Source: Ignavibacteriota bacterium
GTDB taxonomy: Bacteria; Bacteroidota; Ignavibacteria; UBA10030; SZUA-254
Assembly (NCBI GenBank): GCA_016212665.1
Contig: JACREZ010000025.1
Coordinates: 62,001-126,000 of the forward strand
Reading direction: 5' to 3'
Length of the DNA stretch: 64,000 nt
The notes under the pieces were generated by a model, which saw only the letters and a list, made by a program, of their open reading frames with translations, was not told the origin of the DNA and did not search any database. Positions 1 to 64,000 of this stretch are shown piece after piece (position 1 is the stretch's first letter; each line of letters starts with the position of its first letter). A program made the position numbers and the translations under genes.

Positions 1-2
1 CA

Positions 3-566
3 ACAGATGAAGGAACTTCTTGGACGTCATTTAATTCAGGACTACCAAATGGGACTGTCTATTCTTTATTGTGTAGGAAAAATGAAGTTGTGTATGCATC
101 GCTGTATGGTTATGGTGTGTATAATTTAAATCCTAATAATTCAAGATGGGAAACATGTACTGATAGTTTACCTGATTTACAAGTAACAGCTATGACCATA
201 AACAATAATGACACACTTTTTGCAGGTACTTCAACAGGTAAAATATTTATTTGTAATGGCATTTGTCTTGTAGATGTTCAAGAAAATAAATCATTTGTGC
301 CAAGTTCCTACCACCTGAAACAAAATTATCCTAATCCTTTTAACCCCTCGACAAATATTGAATATTCTTTACCGCATAAATCGCATGTAAAAATCACAGT
401 CTTAAATATACTTGGACAAGAAATAGCCACGCTCATCGATGCAATTCAAGATGCAGGTTTTAAATCTGTGGAGTTGAACGCTAAACATATTCCCAGTGGC
501 ATGTATTTCTATCGTCTTCAAGCAGATAATTTTATCGAGACAAAAAAACTTCTTCTTCTCAAATAA
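3..566 (+). CDS. T9SS-sorted secreted protein, C-terminal part (partial)
   Basis: The reading frame is open to the left edge of the window, so only the C-terminal part is present. The first residues read like the end of a BNR/sialidase-type repeat (TDEGTSW ... SGLP), followed by a linker. The last ~85 residues form a type IX secretion sorting domain: NYPNPFNPST, LGQEIATL, GMYFYRLQ and a final KKLLLLK. Family knowledge says this domain directs export across the outer membrane and is then cleaved off. I infer a cell-surface or secreted beta-propeller protein. The apparent start at 69 is an internal TTG and not a real start. The next gene follows on the same strand and also carries a sorting domain. 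Confidence 0.85.
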   Translation, partial: TDEGTSWTSFNSGLPNGTVYSLLCRKNEVVYASLYGYGVYNLNPNNSRWETCTDSLPDLQVTAMTINNNDTLFAGTSTGKIFICNGICLVDVQENKSFVPSSYHLKQNYPNPFNPSTNIEYSLPHKSHVKITVLNILGQEIATLIDAIQDAGFKSVELNAKHIPSGMYFYRLQADNFIETKKLLLLK

Positions 567-607
567 AACTACTTGATTATTCATAACTATTCAGGTATTT
601 GGCAAAA

Positions 608-2842
608 ATGAGTAAGAAGCCCTTTTTGATTCTTTTAAGCATCCATATTTGTTCACTACTAATTAGTTTGCAAATAACAGCCATTTCCCAGTGGTCGCAG
701 GATCCCAATATCAATACTCCAATCTGCACAGCAGATTCTGGCCAATTTTATCCGCAGATGATGAGCGATGGTTGGGGTGGAGCTTTTATCGTATGGAACG
801 ATCAAAGAGGCGATAACTTCGACATTTATATGCAGCACATAAATGGTGCAGGTGTGTCTCAATGGTCAAGTAATGGAGTAGCTTTGTGTACGGCTATCGG
901 TGACCAACAGTGGTCTAATATGACAAGCGATGGGAACGGCGGGGCAATCATTACGTGGCAAGATACACGCAACGGCAATGTTGACATCTATGCACAACAC
1001 ATCAACAGAGCAGGCGTGGTGCAATGGACAAGTAATGGTATTCCCATTTCGAATGCTTTAAACAATCAAATGTATCCCACTATAGTTAATGACAGTTCTG
1101 GAGGTGCAATCATCAGCTGGGAAGATTATCGCAGTAACGGTATTTATCCCGATATATACGCCCAGAGGATAAATAATGCGGGTATAGTACAATGGGATAG
1201 CAACGGTATCGCTTTATGTTTAGCCACATCTTCTCAATGGAGACCGATCATCATAACCGACGGAAGCGGAGGTGCCATTGTTACGTGGTATGACTATCGT
1301 AGCGGTACGAATTGGGATGTCTTTGCTCAGAGGGTTAATAATAAAGGTGTTACTCAGTGGACGTACGATGGCGTTTTGTTGTGTGCATCGACAACAGACC
1401 AATATATCGAAGACATTACGAGCGATGGACAAGGAGGAGCAATTATTATATGGTGGGACTGGCACTATGGAATTGGTAGTGGAATTGATATTTACGCCCA
1501 GCGAATAAGTAATGGGGGATCGATTCTATGGGCAAGTCGGGGTATGCCCATATGCACGGGGACAATTTTGCAATACCAACCTGTAATCACCAGCGACGGG
1601 AATGGAGGAGCAATTATTACCTGGCGAAGGAATCCGGAGAACACGAGTGGCTACTCCGACATATATGCGCAACGCATCAACAGTGCAGGCGTAGTGCAGT
1701 GGACAAGTAATGGTATAGCAGTATGTGCAGCAACAAATTTACAAAGACATTCAAGTATCATCAGCGATGGATTGGGAGGTGCTATTATTACATGGGAAGA
1801 TCGCCGCAATGATCCAAATAATGCACTGTCTGATATTTATGCACAGAACATTAACAGCGCAGGAGTTGTCGAATGGGCAACTGATGGTTTCCCCATTTCT
1901 ACAGCAATGAATAAACAAGAGTGGCCAGTTATTGTCACGGATGGGATGGGTGGAGCGATCATCACCTGGCAAGACGAACGTAGTGATACGGGAGACATCT
2001 ACACACAATGTGTCGACCACAGGGGAAGACTCGGGATTGGTACAACAACATCAACAATTTCGGTAAACAGCCGATGGAACATTGTCTCTTTTCCTTTAAC
2101 TGTAAATAATTACACGAAAGCCATTCTCTTTCCTACAGCAACGTCAGATGCTTTTACCTACACAAGCGCGTATTCGCCTAAAGACACTTTAGCAAACGGA
2201 ATCGGATATTGGTTAAAGTTTGCCTCACCCGAAAGTCTCAGGTTTCTCGGCGCACCCATTACATCCGAAACACTTGATGTAAATGAAGGCTGGAACATGA
2301 TAGGTTCAATCTCATCACCAATTGTCGTTTCCTCCATCGTGAGTGAGCCGCCCGGGATGATAACAGGAAATTTCTTCGGGTACGCAAACGGTTATTCTAC
2401 AGCAGATACTATCCACCCCGGAAAAGGATATTGGGTAAAGGTTAACCAAGCCGGCACGTTGATTCTCTCCTCGTCAATGACGATGTCGGCAGTAAATAGA
2501 ATACGAATCGTTCCGACACACGAACTGCCGCCATCACCGCCGGAAGGAGAAGTTCAAAACTCAAAACCCGAAACTCCAACCGAGTTCGCTCTTGAGCAAA
2601 ACTATCCCAATCCGTTCAACCCGTCAACAGTTATAAGTTATCAGTTAAAAGTGAAAAGTGATGTCACGCTGAAAATTTATGATGTGCTTGGTCAAGAAGT
2701 TGCCACACTTGTGAATCAAACTCAGGATGCAGGATATAAATCTGTCGAGTGGAATGCTTCCAACATCCAAAGCGGAATATATTTCTACCGTTTGCACGCA
2801 GGTAATTTTATAGAAACAAAAAAACTCCTCCTGATCAAGTGA
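608..2842 (+). CDS. Secreted repeat protein with T9SS sorting domain
   Basis: About 744 residues. The ATG at 608 is chosen over an upstream in-frame TTG at 599 because it directly precedes a Lys-containing, hydrophobic signal peptide. Residues ~25-470 hold about eight degenerate repeats of ~55 residues, each with the pattern 'SDGxGGAIITWxDxR ... DIYAQxIN-AGVVQW-SNG', probably forming a beta-propeller. Two copies of a 'WN-I-F/GWNMIG ... GYWVK' module follow (~475-625). The C-terminus is a T9SS sorting domain (NYPNPFNPST ... LGQEVATL ... IYFYRLHAGNF ... KKLLLIK). It is probably a cell-surface or secreted protein; no catalytic residues are recognised and the ligand is unknown. A strong hairpin follows the gene. 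Confidence 0.85.
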   Translation: MSKKPFLILLSIHICSLLISLQITAISQWSQDPNINTPICTADSGQFYPQMMSDGWGGAFIVWNDQRGDNFDIYMQHINGAGVSQWSSNGVALCTAIGDQQWSNMTSDGNGGAIITWQDTRNGNVDIYAQHINRAGVVQWTSNGIPISNALNNQMYPTIVNDSSGGAIISWEDYRSNGIYPDIYAQRINNAGIVQWDSNGIALCLATSSQWRPIIITDGSGGAIVTWYDYRSGTNWDVFAQRVNNKGVTQWTYDGVLLCASTTDQYIEDITSDGQGGAIIIWWDWHYGIGSGIDIYAQRISNGGSILWASRGMPICTGTILQYQPVITSDGNGGAIITWRRNPENTSGYSDIYAQRINSAGVVQWTSNGIAVCAATNLQRHSSIISDGLGGAIITWEDRRNDPNNALSDIYAQNINSAGVVEWATDGFPISTAMNKQEWPVIVTDGMGGAIITWQDERSDTGDIYTQCVDHRGRLGIGTTTSTISVNSRWNIVSFPLTVNNYTKAILFPTATSDAFTYTSAYSPKDTLANGIGYWLKFASPESLRFLGAPITSETLDVNEGWNMIGSISSPIVVSSIVSEPPGMITGNFFGYANGYSTADTIHPGKGYWVKVNQAGTLILSSSMTMSAVNRIRIVPTHELPPSPPEGEVQNSKPETPTEFALEQNYPNPFNPSTVISYQLKVKSDVTLKIYDVLGQEVATLVNQTQDAGYKSVEWNASNIQSGIYFYRLHAGNFIETKKLLLIK

Positions 2843-2912
2843 ACCACTAGTGGATTAGGTTGAGGGAAGAACGCAATCGTCCGTCTAACGCTGGTCGGGC
2901 GATTGTTTCATC

Positions 2913-2965
2913 AAGTGGAGTCCATCTCGTCTGCGTACGGGATGGACTCCACTTTTATTTTTGGT
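2913..2965 (+). terminator. Intrinsic terminator, 14-bp stem
   Basis: Arms at 2913-2926 and 2941-2954 are exact reverse complements (core AAGTGGAGTCC) and are followed by a T-rich tract (TTATTTTT). The hairpin lies 70 bp after the stop of the T9SS repeat protein. A second, weaker hairpin (CAATCG/CGATTG) sits just upstream at about 2874-2906. The stem sequence is related to hairpins at 3493 and 17527. Confidence 0.75.
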
Positions 2966-2970
2966 ATATT

Positions 2971-3489
2971 ATGCCGTCCATTATGAATATCAAATATTTT
3001 TACCTTACTCTCATTTTGATTTCCATTCTGTGTTCACACATTTTTGCATCAGAACCATCCGATGAATCACAACGGAAAAAAATTGTTTTCCCCGGTGAAC
3101 AGGGAAATTCCCGTATTGTGTTCGGTCCTACGTTAGGCTTTCCGTCAGGTATGGGTCTAACAACCGGTTGGTATTCAAATCCAATAGCAATAAGAATTTC
3201 AGGCGGGATGAGTTTTACAGGATGGCAGGGAGTTCAACTTGATTGTTCACATATCATCTGGATTTTTCAATCTACGCGGCACGATGTTTCTATTACAGGA
3301 GGAGTATTCCGATACGAAAATCTGAACGATGACGGAACGGTTCAGTTCAATAATCAAAGTTATATCGGTTCCAACTATTCAGTCTTCTTCAAAGGATTTC
3401 ATATTCAGGCAGGCTTTGCGTATGGAATCGAAGATTACTCCCACGCGGTTCTCCTGTTTCAGGCAGGATATTTATTCAAACTTTTCTAA
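2971..3489 (+). CDS. Small exported protein, probable beta-barrel/envelope protein
   Basis: 172 residues from the ATG at 2971; a second ATG at 2983 gives a cleaner signal peptide (MNIKYFYLTLILISILCSHIFA) and may be the true start. Longer frames beginning upstream would run through the terminator hairpin and are rejected. After the signal peptide the protein alternates glycine and aromatic residues (GPTLGFPSGMGL, ISGGMSFTGWQGVQLD, AGFAYGIEDY) and ends in LFKLF, which suggests a small outer-membrane beta-barrel. No family is recognised. It stands alone, bounded by strong hairpins on both sides. Confidence 0.6.
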   Translation: MPSIMNIKYFYLTLILISILCSHIFASEPSDESQRKKIVFPGEQGNSRIVFGPTLGFPSGMGLTTGWYSNPIAIRISGGMSFTGWQGVQLDCSHIIWIFQSTRHDVSITGGVFRYENLNDDGTVQFNNQSYIGSNYSVFFKGFHIQAGFAYGIEDYSHAVLLFQAGYLFKLF

Positions 3490-3492
3490 ATG

Positions 3493-3526
3493 AAGTGGAG
3501 TCCACTTTGCGAAGTGGACTCCACTT
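3493..3526. terminator. Bidirectional hairpin between convergent genes
   Basis: Arms 3493-3507 and 3512-3526 are perfect 15-bp reverse complements around a TGCG loop. The hairpin lies only 4 bp after the stop of the upstream plus-strand gene and 30 bp from the 3' end of pepD. Each arm is itself almost palindromic. Position and strength fit a shared terminator, although no long T tract follows. Confidence 0.7.
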
Positions 3527-3555
3527 ATGATACTACTTCCAGTTTCCCCAAGGGA

Positions 3556-5010
3556 TCACTTCGCTGATTTCAAAATTCCAAGCAAGAACTTCCAGAACTT
3601 CTCAACGGTATCAATGTGAAGTTTTTCATCGGGTGAATGAACTCCTTCCATCGTAGGTCCGAACGAAACCATATCCATTCCCGGAAACTTCTCGCCGATG
3701 ATTCCGCATTCAAGTCCGGCGTGAATTGCTTTCACGTGCGGCTCTTTCTTGTAGAGTTGCTTATACGTTTTCTTTGCAAGATTCAGAATCGGCGATTTGA
3801 GATTTGGTTTCCATCCGGGGTACCCATCCGAATTTTGAACCTTCGCTCCGCCAAGTCTGAAGATGGTAGAAACCGTCTGTACAGCTTCAAGCAACTCGGA
3901 GGCGACCGAACTTCGTTGACTTGTTGCCATGACGATTGCTTTATTCGTCGTGTTAATTACTGCAACATTGGTTGATGTTTCCACGAGACCGGGAATATCC
4001 GCACTCATCTTCAACACACCGTGAGGCAACGACATGATTGTTTGTGTAATTTTGTTCTGTAATGATTTTGCAATCACTTTCCCTTTTCCTGCTTTTTGAA
4101 CTTGGAGTGTTATTGCAAGGTCAGGTTCTACAGTTGCAAGTTCCGCTTTGATAGTTTCATTCATCTTGGCAACTGCCGCCTTGGCTTTATCGAGATTAGC
4201 TTTGGGGACAAAAAGTTGAGCCACGCATTCTCTTGGAATTGCGTTGCGTTTGTTTCCACCGTTTACCGCGCTGAGCCGTGAGCCGAGAGCGTTGAGTTCA
4301 TGAAGAACGCGATTCATAATTTTGATTGCATTACCGCGTCCTTTGTCAATCTCCAATCCCGAATGTCCGCCTTTCAATCCTTTTACACTTACTTCAACTG
4401 CAATTGAGTCGGCTGGAGCGTTTTCAAATTTCACATTCCATGTTGCAAGCGAATCACGTCCACCGGAACAACCGACATACAAAGCGCCTTCTTCTTCCGA
4501 ATCGAGATTCATGAGGGTTTTGCTCTTGAGTAAATCGCCGCCGAGATTACTTGCACCGGTAAGTCCTGTTTCTTCATCAATCGTGAAGAGGAGTTCGAGC
4601 GGTCCATGCTGGAGCGTTTTATCTTCCATAATTGCTAACATCGTTGCGACGGCGATTCCGTTGTCGGCGCCAAGCGTTGTTCCGTTTGCCATGAGCATAT
4701 TGCCTTTGCGAACGAGTTCAATCGGGTCTTTCATGAAGTCATGCTTCTTGTCTGCGTTTTTCTCACAAACCATATCGAGATGTCCCTGCAAACAGAGCGG
4801 CGCGACTTTCTCCCGTCCTTTCGATGCAGGTTTCGACACGACAACATTCATGTATCGGTCTTTCTTAGCTTCACAGCCGAGTTTCTTTGCTGTATCGAGC
4901 ATGTATTTGACAATACGTTCTTCGTGCTTTGAGGGGCGCGGCACTTGCGCAATCTCTGCAAAGTATTTCCAAACGAGTGGTGGTTTTAATCCTTGAATCG
5001 CTTTTGACAT
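3556..5010 (-). CDS. pepD: Aminoacyl-histidine dipeptidase (M20 family, PepD)
   Basis: 484 residues, the usual length for PepD (Xaa-His dipeptidase/beta-alanyl-histidine dipeptidase), a cytosolic dizinc enzyme that hydrolyses dipeptides. Visible metal and catalytic motifs are GHLDMV (H77, D79), TLGADNG (D116) and the general-base pair in TIDEETG (E146/E147). The C-terminal half carries the lid/dimerisation domain and the late-conserved HAGLECG segment. It is the last gene of the OPT-PqqD-MNT-HEPN-PepD run, 31 bp after the HEPN gene. Peptide uptake followed by dipeptide cleavage is a sensible joint function for the transporter and this enzyme. Confidence 0.95.
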   Translation of the reverse strand: MSKAIQGLKPPLVWKYFAEIAQVPRPSKHEERIVKYMLDTAKKLGCEAKKDRYMNVVVSKPASKGREKVAPLCLQGHLDMVCEKNADKKHDFMKDPIELVRKGNMLMANGTTLGADNGIAVATMLAIMEDKTLQHGPLELLFTIDEETGLTGASNLGGDLLKSKTLMNLDSEEEGALYVGCSGGRDSLATWNVKFENAPADSIAVEVSVKGLKGGHSGLEIDKGRGNAIKIMNRVLHELNALGSRLSAVNGGNKRNAIPRECVAQLFVPKANLDKAKAAVAKMNETIKAELATVEPDLAITLQVQKAGKGKVIAKSLQNKITQTIMSLPHGVLKMSADIPGLVETSTNVAVINTTNKAIVMATSQRSSVASELLEAVQTVSTIFRLGGAKVQNSDGYPGWKPNLKSPILNLAKKTYKQLYKKEPHVKAIHAGLECGIIGEKFPGMDMVSFGPTMEGVHSPDEKLHIDTVEKFWKFLLGILKSAK

Positions 5011-5041
5011 AATTTTATTCCTTTAATAAATATGAAAATGA

Positions 5042-5446
5042 CTATAAAAGTCTTTGTTGTTTTTCTAATCCGAGTTTCCCTCGGACAAATTTACGAATCT
5101 TTCTAATGGCTGAAATGGATGCACGAACTTCTGTCAGTGGGATAGTGTCGCCCGGATATCGGAATTCTACTGCATACGGGTCAAGAACAGACAGAAATGA
5201 AGTAAGAATTTTAAACTCATCATCAAGAGTTCGGCAAAGAGGTAATAGTTCTCGTACTAAAGCATGGGTTTTCGAAAAGCGAACATTGTTCTCAACTAAA
5301 AATGCCTTTAAATATTTCTCAGCACTTTGCTGACAAGCTAAACAAATCAAGTGCGCTGTCTTGTTTGATTTCTTTTTTGCCAGAAGTTCAGCACCCTCAT
5401 AATCACCTTCTGCTTTATCAACCCATCGTTCAGTTTCATCGTTCAT
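5042..5446 (-). CDS. HEPN domain protein (MNT/HEPN pair)
   Basis: 134 residues, helical, with the HEPN signature 'LACQQSAEKYLKAFLV' near residue 36 and an N-terminal 'WVDKAEGDYEGAELL'. HEPN proteins of this type pair with minimal nucleotidyltransferases (MNT). In characterised MNT/HEPN systems the HEPN partner is an RNase toxin that the MNT protein inactivates by adding nucleotides. I do not see a clear Rx4-6H catalytic motif, so RNase activity is not assured. It overlaps the upstream MNT gene by 11 bp, implying coupled translation, and sits inside a peptide-metabolism operon. Confidence 0.85.
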   Translation of the reverse strand: MNDETERWVDKAEGDYEGAELLAKKKSNKTAHLICLACQQSAEKYLKAFLVENNVRFSKTHALVRELLPLCRTLDDEFKILTSFLSVLDPYAVEFRYPGDTIPLTEVRASISAIRKIRKFVRGKLGLEKQQRLL

Positions 5447-5750
5447 ACAACACTCTACCTTCCTTGAATATTTCTTGTATAAACCAATCCCTTCCGGCGA
5501 GTGCTTTTATCACTTGTTTTTGATTTCTTACTACTATGTCAATTCCAAAACCACAAGCAGTAATTGCTCTATTCACATAACGAATCCTTTCTACTGAACT
5601 TCCCGGCAAATCAGCAACGACAAAAATATCGAGGTCACTCTCCTCCGTCGGTTTACCGCGACCGTAGGAGCCGAAAAGAATCACGAGATGCGGATTACAT
5701 GTTTCGACAATTTCTTTCGTAATCTTGTTGATTGTTTTCTTTGAAATCAT
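5436..5750 (-). CDS. MNT-type nucleotidyltransferase domain protein
   Basis: 104 residues with the pol-beta superfamily signature: GSYGRGKP at residues ~28-35, followed by ESDLDIFV with the two metal-binding Asp, and a third candidate Asp in FGIDIVV. This is the expected minimal nucleotidyltransferase partner for the downstream HEPN gene, and the active site looks intact. Its ATG overlaps the stop of the upstream PqqD-like gene by 4 bp and its 3' end overlaps the HEPN start by 11 bp. It is either the antitoxin of a toxin-antitoxin pair or part of a regulatory MNT/HEPN module. Confidence 0.88.
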   Translation of the reverse strand: MISKKTINKITKEIVETCNPHLVILFGSYGRGKPTEESDLDIFVVADLPGSSVERIRYVNRAITACGFGIDIVVRNQKQVIKALAGRDWFIQEIFKEGRVLYER

Positions 5751-6109
5751 ACTGTTGCTTTTTCATAGAGCAAGAACTTATCTCTCAACAACTGATTCAC
5801 AAACTTGCCGGTTCGTTCATACATCGAATCAGGTGTTTCGTTAAACGCTCCTCCCATTTTGATTGCAATATCTCCAACGGTTGTGTTCCCGTCGCACTGA
5901 GTCCACACAAAACTTCCGCGCTCATCTAACTTTACTTTGATGTACGGTTTAGGAAGTTTTGTCATTAGCCATCGGGAGATTGCGCCAGTCCGAAATTTGG
6001 GAACAAGGAGAACGACGATGCCGTTCTCCTCTGTTTCCCATTTCAAATTTCGAATCGGTTTTATATCTAACAGGTTGAGTTGTGATTCCTGTTTTTTTGA
6101 TTTGAACAC
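5747..6109 (-). CDS. PqqD-family protein (RRE-like fold)
   Basis: 120 residues. The central and C-terminal part ('LDERGSFVWTQCDGNTTVGDIAIKM ...' and '... FVNQLLRDKFLLYE', each only partly quoted) matches the PqqD pattern L-xxxGxxIWxxxDGxxTVxEI plus a C-terminal helix. PqqD-like domains bind peptide substrates (RiPP recognition elements), but many stand-alone members have no known substrate. The N-terminal ~50 residues are an extra basic segment. It starts 3 bp after the OPT transporter stop and overlaps the MNT gene by 4 bp. No radical SAM or other RiPP enzyme is present in the window, so a RiPP function is only inference. Confidence 0.8.
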   Translation of the reverse strand: MFKSKKQESQLNLLDIKPIRNLKWETEENGIVVLLVPKFRTGAISRWLMTKLPKPYIKVKLDERGSFVWTQCDGNTTVGDIAIKMGGAFNETPDSMYERTGKFVNQLLRDKFLLYEKATV

Positions 6110-6112
6110 TTT

Positions 6113-8176
6113 CTACATGACCGCAGTTGGTGGAGCCGGTTCATCTGCTTTGCCTGCATTGTTGATTGGTATCTTAATCAGAATCCAACCGATTATTGCA
6201 AGTACAACAAAACTAATCGTCAACGAAAAATCACTCGCTAATGAGAAGAGTGGAACTTCAAAGAACGCAAGCGCGGCAAACAATAATCCGATTAATGCTT
6301 CGCCTGCAATCAATCCTGCGGCAAGCAACACGCCTGTGTTTTCAACACGTGCTTTCTGAGCGTCGTTATGTTTTCTCGCTCCATTGAATTTATCAACAAT
6401 ACCTTTCAACACACCGCCGACAAAAATTGCAAACGTTGTATCGAGCGGTAAATACATTCCGACACTGACGAGCATCGGACTACGAACCTGCATTGCAATC
6501 AATCCAAGTCCCATTAACATTCCGACAACAATGAGGGGCCATGCCATTTGCCCGCCGACAATTCCTTGTGAAAGAAGCGCCATCAAACTTGCCTGCGGCG
6601 CCGCGAGTTTCGGTCCGCCAAATCCGCCTTCATACGGAGGGTCAGCCATTTTCCCAGCGTTTATATCTCCTTGCTGTAAAACAACCAACGGTAAAAACAT
6701 CACTAACGAAGCAAGAGCAACGCCAATCAAATCACCAATCTGCATTCGCCACGGCGTACCACCGAGAATGTGTCCGACTTTCAAATCCTGCAACATTTCA
6801 CCTGCAACCGCAGCCGAGACGCAGACAACTCCGGCAACTCCAAGCACTGCGGCAACTCCGGGATTTCCTTCCATCCCGAGAACCACCATCAGAATAGCAG
6901 CGACCAATAATGTTGAGAGCGTCAATCCACTGATGGGATTGTTACTTGAACCAATCATTCCAACGAGGTAACCGGAAACGGCGGCGAAGAAAAATCCTGC
7001 AATAATCATTACAACTGTTGCAATCAATGCTGCTAAAATATCTTGAGCAAAGAAATGGTAGATAAAAAAGGTTGCTACAGCAGTTAAACCGATACCAATC
7101 ATAATCCATTTGAAACTGATGTCTTGCTCAGTACGAACGGTAACATGTTCGCCTGTCGCCGCTTTCTTTACATCGCCTATTGAACGTTTGATTCCTGTGA
7201 TTAAACTCTTTCTCATTCTAAAAAGAGTGAACCCTGCGCTCACCAACATTCCACCAATGGCAATCGGACGCACGATATATTTCCAAACATTCGTTGACAT
7301 CGTGAGCCAATCCTGTTCGGTTGGGGTTTGACCTGCATGACTTTGTTGCCACATTTCAATCAAACTCGGAGCGAGGAAATAAGTAAGTATCGGAACGAAC
7401 AATCCCCATGCAAGAAGTCCGCCGCTGAAGTTAAGCGACGCGAGTTTCGGTCCGATAATATAACCGACTCCCATGTACGCCGGACTGATACCGGGAGTAC
7501 TTGCAACGATACCGCCATCAAAAACTTTTCGTGATTCGAGAATAAGATTTTTATCAACAAAGGTTTTAAGAACGAGCGGGAAAGAAATAAACTTCTGCCA
7601 AGCAGTTGCAAAAAATCCTACCTGACCGAGCGATTGAATAACCGCACCGACGCCCATCGCGCCGAACAAGAACTTCGCTCCTGTTCCGCCGCTTCTTCCT
7701 GCTTTATGAATTTCTGCTGCTGCAACAGATTCCGGGAAGGGAAGTTCTGCATCTTCGACCATCACGCGGCGAAGCAATGCAACGAACATAATTCCAAGCA
7801 CACCGCCTGCGAGCATGATTGCCGATGCTTGCAAGTAGTGACTCACTGTTGCAAACTCCGTCCAAATTCCTGCAATGAAAAAAGCAGGCAAAGTAAAAAT
7901 TGCGCCTGCTGCAACCGATTCTCCGATTGAACCGACCGTACGTGCAAAGTTTTCTTCAAGAATATTTCCTTTCAGTACGCGCAAAATTGCCATGCCGATA
8001 ACCGCGGCAGGATACGTTGCAGCGATTGTCATACCGGCTTTGAGACCGAGATACGCATTCGCCGCACCAAGCACCACGCACATGATAAGCCCGATAAAGA
8101 GCGCAGACATCGTGAACTCTTTCAGGTTCGTCTCGGCAGGGACAAATGGTTTGAATTGTGGTTTTTGTTCAGCCAT
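6113..8176 (-). CDS. OPT family oligopeptide transporter
   Basis: 687 residues, a polytopic inner-membrane protein with about 14 hydrophobic segments. N-terminal motif 'LKEFTMSALFIGLIMCVV ... NAYLGLKAGMTIAATYPAAVIG' is characteristic of the oligopeptide transporter (OPT/YSL) family, which imports small peptides, driven by protons in characterised members, or metal chelates. 'NNPISGLT' near the middle and 'YLPLDTTFAIFVGG' near the C-terminus are also typical. It is the first gene of the operon that includes PqqD-like, MNT, HEPN and PepD. A peptide substrate is inferred from PepD; a metal-chelate substrate is possible. Confidence 0.93.
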   Translation of the reverse strand: MAEQKPQFKPFVPAETNLKEFTMSALFIGLIMCVVLGAANAYLGLKAGMTIAATYPAAVIGMAILRVLKGNILEENFARTVGSIGESVAAGAIFTLPAFFIAGIWTEFATVSHYLQASAIMLAGGVLGIMFVALLRRVMVEDAELPFPESVAAAEIHKAGRSGGTGAKFLFGAMGVGAVIQSLGQVGFFATAWQKFISFPLVLKTFVDKNLILESRKVFDGGIVASTPGISPAYMGVGYIIGPKLASLNFSGGLLAWGLFVPILTYFLAPSLIEMWQQSHAGQTPTEQDWLTMSTNVWKYIVRPIAIGGMLVSAGFTLFRMRKSLITGIKRSIGDVKKAATGEHVTVRTEQDISFKWIMIGIGLTAVATFFIYHFFAQDILAALIATVVMIIAGFFFAAVSGYLVGMIGSSNNPISGLTLSTLLVAAILMVVLGMEGNPGVAAVLGVAGVVCVSAAVAGEMLQDLKVGHILGGTPWRMQIGDLIGVALASLVMFLPLVVLQQGDINAGKMADPPYEGGFGGPKLAAPQASLMALLSQGIVGGQMAWPLIVVGMLMGLGLIAMQVRSPMLVSVGMYLPLDTTFAIFVGGVLKGIVDKFNGARKHNDAQKARVENTGVLLAAGLIAGEALIGLLFAALAFFEVPLFSLASDFSLTISFVVLAIIGWILIKIPINNAGKADEPAPPTAVM

Positions 8177-8253
8177 AAATTCTCTCTTCTATAAATTAGT
8201 GATTAATTCTGTTTTTGAATTCTCTATTTTTTAATACTCATGGTTAGTTTACA

Positions 8254-8745
8254 GTTTACAGTTTCCTGTTTTCTGTTGATAATAACAGGAAACAGAAATC
8301 CGGAAACGGTTTACTACTCTTTATATTTCTGTCCTTTGATACTTGAATTGGTCAGATAGTTGATGAGCCCGTGAATCATCTTTGAAATCTCATCAGTGAG
8401 TTTGTACAGTTTGTCAAATTCATTTTCGTCAACATACGAATAATCTTTGGCTCGATACAATTGAGATTTCACTTCACCGGCAGAACCTTTTGCAATTCCT
8501 AAAAATTGGATGAATTCTTTTCGTCCGCCACGCTCAAAACCTTCAGCGATGTTATCCATGATAGAACCACTTGAAGCACATACCTGATTTCTCAACGCAA
8601 AGTCTTTAGCAAACTGTCCGTTTCGTGAAACGGCATAAATTTCCTGACACAACACTCTCGCTTTCTGCCATGCTTCAATATCTTCAAACCTTTTAATTGT
8701 AGCCATTCACATAACTGTAAAAACTGAAAACAGGAAACAGTAAAC
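8254..8745. repeat. 24-bp inverted repeats flanking a four-helix-bundle gene
   Basis: Left arm 8254-8277 (core CAGTTTCCTGTTTTC) and right arm 8722-8745 (core GAAAACAGGAAACAG) are reverse complements at 22 of 24 positions. They lie 36 bp and 15 bp outside the small ORF at 8314-8706. Both arms are embedded in longer stretches of the same degenerate words (gtttacag, gaaacagg, ccggaaac), and a smaller local hairpin is present at about 8261-8294. The layout resembles a compact mobile cassette, but no target-site duplication is obvious. Confidence 0.7.
8314..8706 (-). CDS. Four-helix-bundle protein (S23/IVP family)
   Basis: 130 residues. It begins 'TIKRFEDIEAWQKARVLCQEIY', then has 'DFALRNQVCASSGSIMDNIAEGFERGGRKEF' (partly quoted), the hallmark of the four-helix-bundle family first described as the protein in 23S rRNA intervening sequences and related to the Avd accessory protein of diversity-generating retroelements. 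The protein forms pentameric helical bundles in known members; its cellular role is unknown. Here there is no rRNA or reverse transcriptase nearby. The gene lies between 24-bp inverted repeats and separates the OPT operon from proline dehydrogenase. A second, divergent paralog is at 10496-10843. Confidence 0.9.
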   Translation of the reverse strand: MATIKRFEDIEAWQKARVLCQEIYAVSRNGQFAKDFALRNQVCASSGSIMDNIAEGFERGGRKEFIQFLGIAKGSAGEVKSQLYRAKDYSYVDENEFDKLYKLTDEISKMIHGLINYLTNSSIKGQKYKE

Positions 8746-8758
8746 CGGAAACAGTAAA

Positions 8759-9667
8759 TTACTGTACACTTTTTGAAAACAACGCCTTAAAAACATTACC
8801 TGCCACTTGCGGATTCTCTTTGAATCGTCGAATCGAATACTGATACCATTGTCTTCCGAACGGAACATAGACACGAAGGCGATGACCGTCCTTCAAAATT
8901 TTCGCCCGAAGTTCCGGGCGCACGCCAAGCAACATTTGAAACTCGTATTCGTGCCTTTGTAATTTCATCTTTTCAATTACCTTGTATGATCCGGCTACAA
9001 GGTCACTATCGTGTGTTGCAATGCCAACGTAGGCTTTTTCTCTCAGCATCACTTCAATGACACGCATGAAGTTTTTGTTAATTTCATCTTTTTGTTTGAA
9101 TGCAATTTCAGCTGGCTCTACATAAATGCCTTTGCACAGGCGAAAGTTCCTTAATCCTTCCTGCATCAGCGAGACGACATCTGTTTCTGTTCGTTTCAAA
9201 TACGCTTGAAGAACAATGCCCGAATTATCAAACTGCTTTCGGATTTCTTTGTACACCCAAATCGTGTCATCGGTGCAGGAAGAATCTTCCATATCAATCC
9301 GAACGAAATTGTTCCGTTCTTTCGCCGTTTGAACAATTCGTCGAACATTATCCAAGCAAAATACTTTATCAAGTTGCAATCCTAACTGAGTTAACTTGAT
9401 GGAAACATTCGAATCAAGTTGTTCCTTCTCAATTGTTTTGATAACCTCGATAATCATCTCGGTCGCGGATGTTGCTTCTTCCCGCATTGTGATGCTTTCA
9501 CCAAGCACATCGAGCGTCGCTATCATCCCTTGGCTGTTCAACTGTTTGACAACGCGAACAGCATCGGAGATTTCTTCACCGGCAATGTAACGACCTGCAA
9601 ACTTTCTAACAATGGATTTCGGAACTAAGGGAACTGCTTTGACAACTAACTTATTCAGAAAATTCAT
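8759..9667 (-). CDS. Proline dehydrogenase (PRODH)
   Basis: 302 residues, the length of a monofunctional bacterial PRODH, an FAD enzyme that oxidises proline to pyrroline-5-carboxylate. The alpha/beta barrel motifs are visible: 'ATLDVLGE', 'VSIKLTQLG', 'VRIDMEDS', 'AYLKRTE', 'CKGIYVEP', 'ATHDSDLV', 'YEFQMLLGVRPE' and 'RVYVPFG.QWY.Y..RR'. The last two carry the FAD and proline-binding Arg residues. It is preceded by 243 bp of non-coding DNA and probably has its own promoter. Electrons would go to the quinone pool. No P5C dehydrogenase is in the window. Confidence 0.92.
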   Translation of the reverse strand: MNFLNKLVVKAVPLVPKSIVRKFAGRYIAGEEISDAVRVVKQLNSQGMIATLDVLGESITMREEATSATEMIIEVIKTIEKEQLDSNVSIKLTQLGLQLDKVFCLDNVRRIVQTAKERNNFVRIDMEDSSCTDDTIWVYKEIRKQFDNSGIVLQAYLKRTETDVVSLMQEGLRNFRLCKGIYVEPAEIAFKQKDEINKNFMRVIEVMLREKAYVGIATHDSDLVAGSYKVIEKMKLQRHEYEFQMLLGVRPELRAKILKDGHRLRVYVPFGRQWYQYSIRRFKENPQVAGNVFKALFSKSVQ

Positions 9668-9910
9668 AGGAGACTTCTCAGATTATCGAACGAAGATTTT
9701 CGGTTGAGCGGTTGCTGCTATAAACTTACGTGAACATGTTGTACGATGAAACGAATCAGAAAATAATTTATGTTGATGAACACGATGAACTGTTCGTGAA
9801 ACAGTCGTGTCAAATTTGGAATACAGAAGATGAATACTCATCAGACCTTTGTCGAATTCAGAATAAAAGCGGAAAAATATAGACAAAGTTCGATGGAAAA
9901 GCAAGGAATT

Positions 9911-10453
9911 TCAGCCCCAAATCGCGTTTACAAGCCACACCGACATGAGAATTGCAACTACATCCGCTATGATTCCTGCCGGAACTGCTTGCCGGGTTTT
10001 CGTTACACCGACCGCACCGAAATACACCGCCAATACATAGAACGTCGTCTCCCCGCTTCCCATCATAACAGAAACCATTCTTCCAATAAGCGAATCTGCA
10101 CCGTGTGCTTTGAATGTTTCAGACATTACGCCAAGCGCTCCGCTACCGGAGAGCGGACGCACCAACGCCATCGGTAATGTCTCGGATGGCATCCCAATGA
10201 AGTTTGTTATCGGTGAGAGAATCATAAATAAAAAATCCATCGCGCCGCTTGCACGGAATATACCAATCGCTACAAGCATTGCAACAAGGTACGGAATGAT
10301 TCTGACTGCAACATCAAATCCCTCCTTCGCACCTTCTACAAATGCAGTGTAGATTTTTACTTTCTTGATTGCGCCATATACAACTATAAACAACACCAAG
10401 CCGGGGATTGCAATGACTGAAATCGTTTGAATGATTGATACAAAGGTTTCCAT
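9911..10453 (-). CDS. spmB: Nucleoside-recognition/SpmB-like membrane protein
   Basis: 180 residues with 4-5 membrane segments, matching spore maturation protein B and the Gate (nucleoside recognition) domain: 'RIIPYLVAMLVAIGIFRASGAMD', only partly quoted here, 'MALVRPLSGSGALG' and 'SGETTFYVLAVYFGAVG'. SpmA/SpmB pairs occur in many non-sporulating bacteria, where they are thought to act in transport of an unknown solute. The partner spmA lies upstream on the same strand, but the two are separated by a four-helix-bundle gene and its inverted repeats, which looks like an interruption of an ancestral spmA-spmB operon. Confidence 0.88.
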   Translation of the reverse strand: METFVSIIQTISVIAIPGLVLFIVVYGAIKKVKIYTAFVEGAKEGFDVAVRIIPYLVAMLVAIGIFRASGAMDFLFMILSPITNFIGMPSETLPMALVRPLSGSGALGVMSETFKAHGADSLIGRMVSVMMGSGETTFYVLAVYFGAVGVTKTRQAVPAGIIADVVAILMSVWLVNAIWG

Positions 10454-10472
10454 AAAAAGTTCCTTAGCTTTG

Positions 10473-10912
10473 AGCGGTGAGCACTGAGCAGTGATTCATA
10501 GTGATTTAGAAAACCCCATAATCATCCGACTTACTTCTTCAAGATTGTTGAGAAAGTCAAGTCGTTGTTGGTCTGTGATGTAATTACGGCGATGACAGAT
10601 GATAATAATATTCGCGGTTTCGGAAACTGAACGATGAGAAAAATTCAAAAACTGCCTGAATTCGTGTTTTGATGTACTGCCTGAACCTTCTGCAATATTA
10701 TTCGTAATTGACATCGCCGCTGAACGAAGTTGTTCAGCCCACCTGTACTTCCTCTTTTCATCTAATATTTCTGACAAATCAAAAAGATCTTCTGTAACAA
10801 CAGATGCCTTCTTCCAAACTTCAAGTTTTTCAAATCTAAACATAGGGCTTTCCTGAATAAATCGGAGAATATTTACCTACAAACCACTGCTCACTGCTCA
10901 TCGCTCACCGCT
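10473..10912. repeat. 22-bp inverted repeats flanking the second four-helix-bundle gene
   Basis: Left arm 10473-10494 (starts AGCGGTGAGC) and right arm 10891-10912 (ends GCTCACCGCT) are reverse complements at 20 of 22 positions. They bracket the ORF 10496-10843 with 1 bp and 47 bp spacing. The sequence is unrelated to the arms around the first four-helix-bundle gene. The right arm lies inside the 3' end of spmA and encodes its last residues (EAVSDEQ and the stop codon). Confidence 0.75.
10496..10843 (-). CDS. Four-helix-bundle protein (S23/IVP family), second copy
   Basis: 115 residues: 'FRFEKLEVWKKASVVTEDLFDL', then 'AMSITNNIAEGSGSTSKHEFRQFLNFSHRS' (partly quoted) and a C-terminal helix 'LEEVSRMIMGFSKSL'. 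These are the family hallmarks (LEVWKKA; NIAEG-G; EFxxFLxxAxxS). It is clearly diverged from the copy at 8314-8706, so this is not a recent tandem duplication. The gene sits between spmA and spmB, enclosed by 22-bp inverted repeats, with no rRNA nearby. Function is unknown; the context suggests insertion as a cassette. Confidence 0.9.
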   Translation of the reverse strand: MFRFEKLEVWKKASVVTEDLFDLSEILDEKRKYRWAEQLRSAAMSITNNIAEGSGSTSKHEFRQFLNFSHRSVSETANIIIICHRRNYITDQQRLDFLNNLEEVSRMIMGFSKSL

Positions 10913-11877
10913 TCATCTAATTGTTTCTTAAATATTCGGAATCTTGAAAGAATTTTTACAACGATTATTCCTACGGTTGTGTTTACCGTGGTAGCAATGA
11001 TAACAGGACCCAATATCTCCGTCGGATTCGAAGAACCTGACGCCGCACGAATTGCAATAACCGTTGCGGGAATGAGTTGTACACTACTCGTATTAATCAC
11101 AAGAAACGTACACATTGCATCTGTTGCAGTTCCGATTTTTTTGTTGAGTTTGTTTAACTCTTCCATTGCTTTCAATCCGAATGGAGTTGCGGCGTTTGCA
11201 AGTCCGAGCATGTTCGATGAGATATTCATTATCATCGCTCCCATTGCAGGATGGTCGGCGGGAACATCAGGAAAGAGTCGAGTGGTGACAGGTTTCAAGA
11301 GTGTGGCAAGTTTGCTGACGAGTCCCGATTGGTCTGCTATTTTCATAATGCCAAGCCACAACGCCATGATACCGATTAAACCAAGCGCAAGTTCAACTGC
11401 CGTCTTTGCATATTTGATGATTCCGTCGTTTGTTACCTGACTTACTCTGACAAATTTTACCGGGTCAAACATAACAACTGCGGTTTGATTTGTTCCATCA
11501 ATTCGTACTTTAGCAAGAAGATACTCCGTGTTCCGTTGCGCTTTGAAAATATCTTTCCAAAGTACAGGAGTATGTTCATCCGGGAAAATGTGGAGCGCAC
11601 CCTGTTCGCCCGAACTTGTCAACAGTTCCGCTTTCTGTGCGATTCGTTCACTCGCCAAAGAAACACCATACGCTGATTGATAATCACGCGCATCGAGTAA
11701 AATGGTACAGTCATACTTTTTATTCGGCTCGATGATAGTTACATCATTCGGCAATTGAAGAGTTACTTCCAATTCCTCTCCATTCTGATATTTGTTCGAT
11801 GACATCTCGCCGATGTCCGTTCCAACTGCGACAAGTATCCCGATAACAATCAACGAGAGCCAAATGTAATTCATCAT
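10891..11877 (-). CDS. spmA: Nucleoside-recognition/SpmA-like membrane protein
   Basis: About 328 residues from the ATG at 11877, chosen because GGAAGA lies ~8 bp upstream and the protein then begins with a membrane segment (MMNYIWLSLIVIGILVAVGT); the longer frame from a TTG at 11940 adds 21 residues without a ribosome site. An inserted periplasmic region (~40-170) is followed by the Gate domain: 'ALGLIGIMALWLGIMKIADQSG', 'MNISSNMLGLANAATPFGLKAM', 'FLVINTSSVQLIPATVIAIR' (all partly quoted). The C-terminal seven residues are encoded by an inverted repeat. It is the partner of spmB downstream. Confidence 0.88.
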   Translation of the reverse strand: MMNYIWLSLIVIGILVAVGTDIGEMSSNKYQNGEELEVTLQLPNDVTIIEPNKKYDCTILLDARDYQSAYGVSLASERIAQKAELLTSSGEQGALHIFPDEHTPVLWKDIFKAQRNTEYLLAKVRIDGTNQTAVVMFDPVKFVRVSQVTNDGIIKYAKTAVELALGLIGIMALWLGIMKIADQSGLVSKLATLLKPVTTRLFPDVPADHPAMGAMIMNISSNMLGLANAATPFGLKAMEELNKLNKKIGTATDAMCTFLVINTSSVQLIPATVIAIRAASGSSNPTEILGPVIIATTVNTTVGIIVVKILSRFRIFKKQLDEAVSDEQ

Positions 11878-11991
11878 AAATGAAATCTTCCAATGTGAAA
11901 TAAAACGTGTGAATATAGGAGATTCTTGCTGAGGAATCAACCATTTTAGGATATGGATTTCAAAAATAGTATTTTTGTCCGCTTAATTTTC

Positions 11992-12012
11992 GGCAGGTTA
12001 CCTGCCTTTTTT
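11992..12012 (+). terminator. Terminator-like hairpin upstream of the FKBP gene
   Basis: GGCAGGTTACCTGCC (11992-12006) is followed directly by TTTTTT (12007-12012). It lies in the leader between the divergent spmA and FKBP genes, 22 bp before the FKBP ATG at 12034. It would stop plus-strand transcription before the gene unless the promoter is downstream or the hairpin is an attenuator. It also argues that the long frame starting at 11953 is not the real protein start. Confidence 0.55.
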
Positions 12013-12033
12013 ACAATCAACAAGGACAATAGA

Positions 12034-12723
12034 ATGAAAATCCTCTGGCTGGCATGTGCAAGTCTTATTCTTATGGCATGTCAAGGCAATACACAACAAC
12101 AAGTAGAAATCAAATCAAACAAAGACAGCGTCAGTTACAGTCTCGGAATGGACATCGGGCGCAACATCAAAGCACAAGCGCTTGATGTGGATACCAAAAT
12201 TATCGCACAAGGGTTGATGGATTTTTTTGATAGCACGAAACTTCTCCTCAAAGATGAACAGGCACAGGCGTGTCTGACCGCATGGCGAATGGATCTGATG
12301 AAAAAACAACAAGCAGAAGCCGCCGCAAAAGGAGAAGCGAATAAAAAGAAGGGCGTCGAGTTTTTAGAGGAAAACAAAAAGAAAGAAGGAGTCGTTACGA
12401 CTGCGAGCGGACTACAGTACAAGGTTATTAAAGAAGGAAGCGGTGCAAAACCGACTGCCGATAAAACTGTCACTGTTCATTACACGGGAACGTTGATTGA
12501 CGGAACAAAATTTGATAGTTCAGTTGACCGCGGTGAACCTGCAACATTTCCGCTCAACGGTGTTATCCCCGGATGGACTGAAGGATTGCAATACATGACT
12601 GTTGGTTCAAAATACATGTTGTACATTCCTGCCGAATTGGGTTACGGTGAACGTGGCGCAGGACAGTCAGTTCCACCAAATGCAACGTTGATTTTTGAAG
12701 TTGAACTTCTCGAAATAAAATAA
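12034..12723 (+). CDS. FKBP-type peptidyl-prolyl isomerase, lipoprotein
   Basis: 229 residues from the ATG at 12034 (AAGGA at ~12022). A lipoprotein signal (WLACASLILMAC) gives a lipid-anchored Cys. Next comes the FKBP N-terminal dimerisation domain (SYSLGMDIGRNIK ... with a Lys-rich helix ~100-125), then the FKBP catalytic domain: 'VTVHYTGTLIDGTKFDSS', 'GVIPGWTEGLQYMTVGSKY', 'IPAELGYGERGAG', 'LIFEVELLEI'. This is the FkpA/Mip arrangement, a periplasmic or outer-membrane folding helper. The stop is followed by a strong hairpin at 12863. Confidence 0.95.
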   Translation: MKILWLACASLILMACQGNTQQQVEIKSNKDSVSYSLGMDIGRNIKAQALDVDTKIIAQGLMDFFDSTKLLLKDEQAQACLTAWRMDLMKKQQAEAAAKGEANKKKGVEFLEENKKKEGVVTTASGLQYKVIKEGSGAKPTADKTVTVHYTGTLIDGTKFDSSVDRGEPATFPLNGVIPGWTEGLQYMTVGSKYMLYIPAELGYGERGAGQSVPPNATLIFEVELLEIK

Positions 12724-12862
12724 CCGTCAGAAAAAATCCGAATCTCGAAATCATAAAAACGAAACAAATCCAAAACTCTAAACCTCAAACTGAATTCGGT
12801 AACGGTTTAGATTTTCGGAATTAGTAATTGTTTAGGATTTCTTTTTTCGAGTGTAGAATTTC

Positions 12863-12919
12863 AGTAAAGTCCGGTTCCAAATGTTAAGTCATGCCTTTGG
12901 TACCGGACTTTACTTTTTT
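12863..12919 (+). terminator. Intrinsic terminator, 16-bp stem
   Basis: Arms 12863-12878 and 12899-12914 pair over 16 bp with one mismatch (core AGTAAAGTCCGG), followed by TTTTT. It follows the FKBP gene by ~140 bp and overlaps the stop codon of the convergent small Cys-rich gene, so it can serve both directions structurally; only the plus strand has the T tract. Confidence 0.75.
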
Positions 12920-13110
12920 ACCAAACATTTCGCGTGTTTGTTATTGTACTTTTTCTCTAATGTACAATACACCGCTTGTTCTCTCCGACACGCTCCAACC
13001 GAATCTTTCTCAGCAAACTCTGCATGCCGACATGTAAAATCACAAAACATTGGCAGCGTTACTTCTGCTTTCTTTTTGTTTGATTGTTTACGCGTCAACT
13101 TCGTTCCCAA
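12910..13110 (-). CDS. Small Cys-rich protein, probable metal-binding
   Basis: 66 residues from a TTG at 13110, or 46 residues from the ATG at 13050; the start is uncertain. The conserved-looking part is 'MFCDFTCRHAEF ... GACRREQAVYCTLEKKY ... KHAKC', with five Cys and two His arranged as C-x3-C-x-H-...-C-x7-C-...-H-x2-C, which fits a zinc or Fe-S site. It lies immediately after the amino-acid dehydrogenase gene and, with the TTG start, overlaps its last 16 bp, suggesting coupled translation. I do not recognise a named family. The Cys/His pattern is better than chance would give for a shadow frame. Confidence 0.6.
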   Translation of the reverse strand: MGTKLTRKQSNKKKAEVTLPMFCDFTCRHAEFAEKDSVGACRREQAVYCTLEKKYNNKHAKCLVKK

Positions 13111-14414
13111 CCGTTTGCTACAAGCGAATCAATAATTTCCTGACCACGGTGACCAAAAATCGGATGAGGAACGAACGATAATTCATCTGCCATTTTTAAG
13201 GCAACGCTTGATGGAGGAACGTTCATTGCCTTCGATTCCCTCAACACCTTCAATGCAACTTGATGAATTGAAAACTCCCAATCTTTATTAAGGTGCTGTT
13301 CGATTGCCGGGTCGTTGTTGACGTAACCGTACTGCTCATTTGCGCATGTTACGATTCCCATTCTGTTCGTGAGAAAATCAGGCACATACACTATCCCGCG
13401 TTGAAATAACGCAGCATCATCACGCACATGGTCTTCGAGTTGATTGTTCGCCGCGCCGCACACCATTTTTGCTTTGATGAGCGGAATGGATTTCAGATTC
13501 AACACAGCGCCAGTTGCACACGGAGAAAGTATATCACACTCGGTTGCAAAGAAATTATGGTCGCAGAGTGGAACAACCTTCGCCACGAAATTCTTCCCGG
13601 CTAATTCTTGTGTCAATTGCCCGGCTAATCTTTGATTGATATCGCATGCGATAACTTTTTCGACTTTCTTTTCAAACAAAAATTTGATAAGCGGTGCGCC
13701 AACATTTCCCATCCCTTGAACGGCAACGATTTTTCCTTCCAATCCTTTTTCACCGAGAAATTCTAATGCGGCTTCCATTCCACAAACAACGCCACGCGCA
13801 GTCGGCACAGAAGGATTCCCGCTTCCGCCAAGCGACGGCGGAATGCACGTTGTAAAACGTGTCTTGGAAAAAACATTAGCCATGTCTGCAACATGTGTTC
13901 CGACATCTTCCGCCGTTACGTAACAACCTTGAAGCGAGGTCATCATCTCACCAAATTCCTGATACAACGCACTGCGCGCATTTTCATCGAACTTCTCAAC
14001 ATTCGGGTTGTGCGCCATGACTCCTTTTCCACCGCCCCACCAAAGTCCGGCGAGAGCATTTTTATGTGTCATACCTTTTGCAAGCCGGAGACCATCCCGT
14101 AGATATTCTTCCATCGTATGATAACTCCAATACCGCACTCCGCCCGCCGCTTGCCCGCGCCATGTTCGATGAACAAACGCGCCTTGAAGTGTATCATGTT
14201 TGTCGCTGACTTGAAGAAAAATTCCCTCGTGCGTGTTAAAATCCCGTGTATCTGATTGAAAGAACTCTGCAATGTGCTTCAATGCCAGATGTGAGGATTT
14301 AACTGTTTTTGTTTTTGAATCAAACACAAAATAACATCGCCGGATATTCTGCTGTTTCAGGAAAAGAACAAACTCTTGTGGAGTGATTGATAGAAGATTC
14401 GAAGAGGTACTCAT
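13095..14414 (-). CDS. Leu/Glu/Phe/Val-type amino-acid dehydrogenase
   Basis: 439 residues. Motifs: substrate-binding 'VRYWSYHTMEE', catalytic 'GLWWGGGKGV' with the active-site Lys, 'YVTAEDVGTHVADMA', and the Rossmann dinucleotide site 'VAVQGMGNVGAPLIKFLFE'. 'CDILSPCATGAVLN' and 'CGAANNQLE' are typical of the leucine/phenylalanine dehydrogenase branch. The enzyme would reversibly deaminate a branched-chain or aromatic amino acid with NAD(P). It is longer than classical LeuDH (~365 aa) because of an N-terminal extension of ~60 residues. The substrate cannot be fixed from sequence alone. A branched-chain-type E1 gene at 17577 would be a compatible next step in catabolism. Confidence 0.9.
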   Translation of the reverse strand: MSTSSNLLSITPQEFVLFLKQQNIRRCYFVFDSKTKTVKSSHLALKHIAEFFQSDTRDFNTHEGIFLQVSDKHDTLQGAFVHRTWRGQAAGGVRYWSYHTMEEYLRDGLRLAKGMTHKNALAGLWWGGGKGVMAHNPNVEKFDENARSALYQEFGEMMTSLQGCYVTAEDVGTHVADMANVFSKTRFTTCIPPSLGGSGNPSVPTARGVVCGMEAALEFLGEKGLEGKIVAVQGMGNVGAPLIKFLFEKKVEKVIACDINQRLAGQLTQELAGKNFVAKVVPLCDHNFFATECDILSPCATGAVLNLKSIPLIKAKMVCGAANNQLEDHVRDDAALFQRGIVYVPDFLTNRMGIVTCANEQYGYVNNDPAIEQHLNKDWEFSIHQVALKVLRESKAMNVPPSSVALKMADELSFVPHPIFGHRGQEIIDSLVANGWERS

Positions 14415-14582
14415 ATTCGTTTTCCATAGTTGAGATTAATTGAGGCGGACAAAAATACCTATCATATAGACGAAAAACAAAAGAAGGATTTTCTGTTTAC
14501 AGTCTTTTTCATTCCTACCACCTATCACCAATCACCTAAATCATCCAAATGACAAATGACTATTGACGAATAACCAATAGAC

Positions 14583-14611
14583 TTGCTTAAATAAATGATT
14601 CCTCGTATAAT
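14583..14611 (+). promoter_or_regulatory. Sigma-70-type promoter
   Basis: TTGCTT (14583-14588), 17-bp spacer, TATAAT (14606-14611), ending 48 bp upstream of the ATG at 14660. The -10 box is a perfect consensus and the spacer is optimal. The rest of the 245-bp divergent region holds short-word repeats (caccaatcacc, caaatgac) at about 14520-14580. Confidence 0.6.
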
Positions 14612-14659
14612 CACCATCATTTTTCATGTTCTTACAAATTACATTTAAGGAAAATATTT

Positions 14660-15844
14660 ATGAGTTCGGTTCGAGTTTTAGTCGGTACAAAAAAAGGCGC
14701 GTTCATTCTTACATCGGATGGAAAGCGCGAGAAATGGGAAGTCAACGGTCCGCATTTCGGCGGCTGGGAAATTTATCACATGAAAGGTTCGTTGGTTGAC
14801 CCAAACCGGATTTATGTTTCGCAAACAAGCGGGTGGTTCGGTCAACTCATTCAACGCTCGGATGATGGCGGTAAAACATTTTATCCTACGGGAACGAAAC
14901 TCGAAGACCTCATGGGACCCGACGGAATGCCGAAAGGGACCGGCAATATGTTTGTGTATGATACTTCACCCGAAACAGGAAAGCCGTTGACAACACATCA
15001 ATTTTATGACGGCACTCAGCATCCTTGGGAATTCAAACGTGTTTGGCATCTCGAACCATCCCTCACCGATGCAGAAACAGTCTTCGCCGGTGTTGAAGAT
15101 GCGGCGATGTTCAAAACAACCGACGGCGGAACAACGTGGCACGAACTTTCCGGAATGCGCGGACATGGAACCGGACCGAATTGGGCTCCGGGCGCGGGCG
15201 GCTTGGGACTTCATACAATTTTATTAGACCACACAAATCACGAGCGAATGTATGTCGCTATTTCAGCGGCTGGCGCATTCCGTACCGATGACGGCGGCAA
15301 AACATGGAAGCCAATCACGAAAGGATTATCTTCGAACTACATGCCTGACCCGACAGCAGAAATCGGACATTGTGTTCATCGCATCGCGATGCACAAAGCG
15401 AAACCGAATACATTGTATATGCAGAAACATTGGGATGTCTTGCGCACAGACGATGCCGGAGAAAACTGGCATGAAGTAAGCGGAAACCTGCCGACAGATT
15501 TTGGTTTTGTGATTGATGTTCATGCACACGAACCGGAAACGATTTATGTCGTCCCGATTAAAAGCGATTCGGAACATTATCCGCCGGAAGGAAAATTGAG
15601 AGTCTATCGAAGTAAAACCGGTGGCAACGATTGGGAACCGTTGACGAATGGCTTACCACAAAGCGATTGTTACGTGAACATTTTGCGCGATGCGATGTGT
15701 GTTGATTCGCTTGATTCATGCGGCGTCTATTTCGGAACAACAGGCGGACAAGTCTATTGCTCGCCCGATGGCGGAGATAATTGGAAACCAATTGTCCGCG
15801 ATTTACCCGCTGTCCTTTCAGTTGAAGTCCAGACGTTGCCATGA
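14660..15844 (+). CDS. Sialidase-like/VPS10-type beta-propeller protein
   Basis: 394 residues, start supported by AAGGAAA ~8 bp upstream. No signal peptide, so probably cytosolic. It contains repeated Asp-box-like motifs: 'RSDDGGKTF', '[12 protein letters not shown]', '[12 protein letters not shown]', '[12 protein letters not shown]', '[12 protein letters not shown]', '[12 protein letters not shown]', spaced as blades of a six-bladed propeller. Such proteins are often annotated as exo-alpha-sialidase or glycosyl hydrolase, but the catalytic sialidase Arg triad is not evident. Its stop overlaps the start of the downstream ubiquitin-like gene (ATGA), so the two are translationally coupled and probably act together. 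Confidence 0.85.
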
Positions 15845-16137
15845 TTCGTGTTGTAATACCGGCTCATCTTCGGACATTGGCAAAAGTTAATTCGGAAGTG
15901 ATACTTGAACTTAACGGTCAGGTGACACAACGCTCAATCCTCGATGCGCTTGAAACAAAATATCCTGTGTTGCGAGGAACTATCCGTGACCACGTTACAT
16001 TGCAACGACGACCGTTCATCCGGTTCTTCGCATGCAAAGAAGATTTCTCCCTCGAATCGCCCGACCTCCCGCTCCCTGATGCAATTGCTTCAGGAAAAGA
16101 ACCATTTATGATTATTGGGGCGATTGCGGGGGGATGA
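15841..16137 (+). CDS. MoaD/ThiS-like sulfur-carrier-fold protein
   Basis: 98 residues with the beta-grasp pattern: '[22 protein letters not shown]' (partly quoted), '[20 protein letters not shown]', and the C-terminus '[10 protein letters not shown]'. The terminal Gly-Gly is the hallmark of sulfur carriers that are adenylated and thiocarboxylated by an E1-like enzyme. No MoeB/ThiF homolog is present in the window, and no molybdopterin or thiamine gene is adjacent. Its 4-bp overlap with the propeller gene upstream is the only functional clue. Confidence 0.85.
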
Positions 16138-16142
16138 AATTT

Positions 16143-16221
16143 ATGTGCGACTCACTCTCATAAAAAGAATAAATTGCATTACCAATATTTATGGAATTTA
16201 TGAAATAAGTGAGTCGCACAT
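16143..16221. repeat. 79-bp element with 14-bp terminal inverted repeats
   Basis: ATGTGCGACTCACT at 16143-16156 is exactly repeated inverted at 16208-16221. Internal CATAAA/TTTATG and TAAAT/ATTTA pairs continue the palindromy, so the whole element could fold into one long hairpin. It occupies the gap between the ubiquitin-like gene and the toxin-antitoxin pair and is AT-rich inside. Size and ends are those of a small MITE-like element or an operator/terminator. Confidence 0.65.
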
Positions 16222-16299
16222 TCACATAAAAATTTGTTCAACAGAAAAAACATTGTACATTCAATCAACTCAATTTTATTGTAAGAAAAAACGAAGTCA

Positions 16300-16482
16300 A
16301 TGCTAACCAAAACTCAACTTCAAACGACCATAGAAAAACTTCCCGAGCAATTTACAGTTGACCAACTGATTGATTATCTCGTTTTCACTGAAAAGGTAGA
16401 AAGGGGTTTGCAACAATCAGAAGCGGGATTAGTTAACTCAAAAGAAGAAGCGGTTCAGAAGCTTCGTAAATGGTTACTGTAA
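16300..16482 (+). CDS. Antitoxin of ParE-type toxin-antitoxin pair
   Basis: 60 residues: 'LTKTQLQTTIEKLPEQFTVD ... FTEKVERGLQQSEAG' and a C-terminal helical 'EEAVQKLRKWLL'. Length, acidic/helical composition and the position directly before a ParE/RelE-family toxin indicate the antitoxin; the family resembles short addiction-module antitoxins of the Bacteroidota. It overlaps the toxin start by 13 bp. It probably neutralises the toxin through its C-terminal helix and may autoregulate the operon, although no clear DNA-binding domain is visible. Confidence 0.8.
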   Translation: MLTKTQLQTTIEKLPEQFTVDQLIDYLVFTEKVERGLQQSEAGLVNSKEEAVQKLRKWLL

Positions 16483-16781
16483 AATGGACTAACTTAGCTC
16501 TCGACGATATGGATTCTATTGCTGAATATATTTCGAACGATTCGTATCGTTATGCTAAGTTAATGATTGCAAGACTATTTACCGCGGCAGATATTTTGGA
16601 AACATTTCCAAAAGCGGGAAGAACTGTTCCCGAATTTGCCAACGAATTGATTAGAGAAATTATCGAGGGAAAATATAGAATAGTCTATCGCATCGTCAAT
16701 GAAAAACGTATTGACATTCTTACAGTACATCACAGTTCATGTCTTTTAGAAAATTCACCGTTGTATAACGATCTCATTTAA
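16470..16781 (+). CDS. ParE/RelE-family toxin
   Basis: 103 residues with the ParE pattern: 'VKWTNLALDDMDSIAEYISND' (partly quoted), 'ILETFPKAGRTVPEF', 'LIREIIEGKYRIVYRIVNEKRIDILTVHHS' (partly quoted). The 'GRxVPE ... REii-gkYRIvYRI ... I--V-H' signature is typical of ParE gyrase-inhibitor toxins, while RelE members cut mRNA; sequence alone leans to ParE. The gene appears intact and the pair is complete, unlike the broken toxin at 27964. Confidence 0.88.
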   Translation: MVTVKWTNLALDDMDSIAEYISNDSYRYAKLMIARLFTAADILETFPKAGRTVPEFANELIREIIEGKYRIVYRIVNEKRIDILTVHHSSCLLENSPLYNDLI

Positions 16782-16842
16782 TGAATCGGACAATACGGCA
16801 TCCTTCTCTGTCTTGTTTGTTACAATTATCAAAGGAACTCCT

Positions 16843-17523
16843 ATGCGTTACAAAATTTCAATCATTATTTTGTCCTTCCTATTTTCCTCAACTCTTATGT
16901 TCGGTCAAGGTTCGCTTGTCAACAAAGAAACAAACGCCGCGTATCTTGATGGCGCATACTTGCACAGCAGTGAACTCACCGGCTACAATTTTTCCGGCGG
17001 GTTTGTGTTTGACGGAACATTTGATTTTGGATTGAGTTTGGGCGCGCTCGACCCCGAAGCGACATACTTCGGTTCAACTCTGAATGCGACAACCTTTGCG
17101 GCAAAGTTCTCATTCTTCCCTCTCAAACAGGATAACGATTCCATTCCGCTCAGTATTTCACTTCACATCGGTTACGACCAAACTGATTACAGTTCGGAAG
17201 TTCTCGACAGGACAAACACAACATTGAGTTCAAACATTTTCTCTTTCGGCGGGACGATGTATCGTGATTTGAAAGTACGAGGCGACGTGAAGTTTCAGCC
17301 GTTCTTCCGGCTTTCCAATCACCGGGCAACATACTCCGATGCTTATCCGAGAATCAATTCAAATGCATCGGAAACAGAAAATTATTTTGTGGCAGGATTC
17401 GGGATGTCGGTGATGACAAGAATTTCTCACGACGCACTCCTCTATGCTACACCGGAATTGACGGTATCGAAACACCCGAATTTATTTTCGCTACGGGCGG
17501 GATTGATTTTTCCGCTTAAATAA
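16843..17523 (+). CDS. Exported protein, probable outer-membrane beta-barrel
   Basis: 226 residues from the ATG at 16843 (AAAGGAA 6 bp upstream); the longer frame from 16813 lacks this site. Signal peptide 'MRYKISIIILSFLFSSTLMFGQ' (partly quoted) ends at a FGQ cleavage site. The mature part alternates hydrophobic and polar residues with Gly and aromatics, has a predicted strand every ~10-15 residues and ends 'LFSLRAGLIFPLK', as expected for a small outer-membrane barrel. No family is recognised. A strong hairpin follows 4 bp after the stop codon. Confidence 0.7.
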   Translation: MRYKISIIILSFLFSSTLMFGQGSLVNKETNAAYLDGAYLHSSELTGYNFSGGFVFDGTFDFGLSLGALDPEATYFGSTLNATTFAAKFSFFPLKQDNDSIPLSISLHIGYDQTDYSSEVLDRTNTTLSSNIFSFGGTMYRDLKVRGDVKFQPFFRLSNHRATYSDAYPRINSNASETENYFVAGFGMSVMTRISHDALLYATPELTVSKHPNLFSLRAGLIFPLK

Positions 17524-17526
17524 AAA

Positions 17527-17558
17527 AAGTGTAGTCCACTTGCGAGTGGACTACACTT
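17527..17558. terminator. Bidirectional hairpin between convergent genes
   Basis: Perfect 14-bp stem 17527-17540/17545-17558 around a TGCG loop, preceded by an A tract and lying between convergent genes. Core GTCCACTTGCGAGTGGAC is shared with the hairpin at 3493-3526, including the loop. The A tract gives a T tract for minus-strand transcripts reading out of the E1 gene. Confidence 0.75.
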
Positions 17559-17576
17559 ATCTAACAACAAACAATC

Positions 17577-19688
17577 TCAGTACGCTGCCAACTTCAACGC
17601 GGCATCCAAAATATCCTGTTCCTGAAGAAGCACTTCATGTTCAAGAATACGTGAGAACGGAACGGGAGAATCTTTCGAGCCGACACGCATGATTGGCGCA
17701 TCGAGATAGTGAAACGCTTTCTCTGCTACGATGCTTGCCACTTCCCCGCCAAACCCGCCAAACATCGGATGCTCGTGAACAACGAGCAGTCGTCCTGTCT
17801 TTTTTACTGATGCAAGAATTCCTTCAACATCGAGCGGCTTCAGCGAACGCAAGTCAACTACTTCCGCACTGATGTTGTGGTCATCGTGCAGGCGATGTGC
17901 AACACGCATTGCAAAATGGACAGGCGTACCCCACGTGATAATGCTCAGGTCGTTTCCTTCATGACGTACACGCGCTTTCCCGAACGGAACAACATGGTCG
18001 GAGGATGGCTTGTGAGATTTTGTAAAAAATTGATTGTAGATAAATTTATTTTCGAGAAAGAATGTTTGCCCGCGGCTTCGCATTGCCATTCGCATCAAAC
18101 CAATAGCATCATCGGCAAACGAAGGAACAACAACACGGAAACCGGGAAGCGATGCAAAAATTCCGTCAACACTCTGCGAGTGGTACAACCCGCCGCCGAT
18201 GTATCCGCCGGAAGAAAGACGCATAACAATGTTCGGTACGAACTGACCGTTCGAGCGGTAATACTCGTGTGAGTTTTCAATGAGCGCTTCCATTGCGGGC
18301 CAAATGTAATCGGCAAACTGAGCGGCTTCAATCACCACCCAAATATCATCACGGTAACGGCAGAAACCGTTGGCAGTTCCGACAATAAAATCCTCCGCAA
18401 TCGGAGCGTTGAAAATCCGGCGACTGCTAAACTCCTGCAACATTCCTTTCGTAACGTTGAACACGCCTCCTTTATCTTTCGAGGCAACATCCTGTCCCCA
18501 CAAAAACGTGTTCGGGTTGCGGCGAAATTCTTCTTTCAACGTTTCGTTGATTGCTTCACGCAACGTGAACGACGGACTCTCCTGATTCACAGAAGCCGGG
18601 TCATCTTCGTGAGCGTGTTCATATGGTTCGGGAGTAATAAACTGAAGCGCGGTTTTCGGGTCGGGGTCAGGTTCCGCTTCAACTTTGATTGCGGCGGCTT
18701 CCACTGTCTTCGCGTTTTCATCCTCAATCTTTAGAATTTCTTTCTCTGTCAATTCGCCTTGCGTGAGAAGATAATTCCGAAATCGTTTTACAGGGTCGGA
18801 GAGTTGCGCTTCCGTTATCTCTTCGACGGAGCGGTACAACTCATGCTTATCGGAGTTACTGTGCGATTGCAATCGTACACAATCCGCATGAACGATTGCC
18901 GGACCTTCACCCGTCTGAATATAATCGAGCGCTTCCTGCATCCCGCGCCAACAATCGAATACGTTTGTTCCGTCAACGCGGACAATTTTCAAGTTCTTAA
19001 ATCCAACAAAATTATCGGCAACACATTCGTTCGCCGCCTGCTCGACAATCGGAACGGAAATTCCGTACCTGTTATTTTGTATGACAAACACGACGGGAAG
19101 TTTCTCCCGCGCCGCGCCGCTGATTGCCTCATAGACGTATCCTTCCGAGATTGCCGAATCGCCGGAACTGTAAAAGGCAATTTCATCCCCTTCATATTTT
19201 TTTATTGCCCGCGCCACACCGACTGCATGAAGCGTATGATTACCCGTTACGGAAGAAACGTTTTGAATTCTGATAGATGGTTTTGCAAAGTGATTGCTCA
19301 TGTGCCGTCCGCCTGAAGCAACATCCGTCGCTTTCGATAAACCGTTGCGGATGATTTCTTCGACGGTTAATCCTGCGGCGAGGCAGGTCATCAAATCGCG
19401 GTAATAGGGGAAAAGAAAATCCTTGTTTTGCCGGAACGAAAGTCCGAGCATGAGTTGCGCCCCCTCATGTCCTGAACACGCCGCATGGTACGACCATCCT
19501 TTTGCCTGCTTAACATAGAGCGCGGCTTTTTGGTCGAGCAGACGAGCGAGGTGCATGAGTTGGTACCATCGCTTCAGCGTATTTTTATGGACGGAGATTC
19601 CAAAATCATCGAGTGGTAAAAGAGAAGTAGTTGCGGTTTCATGGTGTGCGTGCCCGCCTGTTGCGGGTGTGGTTTCAGTTTCTGACAT
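17577..19688 (-). CDS. Fused alpha/beta E1 of a 2-oxo acid dehydrogenase complex
   Basis: 703 residues from the ATG at 19688 (AGGATT upstream); the frame extends 9 residues further to an upstream start. Residues ~40-330 are E1 alpha with the thiamine-diphosphate motif 'YSSGDSAISEGYVYEAI ... VVFVIQNNRYGIS' (partly quoted). A Pro/Glu-rich linker (~335-375) leads to E1 beta: 'FLWGQDVASKDKGGVF', 'NAPIAEDFIVGTANGF', 'RLSSGGYIGGG', 'VVDLRSLKPLD', 'VVHEHPMFGGFGGE'. This is the fused type found in Bacteroidota, usually annotated 2-oxoisovalerate or pyruvate dehydrogenase. It decarboxylates a 2-oxo acid and passes acyl groups to lipoyl-E2, which is not in this window. Confidence 0.93.
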   Translation of the reverse strand: MSETETTPATGGHAHHETATTSLLPLDDFGISVHKNTLKRWYQLMHLARLLDQKAALYVKQAKGWSYHAACSGHEGAQLMLGLSFRQNKDFLFPYYRDLMTCLAAGLTVEEIIRNGLSKATDVASGGRHMSNHFAKPSIRIQNVSSVTGNHTLHAVGVARAIKKYEGDEIAFYSSGDSAISEGYVYEAISGAAREKLPVVFVIQNNRYGISVPIVEQAANECVADNFVGFKNLKIVRVDGTNVFDCWRGMQEALDYIQTGEGPAIVHADCVRLQSHSNSDKHELYRSVEEITEAQLSDPVKRFRNYLLTQGELTEKEILKIEDENAKTVEAAAIKVEAEPDPDPKTALQFITPEPYEHAHEDDPASVNQESPSFTLREAINETLKEEFRRNPNTFLWGQDVASKDKGGVFNVTKGMLQEFSSRRIFNAPIAEDFIVGTANGFCRYRDDIWVVIEAAQFADYIWPAMEALIENSHEYYRSNGQFVPNIVMRLSSGGYIGGGLYHSQSVDGIFASLPGFRVVVPSFADDAIGLMRMAMRSRGQTFFLENKFIYNQFFTKSHKPSSDHVVPFGKARVRHEGNDLSIITWGTPVHFAMRVAHRLHDDHNISAEVVDLRSLKPLDVEGILASVKKTGRLLVVHEHPMFGGFGGEVASIVAEKAFHYLDAPIMRVGSKDSPVPFSRILEHEVLLQEQDILDAALKLAAY

Positions 19689-19805
19689 TTCAATCCTGCA
19701 TTGTTCAACAAACAACGTTCATAAAAAAGAACGAATGAGTATCCCGGAAATTTCGTTCGTCATTTTGACGAAGTTCCGAATCTGTTTCACTTGTAGAAAA
19801 ACAGA

Positions 19806-19824
19806 TGCCGAACTGAATTCGGCA
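19806..19824. repeat. Small palindrome in the E1-ymdB spacer
   Basis: TGCCGAA (19806-19812) and TTCGGCA (19818-19824) form a 7-bp stem around CTGAA, followed by TGACGA. The surrounding 19755-19830 region has paired fragments (gacgaagttcc, cagatgccgaa) of the kind seen in dispersed REP-like elements. It lies between the divergent E1 and ymdB genes. Confidence 0.45.
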
Positions 19825-19941
19825 TGACGATAAATGAAATTTTAGAGACAATTCATTTTTTGATGGCATAAGATAGAAAAATTTTTTGTCAGGGCAAATT
19901 TCGATATATTCGACACGAATTATCAACAATCTGAAAGTTTC

Positions 19942-20739
19942 ATGCCCCAAACCCTCAACATTTTATTCATCGGCGATATTGTCGGAAAGCCCGGCTTCGA
20001 AATTACCGAGACACTCCTCAAAAGTTATATCCAAAAATATAGCGTGGATTTGTGCATCGCCAACGGAGAAAACCTTGACGAAGGAAAAGGGATTGATGAA
20101 AAACTTGCCGCGAAGTTATTCGGACTCGGTGTGCAGGTGATTACGACCGGCAATCATCTGTGGGACAATTGGGGAGCGAAAAAACTCCTCGCTTCAAATA
20201 GAAATGTTCTCCGCCCGTTGAACTATCCATCCGAAAACCCCGGCAACGGTTTTGTGGTGTATGATTTGGGAGAGAAAGGAAAAGTCGGCGTGCTGAATAT
20301 TCAGGGAAGAATTTACATGCAACCGATTGATTGTCCGTTTCACAAAGCGGAATGGGCTGTGGAAAAAATGCGCGAGCAGACAAAGGTGATATTTGTTGAT
20401 TTGCACGCTGAAGCCACGGCGGAAAAAATTGCAATGGGTTGGCATCTCGATGGAAAAGTTTCGGCGCTTGTCGGCACGCACACACACATCCAAACCGCCG
20501 ATGCAAGGATACTGCCGAAAGGAACTGCGTACATCACCGATGTCGGCATGACCGGTCCGTACGATTCCGTCATCGGAATGAAAACCGAGATTGCATTGAA
20601 GCGGCAAATCCTGCAAACGCCGTTCAAATATGAAATGGCAACGAACGATAACCATATCTGCGGCGTTTACGTGCAAGCGGATGTCGAAACCGGAAAGGCG
20701 TTGAAGTTTGAGAGTTTTATTTATCCAAAGTTTCTATAA
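19942..20739 (+). CDS. ymdB: YmdB-family metallophosphoesterase
   Basis: 265 residues. The dimetal phosphoesterase motifs are complete: 'FIGDIVGKPG', 'IANGENLDEGKG', 'TTGNHLWDN', 'VDLHAEATAEK', 'GTHTHIQTAD' and 'DVGMTGPYDSVIG'. Members of this family (TIGR00282) hydrolyse 2',3'-cyclic nucleotides; B. subtilis YmdB influences motility and biofilm decisions. It starts about 75 bp upstream of folD's repeat spacer on the same strand. The cytosolic enzyme is highly conserved and the assignment is firm; the physiological role in this organism is not known. Confidence 0.94.
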   Translation: MPQTLNILFIGDIVGKPGFEITETLLKSYIQKYSVDLCIANGENLDEGKGIDEKLAAKLFGLGVQVITTGNHLWDNWGAKKLLASNRNVLRPLNYPSENPGNGFVVYDLGEKGKVGVLNIQGRIYMQPIDCPFHKAEWAVEKMREQTKVIFVDLHAEATAEKIAMGWHLDGKVSALVGTHTHIQTADARILPKGTAYITDVGMTGPYDSVIGMKTEIALKRQILQTPFKYEMATNDNHICGVYVQADVETGKALKFESFIYPKFL

Positions 20740-20740
20740 T

Positions 20741-20818
20741 GGTTAGAGGTTTCAGGTTTGAGGTTACAGTTTTATGGTTTGTAGTGAAATTCAAACCACT
20801 AACCACTAACCACTAACC
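20741..20818. repeat. Empty short-word inverted repeat
   Basis: The left half (20741-20781) is built from GGTTAGAGGTTT/GGTTTGAGGTT words and the right half (20792-20818) from CCACTAAC units repeated three times. They are imperfect reverse complements and form a hairpin with a short loop. This resembles the inverted repeats around the four-helix-bundle genes but encloses no gene. Confidence 0.6.
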
Positions 20819-20826
20819 AATTTTTT

Positions 20827-21705
20827 ATGTCTGCGAAAATAATAGACGGTAAGAGAATCGCTGAAGAAATTCGGAGCGAAGTTAAACAGGAAACTGAGCG
20901 GCTGAAGACTGAGCGAGGAATTGTTCCGGGACTTGCGTTCATTCTTGTGGGCGAGAATCCCGCTTCACAATCGTATGTGAAGATGAAAGGGAAAGCGTGC
21001 GATGAAGTTGGATTTTATTCCGTGACAGAAAAACTTTCTGTCGAAACTTCTGAACACGAACTTCTTTGTTTGATAGAACAATTTAATCATGACACGAAGA
21101 TACATGGAATTCTTGTTCAACTTCCTTTACCAAAGCACATCAATGAAGAACGAATACTCAACGCGATTGATTATCGAAAAGATGTGGATGGATTTCATCC
21201 CATCAATGTCGGGCGATTAGTTACGGGACAAGATTGTCTGAAGCCCTGCACTCCTCTCGGAGTTCAGGAACTTCTTATTCGAAGCGGAAACGACCCGTCA
21301 GGAAAACATGTCGTCGTTGTCGGAAGAAGTAACATCGTCGGTAAACCGGTGATGAATATTCTTTTGCAAAAACAACGGGGAGCGAACGCTGTCGTTACTA
21401 TTACTCACACAGGAGCGAAAGACATTTCATACTTCACCAAGCAGGCGGATATTTTGATTGCGGCAATCGGCAAAGCGGAAAGTATCACCGGGGAAATGCT
21501 CAAACCCGGCGCCGTCGTGATTGATGTCGGCATCAATCGGATTGAAGATTCATCTGCAAAAAACGGATACAGAACTGTCGGCGATGTACACTTCGCTTCT
21601 GCCTCACAGATCGCCTCTGCAATCACTCCCGTTCCCGGCGGAGTCGGACCCATGACGATTGCAATGCTCTTGAAGAACACACTTCAAGCCGCGAAAACGA
21701 TGTGA
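20827..21705 (+). CDS. folD: Methylenetetrahydrofolate dehydrogenase/cyclohydrolase
   Basis: 292 residues, standard FolD length. Motifs: 'SQSYVKMKGKACDEVG' with the catalytic Lys, 'GILVQLPLPKHINE', 'DVDGFHPINVGRL', 'PCTPLGVQELL', the NADP site 'VVVGRSNIVGKPV' and the terminal 'PVPGGVGPMTIAMLLKNT'. It interconverts 5,10-methylene-THF, methenyl-THF and 10-formyl-THF in the cytosol, feeding purine synthesis and the formyl donor used by Fmt (gene at 26416). The upstream spacer is a short-word repeat. Confidence 0.97.
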   Translation: MSAKIIDGKRIAEEIRSEVKQETERLKTERGIVPGLAFILVGENPASQSYVKMKGKACDEVGFYSVTEKLSVETSEHELLCLIEQFNHDTKIHGILVQLPLPKHINEERILNAIDYRKDVDGFHPINVGRLVTGQDCLKPCTPLGVQELLIRSGNDPSGKHVVVVGRSNIVGKPVMNILLQKQRGANAVVTITHTGAKDISYFTKQADILIAAIGKAESITGEMLKPGAVVIDVGINRIEDSSAKNGYRTVGDVHFASASQIASAITPVPGGVGPMTIAMLLKNTLQAAKTM

Positions 21706-21790
21706 GATGTGGGATTTGGGATATGAAATTTTGAAGATGAGAAATTCACTTCGCACCAATTAACTACTCACGAATTAACTAATCACCAAA

Positions 21791-22177
21791 ATGAAGCAGG
21801 AAATCTCAAACATTCTCTTCGTAACATTGGGTGGAGGAATTGGTGCGGCATCACGATACTCACTGTCGAATTTCGTTCATCGGTTTTTGGGGAGTAGTTT
21901 TCCTTACGGAACTCTCACAGTGAATATCCTCGGTTGCCTGCTCATCGGAATGTTGATGACAATGTTTGAAGAACGATTTCTTGTCAACCCGTCGCTGAGA
22001 ATTTTTTTCACCATCGGAATTCTTGGAGGATTTACAACGTTCTCAACATTTAGTTATGAGACAATTATGATGTTGAAAGATGCTGAATTCCTGAACGCAG
22101 GATTGAATATTATCGGCAGTGTTGCACTCTGTCTCGGAGCGACACATCTTGGAATGATACTTGGAAAAATTCTTTAA
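21791..22177 (+). CDS. crcB: Fluoride exporter CrcB/Fluc
   Basis: 128 residues with four membrane helices. Family motifs are 'GGGIGAASRYSLSNF', 'FPYGTLTVNILGCLLIG' with the conserved Asn, and 'GFTTFSTFSYE' with the central Phe/Thr residues of the Fluc pore. Fluc is a dual-topology dimeric fluoride channel in the inner membrane. No fluoride riboswitch was recognised in the 85-bp upstream gap. The DUF190 gene follows 15 bp later, a pairing seen in many bacteria. Confidence 0.94.
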   Translation: MKQEISNILFVTLGGGIGAASRYSLSNFVHRFLGSSFPYGTLTVNILGCLLIGMLMTMFEERFLVNPSLRIFFTIGILGGFTTFSTFSYETIMMLKDAEFLNAGLNIIGSVALCLGATHLGMILGKIL

Positions 22178-22192
22178 TCGAAGGAACAACAA

Positions 22193-22549
22193 ATGAAACT
22201 TGCCAGTGAAGGAAAACTGCTAAGAATTTTTTTAGGTGAACGGGACCACGTTGAACACCAACCGCTCTACGATGTCATTGTCAGAAAAGCCAAAGAGTTC
22301 GGATTGGCAGGCGCTACAGTTCTTCGCGGCGTGGAAGGATTCGGTGCGTCAAGTCGGGTCATTCACACTGCAAAGATTCTTGAACTCTCTCAAGACCTCC
22401 CCATTGTTATCGAAATTGTTGACACAGAGGAAAAGATAAAACAGTTCATTCCTGTTGTTGATGAATTGTTTGAACGTGTCGGATGCGGAGGAATGGTAAC
22501 TATTGAGAAAGCGGAAGTCATCAAATACACGCACGGAAAACAACCTTGA
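22193..22549 (+). CDS. DUF190 domain protein
   Basis: 118 residues: 'LLRIFLGERDHVEHQPLYD', 'AKEFGLAGATVLRGVEGFG', 'VIHTAKILELSQDLPIVIEIVD' (partly quoted) and 'GCGGMVTIEKAEVI'. This is the DUF190 family, a PII-like ferredoxin-fold protein often adjacent to crcB. Structural similarity to PII suggests a nucleotide-binding regulator; involvement in fluoride response is inferred from the neighbour. It begins 15 bp after the crcB stop and lies in the same transcription unit. Confidence 0.92.
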   Translation: MKLASEGKLLRIFLGERDHVEHQPLYDVIVRKAKEFGLAGATVLRGVEGFGASSRVIHTAKILELSQDLPIVIEIVDTEEKIKQFIPVVDELFERVGCGGMVTIEKAEVIKYTHGKQP

Positions 22550-22589
22550 CAGACATGAGATTTGAGTTTTGGGCGTTGGGCATTGACAA

Positions 22590-23408
22590 ATGAATTTTCC
22601 CCGTCTTTGTGTGTATATGTTCCTCTGTGGCATTGTTCTCACCCGACCTTTGTCGGCTCAACAAGATTCTTCATCGTTCAAATATCTTCCAACCGTTCTC
22701 TCTGATACGAAGTTATTCTTTTCAGATGCGGGAAGTTTTTTCTCATCTCCCTTACATTTTTCAGAAAACGATTTGTTAGTAACAGGAATTGTTATTGGAA
22801 GTACCGCGACACTCTTCCTTCTTGATGACGAAGTCCGTTCCATTGCTCAACGAAATCAAACATTGTTCGGGAATGATGTTGCAGATATCAGTCGAATCTA
22901 TGGAGAAACATTTTTCGGTGTGGGATTTTCGGCGGGGATTTATGGCGTTGGATTATTTTCAAAGAATAAAGAAGTGAGAACCACCGGCTTGATGGTGTTC
23001 GAGTCGCTCGCGTTTTCCGCCGCAATCACTCACACGCTGAAAGTCATCATCGGGAGAAGCCGTCCATATACAAATGATGGCTCAACACAATTTCAAGGAA
23101 TTCAATTTGCCGAAGAATATGTTTCGCTCCCTTCGGGACACAGCACAGCGGCATTTGCTCTATCAACCGTTCTCGCATATCAAATAAAAAATAAGTACGC
23201 AACTATCGGACTGTACTCACTCGCCACACTTACCGCGCTTTCTCGTGTGTACACGGACGTTCACTGGACATCGGATATTTTTCTTGGCGCGGCGATTGGG
23301 ATGGTAACAGGAAATGCGGTGGTGAAACTTCATGAGAAACGAAAAGAAGAATCAACAATGATTCTTCAACTCAAGGGAAACGGGATAAAATTTTCTCTTG
23401 TGTTTTAA
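22590..23408 (+). CDS. PAP2-family membrane-associated phosphatase
   Basis: 272 residues. An N-terminal signal peptide ends near 'RPLSAQ'. The PAP2/type-2 phosphatidic acid phosphatase signature is complete: 'KVIIGRSRP' (KX6RP), 'SLPSGHST' (PSGH) and 'SRVYTDVHWTSD' (SRX5HX3D). Several hydrophobic segments precede and separate these motifs. It probably dephosphorylates a lipid phosphate such as undecaprenyl pyrophosphate or phosphatidic acid at the envelope; the substrate is not predictable. It follows DUF190 by 40 bp and is convergent with the PiT gene. Confidence 0.92.
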   Translation: MNFPRLCVYMFLCGIVLTRPLSAQQDSSSFKYLPTVLSDTKLFFSDAGSFFSSPLHFSENDLLVTGIVIGSTATLFLLDDEVRSIAQRNQTLFGNDVADISRIYGETFFGVGFSAGIYGVGLFSKNKEVRTTGLMVFESLAFSAAITHTLKVIIGRSRPYTNDGSTQFQGIQFAEEYVSLPSGHSTAAFALSTVLAYQIKNKYATIGLYSLATLTALSRVYTDVHWTSDIFLGAAIGMVTGNAVVKLHEKRKEESTMILQLKGNGIKFSLVF

Positions 23409-23425
23409 AATGAGATAAATCTATT

Positions 23426-24451
23426 TTATAAAAAGAGATGGACGATGTAGTACGAAACAGCGCCAACTAACGCTGAGGCGGGAATAGTGAGAATCCACGC
23501 GATGATGATGTTACCGGCTAAACCCCAGCGAACAGCGGAGAGTCGTTTCGTCGCTCCGACTCCCATGATTGCCGCTGTAATTGTATGAGTAGTACTGACA
23601 GCAATTCCAAACCAGGCAGTGATGAGAAGCGTTAATCCTCCGGCAGTCTCAGCACAAAATCCACCAGACGCTTTGAGTTTTGTAATTTTTTGACCCATCG
23701 TTTTTACAATGCGCCAGCCTCCGAATAATGTTCCCATAGCAATGGCAAAGTGAGAAAGCAAAATCACCCACAACGGAACATGAAACTCATATACCCGAAA
23801 ATATTCAGGAAGGTCGAGAGCATTAGATGCGGTAACCGTAACAAGCAAACCGGTAATGATCCCCATGGTTTTTTGTGCGTCATTCGTTCCATGTCCCAAA
23901 CTGTATAACGCGGCAGAGACCAATTGTAGTTTTCGAAATACATTATTAATTTTGCTTGAGGAACGACCATGAAACATCCACATGAGAATTGCCATAAGAG
24001 TAAATCCCATAATCAAACCGAGAAATGGAGCGATAACGATGAACATGAGCGTATTTATCCAACCGGAAAAAAGAATGGTTCCAATACCTGCCTTTGCAAT
24101 TGCGGCCCCTGCGTACCCGCCGATGAGTGCATGAGATGAACTTGTCGGGATTCCGTAATACCACGTTATGATGTTCCAAACAATAGCGCCAATCAAGCCA
24201 CTCATAATTACGTAATGACCCGGGGCGATAAGACTTAAATCTATCAATCCTTTCCCTATTGTTTTTGCCACATGAACATCAAACATAAATGCGGCGACAA
24301 GATTGAAGAACGCCGCCCACATAACCGCTTTACGCGGTGTTAGAACTCTCGTTGATACAATCGTTGCTATCGAATTCGCTGCATCATGAAATCCATTGAG
24401 GAAATCAAAAATTAGGGCGATGAAAATGATGACAAGTACTGTGGTAAACAT
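23426..24451 (-). CDS. PiT-family inorganic phosphate transporter
   Basis: 341 residues, polytopic. It carries both PiT signatures: N-terminal 'FDFLNGFHDAANSIATIV' and the repeat-related 'ALYSLGHGTNDAQKTMG' in the middle. 'SSSHALIGG' and 'TTHTITAAIMGVG' are the other paired motifs. It is a low-affinity cation/phosphate symporter of the inner membrane. It follows the DUF47 gene by 11 bp, the usual arrangement of pit with its PhoU-like accessory protein. Confidence 0.95.
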   Translation of the reverse strand: MFTTVLVIIFIALIFDFLNGFHDAANSIATIVSTRVLTPRKAVMWAAFFNLVAAFMFDVHVAKTIGKGLIDLSLIAPGHYVIMSGLIGAIVWNIITWYYGIPTSSSHALIGGYAGAAIAKAGIGTILFSGWINTLMFIVIAPFLGLIMGFTLMAILMWMFHGRSSSKINNVFRKLQLVSAALYSLGHGTNDAQKTMGIITGLLVTVTASNALDLPEYFRVYEFHVPLWVILLSHFAIAMGTLFGGWRIVKTMGQKITKLKASGGFCAETAGGLTLLITAWFGIAVSTTHTITAAIMGVGATKRLSAVRWGLAGNIIIAWILTIPASALVGAVSYYIVHLFL

Positions 24452-24462
24452 AAGAGGAATTG

Positions 24463-25107
24463 TTACGCGTGTTTAATGAGGAGCGTTTCCAGCACATTCG
24501 CTGCATCCTCACATTTGTCGGTTGCTGTTTCCAAACCGACATAAATTTCTTTTAGTTTAATGACCTTAATCGCATCTTTTTCATTCTCGAATAATTGGGC
24601 TATCGCATTTTGAAAAACTTCGTCCGCATCATTTTCATATTCATTGATTTTTTTTAAAATATTCTGAAGGTTTTCGGGATTGCGTAGATCTCGTAAGGAG
24701 CGAATACCGGGAATGAGTTCGCGAACCGAGTTATCAAGAATGTTGGCTAACCGAATCATATCGGGGGGAGTTTCATGAATTTTATAGAGAACAAACCGTG
24801 AAGCGCTTCCGTCAATATAATCTATTATATCATCCAAGGCAGAGGCAAGCACATGAATATCCTCTCTATCGAACGGAGTAACAAAGGTCGCATTCAGTTC
24901 GGCAAAAATATTATGCGTCACAGTATCGCCCATATGCTCAAGTTCGTGCATATGCTCTACATGTGCAATTCGCTCCTCATAACGGGAAGCAAGAATAACT
25001 TGCAAAAGTTCAGTCGCCTTTTTCAGGTTCTGTGCAGATTCTTCAAAAAATTGGTAAAACTTCTCATCATGAGGAAGCAGTGCTTGAATGATACTATCTA
25101 TTCTCAT
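24463..25107 (-). CDS. DUF47/PhoU-like accessory protein of PiT
   Basis: 214 residues, all-helical: 'FYQFFEESAQNLKKATELL', 'MHELEHMGDTVTHNIFAELNATFVTPFDREDIHVLASALDDIIDYIDG' (partly quoted), and 'EIYVGLETATDKCEDAANVLE' (partly quoted). The E-H-x2-D and DREDI ... LDDIxDxI motifs are the DUF47 hallmark; these fold like PhoU and bind metal clusters. It precedes the PiT gene in the same operon and likely modulates phosphate transport. Confidence 0.93.
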   Translation of the reverse strand: MRIDSIIQALLPHDEKFYQFFEESAQNLKKATELLQVILASRYEERIAHVEHMHELEHMGDTVTHNIFAELNATFVTPFDREDIHVLASALDDIIDYIDGSASRFVLYKIHETPPDMIRLANILDNSVRELIPGIRSLRDLRNPENLQNILKKINEYENDADEVFQNAIAQLFENEKDAIKVIKLKEIYVGLETATDKCEDAANVLETLLIKHA

Positions 25108-25190
25108 ACATCATTTATGATTTTGTTGGAAGTGTTCAGGATTGTGGCGCGAATATAAAGAGAACTCCCGTAACAGCCAAAGGCTGAGTT

Positions 25191-25634
25191 TCAAACATTG
25201 AGGGGCTTCGCTTTTGGTACAGGTTTGAAAAATAGATGGATGCAAAGGAGCAACAATCCAATATCCTCCACAACTCTATCCCACCCGACAATGGAAGATT
25301 TTGCCGCGCCGAAACATCCACAGTTAATTTCCAATCCACGGAATATGGCGGACGAGATCGCGATGATGAAAACGAGATTCAGCACTGAAAGTAACGCGGC
25401 GCTTGCCCGGACACGAAAGCCTCCGAGGAGATACAATCCGCACAACAATTCGACCCACGGAATTATCAAAGCGAAAATATTCACCAGCGAAAACGGCACA
25501 AGTCCGTACGCATGAACATTCGATGCGAATAATTCCGGCATCGCAATCTTATCCACACTTGCAATCACGAACACGAGTCCTAAAATTGTTCGAGAAAGAA
25601 ATATGGTGTCTGTATTTTCTAAGAACTTTTGCAC
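25191..25634 (-). CDS. MauE/DoxX-family membrane protein
   Basis: 147 residues, four membrane helices: 'LSRTILGLVFVIASVDKIAMP' (partly quoted), 'NIFALIIPWVELLCGLYLLGG' (partly quoted), 'ALLSVLNLVFIIAISSAIFRG' (partly quoted) and a C-terminal helix. 'INCGCFGAAKSS' carries the paired Cys of the MauE/DoxX methylamine-utilisation-like redox family. It may shuttle reducing equivalents to periplasmic thiols. It lies downstream of a rhodanese gene on the same strand after a 167-bp spacer holding short-word repeats (cactctac units). Confidence 0.85.
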   Translation of the reverse strand: MQKFLENTDTIFLSRTILGLVFVIASVDKIAMPELFASNVHAYGLVPFSLVNIFALIIPWVELLCGLYLLGGFRVRASAALLSVLNLVFIIAISSAIFRGLEINCGCFGAAKSSIVGWDRVVEDIGLLLLCIHLFFKPVPKAKPLNV

Positions 25635-25801
25635 GATAAATAGTTTTTTGTTTTTATTCTCTTGTTATTAGTTATTTGTCATTCGTCATTGGTGAAATAC
25701 TTGATACCGGATTGTGTTCATAATCGCCCCTGCACTCTACACTCTACACTCTACGCCCTTGCACGAATGGGAAACACGCGGTCATCCACAACTCAAATCT
25801 T

Positions 25802-26419
25802 TTATCTTTCAATCTGCATCTCATCGCGTTCCCATCTGTCCCAACCTTCTTCAAACAAGAGTAGTCGTTTGAATTCCAATTGTTCCATAAATTCTGCAAG
25901 CCCGCGACCGAGCGGACACATAAGGTTGTTACAATAGATTGCTACGGTTGTATCGCGCGGGAACATTGCAAGTTGTTCAAAGTAATTATCAACTTGCAGA
26001 TATGGAATATTGATTGAACCGGGAACGCGCCCTTTTTTGAATTCGTCAGGTTCGCGGGCATCAAGAATCAACGTTTGACGGTCGCGCACCAACTGAGCAA
26101 ACTTCTCAACAGAAATTATTTTAATTCCTTTCCATGATTCTTTCGGTTTTGGTTGAACGGGTTTCTTCTCAACTGCTTGTTCTGATTTGGGCTGTTCCGG
26201 CTCGGCTTGTTGGAAGTGAACCGAATCCGTTATTGAAGAATCAACTTCTTGAATTGATGTCGAAAATAATTCAGTCAATGAAGTAGTATCTTTTGGCAGT
26301 TCTTTCCTAATAAGAGAGATACCTTTGGGAGAAAAATAATTGTAAATGAAAGCAAGCGCAACAGCAAGCAACACTATACCGCCGATTTCTTTCAGCAATT
26401 TCATTTGTGAATCGCTCAT
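25802..26419 (-). CDS. Membrane-anchored rhodanese-domain protein
   Basis: 205 residues. One N-terminal membrane helix (residues ~10-28), a Pro/Glu/Lys-rich linker (~50-95), then a rhodanese domain: 'LILDAREPDEFKKGRVPGSINIPY' (partly quoted) and the active-site loop 'VAIYCNNLMCPLGRGLAEFM' with catalytic Cys. The second Cys in the loop is atypical. It would transfer sulfane sulfur or act in thiol redox, probably at the outer face of the inner membrane. Its start overlaps the fmt stop by 4 bp; the MauE-like gene follows, consistent with a shared redox role. Confidence 0.9.
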   Translation of the reverse strand: MSDSQMKLLKEIGGIVLLAVALAFIYNYFSPKGISLIRKELPKDTTSLTELFSTSIQEVDSSITDSVHFQQAEPEQPKSEQAVEKKPVQPKPKESWKGIKIISVEKFAQLVRDRQTLILDAREPDEFKKGRVPGSINIPYLQVDNYFEQLAMFPRDTTVAIYCNNLMCPLGRGLAEFMEQLEFKRLLLFEEGWDRWERDEMQIER

Positions 26420-27342
26420 TCTGCTAACCGCTCCCCGACTGATATTTTGTAGCCGCGTAAAAATTCCTCTGCCGACATTTTCCGTTTCCCTTCCTGTTGA
26501 AGTTCAAGAATCTCCACAGCGCCGCTCCCGCATGAAAGAACAAGGCGTTTATCGGCAACTAGAACTTCCGAAGGTAAACCCGCCCGAACATCATCAACCA
26601 TTCTGCTTCGAAATAATTTTAACATTTTTCCATGATGGAGTGTGAACGCACATGGAATCGGTGAGAGCCCCCGAATCCTGTTGTGAACTTCTTGTGCGGG
26701 TTTTGTCCAATCTACAATGCAATGTTCTTTGAATAATTTCGGCGCGGGAGTTGCGTGTGAATTATCCTGCGGATGACGCGGGGGATTTCCTTTTTCAATC
26801 AACCGGACGGTGTGAAGAACAATCTCCGCTCCGATTTCTGAAAGCCGGTCATGGAGTTCTCCCGCTGTTTCATTCTCCCGAATCGGTAACCGCGCTTGGA
26901 GAATAATATTTCCTGTGTCCACTTTATCGTCAAGAAAAAATGTCGTAACTCCGGTCTCTTTTTCTCCGTTAATAATTGCCCATTGAATCGGCGCAGCACC
27001 CCGATACTTCGGCAACAAGGAAGTGTGAAGATTGAACGCTCCGTATTTCGGCAATCGAAAAACTTCGGGGGGCAAAATCCTGAAGGCAACAACAACGAAA
27101 ATGTCCGCCTCCAACGCTCGAAGTTGTTCTATGAATGATGAATCTTTTAATGAAGCAGGTTGGAAAAGCGGGAGATTGTGTTGAAGCGCAAATTCTTTGA
27201 CGGGCGAAATTGAAACTTTTTGTCCCCGTCCCGCAGGTTTGTCAACATTCGTTACAACTCCGACGATCGGGTACGATTGTTCAACAAGAAGTTTGAGACT
27301 CGGAATTCCAAACTCCGCTGTTCCCATGAAAACTATTCGCAT
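26416..27342 (-). CDS. fmt: Methionyl-tRNA formyltransferase
   Basis: 308 residues. Motifs: 'RIVFMGTAEFGIPSLKLL', 'VVTNVDKPAGRGQK', the formyl-THF site 'NLHTSLLPKYRGAAPIQWAI' with catalytic His and Asn context, 'GVTTFFLDDKVDTG', and a C-terminal OB-like domain with 'RIRGLSPIPCAF'. It formylates initiator Met-tRNA using 10-formyl-THF. It follows def by 30 bp and overlaps the rhodanese gene by 4 bp; def-fmt is the classic pair. Confidence 0.97.
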   Translation of the reverse strand: MRIVFMGTAEFGIPSLKLLVEQSYPIVGVVTNVDKPAGRGQKVSISPVKEFALQHNLPLFQPASLKDSSFIEQLRALEADIFVVVAFRILPPEVFRLPKYGAFNLHTSLLPKYRGAAPIQWAIINGEKETGVTTFFLDDKVDTGNIILQARLPIRENETAGELHDRLSEIGAEIVLHTVRLIEKGNPPRHPQDNSHATPAPKLFKEHCIVDWTKPAQEVHNRIRGLSPIPCAFTLHHGKMLKLFRSRMVDDVRAGLPSEVLVADKRLVLSCGSGAVEILELQQEGKRKMSAEEFLRGYKISVGERLAE

Positions 27343-27372
27343 CGTTCAGTCTCTTATTGCTTTGATGTTTTA

Positions 27373-27930
27373 CTACGCCGGAACGGTTGCAGTTGAAATA
27401 ACAGGGTATGATGTTTCAACTTCTCCCTGCTTGATTTTATCCAACTGCTCTTTATGCAATTTTCTTTTCGTTGCAGTGAGATGGTCAAGAAACAAAACAC
27501 CGTTGATGTGGTCAACCTCGTGCATGATAACGCGGGCAATCAAATCGTGTGCTTCCATTTCCTGCTGTTGAAAATCTGTATCTCTAAAACGGACAATGAT
27601 TCCCTCCGCTCGTTCCACTTCATCGCGAACATCGGGAATACTCAGGCATCCTTCTTCCATCGTCGCGCTTCCGTCACGGGCAACAATTTCAGGATTAATC
27701 AACGCAAGCGGTTTTATGTCTTCGTATCCCTCCACTTCCGAAACATCAATAACAATAATCCGCTCCAGACTTCCGACCTGATTTGCCGCCAATCCAATCC
27801 CCTGCGCGTGATGCATCGTCTCAAACATATTCATGATTTGAGAAATATGCTTGTCAGTAATTTTTGTTACCGGCTTTGCTTTTTTCTTTAAGACTTCGGA
27901 GCCGTAGAGATAGATTGGGAGAATTGCCAA
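27373..27930 (-). CDS. def: Peptide deformylase
   Basis: 185 residues with the three PDF motifs intact: 'GIGLAANQVG' (motif I), 'EEGCLSIP' with the metal Cys (II) and 'VMHEVDHINGVLFLD' with HEVDH (III). It removes the formyl group from nascent proteins, working after Fmt encoded downstream. The C-terminus carries a ~20-residue tail. The gene lies 33 bp after the broken toxin on the same strand. Confidence 0.97.
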   Translation of the reverse strand: MAILPIYLYGSEVLKKKAKPVTKITDKHISQIMNMFETMHHAQGIGLAANQVGSLERIIVIDVSEVEGYEDIKPLALINPEIVARDGSATMEEGCLSIPDVRDEVERAEGIIVRFRDTDFQQQEMEAHDLIARVIMHEVDHINGVLFLDHLTATKRKLHKEQLDKIKQGEVETSYPVISTATVPA

Positions 27931-27963
27931 AAGAGTTTATTTCCTAAATTGAATCAAAAATAA

Positions 27964-28265
27964 TTATTGTACTTGCAGACTTTCAGGGTTACGCCTTGTA
28001 TCAAAAACTGTCACAATAATAACCGTTTGTCGAACTACCCGATAAATGATTTTGTAATTTCCTTCAACCAGATAACGATAGTTTCCCTTTCTCTGTCGAA
28101 GTAATGGCTCTTCCTGTCCCATCAAAGGAAAATCGGATAATGGTTGCACTGCTTGTTGAATTTTTCTTCTAATTGAATGAGCAACTTGTGAGGAGACTTT
28201 TAATTTGTATTATCAAATATACTTTTAACTCTTGCTCGCGCAACACGTGACCATCTGATGCGCAT
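27964..28265 (-). pseudogene. ParE/RelE-family toxin, frameshifted
   Basis: An ATG at 28265, 5 bp after the antitoxin stop, reads MRIRWSRVARARVKSIFDNT and reaches a TAA after one further residue (near 28200). One frame over, the same protein continues as 'KVSSQVAHSIRRKIQQAVQP', then 'FPLMGQEEPLLRQRKGNYRYLVEGNYKIIYRVV' (partly quoted) and 'VFDTRRNPESL'. Joined, this is a complete ~98-residue ParE. A single-base deletion near 28203-28215 explains the break. A short ORF can restart from a GTG at 28149, but it would lack the N-terminal half. It is a natural inactivation or a sequencing error in an A-rich stretch. Confidence 0.8.
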
Positions 28266-28270
28266 GAAAT

Positions 28271-28510
28271 TTACCAGTGACTCGATTCTTCGACAAATTC
28301 TTCATGGCTCATGAGCCTTCTTTGTTGAAGATCAACTTCAGCAAAGTGAATATCTGCAAGGAATTCTTCACTACTCATCGGTTTGAGTTTACTTTCGTAC
28401 GCTTTTATTTTTGCTTTGTTCTTCAGTTTCTCAATTTTTTCAAGTACTGAATTATCCTGAACCTGCACAAGCCAATCAATAAGATGAAGTTTCCTTGCCT
28501 GAATATTCAT
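28271..28510 (-). CDS. Antitoxin of the broken ParE pair
   Basis: 79 residues: 'MNIQARKLHLIDWLVQVQDN ... LEKIEKLKNKAK' followed by 'MSSEEFLADI ... LMSHEEFVEESSHW'. The N-terminal 'ARKLHLIDWL-Q' plus an acidic C-terminal tail is the common form of Bacteroidota antitoxins paired with ParE toxins. It appears intact while the toxin is frameshifted. It starts 5 bp after the sigma-factor stop, so it is probably transcribed with the sigma gene. Confidence 0.8.
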   Translation of the reverse strand: MNIQARKLHLIDWLVQVQDNSVLEKIEKLKNKAKIKAYESKLKPMSSEEFLADIHFAEVDLQQRRLMSHEEFVEESSHW

Positions 28511-28515
28511 ATCAA

Positions 28516-29373
28516 TTATCCCAAATACGCCCTGAGATGTTTACTTCTCGTCGCATGACGCAATCGCCGAATCGCTTTTTCTTTGATTTGACGAACGCGC
28601 TCGCGGGTGAGTTTGAATTTCTCACCGATTTCTTCCAGCGTGAGTGAATGTTCGCGCCCTAGTCCGAAGTACAAACGAATGACTTCCGCTTCACGTTCGG
28701 TGAGCGTGTTCAGCGCACGTTCAACTTCCTTGCTCAACGAATCTTTGATTAAGGTCGTGTCGGGCATCGGCGTCCGCTCATCCTGAATAACATCAAGAAG
28801 GCGATTATCTTCACCCTGAGCAAACGGTGCATCCATCGAAAGATGACGACCGGAAATTTTCAGCGTGTCGGAAACTTCGTAGAGCGACATATCGAGTTCT
28901 TCCGCGAGTTCGCTTGCGCTCGGTTCGCGTTCGAACTCCTGTTCAAGCGAACTGAATGCTTTCCCGATTTTATTGAGCGCGCCGACCCGGTTCAATGGCA
29001 GACGAACGATACGCGATTGTTCCGCCAACGCCTGTAAAATGGATTGACGAATCCACCACACCGCATAGGAAATAAACTTAAATCCGCGCGTCTCATCGAA
29101 ACGCTTCGCCGCTTTGATAAGTCCCAAATTTCCTTCGTTGATTAAATCGCCGAGCGACAACCCCTGATTTTGGTATTGCTTTGCCACACTGACAACGAAC
29201 CGGAGATTTGCTTTCGTTAATTTTTCAAGCGCCTTTTGGTCTCCTTTTTTGATGCGCTTCGCTAATTCAATTTCTTCGTCGGGAGTAAGTAATTCCACTC
29301 TCCCGATTTCCTGGAGATATTTGTCGAGAGACTGACTCTCCCTGTTCGTAATCTGTTTTGTAAGTTTTGCCAT
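28516..29373 (-). CDS. rpoD: Principal RNA polymerase sigma factor (RpoD/SigA)
   Basis: 285 residues, the short primary sigma typical of Bacteroidota (no region 1.1). Region 1.2 '[20 protein letters not shown]', region 2 '[57 protein letters not shown]' (partly quoted), region 3 '[20 protein letters not shown]', and region 4.2 '[29 protein letters not shown]' (partly quoted) are all present. It recognises the main promoter class. It lies downstream of two BMC-P genes and upstream of a toxin-antitoxin locus and def-fmt, on one strand with short gaps. Confidence 0.95.
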
Positions 29374-29405
29374 TCTTCTTTTATGTTGTGATAACTTTTC
29401 TGTAA

Positions 29406-29687
29406 CTATTCCGTTCGTCGTGTATCTAAATCTATTTTGTCAACGATTCCTACAATGCTTGCATCTACCGGAGCCATTTCTACACGAAGCGGAATCGTTG
29501 CTTCGCGTGAAGTGATATAAAAAACTGTTTCGCCTTGTCCCGCTCCCACGGTATCCACCGCGATAATAGGATCGCCTGCGTGTTCACGTTTCGCGTTGAG
29601 CGGCTGAACAAGTTGTAACTTCGTCCCGACAAGACTTTCGTCCTTTCGGGTCGCCCATACGGTTCCTATGACTTTTCCGAAAAACAT
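29406..29687 (-). CDS. EutN/CcmL-family microcompartment vertex protein (BMC-P)
   Basis: 93 residues: '[21 protein letters not shown]', continuing '[10 protein letters not shown]', '[20 protein letters not shown]' and '[14 protein letters not shown]'. The G-K-V-x-G-T-V-W-A-T-x-K start and 'AVDxVGAGxGExV' are hallmarks of EutN/CcmL pentamers that cap bacterial microcompartment vertices. It lies 32 bp upstream of the sigma-factor start and 67 bp after its paralog. No BMC-H/T shell hexamer or cargo enzyme is in the window. Confidence 0.93.
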
Positions 29688-29707
29688 TCTTATGGTTGAT
29701 GGTTTGT

Positions 29708-29745
29708 GGTTTCCGGTTTGCGATTAGTATTTCTAACCGGAAACC
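29708..29745. repeat. Empty inverted repeat between two BMC-P genes
   Basis: GGTTTCCGGTT (29708-29718) is exactly inverted at 29735-29745; weaker pairing extends about 12 bp outward on both sides using the same ggtttgtgg/cgaaccaatc words. It fills the 67-bp gap and may act as a processing or attenuation hairpin, or be a solo copy of the short-word inverted repeats found elsewhere. Confidence 0.6.
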
Positions 29746-29754
29746 TCGAACCAA

Positions 29755-30027
29755 TCACTTATCAGTTACATCCAACGTATCAACCACCGCCATGATGACC
29801 GCATCAACAGGTTTGTTTTTTGTTTGAACGGTTTGACGTGCGGAACTTCCGCTACACACCAACACTACATCGCCAACGCCGGCTTGCACTGTATCCACAG
29901 CGATAACGAATGTATCTTTCAGTTTATAGTCAAGCCCAATATGCTTCACCACCTGAAATTTCATGCCGACAAGTTCTTCATCCTTTCTTGTCGCCCAGAC
30001 TGTTCCAACTACTTTTCCTAAAAACAT
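29755..30027 (-). CDS. EutN/CcmL-family microcompartment vertex protein (BMC-P), second copy
   Basis: 90 residues: '[21 protein letters not shown]', continuing 'FQVVKHIGLD', 'VIAVDTVQAGVGDVVLVCSGSSARQT' (partly quoted) and 'PVDAVIMAVVDTLDV'. Same family as 29406-29687 and 62675-62947. 'GSSAR' in the pore-facing loop is the common form for vertex proteins of enzyme-containing microcompartments. It follows the PIN gene by 23 bp on the same strand, so it appears to be transcribed with the AbrB/PIN pair. Confidence 0.93.
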   Translation of the reverse strand: MFLGKVVGTVWATRKDEELVGMKFQVVKHIGLDYKLKDTFVIAVDTVQAGVGDVVLVCSGSSARQTVQTKNKPVDAVIMAVVDTLDVTDK

Positions 30028-30050
30028 ATTTTCCTGTTTTTGTTGATTGT

Positions 30051-30440
30051 TTATAAAATGTCGCTTGGTGTAAGCACAATTAACCCTCGTACCTTCCGAA
30101 ACTCAGAAAGTTGACGGGTGAAAATCGGGAGTTTGCTTTCTAAACACAATCCGGCAACTAACGCGTTCATTCGTTTCATTTTTTTTCCTTGGAGCAAAGG
30201 CGCATAGTTCGGAGCGCTTTTCGCATTCAATCCTAAAATCTTCAGAGCGGACATTGCATCTTCAACCGCCGTTCGTTCGACTGCTGTTTTTGCGAGAGAG
30301 AAAATCTCGATTGCATTGAATACTGTTGTGTAACAGAAATATTTTTGCATTGCTTGCCGCATGACAGAAGTTTCGTTTCCGTTTGAAATTACATGCTCAA
30401 GAATAATATCCGTGTGAAGAACAACCTTCTGTACTTTCAC
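30051..30440 (-). CDS. PIN-domain protein with degraded active site
   Basis: 129 residues with a VapC-like PIN fold: 'VVLHTDIILEHV', 'TTVFNAIEIFSLAK', 'RMNALVAGLCLESKLPIFTRQLSEF' (partly quoted). Catalytic PIN RNases need a carboxylate cluster; here the first Asp is His9, the Glu is kept (E45), the third acid is Asn92 and the Asp/Asn of T-R-[ND] is Gln. Three of four positions are therefore lost, so RNase activity is doubtful. It overlaps the upstream AbrB-like gene by 4 bp, as in VapBC-type pairs. Confidence 0.82.
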   Translation of the reverse strand: MKVQKVVLHTDIILEHVISNGNETSVMRQAMQKYFCYTTVFNAIEIFSLAKTAVERTAVEDAMSALKILGLNAKSAPNYAPLLQGKKMKRMNALVAGLCLESKLPIFTRQLSEFRKVRGLIVLTPSDIL

Positions 30441-30739
30441 GTTCGTTCCCCAAGCAATTCACTTGCGCGTCGAATAAATTCCCGGTTGCGTTTCAAACTT
30501 CCTTCCGTCTTCAGAAATCGAACGACATCTGCCCGTTCTTCCATTTGAAGCCGTGCTATACGTTCGATCTCTTCTTCTGTAACACCGAGTTTCTTCAGTG
30601 ATGAAGAAAGTCCGCCGGATGTCAATCGAACCGTAACATGCGAACCTGTGTTGAACTGTCCCTGCAACTCAGATGGCAATCGTACAACGCCATCTTTTTC
30701 AATCACAGTTTCAAATTCAGTAACGGGATAGGCAACCAT
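30437..30739 (-). CDS. AbrB/SpoVT-like antitoxin-type DNA-binding protein
   Basis: 100 residues. The N-terminal ~50 residues ('FETVIEKDGVVRLPSELQGQF', partly quoted, then 'GSHVTVRLT') fit the swapped-hairpin AbrB/SpoVT fold used by VapB-like antitoxins. The C-terminal half is helical ('LGVTEEEIERIARLQMEERADVVRFLKTEGSL', partly quoted) and probably contacts the PIN partner. It overlaps that gene by 4 bp. The pair sits upstream of two BMC-P genes in the same direction. A terminator at 30799 separates it from the gene before. Confidence 0.8.
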   Translation of the reverse strand: MVAYPVTEFETVIEKDGVVRLPSELQGQFNTGSHVTVRLTSGGLSSSLKKLGVTEEEIERIARLQMEERADVVRFLKTEGSLKRNREFIRRASELLGERT

Positions 30740-30798
30740 AAATACGGATTACAATACTGTTAGTTTCCGAATCAAACTCGACCATGAAGAACAACAAA

Positions 30799-30818
30799 CG
30801 GGGTTTTTGAAAACCCCG
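30799..30818 (-). terminator. Intrinsic terminator of the zinc-ribbon gene
   Basis: CGGGGTTTT (30799-30807) pairs with AAAACCCCG (30810-30818). Read on the minus strand the stem is followed by TTTGTTGTT, as expected for a terminator of the gene ending at 30855. Confidence 0.75.
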
Positions 30819-30854
30819 ATGTTGCCACTCGGTATGTACGGGCAAACGTTGTTG

Positions 30855-31049
30855 CTACGCGTATACTTCTTTTTCGTTACACTGACAGACCTGAATCCGC
30901 TTGTGACTGAAACGGATACTGCCGTGTTTCGATGGTTCCGAACTCACATAGAGAACAGGATGTTTGATTGCTCCACACTTCTGACATTTTTTGCCAGGCT
31001 GTGCCGCGGCTTTAGCCGCTTTATCTGCAAAGGTTTGTTGTTTTGCCAT
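30855..31049 (-). CDS. Small zinc-ribbon-like protein
   Basis: 64 residues: 'MAKQQTFADKAAKAAAQPGK' then 'KCQKCGAIKHPVLYVSSEP' and a C-terminal 'IQVCQCNEKEVYA'. The CxxC ... CxC arrangement suggests one zinc site built by four Cys. The basic, Ala-rich N-terminus resembles a nucleic-acid-binding tail. It follows the GAF-GGDEF gene by 30 bp and ends in its own terminator. I do not recognise a named family. Composition, motif and an ATG start support a real gene. Confidence 0.7.
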   Translation of the reverse strand: MAKQQTFADKAAKAAAQPGKKCQKCGAIKHPVLYVSSEPSKHGSIRFSHKRIQVCQCNEKEVYA

Positions 31050-31079
31050 AGTATTTTCTTTTCCTTAATGATTAATGTA

Positions 31080-33143
31080 TTAATAAATTCTAACTGCGTT
31101 TCCGCCCGTTTCCGTTGCCCGGTGAAGTACCGTAACGGTGCTTGCGAATAATTCTTCACGCTTCATACCTTGAACTACACCGCATACGCCGATACTGAGC
31201 GTCACAGAAAAACTCTTGTCTTCAAGCGGAATCGTTAAACTTGCAATGTTCATTCTTATTTTTTCAGCCCATATTTGCGCATCACTTGCCGATGTACTGA
31301 TGAGCAGAATTCCGAACTTGTTATCATCCAATCTTCCGACTACATCATACGGCCGAATACTTGAACGAAGCGCTTTTGAGAGAACCGTTATCACCCGTTC
31401 AAATCCCTCAACGCCGTGACGTTGGGAAATTTCCTGCGCGTGGTCAACGGACATCATGAGCATTGCTAACTCCACGTCCGTATCTTCCGCACGCTGTAAC
31501 TCTTCATTGATTCTCTGCATGAAGAATTTCTTTGAGTACATTCCCGTCACTTCATCAATGATAACATGCTCTTTGATTATGTCATTCAAATAGAGAATCT
31601 CAAGCGTTGTAGCCGCACTCTCCGTGAGTCGTGTCAGCGTCGTTACATCCTGACGGGAATAATTTGCCGGTTCACGGCTTTCGATGTTCAAGGAACCGTA
31701 ACACTTATTCATCGAACTAATCGGAATCGAAAGAAATGAACCTTGTGTTGTCACTTTCTCTTCTTTGTAAAATCTCGGCAACGGCGATTTTTCCAAATTC
31801 TCAACAATCGTGAATTGATTATTTTTGATTGTATGTCCGGCAATACTGTTCGGAAACTCAATCACCTGTTCCGGACCGATATACGGTTCATAGGAACGAT
31901 TCATTATTTTTTTTGCGTTCCATGCGTTCTTTGTTTCATCAAACAACACAACGGTCAGGAAATCCCAACTCACCAATTTCGAGGTTTCTTCAGCAAGTGA
32001 TTGTACAACGCTGAAGACAGTAAAATCACCACGAAGCCGCGATTGCATTTTCTTCAACGATGAAAGTACTTCCGACTCAACGAGTAGTTCGTACTTACTT
32101 GTATAACTTTTAATAAGCGATGAAATCAACTTGGTAAATCTGCCAAGTTGCTCGATGGTCTCTTCGCCAAACGCATCTTCAACGATACTGTCAACCGTCA
32201 AAACTGCGACGGGAAATTCAGGCATCGGTTCTGTCGTTGTATTTGTATAGAACACAGGAACGCCCGCAAATGATTTCACACCGGATGCCGAATTATAATA
32301 CATGAACAACTCAAGTTCCGAAGCAGGGTTCACGGAAGTAAGCAACTCCGGTTTCCCGGTAAACGCTACTTTGCTCACCAAATCATTTCCGAGACTGAAC
32401 CGGCGAGTGTTCATAAAACAATTGCTGTCCGTAATTCTCGCTTCAAGAATCATCTGTAACTTTTCCTGATTCGACCAGAAAAAACCAACGGTGTGTGCAA
32501 ACAGTGTTTCCTTAATAGCCGCAAGAACTTTATTCAACAAATAATTAAATTCTGCACGCGGTTCTGCTTCATCACGGAACAATTCCGAGTTCGCATCAAA
32601 AAAATCGTTCACCTGAAATTCACGCGGTGGTTTTAATTCTTTCTTGATAGTTGGAAACCCTTCCAAAGCGGGTTTTTCAGGAATCACCTTTGGTACTTCA
32701 TTCATGTCGTTAATGATTTGCGGTTCATTTTTTTTCACTTCACTTATCGGTTGAACTCTTGTTACTGATTCTTCGAAAGGTTCTTCATGCTCAGTCTCGA
32801 TATGTTTTCCATAGTCTGAGTGAAGGTCATCAAAAACAATTTTCTTCACGTGTGAACTTTCAGGTTGTGAGTAATTCTGTGACGGTAAATCTGAATCTTC
32901 ATTTTCTTCGTGCCGGGAAACCGGTAACAACATGTACAATGCAATCGCCGAACCCATGCCGACAAACAGCATGATAATGCGAATCCAAAATACATCGACA
33001 ACAATACTTAATCCGAGCGACGAAATACTGACCATAAAAAGAATGCCCTCACGCAAGCTGAAATGGAAATTCTTTCGATTCCACCAGTTTTTGAGGGCTT
33101 CCTGTACCCGAAGGGTATTTATATTGAGATACGGTTTGCTCAA
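31080..33143 (-). CDS. Membrane GAF-GAF-GGDEF protein with degenerate GGDEF
   Basis: 687 residues. Two N-terminal membrane helices (~30-75), an acidic linker (~80-190), two GAF-type sensor domains (~200-350 and ~370-520: 'WDFLTVVLFDE', 'SFLSIPISSMNKCYGSLNIES' partly quoted), then a GGDEF fold (~525-687). The signature loop reads GRLDDNKF (residues ~603-610) instead of G-G-D/E-E-F, so diguanylate cyclase activity is unlikely, though c-di-GMP or GTP sensing is possible. 'IDEVTGMYSKKFFMQRI' and 'LSIGVCG' flank it as usual. Followed by the zinc-ribbon gene. Confidence 0.88.
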   Translation of the reverse strand: MSKPYLNINTLRVQEALKNWWNRKNFHFSLREGILFMVSISSLGLSIVVDVFWIRIIMLFVGMGSAIALYMLLPVSRHEENEDSDLPSQNYSQPESSHVKKIVFDDLHSDYGKHIETEHEEPFEESVTRVQPISEVKKNEPQIINDMNEVPKVIPEKPALEGFPTIKKELKPPREFQVNDFFDANSELFRDEAEPRAEFNYLLNKVLAAIKETLFAHTVGFFWSNQEKLQMILEARITDSNCFMNTRRFSLGNDLVSKVAFTGKPELLTSVNPASELELFMYYNSASGVKSFAGVPVFYTNTTTEPMPEFPVAVLTVDSIVEDAFGEETIEQLGRFTKLISSLIKSYTSKYELLVESEVLSSLKKMQSRLRGDFTVFSVVQSLAEETSKLVSWDFLTVVLFDETKNAWNAKKIMNRSYEPYIGPEQVIEFPNSIAGHTIKNNQFTIVENLEKSPLPRFYKEEKVTTQGSFLSIPISSMNKCYGSLNIESREPANYSRQDVTTLTRLTESAATTLEILYLNDIIKEHVIIDEVTGMYSKKFFMQRINEELQRAEDTDVELAMLMMSVDHAQEISQRHGVEGFERVITVLSKALRSSIRPYDVVGRLDDNKFGILLISTSASDAQIWAEKIRMNIASLTIPLEDKSFSVTLSIGVCGVVQGMKREELFASTVTVLHRATETGGNAVRIY

Positions 33144-33349
33144 AATTGGTCTAAATCTAAGAATTTATTGCATAAAAATCAATCATTTAGAGAATAAATC
33201 GAAAAGATTTTTTTCGGGTTGATTTTAGTCATTTTACTCCCTGTCGTTCCCCTTCCCTACATGAAAAATACATTCTAAAGATTCGGGAACATACAACGGG
33301 AATTATTGGTACAAGCAATAAACAATTTACATAATTTCAGGAGTTAATC

Positions 33350-34687
33350 ATGAAACGATATATTTTTTTCGCATTATTGTTTGTCCTTTTCATTCAGGGA
33401 CAATCACTCGGACACATCATCAGACAAACGTATAAACCAAAGATTGAGTTCTATGGCGATCTCAATCGAACTTGCGTTCCCCATCGCGGCGGAATTGCTT
33501 ATCTCGACATCTCTATCAACACCCCCGATGTTGAATCAAACAAAAGGAAACCCATGAATCTCTCCGTCGTGCTTGATAGAAGCGGTTCGATGGCAGATGC
33601 ACGAAAAATTGATTATGCAAAATCTGCTCTCAACTATTTAATTGATAACTTAACCGGAGAAGATTATTTTTCGTTGGTTATTTATGATGACCGGGTTGAC
33701 GTGCTTGTTACCCCTCAGCAGGTTCGCGACAAACGTCGTCTGAAAAACCTCGTGAGTGAAATTGAACCACGCGGCTCTACCAACTTAGGCGGCGGTATGA
33801 TTGAAGGTTTCCAAGTGGCAGAAAAGTTCGTCACGAAAGAATTGGTCAATCGTGTCATCCTGCTTTCCGATGGACTTGCGAACCAAGGTATTACGGACCC
33901 AGGCGAATTAAATCGAACTGCTTCCAGCTACCGAAATAAATCTATTTCCCTCAGCACGATGGGTGTTGGATTGGATTACAATGAGAACCTCATGCTCAGT
34001 CTTGCTGAGTCGGGCGGTGGAAATTATTATTACATCGAAAGCCCCAACCAACTTGCTTCAATCTTTGAGCGAGAGTTACGCGGACTTTCTGCAATCGTTG
34101 CGCAAAATGCCTTCATCGAACTCGAACTTGGTCGCGGAGTAACGGTGAGCGATGTAATCGGAAGCAGTTGGAACCGTGATTCCGAAACTCGAATCATTCA
34201 CCTCGGAGATTTATATGGAAATGAGCACCGAAACCTGACTGTTGAACTGAACATTCCCGAAGGAAACGGAACGAAGCGTGTTGCAACCGGAACATTGAAA
34301 TATGAATCAAGAAAGATTGACAAACGAAGATTTCCTACATTCACTGTCGAGATTTACTATACCGATGATATTGCAGAGTTAGACAAAAGTAAGAACATCG
34401 AAGTTCAAGGGAAAGTTGACGTAGCGCTTTCAACAAGGAAAGTCGAACAGGCAATGGTTGCTTTGGATGCAGGCGATGACGGAGGCGCTACACAGATGTT
34501 AGAAGAAGCCCGTTCTCTGATTCAATCTTCCGACGCGATTTCCAACCAAGCCGCTGCGCCAATGCTGGAAGAACAACTTGAATCACTTGAGACGTTTTCC
34601 AAAGAATTAAAAGATGAAACCAAAGATAAACGTGCAAGAAAGAAATCCATACAGTATCAAAACTATCAAACGCAGAAGAAAAAGTAG
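33350..34687 (+). CDS. Secreted von Willebrand factor A domain protein
   Basis: 445 residues. Start supported by CAGGAG 7 bp upstream; signal peptide 'MKRYIFFALLFVLFIQGQSLG' (partly quoted). A VWA domain (~65-240) has the MIDAS motif 'VVLDRSGSM' (DxSxS), 'GSTNLGGGM' with the Thr and 'LLSDGLANQG' with the Asp. A beta-rich domain follows (~250-355), then a helical tail (~370-430) and a basic C-terminus (QTQKKK). This layout matches bacterial VWA proteins that bind protein partners through a metal ion at the cell envelope. No protease domain is present. Terminator at 34708. Confidence 0.9.
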   Translation: MKRYIFFALLFVLFIQGQSLGHIIRQTYKPKIEFYGDLNRTCVPHRGGIAYLDISINTPDVESNKRKPMNLSVVLDRSGSMADARKIDYAKSALNYLIDNLTGEDYFSLVIYDDRVDVLVTPQQVRDKRRLKNLVSEIEPRGSTNLGGGMIEGFQVAEKFVTKELVNRVILLSDGLANQGITDPGELNRTASSYRNKSISLSTMGVGLDYNENLMLSLAESGGGNYYYIESPNQLASIFERELRGLSAIVAQNAFIELELGRGVTVSDVIGSSWNRDSETRIIHLGDLYGNEHRNLTVELNIPEGNGTKRVATGTLKYESRKIDKRRFPTFTVEIYYTDDIAELDKSKNIEVQGKVDVALSTRKVEQAMVALDAGDDGGATQMLEEARSLIQSSDAISNQAAAPMLEEQLESLETFSKELKDETKDKRARKKSIQYQNYQTQKKK

Positions 34688-34707
34688 AAAAGTAACCTTG
34701 CTTACCT

Positions 34708-34745
34708 AAAGTGCCACTTACGACAATGTGAGTGGCACTTTTCTT
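34708..34745 (+). terminator. Intrinsic terminator of the VWA gene
   Basis: AAAGTGCCACT (34708-34718) pairs exactly with AGTGGCACTTT (34731-34741), 12-nt loop, followed by a T-rich tail (TTCTTTCTTC). It is 20 bp past the stop codon. Confidence 0.8.
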
Positions 34746-34911
34746 TCTTCTGTACCGAAATTTTCAATGAAACAGACCACCGCTTTAACCATGGAACCTT
34801 CAATCGTGGAAGTAACAACACAAAACTTTTATTGGAAAACGAGGAATTTTTCTGTATCATTTCACTGTTTAATGTGAGGTTTTAAACCTCTCACAAATTA
34901 CAGGAACATTC

Positions 34912-37476
34912 TTGAAATACTCCAAAATCAAAGTTTTACGCTTCAGTCTCATTCTGTTAGTGCTTGCCGCACTTGCGGGATGCTCCACTTATCAGAGCGC
35001 TACTTCATATTTTAATACATACTACAACGCGAAGAAGCAATTTGACGACGCAGAAATGGAATTGAATAAAGCGCTTCGCACAGACCGCGATACAAATTAC
35101 TTTGCGCCACCTTCGAACAAATCGGGCGGCGGCAATGCGAAATTCGATAAGGTGATTGAAAAGTGTTCGAAACTTATTCAGTACTATCCGGAAAGTAATC
35201 TTGTTGATGACGCAATTTTACTCATTGGGAAATCAGGAGTCCATCTCGGTGAAACGGAAATGGCGATTCGAAAATTTGCCGAACTATTTCAAAATTTCCC
35301 GGAAAGCGATTTACTGCCGGAAGCAAAACTATGGAATGCAAAAGCCCTATTTTTTTCCGGCAAGCCGGACGAGGCGTTGGCAATTATTGAAAAACTTTTT
35401 CCTGAGGCAATCGAAGCCGGTCAAGAAGATATCGCCATCGAATCACAAATGCTCGCCGCGCAAATATATTTCAAACAACATGATTATCGCTCCGTTGCGC
35501 AACACTTGGAAAAAGCAGTCGTCCTGAACGGGAACAACGAAGTACTTGCATATGCACAGTATCAACTTGCCTTGTGTTACGATAGGATGAACGAATATGC
35601 CCCTGCCGCAAAAGCATATGCAGGTGTGTTGGATTTTAATCCCGAATTGACGTTAGCGTTCCGCTCACGGCTGCGCTCAGGAATTATGATGACTCATGCC
35701 GACCAGATAGAAGAAGCGCTTATCAAGTTTCAGGATATGAACGATGAACCGCTCAAACCGGAAGAACAGGCGCTCGTTGACCACGAAGTCGCGAACGCGT
35801 ATGCTATGCTCGGCGATTCGGCGAAAGCATTCGATATGTACCAGTACGTTGATACAACCTACAAACGTAGCGATGCGGCAGCGCGTAGTTACTACCGGCA
35901 GGGTTTGCTGATGGAAGAAGTCTATGGCGATTTCAAAAAAGCGCGGGAATATTTCGACAAAGCAAAATCCGAAAATCAGACTTCTGAAATTGTCCCGAAT
36001 GCCAAGAAGCGTTCCGAATATTTATCAAAATACTTCTCAATTCGAACGAATATCAAGAGGAACGATAGTTTATATTTTTATCTTGTCCACGAAGATTCTT
36101 TGAAGGAAATCGAAAAGAAAAAGCAGTTACAGGCAAAATCTGCTCTTACCGATTCACTGAAAAAAGATAGTTCGCTCGTTCTTTCTGATTCTTTGAAGTC
36201 GTTGCTTGATACTTCAAAAGGAATTATAGAAAAGTCGGCTTCGAATGATTCAGCCATCGTTGATGAGCAAATCAAACAAGAAGAAAATCTCATTACAGAA
36301 ACTGAAAAAAATGAAGAGGTAAACCAACACAACGAAGAAGGAGTTGCCGAAGAAAACGTTGAAGAACAAACCGAACAGGTTCAGGAAGAAGTGCAGGAAA
36401 CGCCACAAATGAGCGAACCACAAGGATTGGCTAAAACACTTGCCCAAATTCGGGCAGAGCGGAGAGATGACGAAGAAGAGGAAACCGATGAACCACTCTC
36501 GCGAGGAACTCTCGCACCGAAAACAGGAAAAGATAAATCCAAACAAACTGGTGAAACATCGAAAACACAAAAGGGAACTACACAGCCGGCAACTCAGCAA
36601 AGCAGTGTCGGATTGACGTTTGATTCGCTCGATGTGCTTCAAGCAAAAGACTATTATGAGTTAGCAACTTTGTTTCTGTTGGATATGCACCTGTATGATT
36701 CAGCACAAATTATGTTTGAAAAAGTTATTGCCGAGTTTCCAACTTCTCCATTTGTCCCCCGTTCGCTCTACACACTTGCTGAAATTTATCGTGCTGATGA
36801 TGATACATGTTCGATAGATTCCCTCTACAGAATCATTCACTCGGATTTCAAAAAGAGCGAGTACGGGAAACATCTCAGCAAATACTTCGGCGAAGTCGAA
36901 GATACGGTGAAGAACATTGACTCGGCAGAAGTGAAATATGCCACAATAAATCTTTTTGTTGATTCAACTCAGGCAAAGAAAACAATTGAGCAACTGGAAG
37001 CAATAACAATGGAATTTCCAAAATCGCCGTACAGCATGAAAGCGATGTATGCAATCGGGTGGCTGTATGAAAATTCCCTGAAGAATTTTGATAGCGCGGC
37101 ATCCATTTATAAAAAACTGATTGAATCGTTTCCTTCATCCGACTACGCACTCGATGCAAAACCTCGTGTATCGGTAAAGGAAAATCCTGAGAGCATCAAT
37201 CAGTTTGTTCAGATAAAAGAAATTCAGGCAATTCCGAAACCGCAAAAGCCACAACGCGGAACCCAACAAACTCAAGGTCAGCAGGAAGAACAGCAAGGAC
37301 AGCAAGGAAGATACGGCGCACCTCGTGACCGGGGCAGAGATAGAAATCTTGAAGAAGAGGAAGAACCGCTTGACGAAGGATTGGAGGACGAACCAGTTGA
37401 CGAAGAACCATCAGATGATAGTGGTGATGACGGTGGCGGAACAGATGATGATGGCGGCGGTTACCTCAATCGGTAA
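34912..37476 (+). CDS. TPR lipoprotein resembling PorW/SprE of type IX secretion
   Basis: 854 residues from a TTG at 34912 (AGGA 7 bp upstream). Lipoprotein signal 'FSLILLVLAALAGC'. The start of the mature protein, 'STYQSATSYFNTYYNAKKQF', resembles the N-terminus of PorW/SprE lipoproteins. TPR repeats cover ~80-390 ('YYPESNLVDDAILLIGK', 'LGDSAKAFDMYQYVD'), then an acidic, low-complexity region (~400-560), more TPRs (~575-770: 'FPTSPFVPRSLYTLAEIY', 'IESFPSSDYALDAKP') and an Asp/Glu/Gly-rich tail. In T9SS bacteria PorW/SprE is required for secretion. The three sorting-domain proteins here make a T9SS role plausible but unproven. Confidence 0.75.
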   Translation: MKYSKIKVLRFSLILLVLAALAGCSTYQSATSYFNTYYNAKKQFDDAEMELNKALRTDRDTNYFAPPSNKSGGGNAKFDKVIEKCSKLIQYYPESNLVDDAILLIGKSGVHLGETEMAIRKFAELFQNFPESDLLPEAKLWNAKALFFSGKPDEALAIIEKLFPEAIEAGQEDIAIESQMLAAQIYFKQHDYRSVAQHLEKAVVLNGNNEVLAYAQYQLALCYDRMNEYAPAAKAYAGVLDFNPELTLAFRSRLRSGIMMTHADQIEEALIKFQDMNDEPLKPEEQALVDHEVANAYAMLGDSAKAFDMYQYVDTTYKRSDAAARSYYRQGLLMEEVYGDFKKAREYFDKAKSENQTSEIVPNAKKRSEYLSKYFSIRTNIKRNDSLYFYLVHEDSLKEIEKKKQLQAKSALTDSLKKDSSLVLSDSLKSLLDTSKGIIEKSASNDSAIVDEQIKQEENLITETEKNEEVNQHNEEGVAEENVEEQTEQVQEEVQETPQMSEPQGLAKTLAQIRAERRDDEEEETDEPLSRGTLAPKTGKDKSKQTGETSKTQKGTTQPATQQSSVGLTFDSLDVLQAKDYYELATLFLLDMHLYDSAQIMFEKVIAEFPTSPFVPRSLYTLAEIYRADDDTCSIDSLYRIIHSDFKKSEYGKHLSKYFGEVEDTVKNIDSAEVKYATINLFVDSTQAKKTIEQLEAITMEFPKSPYSMKAMYAIGWLYENSLKNFDSAASIYKKLIESFPSSDYALDAKPRVSVKENPESINQFVQIKEIQAIPKPQKPQRGTQQTQGQQEEQQGQQGRYGAPRDRGRDRNLEEEEEPLDEGLEDEPVDEEPSDDSGDDGGGTDDDGGGYLNR

Positions 37477-37485
37477 TTTTGTTAC

Positions 37486-38265
37486 ATGATGCTCCACACC
37501 ATCTGTCCTGTTACTTCGGTTGAACACGTTGGTCCGAATATAATAGTCATAGGTTTCCGTTCTCCAGAAATTGCCGCGAGCGCAAACGCCGGACAATTTC
37601 TCAACATCAAAGTCAACGAAACATTTCAACCGCTCTTCCGCAGACCGTTCAGTGTGTATCACGTTGAAGAGGAAACTGTAAAAATCATTTTTCAGGTGTT
37701 CGGACTTGGGACTCAGTCGCTCGTTGCCAAACAACTCGGTGAATCAGTTGATGTTCTCGGTCCGTTAGGTCATGGCTTCCGTGTTGATGATAATTTTGAA
37801 ACCGCACTCCTCGTCGGCGGCGGGCTTGGTGTCGCACCGCTTCCGCTTCTCACCCGGCAACTGAGCGGCAAAAAAAACATTGCAACATTTCTCGGCGCAC
37901 GAACAAAAGAACAAATCGTTCCCTCCTTTCTTGAAAATATTCAAACAGCAACTGACGACGCAAGTCTCGGATTCAAGGGAACCGTTGTTTCTTTGCTTGA
38001 TAATTATTTGAAAGTGCATCAGGTACGCAAGCCGAAAATATTTGCATGCGGTCCGAATGTCATGCTGAACGCGCTCGGGGAACTCGCTCAACGAAGGAAC
38101 ATCCCGTGTGAGGTTTCACTCGAAACTACAATGGCGTGCGGAATAGGAATTTGTCAGGGTTGTCCGGTTGAACGAGTTCAGCAGGAAAAAAAATATTCGC
38201 TCTGTTGTAAAGAGGGTCCGGTGTTTGATGTTCAAACAATAATATTTCCCAATGCCCAACACTGA
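37486..38265 (+). CDS. pyrK: Dihydroorotate dehydrogenase electron-transfer subunit
   Basis: 259 residues. FAD-binding 'LFRRPFSVYHVEE', NAD-binding 'TALLVGGGLGVAPLPLL', 'IFACGPNVMLNAL' and the [2Fe-2S] cluster 'TTMACGIGICQGCPV' plus later Cys in 'YSLCCKEGPVF'. PyrK passes electrons from type 1B dihydroorotate dehydrogenase to NAD. It overlaps pyrD by 14 bp, so the two subunits are translationally coupled. Confidence 0.95.
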   Translation: MMLHTICPVTSVEHVGPNIIVIGFRSPEIAASANAGQFLNIKVNETFQPLFRRPFSVYHVEEETVKIIFQVFGLGTQSLVAKQLGESVDVLGPLGHGFRVDDNFETALLVGGGLGVAPLPLLTRQLSGKKNIATFLGARTKEQIVPSFLENIQTATDDASLGFKGTVVSLLDNYLKVHQVRKPKIFACGPNVMLNALGELAQRRNIPCEVSLETTMACGIGICQGCPVERVQQEKKYSLCCKEGPVFDVQTIIFPNAQH

Positions 38266-39196
38266 AGTAACAATCGGCTCACTCAAACTGAAGAATCCTG
38301 TCCTGACCGCCTCCGGCACGTTCGGGTACGGCGATGAAGTGAAAGAATTGGTTGATGGTTCCAAACTCGGCGGCATCATCACAAAATCGCTTTCGCTGAA
38401 GCCGCGTGACGGGAACGCGCCGAATCGTATCGTTGAAACATCGGGCGGAATGTTGAACTCGATTGGATTGGCAAACATCGGTGTCCGTGCGTTCATCGAA
38501 CAGAAACTTCCCTACCTGCGTGAATTGGATACAGTTATCATCGCGAACATTGCAGCAAGCACGCTTGATGAATATTGTGAAGTGCTTTCACTCCTTGAAC
38601 ATGAAAACGGAATTGACGGCTACGAAATTAACGTCTCCTGCCCGAATGTAAAAGAAGGCGGTTTGAACTTCGGGACGAACTGCGACATGATTGCGGAAAT
38701 TACACGCCGCCTCCGCCCGCTGACCACTAAGCCACTCATCATTAAACTCACACCAAACGTCACACACATCGCTGACTTCGCCCGCTCTGCCGAACTTGCC
38801 GGCGCCGATGCAATTTCCTGTGTCAATACATTCGTCGGAATGGCGATTGACATTCGAACAAAGAAACCGAAACTTTCAACCGTCACCGGCGGACTTTCCG
38901 GTCCGGCAATCAAACCACTCGCACTTGCTAAAGTATATGAAGCATCGCAAGCAGTGAACATTCCCGTCATCGGCATCGGCGGCATCATGACATGGGAAGA
39001 TGCGATTGAATTTCTCCTCGCAGGCGCGACGGCAATTCAGGTCGGCACCGCCAACTTTATTGACCCGACAGCCGGAGTGAAAATTGCAGATGGAATCAAA
39101 TCGTACTGTGAGAAATCAAACATTGCCAGTGTAACGGAATTGATTGGAGCGCTTGATGCGAAGCGGGACAATTCTATTCTTAGCAGTTGGCTATAA
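38252..39196 (+). CDS. pyrD: Dihydroorotate dehydrogenase, type 1B catalytic subunit
   Basis: 314 residues, the normal length for PyrDB. Motifs: 'LKNPVLTASGTFGYG', 'GGIITKSLSLKPRDGN', 'IANIAASTLDEY', 'YEINVSCPNVKEGG' with the catalytic Cys, 'PLIIKLTPNV', 'GADAISCVNT', 'GGLSGPAIKPLAL' and 'IPVIGIGGIMTWEDAIEF'. It is an FMN enzyme that converts dihydroorotate to orotate in pyrimidine synthesis. The Cys (not Ser) base is that of class 1 enzymes. It pairs with PyrK upstream. Confidence 0.97.
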   Translation: MPNTEVTIGSLKLKNPVLTASGTFGYGDEVKELVDGSKLGGIITKSLSLKPRDGNAPNRIVETSGGMLNSIGLANIGVRAFIEQKLPYLRELDTVIIANIAASTLDEYCEVLSLLEHENGIDGYEINVSCPNVKEGGLNFGTNCDMIAEITRRLRPLTTKPLIIKLTPNVTHIADFARSAELAGADAISCVNTFVGMAIDIRTKKPKLSTVTGGLSGPAIKPLALAKVYEASQAVNIPVIGIGGIMTWEDAIEFLLAGATAIQVGTANFIDPTAGVKIADGIKSYCEKSNIASVTELIGALDAKRDNSILSSWL

Positions 39197-39204
39197 AAAA
39201 CGAT

Positions 39205-39365
39205 TTAAGATTTATGATTCAGGATTTTTGATTCTTGATGTTTGATGCTCGGTTTATGAAACAGAAAACAGGAAACGGGAAACAGGAAACTGAAGCCAGG
39301 AAACTGAAAACCCAAAACCCGAAACCCGAAACTACAAACTCCACAACTCCAATACTCCGATACTC
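39205..39365. repeat. Short-word repeat tract spanning the folC 5' end
   Basis: A chain of degenerate direct repeats: gatttatgattcagg/gattcttgatg, then gaaacaggaaac-type words (39256-39320), then aactccaatactcc-type words (39325-39365). The tract continues without a break into the folC reading frame. Confidence 0.7.
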
Positions 39366-40647
39366 CAATCCGCTTGAGTTTCTCTACTCCCTCCAACAAT
39401 TCGGAATCAAACTCGGACTCCGAAACATCCAACTGTTGTGTGAGTTTCTCGGGAATCCCGAACGAAAATTTCCGTCCGTTCATATTGCAGGCACGAACGG
39501 GAAGGGTTCAACCTCTGCCATGCTTGCGGCGATTCTTACTGCTTCCGGTTATCGAACAGGGCTGTATACTTCTCCACATCTTGTCGAATTCAATGAACGA
39601 ATAAGAATTGACGGGAAAAAGATTTCCGATGAACAGATTGCAGATTACTGCAAGTACCTCAAACCGAAAATTATTGAAACGAAATCAACATTCTTCGAAT
39701 CAACAACGGCAATCGCTTTCAAATATTTTGCCGATGAGAAGGTGGACATTGCAATCATCGAAACGGGATTGGGGGGAAGATTTGATGCGACGAATGTTGT
39801 CACGCCGTTACTCAGCATTATCACCAACATCGGACTTGACCATACAGAACATCTCGGTAAAACGCTTGCCGAAATTGCTCTTGAAAAAGCGGGCATCATC
39901 AAAAGAAATATTCCTTGCATGTTTGAAGCAAACGAGCGAGAAACAAGAACCGTCATTCGAAACGTAGCAAAGAATAATTATTCAAGAGTAATTGAACCGC
40001 AACGTTCCGGTTTACTGAGTGTTGCGGAAAATTCTTTGGAAGGATTGACTGTCAACCTGTGGACAACGAAAAGGAACTATCGCTCACTCCGTACATCTCT
40101 CCCCGGCAACCATCAGCAACTCAATCTTCGCCTTGCTGTTCATGGAGCCGAACATCTAAAACATGAGTGTGGCTTTGACAACATTACTATCAAATCTATG
40201 AAGCATGGATTGAAAAATATTCAATCGCTTGCGGGACTTCATGCACGTCTCGAAGTCATTAGCAACGAGCCGCTTATCGTTGCTGATGTTGCACACAATC
40301 CTGAAGGAATCAATGCGGCGATTCGTTCATTGAAGCAAATGCTTTTCAGCCGTCCCGTTGTTGTGTTTGGAGTGATGAAAGATAAAGAGTATCAAACAAT
40401 GATTGATTCAATCACGAAGTTTGCCCGGCACGTCATTGCAGTTCAGCCAAAAACTGAGAGAGCATTATCAAGCAAGGAACTGACAGAGAAATTTCATGCA
40501 AAACAATTCCCAACATATAACGGCGGAACGGTTGTGAACGGACTTTCACTTGCTCAATCGTTTGTTCGCCCTAATGAGGCAATTGTCATTTTCGGGTCAC
40601 ATTATGTTGTGGGAGAAGCATTTGAAGCGCTTCATATTCAAACGTAG
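39256..40647 (+). CDS. folC: Folylpolyglutamate/dihydrofolate synthase
   Basis: About 463 residues from the ATG at 39256 (another in-frame ATG is at 39238). The conserved protein begins near residue ~37 with 'NPLEFLYSLQQFGIKLGL' and continues 'HIAGTNGKGSTSAML' (P-loop), 'TSPHLVEFNERI', 'TTAIAFKYFADEKVDIAIIETGLGGRFDATN' (partly quoted), 'VADVAHNPEGINAAI' and 'VVFGVMKDKEY'. It ligates glutamate to dihydropteroate or folates. Residues 1-36 (MKQKTGNGKQETEARKLKTQ and following) are encoded entirely by short-word repeats and look unlike any FolC N-terminus. No other ATG, GTG or TTG lies between the repeat and the conserved start. Confidence 0.93.
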   Translation: MKQKTGNGKQETEARKLKTQNPKPETTNSTTPILRYSNPLEFLYSLQQFGIKLGLRNIQLLCEFLGNPERKFPSVHIAGTNGKGSTSAMLAAILTASGYRTGLYTSPHLVEFNERIRIDGKKISDEQIADYCKYLKPKIIETKSTFFESTTAIAFKYFADEKVDIAIIETGLGGRFDATNVVTPLLSIITNIGLDHTEHLGKTLAEIALEKAGIIKRNIPCMFEANERETRTVIRNVAKNNYSRVIEPQRSGLLSVAENSLEGLTVNLWTTKRNYRSLRTSLPGNHQQLNLRLAVHGAEHLKHECGFDNITIKSMKHGLKNIQSLAGLHARLEVISNEPLIVADVAHNPEGINAAIRSLKQMLFSRPVVVFGVMKDKEYQTMIDSITKFARHVIAVQPKTERALSSKELTEKFHAKQFPTYNGGTVVNGLSLAQSFVRPNEAIVIFGSHYVVGEAFEALHIQT

Positions 40648-40789
40648 ATTCTCCTCCTTTACACCCATTCTCAAATCCATCCTTCGCCACTTAAAAAAAA
40701 TTACCCCTTAGCAAAACTCCAACGGCTAATTCCAAATTGTTTATTATGCTCATTTTTGATAATTTCATTTCCAACAAATCAAAAAAAAT

Positions 40790-41713
40790 ATGAGCAACAA
40801 ACTTTACGTTATCGGAATTGACGGAGGCGGAACAAAAACCCGCGCGATGCTTGCAGATTTACATGGAACAATTCTTTCCGAAGCAAACGGATTCGGCTCG
40901 AACCCGAACATCATCGGGTTTGACCGCTCGGCAAAAATCATTTTCAATCTTATCCGTGAGTGTTGCGGGAAAATCAAACAGCCGGTCAACTATGTAAGAA
41001 ATGTCGTTGCCGGAATTGCTGGCATCGGGCGACCTGCCGACAAAGCCCTACTTCAAAAGGAACTCCTTCGGCTCAGCGACAAAAACCGAATCGTCAGATT
41101 GGAAAGCGATGCGCGAATTGCATTGGAAGCCGCGTTGCCGTGGCGTCCGGGAATTGTGTTGATTGCGGGAACAGGTTCAATTGTCTATTACCGGAACGAT
41201 GAGAATCAGTTCGCCCGTGCAGGCGGTTGGGGAAGAATTTTGGGTGATGACGGGAGTGGATATGCAATTGCCCGTGAAGCACTTCGGGCAGTGATGTCAC
41301 AGTTCGACGGACAAGGAAAACCTACGTTGCTGACAAACAAAGCGCTTGATTTTTTTCAGATAGATTCTCCCGAATACTTGGTCTCGGCAATCCGAAAGGC
41401 GGAGGGAGAAATCGCTCCGTTCACTCCGAAAGTGCTCGAGGCGGCGGTTGAACACGATGAAGTCTCAATTCGAATACTCGAATCGAACAGCGATGACCTG
41501 CTGAGATTAGTCGAAGTAGTTATGCAAAAGGAATCACCGCAGAAGAAACTTACCATTGCTACGTTGGGCGGGTTACTTGAAAAATCAAATGTGTATTACG
41601 ACATGGTGAAGAAAAAAATCCGGCAGAAGTTTCCTCACGTTTATTTTCAAAAACCGAAATTTCCTTCTACGTTTGGCGCGCTTATTTTAGCGTTGGAGGA
41701 ACCTCAACCATAA
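40790..41713 (+). CDS. N-acetylglucosamine kinase-like (BadF/BadG ATPase family)
   Basis: 307 residues of the ASKHA fold: phosphate-1 'VIGIDGGGTKTRAMLADL', 'VAGIAGIGRP', phosphate-2 'GIVLIAGTGSIVYY', 'AGGWGRILGDDGSGYAIAREAL' (partly quoted) and adenosine motif 'TIATLGGLLEKSNVYYD'. The GGWG-xxLGDxGSG block is typical of GlcNAc kinases that recycle amino sugars. It may equally be a related sugar kinase. A REP-like palindrome follows. Confidence 0.88.
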   Translation: MSNKLYVIGIDGGGTKTRAMLADLHGTILSEANGFGSNPNIIGFDRSAKIIFNLIRECCGKIKQPVNYVRNVVAGIAGIGRPADKALLQKELLRLSDKNRIVRLESDARIALEAALPWRPGIVLIAGTGSIVYYRNDENQFARAGGWGRILGDDGSGYAIAREALRAVMSQFDGQGKPTLLTNKALDFFQIDSPEYLVSAIRKAEGEIAPFTPKVLEAAVEHDEVSIRILESNSDDLLRLVEVVMQKESPQKKLTIATLGGLLEKSNVYYDMVKKKIRQKFPHVYFQKPKFPSTFGALILALEEPQP

Positions 41714-41725
41714 AGATGTTATTCG

Positions 41726-41840
41726 GGTTGTCTCAAAAGAACTAACGATGGTAGGACAGACATTCTTGTCTGTCAAAAATTTGTCATATTCATAAAAGCG
41801 ACAGGCAGGAATGCCTGTCCTACCAACTTTTGAGACAGCC
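41726..41840. repeat. REP/BIME-like palindromic element, ~115 bp
   Basis: Outer arms 41726-41739 and 41827-41840 pair over 14 positions (one G-T). Inside are two hairpins, GACAGAC/GTCTGTC (41755-41774) and GACAGGC/GCCTGTC (about 41800-41819), and GGTAGGACAG pairs with CTGTCCTACC. It lies between convergent genes. A fragment with similar words (ggtagggcaggca ... tgcctgcc) occurs at about 60401-60447. Confidence 0.75.
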
Positions 41841-41920
41841 ACGAATCCATTTATCAGACTGTCAATGAGATTCTTTGGGCATCGAGCTAACGCGGGATTC
41901 CCTCGGAACAGAGAGAATGT

Positions 41921-43075
41921 TTAATACAGAAACATCGGTTTGCCGAGTAGGTGTGCCACTTTCGGACGGTAATTTTCGATGTCGTACAACTCGTCAACAT
42001 CAACACGTTTTTTTCCTTCCGAAATCATGTTGGCGGAAACAGTTGTATATTTTCCGTCGCGCAATGCCACTAATCGTCCCGATTGCTTCTTAACAAGAAT
42101 ATCGGTTGCTAAGTATCCGTAACTTGTCGAAACCATCAAATCGAGCGCATCCGGCGCGCCGCTTCGCATCAAGTACGCAAGTTGCTGAAACACTGTTCGG
42201 ACACCCGAACGAGCTTCAATTTCTTTTGAAACCCAATCTCCGATGCCGCCAAGTTTTTTATGACCGTACGCGTCTGCTTCGCCTTTCATCATCATTTCAC
42301 CGCCGAGAGGTTTTGCACCCTCGGAGATTGTCATGATGGCGTAATGACTCGGATTGTGTTTTCTGTCTTCAACAAGGTACTTAACTAATTTGTCGATGTC
42401 GAAATCAATTTCGGAAATGATTGCTCGGTCAACACCCGAAAGATACGCGGAGATGAGTGAAGTTTCACCCGAATATCGTCCGAATAATTCAACGACAGCA
42501 ATACGTTCATGCGAACCGGTCGGTGTGCGAAGCGCATGAATGAATTCCACACTTCGTGTTACGGCAGTCGAAAAGCCAATGCAGTAATCCGTTCCGAACA
42601 CATCGTTATCCATTGTTTTCGGAATACAGACCATCGGGAAACCTTCTTTGTGCAGACGCACCGCGTAACTCAACGTATCATCACCGCCAATGGCAATGAG
42701 TGCATCGAGTTTCAAATGTTCAAGCACTCGAAGAACATGTTTCGTACAATCAACAGGCTTATCCGTTGTTTCGGGGAATGAACTCTTCAGGAAGTCGGGA
42801 ATTTCGTTTGGTTTCACTCTCCCGGGATTGGTGCGGGAAGTATGAATGTATGTTCCGCCCGTCCGGTCAATCGTTCTTGTGTTGACTTTATTTAATGGTA
42901 AAATATACTGAGATGATGATTCTTCATCATCCGGATTGTAATAAAGCAATCCAGCCCAACCGCGACGGAACCCAATCATCTCGTGTCCTTCGTCGGCTGC
43001 GCGATAGACTGCCGCTTTGATACAAGGATTTAATCCGGGAACGTCTCCGCCGCCGGTTAAGATTCCTATTCTCAT
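41921..43075 (-). CDS. pfkA: 6-phosphofructokinase, PPi-type active site
   Basis: 384 residues. '[15 protein letters not shown]' (nucleotide/phosphate loop), '[13 protein letters not shown]', '[15 protein letters not shown]', '[17 protein letters not shown]' and 'TISEGAK' are all PFK motifs. In the phosphoryl-donor site the residue after GGD is Asp133 and the residue before T-M-D-N-D is Lys153. Family studies link Asp plus Lys at these positions to pyrophosphate use, while ATP enzymes have Gly at both. I infer a PPi-dependent enzyme that could run in both glycolysis and gluconeogenesis. Confidence 0.92.
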
Positions 43076-43162
43076 TTTCTTTGTTACTCCAAAATATTTT
43101 CAGGGTTGTAGTTGTTATTATGTAAAACCATGAACAATGGTTTCACAAGGAATATTATTACC

Positions 43163-43185
43163 GACCTCAGACTCGGTCTGAGGTC
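43163..43185. terminator. Perfect hairpin between RRM and pfk genes
   Basis: GACCTCAGAC/GTCTGAGGTC, 10-bp perfect stem with TCG loop, followed on the plus strand by AGTAAAAAAT. A second small hairpin (AACCGC/GCGGTT, 43208-43222) lies beside it. Both are in the gap after the RRM gene on the minus strand; no T tract follows on that strand, so the terminator role is likely but not typical. Confidence 0.5.
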
Positions 43186-43260
43186 AGTAAAAAATACACG
43201 TGTTAATAACCGCTTTGCGGTTTCAACACATTAAATAAGAATTAAAAAATAATTTAATAC

Positions 43261-43596
43261 TTACCAGCGTCTTCCGCCGCCGCCACCACCGCCGCCGCTA
43301 CGACGTCGGTCTCTGCCACCGCCGCCGCCACCACCGCCGGGACGACGACCTTCTTCACGCGGACGCGCTTCGTTCACTGTAAGTGCGCGACCTTTTAAGT
43401 CGGAGCCATTCAATCCATCAATCGCCGCCTGTGCTTCAGCCTGAGTTGGCATTTCGACGAATCCGAAGCCTTTCGATTCTCCGCTGAATTTGTCTTTGAT
43501 TAATGAAGCAGAAGATACTTTTCCGAAAGCTTCGAAAGCCTGTCGTAAATCATCCTCGCTTGCGTTACGAGAAATATTGCCTACATAAATGTTCAT
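43261..43596 (-). CDS. Glycine-rich RNA-binding protein (RRM)
   Basis: 111 residues. One RNA-recognition motif with RNP2 'NIYVGNI' (residues 2-8) and RNP1 'SKGFGFVEM' (~41-49), followed by an Arg/Gly-rich tail ('RRPGGGGGGGGRDRRRSGGG', partly quoted). This is the bacterial Rbp/RRM type found in cyanobacteria and Bacteroidota, often cold-induced. It would bind single-stranded RNA in the cytosol. A 150-bp upstream region, long for this genome, may hold a regulated leader; I see no specific motif. Confidence 0.93.
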   Translation of the reverse strand: MNIYVGNISRNASEDDLRQAFEAFGKVSSASLIKDKFSGESKGFGFVEMPTQAEAQAAIDGLNGSDLKGRALTVNEARPREEGRRPGGGGGGGGRDRRRSGGGGGGGGRRW

Positions 43597-43747
43597 TGGT
43601 ACTACCTTATATATATTATTGTATTATTGAGTTATGAATGAGTCTGCTCTAGAATAGTACATCGTTGGAAAAAATCACCTAATAACACAATGAACTTTCG
43701 ACCAATAAATTGACAACTTTCTTCGTAGAATGACTCGTGTTTATTTG

Positions 43748-45064
43748 TTACATATTCTTTATCACCGCATCGGCAAATTCCGAGCATTTAACTTCTGTCG
43801 CACCTTGCATTAACCGGGCAAAATCGTACGTCACAACTTTTGATTTAATGGACGTTTCCAAGCCTTTAAGGATGAGGTCTGCCGCTTCCGTCCACCCCAT
43901 GTAGCGCAACATCAATTCGCCGCTGAGAACTACCGAACCGGGATTTACTTTGTCAAGGTTTGCATACTTTGGCGCTGTCCCGTGTGTTGCTTCAAACACT
44001 GCGTGACCTGTTATATAATTGATGTTTGCACCGGGAGCGATTCCGATTCCACCCACCTGAGCGGCAAGCGCATCGCTGAGATAATCCCCGTTAAGATTGA
44101 GCGTCGCAATAACATCAAAATCTTCCGGGCGTGTGAGAACTTGTTGAAGTGTAATATCCGCTATCGCATCTTTGATAATAATTCCGGCGCCGGGTTTTCC
44201 ATCGGGAATTTTACACCACGGTCCGCCGTCAATTTCAACTGCACCGAAATATTCTTTTGCTGTCTGATATCCCCAATCACGAAACGCTCCTTCCGTGTAC
44301 TTCATAATGTTGCCTTTATGGACAAAGGTTACGCTTTTTCTTTTCTCTTTGATTGCATAACTGATTGCGCTGTGAATCAAACGGACGCTTCCCGAATAAC
44401 TGACCGGTTTGATTCCCACACCAATATTCACATCGGTTGGAAATTTTTCTGCACCGACAAGTTTCCAGAATGAATCGGCTTTGTCTTTTGTTCCAAAACG
44501 GATTTTTTCGAATTGCTTGGAAAATTCATTGGAAAGAAAATCCAATACCTTCTGTGCTTCCGGCGAACCGCCTTTATATTCGATACCGGCATAAATATCT
44601 TCCGTGTTTTCACGGAAGATAACCATATCAACTTTCTCCGGTGTTTTCACCGGTGAAGGAACTCCCTGAAAATATCGAACAGGTCTGAGACAAACATATA
44701 AATCAAGCATTTGCCGTAACGCGACATTGAGGGAGCGGATTCCTCCGCCAACTGGGGTTGTCAAGGGTCCCTTGATACCGACCAAATATTCTCTGAACGC
44801 ATCAACCGTTTCATCGGGAAGCCACGAGTTAAAAAGATTGAACGCTTTCTCTCCGGCATAGACTTCCATCCATGCAATCGAACGTTTTCCTCCGTATGCT
44901 TTTTGAACTGCCGCGTCAAAAATTCGTTTAGAGGCGCGCCAAATATCGGGACCGGTTCCGTCCCCTTCGATGAAAGGTAGAATTGGATTATCAGGAACAT
45001 TCAATTTGCCATTGGCAATTGATATTTTTTTACCATTGATTGGTGGTGTTGGTTTGGAATTCAT
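43748..45064 (-). CDS. icd: Isocitrate dehydrogenase (NADP type)
   Basis: 438 residues. '[17 protein letters not shown]', '[34 protein letters not shown]' (partly quoted; substrate Ser and Arg residues), '[16 protein letters not shown]', '[17 protein letters not shown]' and '[10 protein letters not shown]' match bacterial dimeric Icd. It oxidises isocitrate to 2-oxoglutarate in the TCA cycle. It begins 1 bp after the HIT gene stop, so the two form an operon. Confidence 0.96.
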
Positions 45065-45065
45065 G

Positions 45066-45506
45066 TTAAATATTTTCGTTTGAAATTACAGGGTGTGAAT
45101 TGATATGATGTCGAACCTGCTCGGCACATTCTTTCATCTTTCCGTTTTCATATCGCTTCAGTTGGAGGATAAATTGTATATCATCATTTTGATAACGAGG
45201 AGTCACATGCAGATGAAAATGAAAAACCGACTGTCCTGCGGCGAGACCGTTATTGGAAAAAATATTAAAGCCCTCCGGTTGAAAAGCATCAACAATTGCT
45301 TTTGAGACAACGTGAGTTGCTTTCATCAAATCATGAAATTCATCTTGGGAAACAGAGAGAAATGTTTCGCTGTGCCGCTTGGGAAAAACAAGCGCATGAC
45401 CGAAATGGATTGGATTGATGTCGAGGATAGACACGGCATGTTCATTTTCATACAAAATTTCAGCTGCTGCATCTCCTCGAACAATTTTACAGAAAATGCA
45501 GTGCAT
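45066..45506 (-). CDS. HIT-family nucleotide hydrolase
   Basis: 146 residues. Zinc-type N-terminus '[10 protein letters not shown]', '[26 protein letters not shown]' (partly quoted) and the catalytic histidine triad '[14 protein letters not shown]' (H-x-H-x-H). Such Hint-type proteins hydrolyse AMP-lysine or dinucleoside polyphosphates; the exact substrate is not predictable. First gene of the HIT-icd pair. Confidence 0.93.
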
Positions 45507-45658
45507 TCGCCCAGTGGTTCATTGTTCGGGGAAAAATATGCCAAAAAATCAGACCATTTCCAAAGACCGACACGGTTTGATTCTCGTTTGCACATTCAGT
45601 ATATTTCAGCTGCATTTATTTAATACCCTCTTAGAACGAACATTTATTAGGAAAATAC

Positions 45659-46837
45659 ATGAAACGTCCCTCATTTGTTGTTTTTATTTTTATCACCCTA
45701 ACCTTAAGTTTTATTGTGACCGGTTTTCAGTGTGGCTCTACTGATATGACCAGTGCGAAACTCTACCTTCAGCGAAACGATTATGCTTTAGCGGCAACTT
45801 CCCTTGAGAAAGAAGTCTCTAAAAATCCTACAAACGCCGAAGCATGGTACTATTTAGGCTTTTGCCAGTTAAATTTAAAGAAATTTGATGCAATGCTTCC
45901 TTCCTTTGATGCCTCACTCAAAGCAGGTAAGGAATTTGCCGATAAAATTCAACTTGCAAAACTCTCAGCATGGGGACAACTTTTCAACATGGGAATTGCA
46001 AAACATAATGAAATCACCAAAGTTCAGGATGACCAAGCTAAAGTAGCATCGTTGGCGAAAGAGGCGCTCGGCTTATACCAATTGGCGGTTCAGTGTGTAC
46101 CTGACAGCCCTGCGACGTATCAGAACATTGCCGCCGTGTATGCTGTCACAAAGCAGTTTGATGAAGAAATTGTAAACTTGAAAAAGGTCCGGGATATTAC
46201 CAAAGATCCTGCACTGAATAGAGAAATCATCAATGCTTTTTTACTAAAAGCAGAAGATGCAAAAGCAAAAGGGGATAACGCAACGGCAGATGCAAGTTTC
46301 AACTCTGCAATCGAAGAACTTCGAGCCGCACGTACTGCCGACCCGGATAATCTGGAACTACTGAGCCTCTTAATTGATGTTCACATTCAATTAAAGCGGG
46401 AAAAAGAAGCGTTACCATTTATCCAGGAAGCAGTAAAGAAAGACCCGTCGAACAAGATTCTTCAAAACAATCTTGGCTTGCTGTTAATGCAAACCGAAGA
46501 TATCAACGGCGCGATTGAACATTTCAATGCCGCACTTGCAGTTGACCAGAATTTTGAAGATGCACTGCGCAATATCGGTGTCGCATACATGCGTCTCGGA
46601 GATATAAAAAAGAAAGAAGCCGAAGCCAAAGCAGACCCGAAGAAAAAAGATAAAGATATTGACAAATCATATCTTGAACACTTCAAAAAAGCAGCAGAAC
46701 ATTTAGATAAGTTAGTGAAAATTAAATCCGATGACGCGAATTTGTGGGATGCTCTCACAACCGCATACGTCAATGCAGGAATGATTAAAGAAGCACAAAA
46801 AGCCGCGGCAGAAGCGGATAAATTAAGAAAGAAGTAA
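45659..46837 (+). CDS. TPR-repeat lipoprotein
   Basis: 392 residues. The N-terminus 'FIFITLTLSFIVTGFQC' is a lipoprotein-like signal, although the lipobox (GFQC) is imperfect. At least six TPR units follow: 'AEAWYYLGFCQLNLKKFDAML' (partly quoted), 'PATYQNIAAVYAVTKQFDEEI' (partly quoted), 'NKILQNNLGLLLMQTEDINGA' (partly quoted), 'EDALRNIGVAYMRLGD', 'ANLWDALTTAYVNAGMIKEA'. A Lys-rich insert lies near residue 320. It probably scaffolds an envelope complex. Its stop (TAATG) overlaps the start of the DUF3467 gene. Confidence 0.87.
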   Translation: MKRPSFVVFIFITLTLSFIVTGFQCGSTDMTSAKLYLQRNDYALAATSLEKEVSKNPTNAEAWYYLGFCQLNLKKFDAMLPSFDASLKAGKEFADKIQLAKLSAWGQLFNMGIAKHNEITKVQDDQAKVASLAKEALGLYQLAVQCVPDSPATYQNIAAVYAVTKQFDEEIVNLKKVRDITKDPALNREIINAFLLKAEDAKAKGDNATADASFNSAIEELRAARTADPDNLELLSLLIDVHIQLKREKEALPFIQEAVKKDPSNKILQNNLGLLLMQTEDINGAIEHFNAALAVDQNFEDALRNIGVAYMRLGDIKKKEAEAKADPKKKDKDIDKSYLEHFKKAAEHLDKLVKIKSDDANLWDALTTAYVNAGMIKEAQKAAAEADKLRKK

Positions 46838-47172
46838 TGAAGAAAATGAATCAAATGCCTCCACAACAACAACAAATCAATATCGAACTGAGCGAGAAAG
46901 AGGCCGAGGGGATTTACTCGAATCTTGCCATCATCACGCACTCGCCCGCAGAGTTTGTGATTGATTTTACCCGTGTCCTTCCCGGCGTCCCGAAAGCGAA
47001 AGTATTTGCCCGGATTATTACCACTCCGCAACATGCAAAACTGTTACTCAATGCGCTTCGGGATAACATCGAAAAGTTTGAGAAAACGTTTGGCGAAGTG
47101 AAAATTCAGGGTGAACCATCAGCAGGAGGATTCGGTTTTCAGCCGCCAAGCACTGGAGAAAAAGTTCATTAA
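46837..47172 (+). CDS. DUF3467 protein
   Basis: 111 residues: 'INIELSEKEAEGIYSNLAIITHSPAEFVIDF' (partly quoted), 'VLPGVPKAKVFARIITTPQHAKLLL' (partly quoted), 'NALRDNIEKFEKTFGEV'. This is the DUF3467 family, common in Bacteroidota and Chlorobi; function unknown. Residues near the C-terminus are Gly/Pro-rich. It shares its first base with the stop of the TPR gene and is probably translated together with it. A second ATG (46846) is possible. A terminator follows at 47212. Confidence 0.9.
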   Translation: MKKMNQMPPQQQQINIELSEKEAEGIYSNLAIITHSPAEFVIDFTRVLPGVPKAKVFARIITTPQHAKLLLNALRDNIEKFEKTFGEVKIQGEPSAGGFGFQPPSTGEKVH

Positions 47173-47211
47173 TGAATTCTTCTTTTGAACAGTAATAAAT
47201 AATTCGAGATT

Positions 47212-47247
47212 GGGGTTGACTATGTAAGATTGGTCAACCCCTTTTTT
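47212..47247 (+). terminator. Intrinsic terminator of the TPR-DUF3467 operon
   Basis: GGGGTTGAC (47212-47220) pairs exactly with GTCAACCCC (47233-47241), followed by TTTTTT. It lies 40 bp after the DUF3467 stop. Confidence 0.85.
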
Positions 47248-47289
47248 ATTTCAAACCATTATATTGTTGCAGTCAATTTTGAATTAATC

Positions 47290-49374
47290 ATGCTAAAATA
47301 TTCTAACGATAAATCTCGCCCCAATCCATTATTATATATTTCTCTCTTGTTCATTGCCGTTCTCTCCTCATGGCAATGTTTTGAAGTTCCACCTGACCCT
47401 GTCTTACCGACATGGGACACACAACTCAGCATCCCGCTTATTGATACAATTTTTTATCTGAATGATGCGCTTGAGGAAAACCCCGATATCATCACCGTCG
47501 GACCGAATTACCATTATCGTCCGAATCAGTTCAAGTTCGACTCAGTCGGCATAGGAGACAAATTGGTGATGCATCCCGAACCTTCTATCACATTAGAGCA
47601 AGGAATCGGAGAGATGAAAGTAAACACGAATCAGCCGTTAGGATTCAAATTTTCAGCCGAAACTCTTTTAGGATTTCCTCCGCCAAATACTTCTTCCCCC
47701 GTTCCTCCTTTCTCCTATAACTCAGGCGGAAATGATTCTATTAATTTGGGTGAACTATTTTACTCGGTTCATTTCACACAAGGAACCTTGACACTGCAAG
47801 TCCGAAACAGCCTACCGGTTGAAATGAATTTTCCGAATGGGATTGAACTTGGGGGAATTCAATTTCCTCAGTTTAATGTTCCTGCAAACTCGGCATACAT
47901 TTCATCTCCTGCATCACTCGTCAATAGACGATTCTTTGAAAACCGGATGCTTATTTATGGAATGTTAGAATCACCCGGCAGCGGAGGAAATTCTGTGTTC
48001 ATTCATGCAGATTCCGGTGTGACCGTTTCCTTGCAAATCACGAACGGTGTTGCTGACGAAATCACAGCGAAATCATTCGAGCGATTGAATTACTCGACTG
48101 TCTTTCGTCCTTATTTGGTTGATGATTCATCATACTTCCAACATGTATCATTAAAAAAAGGGGGCTTCCGTCTTGAAGTGGAAAACACACTTGAAGTAGG
48201 CATTCAAACAAGAATCAGCATGGAAGAGTTTGTGGATACAACGACCAACCAACCATTTCAACTCGACCTTAGTTTGAACAAACAGTCCACATTCTCCCAA
48301 ACGTATGATTTAACAAAATGGAAGATTGAAGCGTTGAACGGGCTTAGCCAAACAGCAACGTGTTCACTCCGTGTTACCTCTGCTTCGCTCAATTCGTCAA
48401 CACCAATCACCATCCGGGCAGGTGATAAAGTGAAACTACGCTTGATTGCGATTGATACGCCATACGTCATTAAACGCATCGCCGGAGTTTCCCGACCAAT
48501 TTGGTTGAACATAAAAGATACTGTGGATATTGATGTCGGAAAGTTTTCATCAAACTTTAGCGCGGATAGCGTAAAGTTTGACTCGACAAATTTCACCATG
48601 ACGCTAAATCTATTTTCTGCAGTTGGACATCCGATTGACGTTGATTTTTCACTTGTTGGAATAAATGCAATCGGAACAATAATTAATTCTATGAAAGTGA
48701 AACCCGACGGACGCAGTTATTATCCCAACATGAGGCGGTTATTACCTGATTCTGTAGAGAGTGTGACATTTTCGAATCTTGCTCAATTTGTTTCCGACTT
48801 CCTCACGAAGAAAGGAAAGCAAATTATCATTAGAGGAAACGCTTTGGTAAACCCACCGGATGTTTATGCAAGCCGCCAGATTGGGAGCGCGGAGGACACG
48901 ACGAGTTTCTATTCCTCGCTTGATATCTCGGCATTGATGAAGATTGGTATTTTCAACGGTACGTTCGCCGATACGATTGACCTCGATGATAACGGAGAAG
49001 AGAAAATTGATAAAGACATCCTGACAAAAATCAAACAGGCATCAGTCTTCTTCAAAATCGAAAATGCAATTCCAATGGGAGTCTCATTGCACACTTCATT
49101 CCTGAACGTGAACAACAATTCGATTCTCAGTCTGCCAAAATTTAACGAGATGCCGATTTCAATTCAGGCAGGAACACGGGATGTTCCCACTATAACGCCA
49201 AGTCCCATTCGCGTTAGTGTTCAAACATCGGACGCTGATAAGTTCAACGATACAAAACGTGTCATAGTCCGGCTTGTGTTGAATTCCAACAGCGTCCCGA
49301 CCGCATTTACGACAGGTGATTATATCCGTGTCCGGGCGTATGCAAACATCGTTGCTAACATCAATACAAAGTAA
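47290..49374 (+). CDS. Large exported lipoprotein of unknown function
   Basis: 694 residues from the ATG at 47290; the longer frame from 47230 begins inside the terminator and is rejected. 'LLYISLLFIAVLSSWQC' is a probable lipoprotein signal. The mature protein is beta-rich with many Ser/Thr/Asn residues ('PTWDTQLSIPLIDTIF' near the start) and no recognised domain. Such long beta-sandwich lipoproteins are frequent in the Ignavibacteria-type envelope. It is followed 13 bp later by a barrel-like protein, and the two probably act together at the outer membrane. Confidence 0.8.
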   Translation: MLKYSNDKSRPNPLLYISLLFIAVLSSWQCFEVPPDPVLPTWDTQLSIPLIDTIFYLNDALEENPDIITVGPNYHYRPNQFKFDSVGIGDKLVMHPEPSITLEQGIGEMKVNTNQPLGFKFSAETLLGFPPPNTSSPVPPFSYNSGGNDSINLGELFYSVHFTQGTLTLQVRNSLPVEMNFPNGIELGGIQFPQFNVPANSAYISSPASLVNRRFFENRMLIYGMLESPGSGGNSVFIHADSGVTVSLQITNGVADEITAKSFERLNYSTVFRPYLVDDSSYFQHVSLKKGGFRLEVENTLEVGIQTRISMEEFVDTTTNQPFQLDLSLNKQSTFSQTYDLTKWKIEALNGLSQTATCSLRVTSASLNSSTPITIRAGDKVKLRLIAIDTPYVIKRIAGVSRPIWLNIKDTVDIDVGKFSSNFSADSVKFDSTNFTMTLNLFSAVGHPIDVDFSLVGINAIGTIINSMKVKPDGRSYYPNMRRLLPDSVESVTFSNLAQFVSDFLTKKGKQIIIRGNALVNPPDVYASRQIGSAEDTTSFYSSLDISALMKIGIFNGTFADTIDLDDNGEEKIDKDILTKIKQASVFFKIENAIPMGVSLHTSFLNVNNNSILSLPKFNEMPISIQAGTRDVPTITPSPIRVSVQTSDADKFNDTKRVIVRLVLNSNSVPTAFTTGDYIRVRAYANIVANINTK

Positions 49375-49387
49375 GGAGGAATGAACA

Positions 49388-50953
49388 ATGAAATACAGTA
49401 TTAACACTATGAAGATTTTCACATTTGCCATCATCCTACTCTCGCTCAGCGCAACGCTGTATGCCGGAGGCGAACGATTTAATGTTGCAGGAGTGAGTCT
49501 CGGTCGCTCGTTTGTCTCCTCTGCGCGCGGATTGGAAGCAATCAGCACAAACCCGGCAAACCTCACGTTACCGCACCGCGGGAGATTGAAAGAAGTAATT
49601 ACCCAAACAATCACGCACGATTCACTTGTCGTCACAAAAGATTCGAGTGGCACAGATACAACAATGACTGTTTCCGTTTCGCACGACACGACAATGTTGG
49701 TCGTTCACAGACCACCGGCAGTTTCATTTTCGATTCCTGCATTGTCTCTGGGATTCAGTTTCGGTTCGGATTTCATCAACTACGACATCTACAAGGAGTA
49801 TTTTACCGGTGGTCCGGATTTAGATGGCGATGGCGAGAACGACCCGAAGTATCTCACCGAAACGGATAAGAACCGCATCCTCGAAATCTTCCCGGCTGGA
49901 ATTGCCGAGACACATGTTGATTTTGAATTTCGGGCATTCGGACTGACAATTCATAACGATGTCGTCGGCGATATCGGATTGAGCATTACCGACAGAATGT
50001 CGTTTAATTTTGATTTGCCGAAAGATTATGTTCGATTCTTTTTCTTCGGATTGGATTCACTCGGTTCGAAATATAATTTCGCAGGAACGGACATTCGGAG
50101 TTGGTACTTGCGGGAATACTCTCTCAGTTATGCACGGAAGATTCCACAACTCAAATACAAATATTTTAATAATGTTTCTGCGGGAGTAGGATTGAAAGTT
50201 GTCCATGGCTTCGCGGCAGTCATCACAGAAAAATATGATGCAACATTTGAGAACCGTGCAAACCCGAACGGTGGTTGGGATTTAGTCGGCAATTTCAATT
50301 CTCGCGTTCTACGTTCTTCCGTTGTTGAATCCGATTCGGACGATGTGAATCCGTTTGGTAAGCCAGCGGGAAGCGGTTTGGGATTTGATTTCGGAATTGC
50401 GGCTGATGTCTATCCGGCAATTCGCGCAGGGTTTAGCATCACCGACATTGGTTCAATCACATGGACAAAAAATACAAAGGAAACAATCGGCGATGCATCA
50501 TTCATCATGACTAACCCGACACAGCAGGAACAACTCGATAGTCTTGAAAAAGCATTCACTGGAAAAGATACAGTAACAGGAGAGTTCTCGACTTCGCTTC
50601 CAACAATTCTGAGAATCGGTGCGGCTATTCAGGTTGACCAACTTCCCTTTGTCCGTTCGTTCCCCGGACAATTGTTAATGACAGTCGAGTATCATCAGGG
50701 ATTCAATATGTCCCCCGGAAATACAACCCGTGCGCGTTTCGCACTCGGTGCAGAGTATCGCCCGGCGATGTGGATTCCAATTCGAACCGGGTTATCGTTC
50801 GGCGGTGTTGACAGGTTTAACTGGTCAGCGGGATTCGGTTTTGACTTTGGCGGATTTAACTGGAACTTCGGAACGGAAAATTTTGGTCTTCTTTTCTCAC
50901 CGAACAATTGGGACCAGGCTTCGTTCGGGATGAATATGATTGTGAGAATATAA
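49388..50953 (+). CDS. Outer-membrane beta-barrel protein (PorV/DUF5723-like)
   Basis: 521 residues. Start supported by AAGGAGG about 10 bp upstream. Signal peptide ends 'ATLYAGG'. 'NVAGVSLGRSFVSSARGLEAISTNPANL' (partly quoted) is the typical start of FadL/PorV-like barrels of Bacteroidota, where a 'NPA-L' hatch segment is found. The remainder has repeated amphipathic strands and ends 'ASFGMNMIVRI' with a C-terminal beta strand. DUF5723 membership is possible. Its cargo or partner is probably the lipoprotein encoded upstream. Confidence 0.82.
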   Translation: MKYSINTMKIFTFAIILLSLSATLYAGGERFNVAGVSLGRSFVSSARGLEAISTNPANLTLPHRGRLKEVITQTITHDSLVVTKDSSGTDTTMTVSVSHDTTMLVVHRPPAVSFSIPALSLGFSFGSDFINYDIYKEYFTGGPDLDGDGENDPKYLTETDKNRILEIFPAGIAETHVDFEFRAFGLTIHNDVVGDIGLSITDRMSFNFDLPKDYVRFFFFGLDSLGSKYNFAGTDIRSWYLREYSLSYARKIPQLKYKYFNNVSAGVGLKVVHGFAAVITEKYDATFENRANPNGGWDLVGNFNSRVLRSSVVESDSDDVNPFGKPAGSGLGFDFGIAADVYPAIRAGFSITDIGSITWTKNTKETIGDASFIMTNPTQQEQLDSLEKAFTGKDTVTGEFSTSLPTILRIGAAIQVDQLPFVRSFPGQLLMTVEYHQGFNMSPGNTTRARFALGAEYRPAMWIPIRTGLSFGGVDRFNWSAGFGFDFGGFNWNFGTENFGLLFSPNNWDQASFGMNMIVRI

Positions 50954-50964
50954 TTATTGTCATC

Positions 50965-50992
50965 GTAGGGGTTTGATAAATCAAACCCCTAC
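50965..50992. terminator. Hairpin between convergent genes
   Basis: GTAGGGGTTTGA (50965-50976) pairs perfectly with TCAAACCCCTAC (50981-50992) around TAAA. It is 11 bp beyond the barrel gene stop and 37 bp from the hslU stop. Confidence 0.75.
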
Positions 50993-51029
50993 AAATTTAA
51001 TTTTCTTCTCCTGCCAACCACTACAACTA

Positions 51030-52421
51030 TTACAAAATATACTTACTCAAGTCGCGGTCTTTCACAATCTCTGAAAGTTTTTCGCGCACAAGTCCATCCG
51101 TAACTTTGAGTGTCTCGTCCACATATTTATCAGGCGCCTCAAAGAGAAATTCCTCAAGCAACGTTGTGAGAATTGTGTGAAGCCGTCTCGCGCCGATATT
51201 TTCCACGCGTTCGTTCACTTCCGCCGCAGTTCTTGCAATTTCCCGAATTGATTCAGGTGAAAATTCCAACGCTACATTTTCCGTTTCAAGCAGAGCAATG
51301 TATTGCTTGATGAGCGCATTTTGCGGGATGGTTAGTATCTTCACAAAATCTTCTTCAGTCAGGCTGTTCAATTCGACTCGAATCGGGAACCGTCCCTGTA
51401 ATTCCGGGATCAAATCGGACGGCTTGGAAACATGAAACGCTCCTGAAGCAATGAACAAAATATGGTCGGTCTTCACCATGCCATACTTCGTCATCACATT
51501 CGAGCCTTCGACAATCGGAAGCAAGTCGCGCTGAACCCCTTCTCTCGAAACATCGGGACCGCCTCCGCTTCCCTGCGAGCGTGCAATCTTATCAATCTCA
51601 TCAATAAAAATAATTCCAGAATTCTGAACACGATGTAACGCTTCTTTCACTGCGGCATCCATGTCAATCAACTTATCCGCTTCTTCTAAGGTGAGAAGAG
51701 AACGCGCTTCGGCAATCGTCAGCCGTCGCTTCTTGTGTTTCTTCGGCATCATATTGCCGAACATTTCCTGGATGTTCAATCCCATTTCTTCAATGTTGAT
51801 GGGACCGAAGACCTGCATCGAAGGAAGTTGACTCGCCGTCACTTCCATCTCAATCGTTCTGTCATCAAGTTGATTTGCCTGCAATTTTTCTTTGAATCGT
51901 TCCCGTGTAGAACTGTGCAAGTCATTTTCCGGTTGACCCTCAGCTGTCGCATCATTCTCATTCGGTGATTTCTTTTTCACCGGTCCGACAAGAATATCGA
52001 GAACACGTTCATCTGCGAGTGAACGTGCCTTGTCCTGAACTTCCGCCGTCTTTTCGGCTTTCACCATCGTCACGGAATATTCCGTCAGGTCGCGCACCAT
52101 TGATTCAACATCTCGACCGACATACCCGACCTCGGTAAACTTCGATGCTTCCACTTTAATGAATGGCGCGTTGACTAACTTTGCCAACCGCCGGGCAATC
52201 TCCGTCTTTCCCACTCCTGTCGGTCCAATCATGATGATATTGTTCGGCATGATTTCTTCACGCAAACTTTCCGGCGTCTGCATTCGCCTCCACCGGTTAC
52301 GAATGGCTATCGCAACTGCTTTCTTCGCCGCGTTCTGCCCGATGATGTAGCGGTCAAGTTCCGAAACAATTTGCTTCGGTGTAAATTCCTTTGACGCCTC
52401 TTTTTTATTTTTCTTGCTCAT
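51030..52421 (-). CDS. hslU: HslU ATPase subunit of the HslUV protease
   Basis: 463 residues. '[34 protein letters not shown]' (partly quoted), Walker A '[16 protein letters not shown]', pore loop '[10 protein letters not shown]', Walker B '[12 protein letters not shown]', '[23 protein letters not shown]' (partly quoted) and the C-terminal 'DLSKYIL' that inserts into HslV. The intermediate (I) domain is at ~110-240. It unfolds substrates for HslV. Gap to hslV is 5 bp. Confidence 0.97.
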
Positions 52422-52426
52422 GTCGT

Positions 52427-52966
52427 TTACAATTCTTCGATTACAATATTTTCATTCGTGTAGATGCAGATTTCTCCTGCGGTTGTCAGTGAATCCTGTA
52501 CAATTTCTCGCGGCGTCAGTTGCGTATGCTTCACCAACATGCGTGCCGCGGCAAGAGCGAAATTTCCGCCCGAACCGATCGCAACAATTCCATCATCCGG
52601 TTCTATCACGTCACCCGTTCCGGAAATAATAAGCGATTGTTCTTTGTTGAGTACCGCAAGCAACGCTTCAAGATGACGAAGATATTTATCCGTCCGCCAA
52701 TTTTTTGCAAGTTCTACCGCCGCGCGCACCAAATTGCCATGATACTGTTGCAGTTTATCTTCAAACCGTTCGAAGAGCGTGAAGGCATCGGCAGCGGCGC
52801 CGGCAAACCCTGCAAGAACCGTATCGTTGTACAGTTTGCGGATTTTTTTTGCGTGATGTTTCATCACGGCATTGCCGACCGTTACTTGCCCATCACTGCC
52901 GATAACTGCCTGACCGTTGTGCCGCAGTCCAAGCACTGTAGTTGAATGTATTATTAAATTACTCAT
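52427..52966 (-). CDS. hslV: HslV peptidase subunit
   Basis: 179 residues. A short propeptide (MSNLIIHS) precedes the expected N-terminal catalytic Thr in '[21 protein letters not shown]' (partly quoted), and '[17 protein letters not shown]', '[15 protein letters not shown]', '[10 protein letters not shown]'-like VAIGSGG and '[10 protein letters not shown]' are conserved. It forms the double hexamer protease core with HslU. The gene lies 6 bp after rpoN and 5 bp before hslU. Confidence 0.97.
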
Positions 52967-52972
52967 AGGAGA

Positions 52973-54436
52973 TTAAATTGTTCTTCGAAGTCGTGCAACA
53001 GGAATCCTCATTGCTTCACGGTACTTTGCAACTGTTCGGCGCGCAATATTCACCCCTTCTGCCTTCAGCATCGCCGCAATGTTATCATCGCTTAACGGGT
53101 CCTGAGGATTCTCTGCCTCTATAATTTCTTTGATTTTTTTCTTCACTTCCTTGTTGGAGATATCTTCGCCGGATGTCGTGGAGAGTTTATCACTGAAAAA
53201 GTATCGTAATTCAAACACACCGAACTCACACTGTACATATTTCCCGTTCACCACACGGCTGATAGTAGAAATGTCCATCCCGATTACTTCCGCGATGTCC
53301 TTGTAAATCATCGGTCGAAGCCCCTCACCTGTCTCAAAAAACTCGCGCTGTCGGTCAACAATCGTGTGCATGACCTTCAACATTGTTTCCCGTCGTTGAT
53401 AGATACAATTGATAAACCACTTCGCCCGCTCAAACTGGTCCCGGATAAACGTCTTCACTTCGGTCGGTGTTACGGTGTTCTTCTTCTGCGTCATCAACTC
53501 TTTATATCGCTTATTCAACCGGAGCGGAGGAACGCTCCGGTCATTTAAGTTGATGACAAATTCCCCCTCCTCGTTTTCTACAATAAAATCCGGGATAATA
53601 TAATTGTGTTGTGCAGTAAGAGTTCCTTCCCCCGGTTTCGGATTCAACTTGGAAATCAACTCAATAACCTGCTTCAATTCATCAATGGTAATAGTTAAGT
53701 ATTTTGCCAACTCAGCATAGTGCTTAAGCGTAAACTCGTACCATTGCTCACGCAACATCTTCAACGCAAGTTCTTTGGTTCGCTCCGGGAATTCTCCTAT
53801 CTCTAACTGGGCTATCAAACATTCCTGGAGACTCCGTGCAGCAATCCCCGGCGGGTCAAGTCGTTGGATTTGAAACAAAACCCGCTCCGCCCGTTCAATC
53901 GTAAGCGTTGTACCTTGTGCAAGATTCAAATCCTGGACGATGAGATTCAGTTCGCGCCTCAGGTAACCATCCTCATCAATATTCCCGATAATTTCCTCTC
54001 CAAGCAATTCTTCTTCCTGGGTAATATCGAGATACTGCAACTGGTCTTTCAGTTTTTCAGTAAGCGCAACTTCCGCGGGCATCGGGAATTCATCTTTATC
54101 GTCATCCTCATCACTCGATTGAACATTCGTTTTATATCCCGACAAATCATCGTTCATGAAATCTTCAAACGAGTATCCGTCTTCCGGAGATTCTTTTTTC
54201 TCGGTGATTGTTTCCGATTTCCCCTCTAATTCCGGGAGCGGCTCTACAGGCTCTTCCGGCTGTTCGGTTGTCGTCTCAACTTCATCCCCCTCCTCCAAAA
54301 GCGGATTCGCCTCAAGTTCCTCCTTGATGCGTTGCTCCAAAGAAAGAACGGGAAGTTGCAACAATTTCAAATAAAGAACTTGTTGCGGAGTAAGACGTAA
54401 TTCCTGTCGTAAATGTTGTGTTAAATGTTGTTGCAT
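52973..54436 (-). CDS. rpoN: RNA polymerase sigma-54 factor
   Basis: 487 residues from the ATG at 54436, chosen because the activator-interacting domain begins there (QQHLTQHLRQELRLTPQQVL, a Gln/Leu-rich region I). An in-frame ATG at 54502 would add 22 residues but lies in a repeat. Acidic region II at ~55-120; core-binding region ~130-330; C-terminal DNA-binding region with HTH and the RpoN box 'ARRTVAKYREAMRIP'. Sigma-54 needs an AAA+ activator; none is in this window. It heads the rpoN-hslV-hslU operon. Confidence 0.96.
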   Translation of the reverse strand: MQQHLTQHLRQELRLTPQQVLYLKLLQLPVLSLEQRIKEELEANPLLEEGDEVETTTEQPEEPVEPLPELEGKSETITEKKESPEDGYSFEDFMNDDLSGYKTNVQSSDEDDDKDEFPMPAEVALTEKLKDQLQYLDITQEEELLGEEIIGNIDEDGYLRRELNLIVQDLNLAQGTTLTIERAERVLFQIQRLDPPGIAARSLQECLIAQLEIGEFPERTKELALKMLREQWYEFTLKHYAELAKYLTITIDELKQVIELISKLNPKPGEGTLTAQHNYIIPDFIVENEEGEFVINLNDRSVPPLRLNKRYKELMTQKKNTVTPTEVKTFIRDQFERAKWFINCIYQRRETMLKVMHTIVDRQREFFETGEGLRPMIYKDIAEVIGMDISTISRVVNGKYVQCEFGVFELRYFFSDKLSTTSGEDISNKEVKKKIKEIIEAENPQDPLSDDNIAAMLKAEGVNIARRTVAKYREAMRIPVARLRRTI

Positions 54437-54499
54437 ACGTTTCGCACTGAATGCGATTACAAACTTTCTTTTAGTTAATTCTAAATCTTTCTGAACTGT

Positions 54500-54592
54500 C
54501 ATTCTGAATCCCGCTTTAGCGGGTGAAGAATCTCCGCATTATACGGTTGAGATTCTTCGCTTCGCAACCAATGACAATAAGTAGATTTATCA
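54500..54592. repeat. REP-like element at the rpoN 5' side
   Basis: 'tcattctgaatcccgctttagcgggtgaagaatct ... gagattcttcgcttcgcaaccaatgac' (partly quoted): an inner hairpin CCCGCTTTAGCGGG, and GAAGAATCTC pairs with GAGATTCTTC. Such palindromes bounded by tcattctga and aatgaca are common dispersed intergenic repeats in many genomes. It fills the gap between rpoN and the DUF3109 gene. Confidence 0.7.
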
Positions 54593-55159
54593 TTACCCTT
54601 GATTCAATTCTTTACATGTCTTATGAAATTCCTGATACCACGCTTCACCGAAACTTCGCACGAGCGGTTCCTTCAAAAACTCGAACAACGGAATTTCTTC
54701 TTTCTTTCCCCGTTCGAGCGCCGGTTTACATGATTCAATTTCTTCATATCGGATTGTCGTTCTTGGAGTGACAGAGACACGAACCGGAAACAGGTGACAG
54801 GAAATCGGTTTCTTCCACACTGTTTCGCCATTCAAAAATGCGCGCTCCAACGAACAACGGGCGATGTCATCATCATAATACACAAACACACAAGCCCCTT
54901 CATCAACACACATTGTCGCACGGTACCCGGGAAATCCCTCATACATTCCTTGTTCTTGAATTACTTGAAGATGAGATACAGGCAGATACTTTCTGACAAC
55001 CGGAAACGCCCGCTCGATTTCAGGAATTTCGCTTTCCAAAAGCGGAGCGCCGCGTCCCCCCGGCATCGTGCAACATGCTCCTTTACATCGCTTCAAATCG
55101 CACGCAAATTCAACTTTTCCAACTTGCGTTTCCACGCGAACTTCACCGATGATGAACAT
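54593..55159 (-). CDS. DUF3109 family Cys-rich protein
   Basis: 188 residues from the ATG at 55159; the frame could extend 29 residues but those look non-conserved. 'VEFACDLKRCKGACCTMPGGRGAPL' (partly quoted), 'CVDEGACVFVYYDDDIARCSLERA' (partly quoted), 'WKKPISCHLFPVRV' and 'ESCKPAL' give eight or more Cys in the DUF3109/YkgJ-like pattern, probably binding zinc or Fe-S. The biochemical role is unknown. Upstream is the T9SS subtilase 3' end, on the same strand. Confidence 0.88.
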   Translation of the reverse strand: MFIIGEVRVETQVGKVEFACDLKRCKGACCTMPGGRGAPLLESEIPEIERAFPVVRKYLPVSHLQVIQEQGMYEGFPGYRATMCVDEGACVFVYYDDDIARCSLERAFLNGETVWKKPISCHLFPVRVSVTPRTTIRYEEIESCKPALERGKKEEIPLFEFLKEPLVRSFGEAWYQEFHKTCKELNQG

Positions 55160-55282
55160 TGCCGCATCAAAATACAAAACTTTTCGGTAAGAGAAAACTT
55201 GATTTTTTAGAGAAAAGTAATTAAAAAAGCCGACCAAATTTTCCATTTGCTCGGCTTCATCATTCTATATGATTTGATTACA

Positions 55283-58200
55283 TCATTTTGCAATCAGCAT
55301 TTTCTTTGTTGCAGTATAAATTTCTCTACTACCCGTAAGAGGTACTGCAATAATTCTGTAAAAATACACACTACTCTGAAGCAATGTGGCATCGAAAGTT
55401 ACAGACCTATTCCCCGCATCTTGCACCATTTCAACAAGTGTTGAAACTTCCTTTCCAAGTGTATTGTAAACTTTGAGCGTTACATAGCAGTCGCTTGGTA
55501 ATTCATAATTGATAATTGTTACAGGGTTGAAAGGATTAGGAATATTTTGTTTGAGGATGAATCCACTTGTGATATTTTTTCCCTCATTATTTTTTACTCC
55601 TATTTTAGTCGCCCCATTACTAAAAATCGGAGACCAAGCAGAATAACCGCCATCATTTACCGCGCGAATTTTGTAATAATATACGGTCAGCCCAACGAAG
55701 CAAACATTATCTGTGTAGCAAGTTGACGAATAGCTAACAGAAGCATAGTACCGCAAATCATTCGACGAGGTTCCACGTGCTATTTCAATACTGTTGCCAG
55801 TACCAGGACAGAGATCCCAAGTTAATTTTGTCAAATCGCAACCTCCTCCGCCTCCATCCAAACTACTTTGCTCACCCCCAATGAAACTTTCTTCCCCTCC
55901 GAAAAATTCAGGACCTTCAGGCGGATCTATACTACAACCATTACTTGTGGGAGTAACGTCAAAGTTTTGTGGTGTTGCCGGTGGAGGAATAGATGTCGTA
56001 AATGACCTGACCGATGACCATGGACCGTCACCGAATGCATTTTTCGCTTTCACCTGCCAATAATATGGTGTACTATATCCCAATCCGTTCGTCTGGACAG
56101 AAATAGCAGTAACATTCGAGTTCTCGAAAATGAAAGGTGCTTGCGGAGGATTTTGATTGTCAACCTGAACATGATACGATTGAGCGCCTGGCGTGAGGTA
56201 CCAGGTTAATGTTGGTTGAAGATGTACATTGGTTGCACCATTCACTGGCAAATTCTGGCTTACTGCAACTAACGTTGGTATTGTAATAGTTGAAGTATTC
56301 GAATAAGAAGAAACAAATTCTTGAGCAGAACCGCGTACACGATAATAATACGTCACATCTTGCAATATATTCGGGTCATCGAATGTCCTTGTGCCTGAAC
56401 CGTTTCCATTAGTTGTTACTTCACCGATAACAGAGTAATTTGTACCATCGGTACTTCTTTCCACTTGAAACGAAACCTCGTTATTAGATTGGTCTTGCCA
56501 TGAAAGTCGAATTTGCTGAGTTGTTGTAAAAACACTTGTCAGAGATGTAGGACTAGTAATTATTCGGCGGCCGACAACAGTATACGCCACCCATGACTGA
56601 GGATCATCTGTATCCCCAGGCCACCATTTTTGAACTGAACCACCAAGTCCGCCACCGATAAAATAAATATAAGTTTCAACATCAAATCCATTAGCATTCA
56701 AGTTATAAATCCTGGCGTAAGGTATTCCAAAATTAGGATTACTTGGTTCCCACCCTCGCGTTTCACGTTCTCTCACCCAAACTAATGGGGTTTCAGCATA
56801 AGGAGCTGCAAAAGTGACATGCCAAGAGACTTTGTGGCGGCTTGATTCACCGTAGTAATCTTGATTCAGTTGTGGTGGATAGTATTGAGGTAATATTGCC
56901 AGCGTTAAATCATCCTGTTGCAACTGTCTATTCCCATTGGTTAACACTGCATGCTGAACTTCATAAGGCGGACTCAATTTCTTGATTGCGTTGCCAACAT
57001 TTATCCTACCGTATCCGTATTCTGTATCCCATCCAGTAGAACCTTGATCATCTGCAGTTCGTTCAAGTAGGTGTTTAACATCATCGTTAGTCAAATTCAG
57101 GCCACGGTCAAGACTCTGGCTCAGAATTAAGCCGGCAGAACCTGAAACCAAAGGAGTAGCCAGAGATGTTCCACCGAAAAGATGTTGATCGTCCGTGTAT
57201 TGTCCTCCTATTGTTGTTGTTCGATATTTTTCTGCCGGTGCTGAAACAGAAATGTGATTCCCTGCACTCGATCCGCTCCCAGTAACAGGATCGAACCATC
57301 GATTATCAAGTTTGTCGGTCCCTCCTACTGCAATTACACCGAAATATGCTGCCGGAAATGTTGTATAAGTATTGTACACATTTCCCATCGCTGCACAAAC
57401 AATTCTACCTTGTAAGTATGCATTACCTATAGCTTCTTTTATTATCATTTCATCTTCCCCTCCAGTTTCAAAACTTAGGTTAAAAATATGAGCTCCACTT
57501 TGTCTTGCCCAATCAATACCTTTAGCAATACCATCAGGAATTCCTGTAGGAAGTACTCTAATTGGCATGATTTTACAATTCCACATGACCCCCGCTATGC
57601 TGTTCGGAGTATTGTCAGTAATAGCACCTATAACTCCTGCTATTTTTGTGCCATGGTCATTGGTGCCTGTAGGATCTGAATTATCATCTTCCTCGGTACA
57701 TTTGAATGGCCATGGGCAATAATATACGCGAAAATATCTCCCTGCGATGACGCGACTTCTAATTCCAGAAATATCCAAATCAGGGTGGTCATGTTGTACA
57801 CCATCATCTACTACCGCTACGACAACATCATCCCTACCTTTTTGGAAATCCCACGCAACTGTAGCATTAATGTCATGTCCACTTCCATCTGGATTACGAT
57901 TATCTGGATTAAACAGCGCCCACTGTTTACGCTGCTTATCTTGTGTGCTGATCTCAGATGAAAAACCATCATTAATAACATTAATCAATTTTATTTTTTC
58001 AACTCTTAATATTCCAGGGATGCTACGTAATGAATCAATAATTCTATCGTCTGCTATACTGGTATCAAATTGCAGATCTATCCAACCCGATAGATCGTTT
58101 AGTATCACAGGGTTACCATACATATCGTGCGCTAAAGTATCAGCAAGCCGAGAGCCAATGAAAATTTTAGAAATGGACCGGCAGCCGAAATTCATCAAGC

Positions 58201-58381
58201 AGTATCTCAAACGGTCTGAAGCTATGTTAGAGACGGACATTACATCGGTTTCGTTTACATACATGCCGGGTTTCACTTTAATCCTTACGGCACCCGGAAC
58301 AAAATTATTTCGTGTTTGTGCATCGACTAAAGCTATAAAACACATTTGCATAATTATAAAGATTTTCAATATTTGTGACAT
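55283..58381 (-). CDS. T9SS-secreted subtilisin-like serine protease (S8)
   Basis: 1032 residues. Signal peptide (~1-21), N-terminal propeptide-like domain (~25-140), S8 catalytic domain with 'VVAVVDDGVQHDHPDL' (Asp192), 'NDHGTKIAGVIGA' (His243) and 'GGTSLATPLVSGSAGL' (Ser ~395). Then a beta domain, two or three fibronectin type III-like domains (~630-890: 'SLTSVFTTTQQIRLSWQDQS', 'PPPATPQNFDV') and a T9SS sorting domain (NIPNPFNPVT ... LGKEVSTL ... VYFYRIIA ... KKMLIAK). The sorting domain differs slightly from the two at the window start (IPNPFNP, VYFYR). Secreted protease, probably degrading extracellular protein. Confidence 0.93.
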   Translation of the reverse strand: MSQILKIFIIMQMCFIALVDAQTRNNFVPGAVRIKVKPGMYVNETDVMSVSNIASDRLRYCLMNFGCRSISKIFIGSRLADTLAHDMYGNPVILNDLSGWIDLQFDTSIADDRIIDSLRSIPGILRVEKIKLINVINDGFSSEISTQDKQRKQWALFNPDNRNPDGSGHDINATVAWDFQKGRDDVVVAVVDDGVQHDHPDLDISGIRSRVIAGRYFRVYYCPWPFKCTEEDDNSDPTGTNDHGTKIAGVIGAITDNTPNSIAGVMWNCKIMPIRVLPTGIPDGIAKGIDWARQSGAHIFNLSFETGGEDEMIIKEAIGNAYLQGRIVCAAMGNVYNTYTTFPAAYFGVIAVGGTDKLDNRWFDPVTGSGSSAGNHISVSAPAEKYRTTTIGGQYTDDQHLFGGTSLATPLVSGSAGLILSQSLDRGLNLTNDDVKHLLERTADDQGSTGWDTEYGYGRINVGNAIKKLSPPYEVQHAVLTNGNRQLQQDDLTLAILPQYYPPQLNQDYYGESSRHKVSWHVTFAAPYAETPLVWVRERETRGWEPSNPNFGIPYARIYNLNANGFDVETYIYFIGGGLGGSVQKWWPGDTDDPQSWVAYTVVGRRIITSPTSLTSVFTTTQQIRLSWQDQSNNEVSFQVERSTDGTNYSVIGEVTTNGNGSGTRTFDDPNILQDVTYYYRVRGSAQEFVSSYSNTSTITIPTLVAVSQNLPVNGATNVHLQPTLTWYLTPGAQSYHVQVDNQNPPQAPFIFENSNVTAISVQTNGLGYSTPYYWQVKAKNAFGDGPWSSVRSFTTSIPPPATPQNFDVTPTSNGCSIDPPEGPEFFGGEESFIGGEQSSLDGGGGGCDLTKLTWDLCPGTGNSIEIARGTSSNDLRYYASVSYSSTCYTDNVCFVGLTVYYYKIRAVNDGGYSAWSPIFSNGATKIGVKNNEGKNITSGFILKQNIPNPFNPVTIINYELPSDCYVTLKVYNTLGKEVSTLVEMVQDAGNRSVTFDATLLQSSVYFYRIIAVPLTGSREIYTATKKMLIAK

Positions 58382-58407
58382 GATATTTCTCCTTATTTGT
58401 TAGTGAA

Positions 58408-59340
58408 TTAATTTGTGAGTTGATGTGGATTTGTTCCATTAGTTTGTATAATCCATAAATTCAGTTTTGATCGGCTTTCGTTTCTCTTACTAAGCACAAT
58501 AGAGCGACTATCGGGTGACCAAGAACACGAATATCCATCTATGAGTTTATGTTGATTTTTTCCATTTGAATCCATAAGCCATATCTCGGAATTGGAACCA
58601 CTTATTACAGTCCACGCTATCCATTCTCCATTTTTTGACCACCTTGGATAGCGATCATTGATATTATTACTTGTCAGTCGTTTTGGATTGTTGCCTGAGG
58701 TGTCCATAATAAAAATTTCTTCGCCGAGAATACCAGTTAGGTATCGTGTATGTAAAATCATTCCACCCCCTGGCGACCATGCTGGCATCCGCCACTCGCC
58801 TACACCATGATCGCTAATATCTCGAAGACTTGAACCATCCGTATTCATAGTCCAAATTACGTTTGCTCCTTTTGGATCTTGGTAGGGAGTATCGAAGACA
58901 ATTTTTTTTCCGTCAGGAGACCAACTTGGGAAATAAGCTGTGAATGGTGTAATTCTTCGTAAACTATCATTTTGAATATTGACTGCATATATTGCACCGC
59001 TGTAAAATACAATCCATTTTCCATCTGGCGACCAATCGGGTGTCGTAGCAAACCCGAGTACAAGAAGTTTTCTGTCATATCCACCCGTGTCTATCGCGTA
59101 CAATCCAGTTGGATATGTTGTGTCCTCTTCATACTGTTCGTGGTAATATGCAATCCATTTCCCATCTGGTGACCATGCAGGGAATTCGTCTTTTGAAATT
59201 AGTTCTACTTCAGGTGGTCTACTTATGAAATCATCATCTTCACAACCTGCAAGTAATATTAAGGCTATTAGTACACTCAATATTATTAGCACATAGTAGC
59301 AGTGCCATTTCCGTTGGCGTTGTCTAATTATTATCTTCAT
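58408..59340 (-). CDS. TolB-like PD40 beta-propeller lipoprotein
   Basis: 310 residues from the ATG at 59340 (a near-upstream start at 59355 is less likely). Lipoprotein signal 'YYVLIILSVLIALILLAGC'. At least six PD40/WD40-like blades: 'EFPAWSPDGKWIAYYHE', 'TTPDWSPDGKWIVFYSG', 'YFPSWSPDGKKIVFDTP', 'RMPAWSPGGGMILHTRY', 'RYPRWSKNGEWIAWTVI', 'YSCSWSPDSRSIVLSKR'. It resembles TolB/DPP-type propellers without a peptidase domain. It lies 26 bp upstream of the subtilase gene on the same strand, so it may assist or be co-expressed with it. Confidence 0.92.
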   Translation of the reverse strand: MKIIIRQRQRKWHCYYVLIILSVLIALILLAGCEDDDFISRPPEVELISKDEFPAWSPDGKWIAYYHEQYEEDTTYPTGLYAIDTGGYDRKLLVLGFATTPDWSPDGKWIVFYSGAIYAVNIQNDSLRRITPFTAYFPSWSPDGKKIVFDTPYQDPKGANVIWTMNTDGSSLRDISDHGVGEWRMPAWSPGGGMILHTRYLTGILGEEIFIMDTSGNNPKRLTSNNINDRYPRWSKNGEWIAWTVISGSNSEIWLMDSNGKNQHKLIDGYSCSWSPDSRSIVLSKRNESRSKLNLWIIQTNGTNPHQLTN

Positions 59341-59439
59341 AATTTCGTAACACAAATGTTATTTTTATTCATAATCAAAGTATAAATGTTCCTATAAACA
59401 ATTCGCTATTCACCGTTTTAAATTCATTTTTTATTTTCG

Positions 59440-59631
59440 GGCGTCATGAACCCTTCCACAACGCCCATTAATTTTTCACTCTTCATAATCAAACTACACT
59501 CACCACTCACCAATTAACCAATCACCAATCCGCAATTCACAATTTCGGAACGAAGTGGAGATCCGCCGTGGCAGACGCAATCTGAAATCAAAAATCAATC
59601 CGCAATCCAAAATCCGAAATCCGAAATTCGT
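59440..59631. repeat. Short-word direct repeats
   Basis: Loose arrays of ccactcacc, caattaaccaatcacc, and ccgaaatccgaaattcg-type words fill most of the spacer between the propeller and the helical protein. No gene is visible. The words belong to the same style seen near folC, folD and the four-helix-bundle genes. Confidence 0.6.
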
Positions 59632-60345
59632 TCACGGCACCGGCGGTGTCACCGGCGTCTCCTCCTTCTCCTCCTCCCCATCTGCCCCATAAATCACATA
59701 CTTCTCATACTTCGCCGGACTACTCTTAAACAACAACTTCCCGATTCTCGCAACCTCCCTTGTCTTTCTCCAAGCCGCATTCATTTTATTCACCCGCTCC
59801 TCCGTCCCCTCCTCCGACGAATCCTTAAAACTCTCCTGCGTCGAGTCTGCCGTCAACAACGACTGATGCAACTCCCCAATCCTGTCAATCTTCTGTTGAG
59901 TAAAATTACTCTCAATCAACTTCGTACTATGCTCCACCGCCTTCGCATGCAAATTCCCCATAAACGTAATCATCTCCGGCTGCGAATACCTCACCCGCAT
60001 ATAATCATCAAACCCGAACTCATCCCACACCGCCGGCTGATTCGGAAACGCATCCTCGATAAACGGCTTCATCAACTGGAAAAAATTCCGGCACTCCTCC
60101 ATCCAATCAACAACAACAACGGTCTTCCCCTTCAACTCCCCCTTCACCGCCGTATGCGGCGCCGCAACCGTAGCCGTATCCAACGCCGTCAACCACTCTG
60201 CGCCATACGGCTCCTTAAACTTAATATTATAATCCTCGAACGCAACCCTGTCCGTAACAAACGCGTCGTACACCCGCCGCGATTGCTGAAACATCACCGC
60301 ATCCGACATCCTGAATTCTCGAATAACTTCATTAATAGTACTCAT
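59632..60345 (-). CDS. Hypothetical helical cytosolic protein
   Basis: 237 residues, ATG start. No signal peptide or membrane helix. Mostly helical and charged: 'MSTINEVIREFRMSDAVMFQ', 'RRVYDAFVTDRVAFEDYNIK', a possible Rossmann-like or hydrophobic core strand 'GKTVVVVDWMEECRNFF', 'FGFDDYMRVRYSQPEMITF' and a long C-terminal helix ('RVNKMNAAWRKTREVARIGK'). The tail is acidic then Pro-rich (EEEKEETPVTPPVP). Codons on this strand are G-rich at many positions, unlike neighbours. No family is recognised. It is flanked by short-word repeats and, upstream, by a 21-bp tandem array. Confidence 0.7.
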   Translation of the reverse strand: MSTINEVIREFRMSDAVMFQQSRRVYDAFVTDRVAFEDYNIKFKEPYGAEWLTALDTATVAAPHTAVKGELKGKTVVVVDWMEECRNFFQLMKPFIEDAFPNQPAVWDEFGFDDYMRVRYSQPEMITFMGNLHAKAVEHSTKLIESNFTQQKIDRIGELHQSLLTADSTQESFKDSSEEGTEERVNKMNAAWRKTREVARIGKLLFKSSPAKYEKYVIYGADGEEEKEETPVTPPVP

Positions 60346-60560
60346 AACTGTATCCTTAATTATTGAATGAATAAAAATGATTTAGTGAAAAACTCATATT
60401 GGTAGGGCAGGCATTTGCCAAAGGCATCACCTTGTGACCTGCCTGCCATGAATGATATTGAAAAAATAAACCCGTTCCCCTCTGAAAGAAAACACTCACT
60501 TATTGGAAACACAATCCCGCACGTAGGAAAAACACAAAAAGAAAGAAAAAATACCTCATC

Positions 60561-60918
60561 ACCCTTGGAAAACAATCCCGCGCCATTGGAAAACCTCTTA
60601 TCACCATCGGGAAACAATTCCGCGCCATTGGAAAACCTCCCCTCACCATCGGAAAACAATCCCGCGCCATTGGAAAACCTCCCCTCAACATCAGAAAACC
60701 GTCCCGCGCCATTGGAAAACCTCTTATCACCATCGGAAAACAATCCCGCGCCATTGGAAAACCTCCCCTCACCATCGGAAAACAATTCCGCGCCATTGGA
60801 ACCCCCACCACCACCATCGGGAAGCCGTTCCGCGCCGTTGGAAAACGTCCGAAAACTTTTGGGAAACAGTTCCGCGCCGTCGGGAAGCCCGTTTTTACCC
60901 CCTGAGTGGGGAAACAAG
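60561..60918. repeat. 21-bp tandem array (about 17 units)
   Basis: Alternating 21-bp units, 'CCATTGGAAAACC...' and 'CCATCGGAAAACA...', form 42-bp pairs with substitutions and no length change except at the ends. Consensus words are CCATTGGAAAACCTCCCCTCA (units A, partly variable) and CCATCGGAAAACAATCCCGC (units B). Because 21 is a multiple of 3, long frames stay open in several frames; the 202-residue minus-strand and 171-residue plus-strand frames (heptad repeats) are probably consequences. Located upstream of the helical gene, between it and non-coding DNA. Confidence 0.85.
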
Positions 60919-60968
60919 AAGAGTAAATAGCCTATTTTGCTATTAAAGTGGGAAAAGCGCGATTTCAT

Positions 60969-61310
60969 GTAAAAACACCAACAACTCCAAAAACTTAAAA
61001 AATTGTAAATAACAGTTCCAACTACTCCGGCAACCGTTATTCACCGTCCACAAAAAAATAAATTCTACCTCTTTGATACGTCTGAAAAAAATGACAGCGG
61101 ATAGTACCAAAGTTGCCCTCAAAAACCACAGGCAATATTCGCATGCAACAAGATATGCGAGACGCTTCCGATGCTGGTGTAGTTACGTTTATAATCGAAG
61201 CGTCTCAAACGCAACCAAAACTGCGATAAAGATAATTTTTTTTCTAAAGAAAGTCAAGTCTTTTTTCAAAAATATTTCCATTATTTTTATCACCACCGAA
61301 TTAAAGAAAA
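60969..61310. other. Non-coding region with a 10-bp hairpin
   Basis: No convincing gene. GAGACGCTTC (61159-61168) and GAAGCGTCTC (61197-61206) form a hairpin with a 28-nt loop; a run of eight T follows about 30 bp later (61230s). An AT-rich stretch surrounds it. It could be a small RNA gene or a terminator-like structure, but no promoter was recognised. Confidence 0.4.
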
Positions 61311-61514
61311 CCAAATAATTCAACCCCCATCATATCTCAAATCCCATATCTCAAATCTTAACTACTCCATTACTCCATTACTCCATTACTCCATTACTCC
61401 ACATCTCCACAGTGTACCACTCACGAACTACATATCGAAACTAAATAATCCACCCCCATCATATCTCACATCCCATATCTCAAATCTCAACTACTCCATC
61501 ACTCCATCACTCCA
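61311..61514. repeat. Direct duplication with ACTCCATT octamer arrays
   Basis: A ~75-bp block beginning caacccccatcatatctca at 61321 recurs with few changes from about 61451 (cacccccatcatatctca). Each copy ends in a tandem array: ACTCCATT about four to five times in the first, ACTCCATC three times in the second. No gene is encoded. Confidence 0.75.
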
Positions 61515-61533
61515 TTTCTCGTATCTCAACTAC

Positions 61534-62655
61534 TCATATCTTCACAAACATTTTCCCCGGCAACTGCCGAACCAATCCCTTAAATTCAAGACTAAGCAAC
61601 TGCACCAACGCATCCGATGTTGACACTCCTGCATGTTGTGTGATGACATCAATATGCAACGGCTTTTCATCCATAACATTGAAAATTGTCTGCTCGAATA
61701 ATGTCAACTCAATATGTGGTTTTATCGGAACTTTATCACTCTTTTTCAAAATCGGTTTCAACTTTGAAGCAAGTTCAGTCAGAATATCATCCACCGACTC
61801 CACCAACTTCGCCTGCCCGTTTTTAATAAGCGTGTTCGCCCCCTTACTCCGTTTCGAATCAAGATTTCCCGGTAGTGCAAATACTTCCCTGTTTTGATTC
61901 AAAGCCATTGCCGCGGTAATCATCGCGCCTCCGTTAATGTCCGTTTCAATCACAAGCGTTCCGAGCGATAGCCCGCTGATGATGCGGTTGCGTCGCGGAA
62001 AATTCCCCGCATCAGGTTTCGTCCCCATCGGAAACTCCGAAACAACCGCCCCCTGCTCAGGAATTCGTTCATACAATTTCTTATTCTCCGGCGGATAAAT
62101 TACATCCAATCCCGAACCAATAACCGCCAACGTTCTCCCTCCTGTTTTTAACGTTGAGGAGTGAACAATCGTATCAATTCCACGCGCAAGTCCGCTGACA
62201 ATCGTAATTCCAATCTTCGTCAACTCCTCACTAAATTTCTCCGCCATCATCGTCCCATACGTCGAAGGAACCCGTGTCCCCACAATTGCAATCGAGTAGC
62301 AATCCAATTCATCGAACGTTCCTTTCATAAAAAGCATAACAGGCGGGTCATCTATTCGCTTCAGCGCGTCGGGAAATTGCTTATCCCAGAAAGAAATAAT
62401 ATTCCCCTCGTACTTATTCAGTTTCGATAATTGTTGCTCAGCATACTTCCTTGCTTCAGGAAGTTTCTCTCCCTTAAAAAAGGCAAGTATTTCAGAAGCA
62501 AGTTTCTTACTGAATCCATCAATGTGAGCAATCTCTTTCGCCGATGCGGCAACAATGTTGGATGCATCATCAAAATGCGAAACAAGCGCCCGCAACCGGT
62601 TCGGTCCGATGTTGGGAATTCGGGAAAGAACGAGTAAATCAAAAACGGAAATCAT
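61534..62655 (-). CDS. dprA: DNA-processing protein DprA
   Basis: 373 residues. N-terminal helix-hairpin-helix ('LSRIPNIGPNRLRALVSHF'), a Rossmann fold with 'YSIAIVGTRVPSTYG', 'GITIVSGLARGIDTIVHSSTL' (partly quoted), 'GSGLDVIYPPENKKLY', 'NFPRRNRIISGLSLGTLVIE' and 'GAMITAA', then a C-terminal winged-helix domain (~300-373). DprA loads RecA on incoming single-stranded DNA in natural transformation. It begins 20 bp after the third BMC-P gene on the same strand. Confidence 0.96.
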   Translation of the reverse strand: MISVFDLLVLSRIPNIGPNRLRALVSHFDDASNIVAASAKEIAHIDGFSKKLASEILAFFKGEKLPEARKYAEQQLSKLNKYEGNIISFWDKQFPDALKRIDDPPVMLFMKGTFDELDCYSIAIVGTRVPSTYGTMMAEKFSEELTKIGITIVSGLARGIDTIVHSSTLKTGGRTLAVIGSGLDVIYPPENKKLYERIPEQGAVVSEFPMGTKPDAGNFPRRNRIISGLSLGTLVIETDINGGAMITAAMALNQNREVFALPGNLDSKRSKGANTLIKNGQAKLVESVDDILTELASKLKPILKKSDKVPIKPHIELTLFEQTIFNVMDEKPLHIDVITQHAGVSTSDALVQLLSLEFKGLVRQLPGKMFVKI

Positions 62656-62674
62656 GCCTCAATCCTCCACAAAA

Positions 62675-62947
62675 CTATTCCACAACATCCAATCCATCAA
62701 CCACCGCAACGATGACCGTATGAACAGGAATCTTCTTGTCCCCAAGAATTTGTACGGCTCCTTGTCCTTCCTGCATACACAGCACCGTATCTCCGACTCC
62801 GGCATCAACCGAATCAATAGCAATCACGTCACGTCCGATGTGCTTGCCGTCCAAATCAATCGGTTGAACGATAAGTAACTTCTGTGATTTGAGATGTTCG
62901 TTCTTCTGAGTCGCAACGAGCGTACCGATAACTTTTCCTAACGTCAT
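62675..62947 (-). CDS. EutN/CcmL-family microcompartment vertex protein (BMC-P), third copy
   Basis: 90 residues from the ATG at 62947 (overlaps the phosphomutase stop as ATGA); longer frames starting upstream lie within the phosphomutase. 'MTLGKVIGTLVATQKNEHLK', then 'LLIVQPIDLD', 'VIAIDSVDAGVGDTVLCMQE' and 'PVHTVIVAVVDGLDV' match EutN/CcmL. It is more diverged from the two copies at 29.4-30.0 kb than those are from each other. No shell hexamer is near. The position between a phosphohexomutase and dprA is unusual. Confidence 0.93.
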   Translation of the reverse strand: MTLGKVIGTLVATQKNEHLKSQKLLIVQPIDLDGKHIGRDVIAIDSVDAGVGDTVLCMQEGQGAVQILGDKKIPVHTVIVAVVDGLDVVE

Positions 62948-64000
62948 AATTCTCTCTGAATTTCTTGTTTGAATTGTTGAACTAACTGCTCTGCCTGCCG
63001 AATCGTTGGCGCTTCTGCAATAATACGAATAATTGGCTCCGTATTCGATGTGCGAAGATGAACCCACGAATCAGCAAAATCTATTTTCAGCCCATCGTCA
63101 GTATTGATTTTTCCATCCTTTGCGAATCGTTCCTGAAGCCTTGGGAAAATTTTACTTACGCCCGTTCCACCCAGTTGTATTTTATCTTTTGATATGAAAT
63201 ATTGAGGCATCGTTGCCTTCAATTCCGAAAGTGTTCCCCCGAAGTTAACCAAATGTTGAAGAATCAAACCAATGCCAACTATTGCATCACGACCGAGATG
63301 CGCTTGCGGAAGAATTACACCGCCGCTTCCCTCGCCACCAACGATAGCGCCAAGTTGCTTCATTCTTTTCGCTACATTGATTTCACCAACAGGCGAACGA
63401 AAAACTTCAGCAGAATATTTTCGGGCAACATCATCAACTGCGCGCGTCGTGGATAAATTCACAACAACTTTCTGTCGCTCTTTTGGTTTACTTTTCATTT
63501 CTTCATTCAAAACAAAATCAACAACCGATGCAATCGTATATTCTTCATTGAATGGCTCCCCTTTCTCGTTCACAAGAACCAGCCGGTCAACATCCGGGTC
63601 AACGGCAATTCCCAAATCTGCCTTTTCATGCCGAACCTGTTCACACAGCATAGAAAGATTTTCCGGAATTGGTTCCGGAGTGTGACTGAAAACTCCGCTC
63701 ACATCGCAATTCAATTCCACAACATCGCAACCAAGTTGCCGAAGCAGTTTCGGAACAATCATTCCTCCCGCCGCGTTGATGCAATCAACGACGATTTTGA
63801 ATTTGCGCTGTTGAATCTTTTCGAGGGACATATAAGGCAAGCCAAGCACAAGTTCAATATGTTTGTCAATGAATGATTCATCTGCATGGTGCATTCCGAA
63901 CGCATCCCAACGCTGATACTTGAATCCACCCTGTTCAGCCATTGATAAAAACCGCTTGTTCTCATCTTCATCGAGAAACATTCCGCTACCGTTCATGAAC
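62944..64000 (-). CDS. Phosphohexomutase (GlmM/ManB-like), partial
   Basis: At least 351 residues; the frame runs off the right edge, so the N-terminal part with the phosphoserine loop is missing. Visible: 'GMFLDEDE', the metal loop 'IAVDPDVDRLVLVNE' (DPDxDR), the sugar loop 'IVGGEGSGGVI' and the phosphate loop 'HLRTSNTEPIIRI'. 'GEGSGG' and 'RTSNTEP' are typical of phosphoglucosamine/phosphomannomutase-type enzymes; the exact sugar cannot be fixed. Its TGA stop overlaps the BMC-P start by 4 bp. Confidence 0.92.
   Translation of the reverse strand, partial: FMNGSGMFLDEDENKRFLSMAEQGGFKYQRWDAFGMHHADESFIDKHIELVLGLPYMSLEKIQQRKFKIVVDCINAAGGMIVPKLLRQLGCDVVELNCDVSGVFSHTPEPIPENLSMLCEQVRHEKADLGIAVDPDVDRLVLVNEKGEPFNEEYTIASVVDFVLNEEMKSKPKERQKVVVNLSTTRAVDDVARKYSAEVFRSPVGEINVAKRMKQLGAIVGGEGSGGVILPQAHLGRDAIVGIGLILQHLVNFGGTLSELKATMPQYFISKDKIQLGGTGVSKIFPRLQERFAKDGKINTDDGLKIDFADSWVHLRTSNTEPIIRIIAEAPTIRQAEQLVQQFKQEIQREL

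What the first reader, a model, noticed from the sequence alone, without database searches (positions are those of the whole stretch)
10473..10912. Second four-helix-bundle gene in a different inverted repeat splits spmA-spmB and ends spmA
This paralog is enclosed by 22-bp arms (20 of 22 matching) unrelated in sequence to those of the first copy. It separates spmA from spmB, and the right arm encodes the last seven codons and stop of spmA. Two independent paralogs, each in its own inverted repeat, within 2.7 kb is unlikely to be chance and suggests the repeats are generated or chosen locally rather than being fixed transposon ends.
Basis: partly seen in the sequence, partly recalled or inferred. 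Interest (0 to 1): 0.7.

Follow-up and report, generated by a model that had tools for sequence, protein, structure and literature searches.

The report
S23 gene inside clade-specific heptamer arms
A tiny gene wedged between two sporulation-type genes is enclosed by mirror-image arrays of a 7-letter DNA word; relatives in many bacterial phyla carry the same word, while other branches of the protein family carry different ones, so a very common protein of unknown function probably recognises its own repeat code.

Summary
A PF05635 (23S_rRNA_IVP/S23) gene at 10496-10843(-) separates spmA from spmB, and its 22-bp arms match at 20 of 22.

Of the genome's 11 PF05635 genes, ten have inverted arms; most arms are 7- or 8-nt tandem arrays that differ between copies. 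A phylum-wide survey shows the same anatomy: period 7 or 8 in 253 of 266 arms, about 4-5 units per arm, placement between co-directional genes with the outer edge at the upstream stop codon.

The arms are not 'generated or chosen locally'. Unit and period follow the protein clade, even at unrelated loci. Relatives in about ten phyla carry the same GAGC heptamer; 198 other PF05635 genes almost never do.

The spmA-spmB insertion is absent in a same-genus genome. At other junctions, flanks stay about 90% identical while gene and arms are swapped together.

Best reading: a small selfish or mobile module, a pentameric four-helix-bundle protein plus its cognate recognition arrays. Binding and the mobility enzyme are inferred. 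Solo GAGC arrays in the genome resemble published, unexplained heptamer repeats of Xanthomonas, Nostoc and Beggiatoaceae.

The parts
10496..10843 (-). PF05635 (23S_rRNA_IVP/S23) gene, 115 aa, four-helix bundle
   Evidence: AlphaFold pLDDT 96, matches 2gsc and 2rld at TM about 0.9
10877..10912 (-). upstream arm: TGAGCGATGAGCAGTGAGCAGTG, GAGC heptamers; overlaps the end and stop of spmA
10466..10501 (+). downstream arm: TGAGCGGTGAGCACTGAGCAGTG, GAGC heptamers in inverted orientation; overlaps the S23 stop
10891..11940 (-). spmA-like gene (PF07670 Gate), upstream neighbour; start codon uncertain, last six codons and stop lie in the arm
9911..10453 (-). spmB-like gene (PF07670 Gate), downstream neighbour
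8314..8706 (-). paralogous PF05635 gene (first copy), 27% identical
8722..8752 (-). upstream arm of the first copy, GTTTNCNG heptamers
8247..8277 (+). downstream arm of the first copy, GTTTACA heptamers
4273..4290 (+). solo GAGC array (3 cores) without an S23 gene or inverted partner

Best explanation
The segment is one member of a family of about 450-bp single-gene elements: a PF05635 gene between two inverted arms, each about 4-5 units of a degenerate 7-nt (in some clades 8-nt) repeat. Shown here: the anatomy, its clade specificity, its placement at junctions of co-directional genes with the outer arm edge at the upstream stop codon, its presence/absence between close relatives, and replacement of gene plus arms together at fixed sites. 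Inferred: the arms are the recognition arrays of the encoded pentameric four-helix-bundle protein, possibly one repeat unit per subunit. Protein and arrays move or are exchanged as one unit and coevolve. The gene probably rides on host operon transcription. An unidentified host or trans-acting enzyme does the DNA work. Solo arrays elsewhere in the genome are relics of, or trans targets for, the same proteins.
For: 10 of 11 copies in this genome have inverted arms. Phylum survey: median arm score 33 vs 18 for mismatched arms; autocorrelation peaks at lags 7, 14 and 21, G>C inward in 90 of 97; period 7 in 197 and 8 in 56 of 266 arms, 4-5 units the commonest count. Unit follows protein at non-homologous loci; period follows the protein tree. 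The GAGC heptamer occurs in at least one flank of 58 of 80 relatives in about ten phyla vs about 1% of 198 other PF05635 loci. 80 of 103 non-redundant elements lie between genes co-directional with S23, vs 6 with both opposite, p=1e-17; upstream stop at median 0 nt from the outer arm edge. Empty spmA-spmB site in G002. Flanks 87-93% identical while S23 is 57% and arms unrelated. Homologs 2gsc and 2rld each have five chains; Avd fold at TM about 0.79. Cyanobacterial plasmid copies have the same layout.
Against: No binding or movement is shown. No transposase, reverse transcriptase or target-site duplication was recognised; this genome has no RVT_1. About a third of copies have weak or no detectable arms (L008). 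No recent transposition was caught: the closest copies at non-homologous sites are at most 79% identical in protein. Empty sites could also be losses. Operon placement may partly reflect survivorship in tight junctions.
Confidence: 0.6

Rival explanations
1. RNA-level intervening sequence: the arms pair in the operon mRNA, loop out the S23 ORF (keeping spmA stop and spmB start close) or are cut out by RNase III, as for IVS elements in 23S rRNA; arm matching is kept by selection on RNA pairing.
For: The sense RNA of the window element folds strongly (z -6.9; first copy z -2.6). Sense-orientation bias 80:6. RNase III excision of a 28-bp-stem IVS with an S23 ORF in Coxiella (PMC4990558).
Against: Mismatches between arms show no excess of G.U-compatible changes (75) over A.C (95), p=0.14. 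Solo GAGC arrays have no inverted GAGC partner. Pairing alone does not explain why the unit follows the protein clade across phyla.
Confidence: 0.15
2. Host regulatory system: S23 is a resident regulator that binds heptamer arrays in DNA or mRNA at operon junctions in trans; the arms around its own gene are autoregulatory sites and the element is not mobile.
For: Many solo GAGC arrays in this genome (43 pattern hits vs 5 control). Genomes with a GAGC-clade S23 more often have an array excess of 15 or more (5 of 10 vs 4 of 139, p=5e-5). Published heptamer arrays sit near start and stop codons (PMC4679880, PMC4692102).
Against: The gene is absent at spmA-spmB in a same-genus genome. Gene and arms are exchanged together at fixed sites. 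Near-equal array quality on both sides is not needed for autoregulation. Several carriers have no array excess.
Confidence: 0.17
3. Arms are generated or chosen locally at each insertion.
For: Copies in one genome have unrelated arms.
Against: Unit and period are inherited with the protein across loci and phyla.
Confidence: 0.04
4. Generic slippage-prone heptamer repeats that happen to lie beside S23 genes.
For: Period-7 arrays are common in intergenic DNA of this window (17 of period 7, 2 of period 8, near none of 5-6 or 9-12).
Against: The arrays flank the gene on both sides with matched units, and the unit follows the protein clade.
Confidence: 0.04

Closest known systems
23S rRNA intervening sequences (IVS) with S23/IVP ORFs (Leptospira, Coxiella; PF05635)
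   Same: Same protein family, about 430-450-bp size, terminal inverted repeats enclosing one ORF.
   Different: Here the elements sit at protein-gene operon junctions, not in rRNA, and the arms are clade-specific 7/8-nt tandem arrays; RNase III processing untested.
Heptamer SSR arrays: GGGAATC in Xanthomonas, GGGGAYT in Nostoc (PMC4692102), TAACTGA in Beggiatoaceae (PMC4679880), cyanobacterial STRRs
   Same: 7-nt units, commonly four units in Xanthomonas, often inverted pairs, next to stop and start codons; X. campestris also encodes S23 protein XCC0516 (2gsc).
   Different: The passages read link the repeats to no S23 gene; whether XCC0516 is flanked by GGGAATC arrays could not be tested.
Avd of diversity-generating retroelements
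   Same: Same four-helix-bundle fold (4dwl, 8ube; TM about 0.79).
   Different: No RVT_1 reverse transcriptase in this genome; sequence family differs.
REP/REPtron and MITE-type elements
   Same: Short, inverted-repeat-bounded, intergenic; gene-less copies exist.
   Different: No transposase; arms vary by clade as tandem arrays; no target duplication recognised.

Membership tests
PF05635 23S rRNA-intervening sequence protein family | Profile match over gathering score and four-helix-bundle fold | tested here: met
   101.5 bits vs cut-off 33.8; model matches 2gsc and 2rld
23S rRNA intervening sequence (IVS) | Located within a 23S rRNA gene | tested here: not met
   Lies between two PF07670 genes; no Rfam match in 6000-13000
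23S rRNA intervening sequence (IVS) | Terminal inverted repeats enclosing the ORF | tested here: met
23S rRNA intervening sequence (IVS) | Excised from RNA by RNase III | not testable with these tools
   Only fold energy and the wobble test, which gave no support for RNA pairing
Insertion sequence / MITE | Own or trans transposase and fixed terminal repeats | tested here: not met
   Only ORF is PF05635; arms vary between clades. A trans enzyme was not searched for beyond RVT_1
Insertion sequence / MITE | Target-site duplication | tested here: inconclusive
   None recognised by eye between filled G000 and empty G002 junctions
Diversity-generating retroelement | Reverse transcriptase with template/variable repeat pair | tested here: not met
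   No RVT_1 match in the genome; template/variable repeats not searched
Heptamer SSR / STRR arrays | Tandem 7-nt units in intergenic DNA near gene boundaries | tested here: met

The most novel reading that the evidence does not exclude
PF05635/S23 proteins are sequence-specific readers of short tandem-repeat arrays, with a clade-specific 7- or 8-nt code. Many unexplained heptamer repeats of bacterial genomes (GGGAATC, TAACTGA, cyanobacterial STRRs, the GAGC arrays here) are their binding sites or footprints, left by a widespread one-gene selfish element that homes to operon junctions.
Probability: 0.45. Interest if true: 0.9.

Novelty: new variant of a known kind. Interest (0 to 1): 0.8.

Why it matters
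PF05635 'four helix bundle' genes occur in most genomes sampled in this phylum (116 of 148) and have no assigned function. Heptamer repeats in several phyla are also unexplained. Tying the two together, with a unit that follows the protein clade, turns both into one testable question: does each S23 protein bind its own repeat array?

Tried and rejected
RNA-stem selection: the wobble test gave no support. Reverse transcriptase in trans: none in this genome despite 11 copies. Known RNA family: none. Phage carriage of this clade: no match in phages. Solo arrays as two-armed deletion derivatives: no inverted GAGC partner within about 420 nt. Of its relatives on cyanobacterial plasmids, about half of ten do have strong GGG-type or related heptamer arms.

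Full report
What is there. The gene at 10496-10843(-) is a PF05635 (23S_rRNA_IVP/S23) gene, lying between two PF07670 genes that I call spmA and spmB. The 22-bp arms match at 20 of 22, and a looser 36-nt version at 81%. The right arm supplies the last six codons and the stop of spmA. Read closely, each arm is a run of degenerate heptamers: TGAGCGG TGAGCAC TGAGCAG. The first copy's arms are another heptamer (GTTTACA), and its protein is 27% identical.

All copies in this genome. There are 11 PF05635 genes. Ten have inverted arms scoring above shuffled flanks. Most arms are period-7 or period-8 arrays, and units differ between copies.

Survey of the phylum. Among 143 non-redundant loci the up-arm to down-arm score has median 33, against 18 for arms taken from different loci; 66% exceed the 99% null. 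Flank autocorrelation peaks at 7, 14 and 21 (and 8, 16), while control flanks show only the codon period. Best period is 7 in 197 and 8 in 56 of 266 arms, with 4-5 units the commonest count. Read inward, arms are C-poor (8.5% C against 25% G; G>C in 90 of 97).

The arm unit belongs to the protein clade. For pairs of loci with unrelated flanks, arm 4-mer similarity rises from 0.10 (protein identity below 25%) to 0.37 (60-70%, n=17) and 0.77 (above 70%, n=3); no permutation of 300 reached the correlation. Period 7 versus 8 needs 12 changes on the protein tree, against a mean of 20.2 and minimum of 14 in 2000 shuffles. A scan of named genomes with the window's clade gave 80 loci, 39-61% identical, in Nitrospirota, Bacteroidota, Verrucomicrobiota, Lentisphaerota, Kiritimatiellota, Marinimicrobia, Desulfobacterota, Omnitrophota, Cloacimonadota and others. 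None lies beside spmA or spmB. In 58 of 80, at least one flank holds G[AG]GC cores spaced by 7, against about 1% of 198 other PF05635 loci. The mismatched-pair null of that set is itself high because arms of different phyla match each other. A Pedobacter subclade has a GGCGTTT variant. This refutes locally generated arms.

Position. In a redundancy-reduced set of 103, 80 elements lie between two genes co-directional with S23 and 6 between two opposite ones (p=1e-17). The upstream stop codon is at median 0 nt from the outer edge of the arm, and the implied empty junction is about 12 nt. Part of this follows from operon junctions being short, but the orientation bias does not.

Presence, absence and exchange. 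The S23 gene sits between spmA and spmB in G000, G001, G003, G016 and G030, each with GAGC-type arms, and is absent in same-genus G002 and most other relatives. In another genus, flanks at one junction are 87-93% identical while the S23 proteins are 57% identical and the arms unrelated; three other junctions behave alike. In some ortholog pairs both arms have changed together while the protein stayed 96% identical (L140 vs L130: within 0.92 and 0.75, between 0.50), although most very close pairs simply conserve each arm. These are signs of unit exchange and matched turnover. They do not by themselves separate mobility from recombination.

DNA or RNA. The sense RNA can fold strongly (z -6.9), but arm mismatches show no G.U preference (75 vs 95), and both arms are equally periodic. 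I therefore favour recognition of the arrays in DNA, with RNA recognition open. The protein is modelled at pLDDT 96 and matches 2gsc and 2rld, each with five chains, and Avd at TM about 0.79. One repeat unit per subunit of a pentamer would fit the 4-5 units per arm; this is inference.

Solo arrays. GRGCNNN x3 occurs 43 times in this genome, against 5 for the reversed pattern, in roughly 27 arrays. Only one pair flanks an S23 gene, and the others have no GAGC partner. Across 149 genomes, an excess of 15 or more is seen in 5 of 10 carriers of the clade and 4 of 139 others (p=5e-5, not corrected for relatedness). In the window, period-7/8 arrays outside S23 elements mostly have their C-poor strand pointing away from the nearest gene boundary (13 of 16 by my count). 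Rehm et al. 2015 (PMC4692102) report the same geometry for GGGAATC arrays in X. campestris, which encodes S23 protein XCC0516. MacGregor 2015 (PMC4679880) describes TAACTGA arrays overlapping stop codons.

Cyanobacteria. Of ten plasmid S23 genes examined, six have arms scoring 52 or more (TAGGGAG, GGGAACA, GGGTGTA and others; one of these, L377, aligns through the neighbouring gene and is less clean). One S23 gene lies between cas6 and cas4 of a type I-D CRISPR operon. With ten loci the cross-matched null reached 59, again because arms of different loci resemble each other.

Status. Shown: anatomy, clade specificity, placement, presence/absence, joint replacement. Inferred: binding, mobility, enzyme, and the meaning of solo arrays. 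The literature check covered open-access papers only; within it I found no report linking S23 genes to heptamer arrays.

Noticed in passing
window 20741-20772 and 20794-20819; 25664-25759; 39202-39369; 59497-59630; 61330-61520; 14514-14579: S23-less period-7/8 arrays at gene junctions, several unit types side by side. The 8-mer ATGGAGTA at 61363-61411 equals the arm unit of another S23 copy of this genome (L009).
   Followed up: partly
L084, L130, L140, L173, L200, L202 (another genus of the phylum): Several S23 elements occupy consecutive junctions of what looks like a phenylacetate (paa) operon, with gene and arms swapped between species while flanks stay about 90% identical.
   Followed up: partly
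L377 (Anabaena sp. 90 plasmid pANA02, NC_019429.1): S23 gene between cas6 and cas4 of a type I-D CRISPR operon, with a long AGGTGACAGGGAACAG array upstream.
   Followed up: no
L378 (Nostoc edaphicum plasmid pNe_5): S23 element with near-perfect TAGGGAG arms between two ribonucleotide reductase genes, in antisense orientation, an exception to the sense rule.
   Followed up: no
window 60557-60878: 42-bp and 126-bp tandem repeat inside ORF 60360-60968, a coding minisatellite unrelated to the S23 arrays.
   Followed up: no
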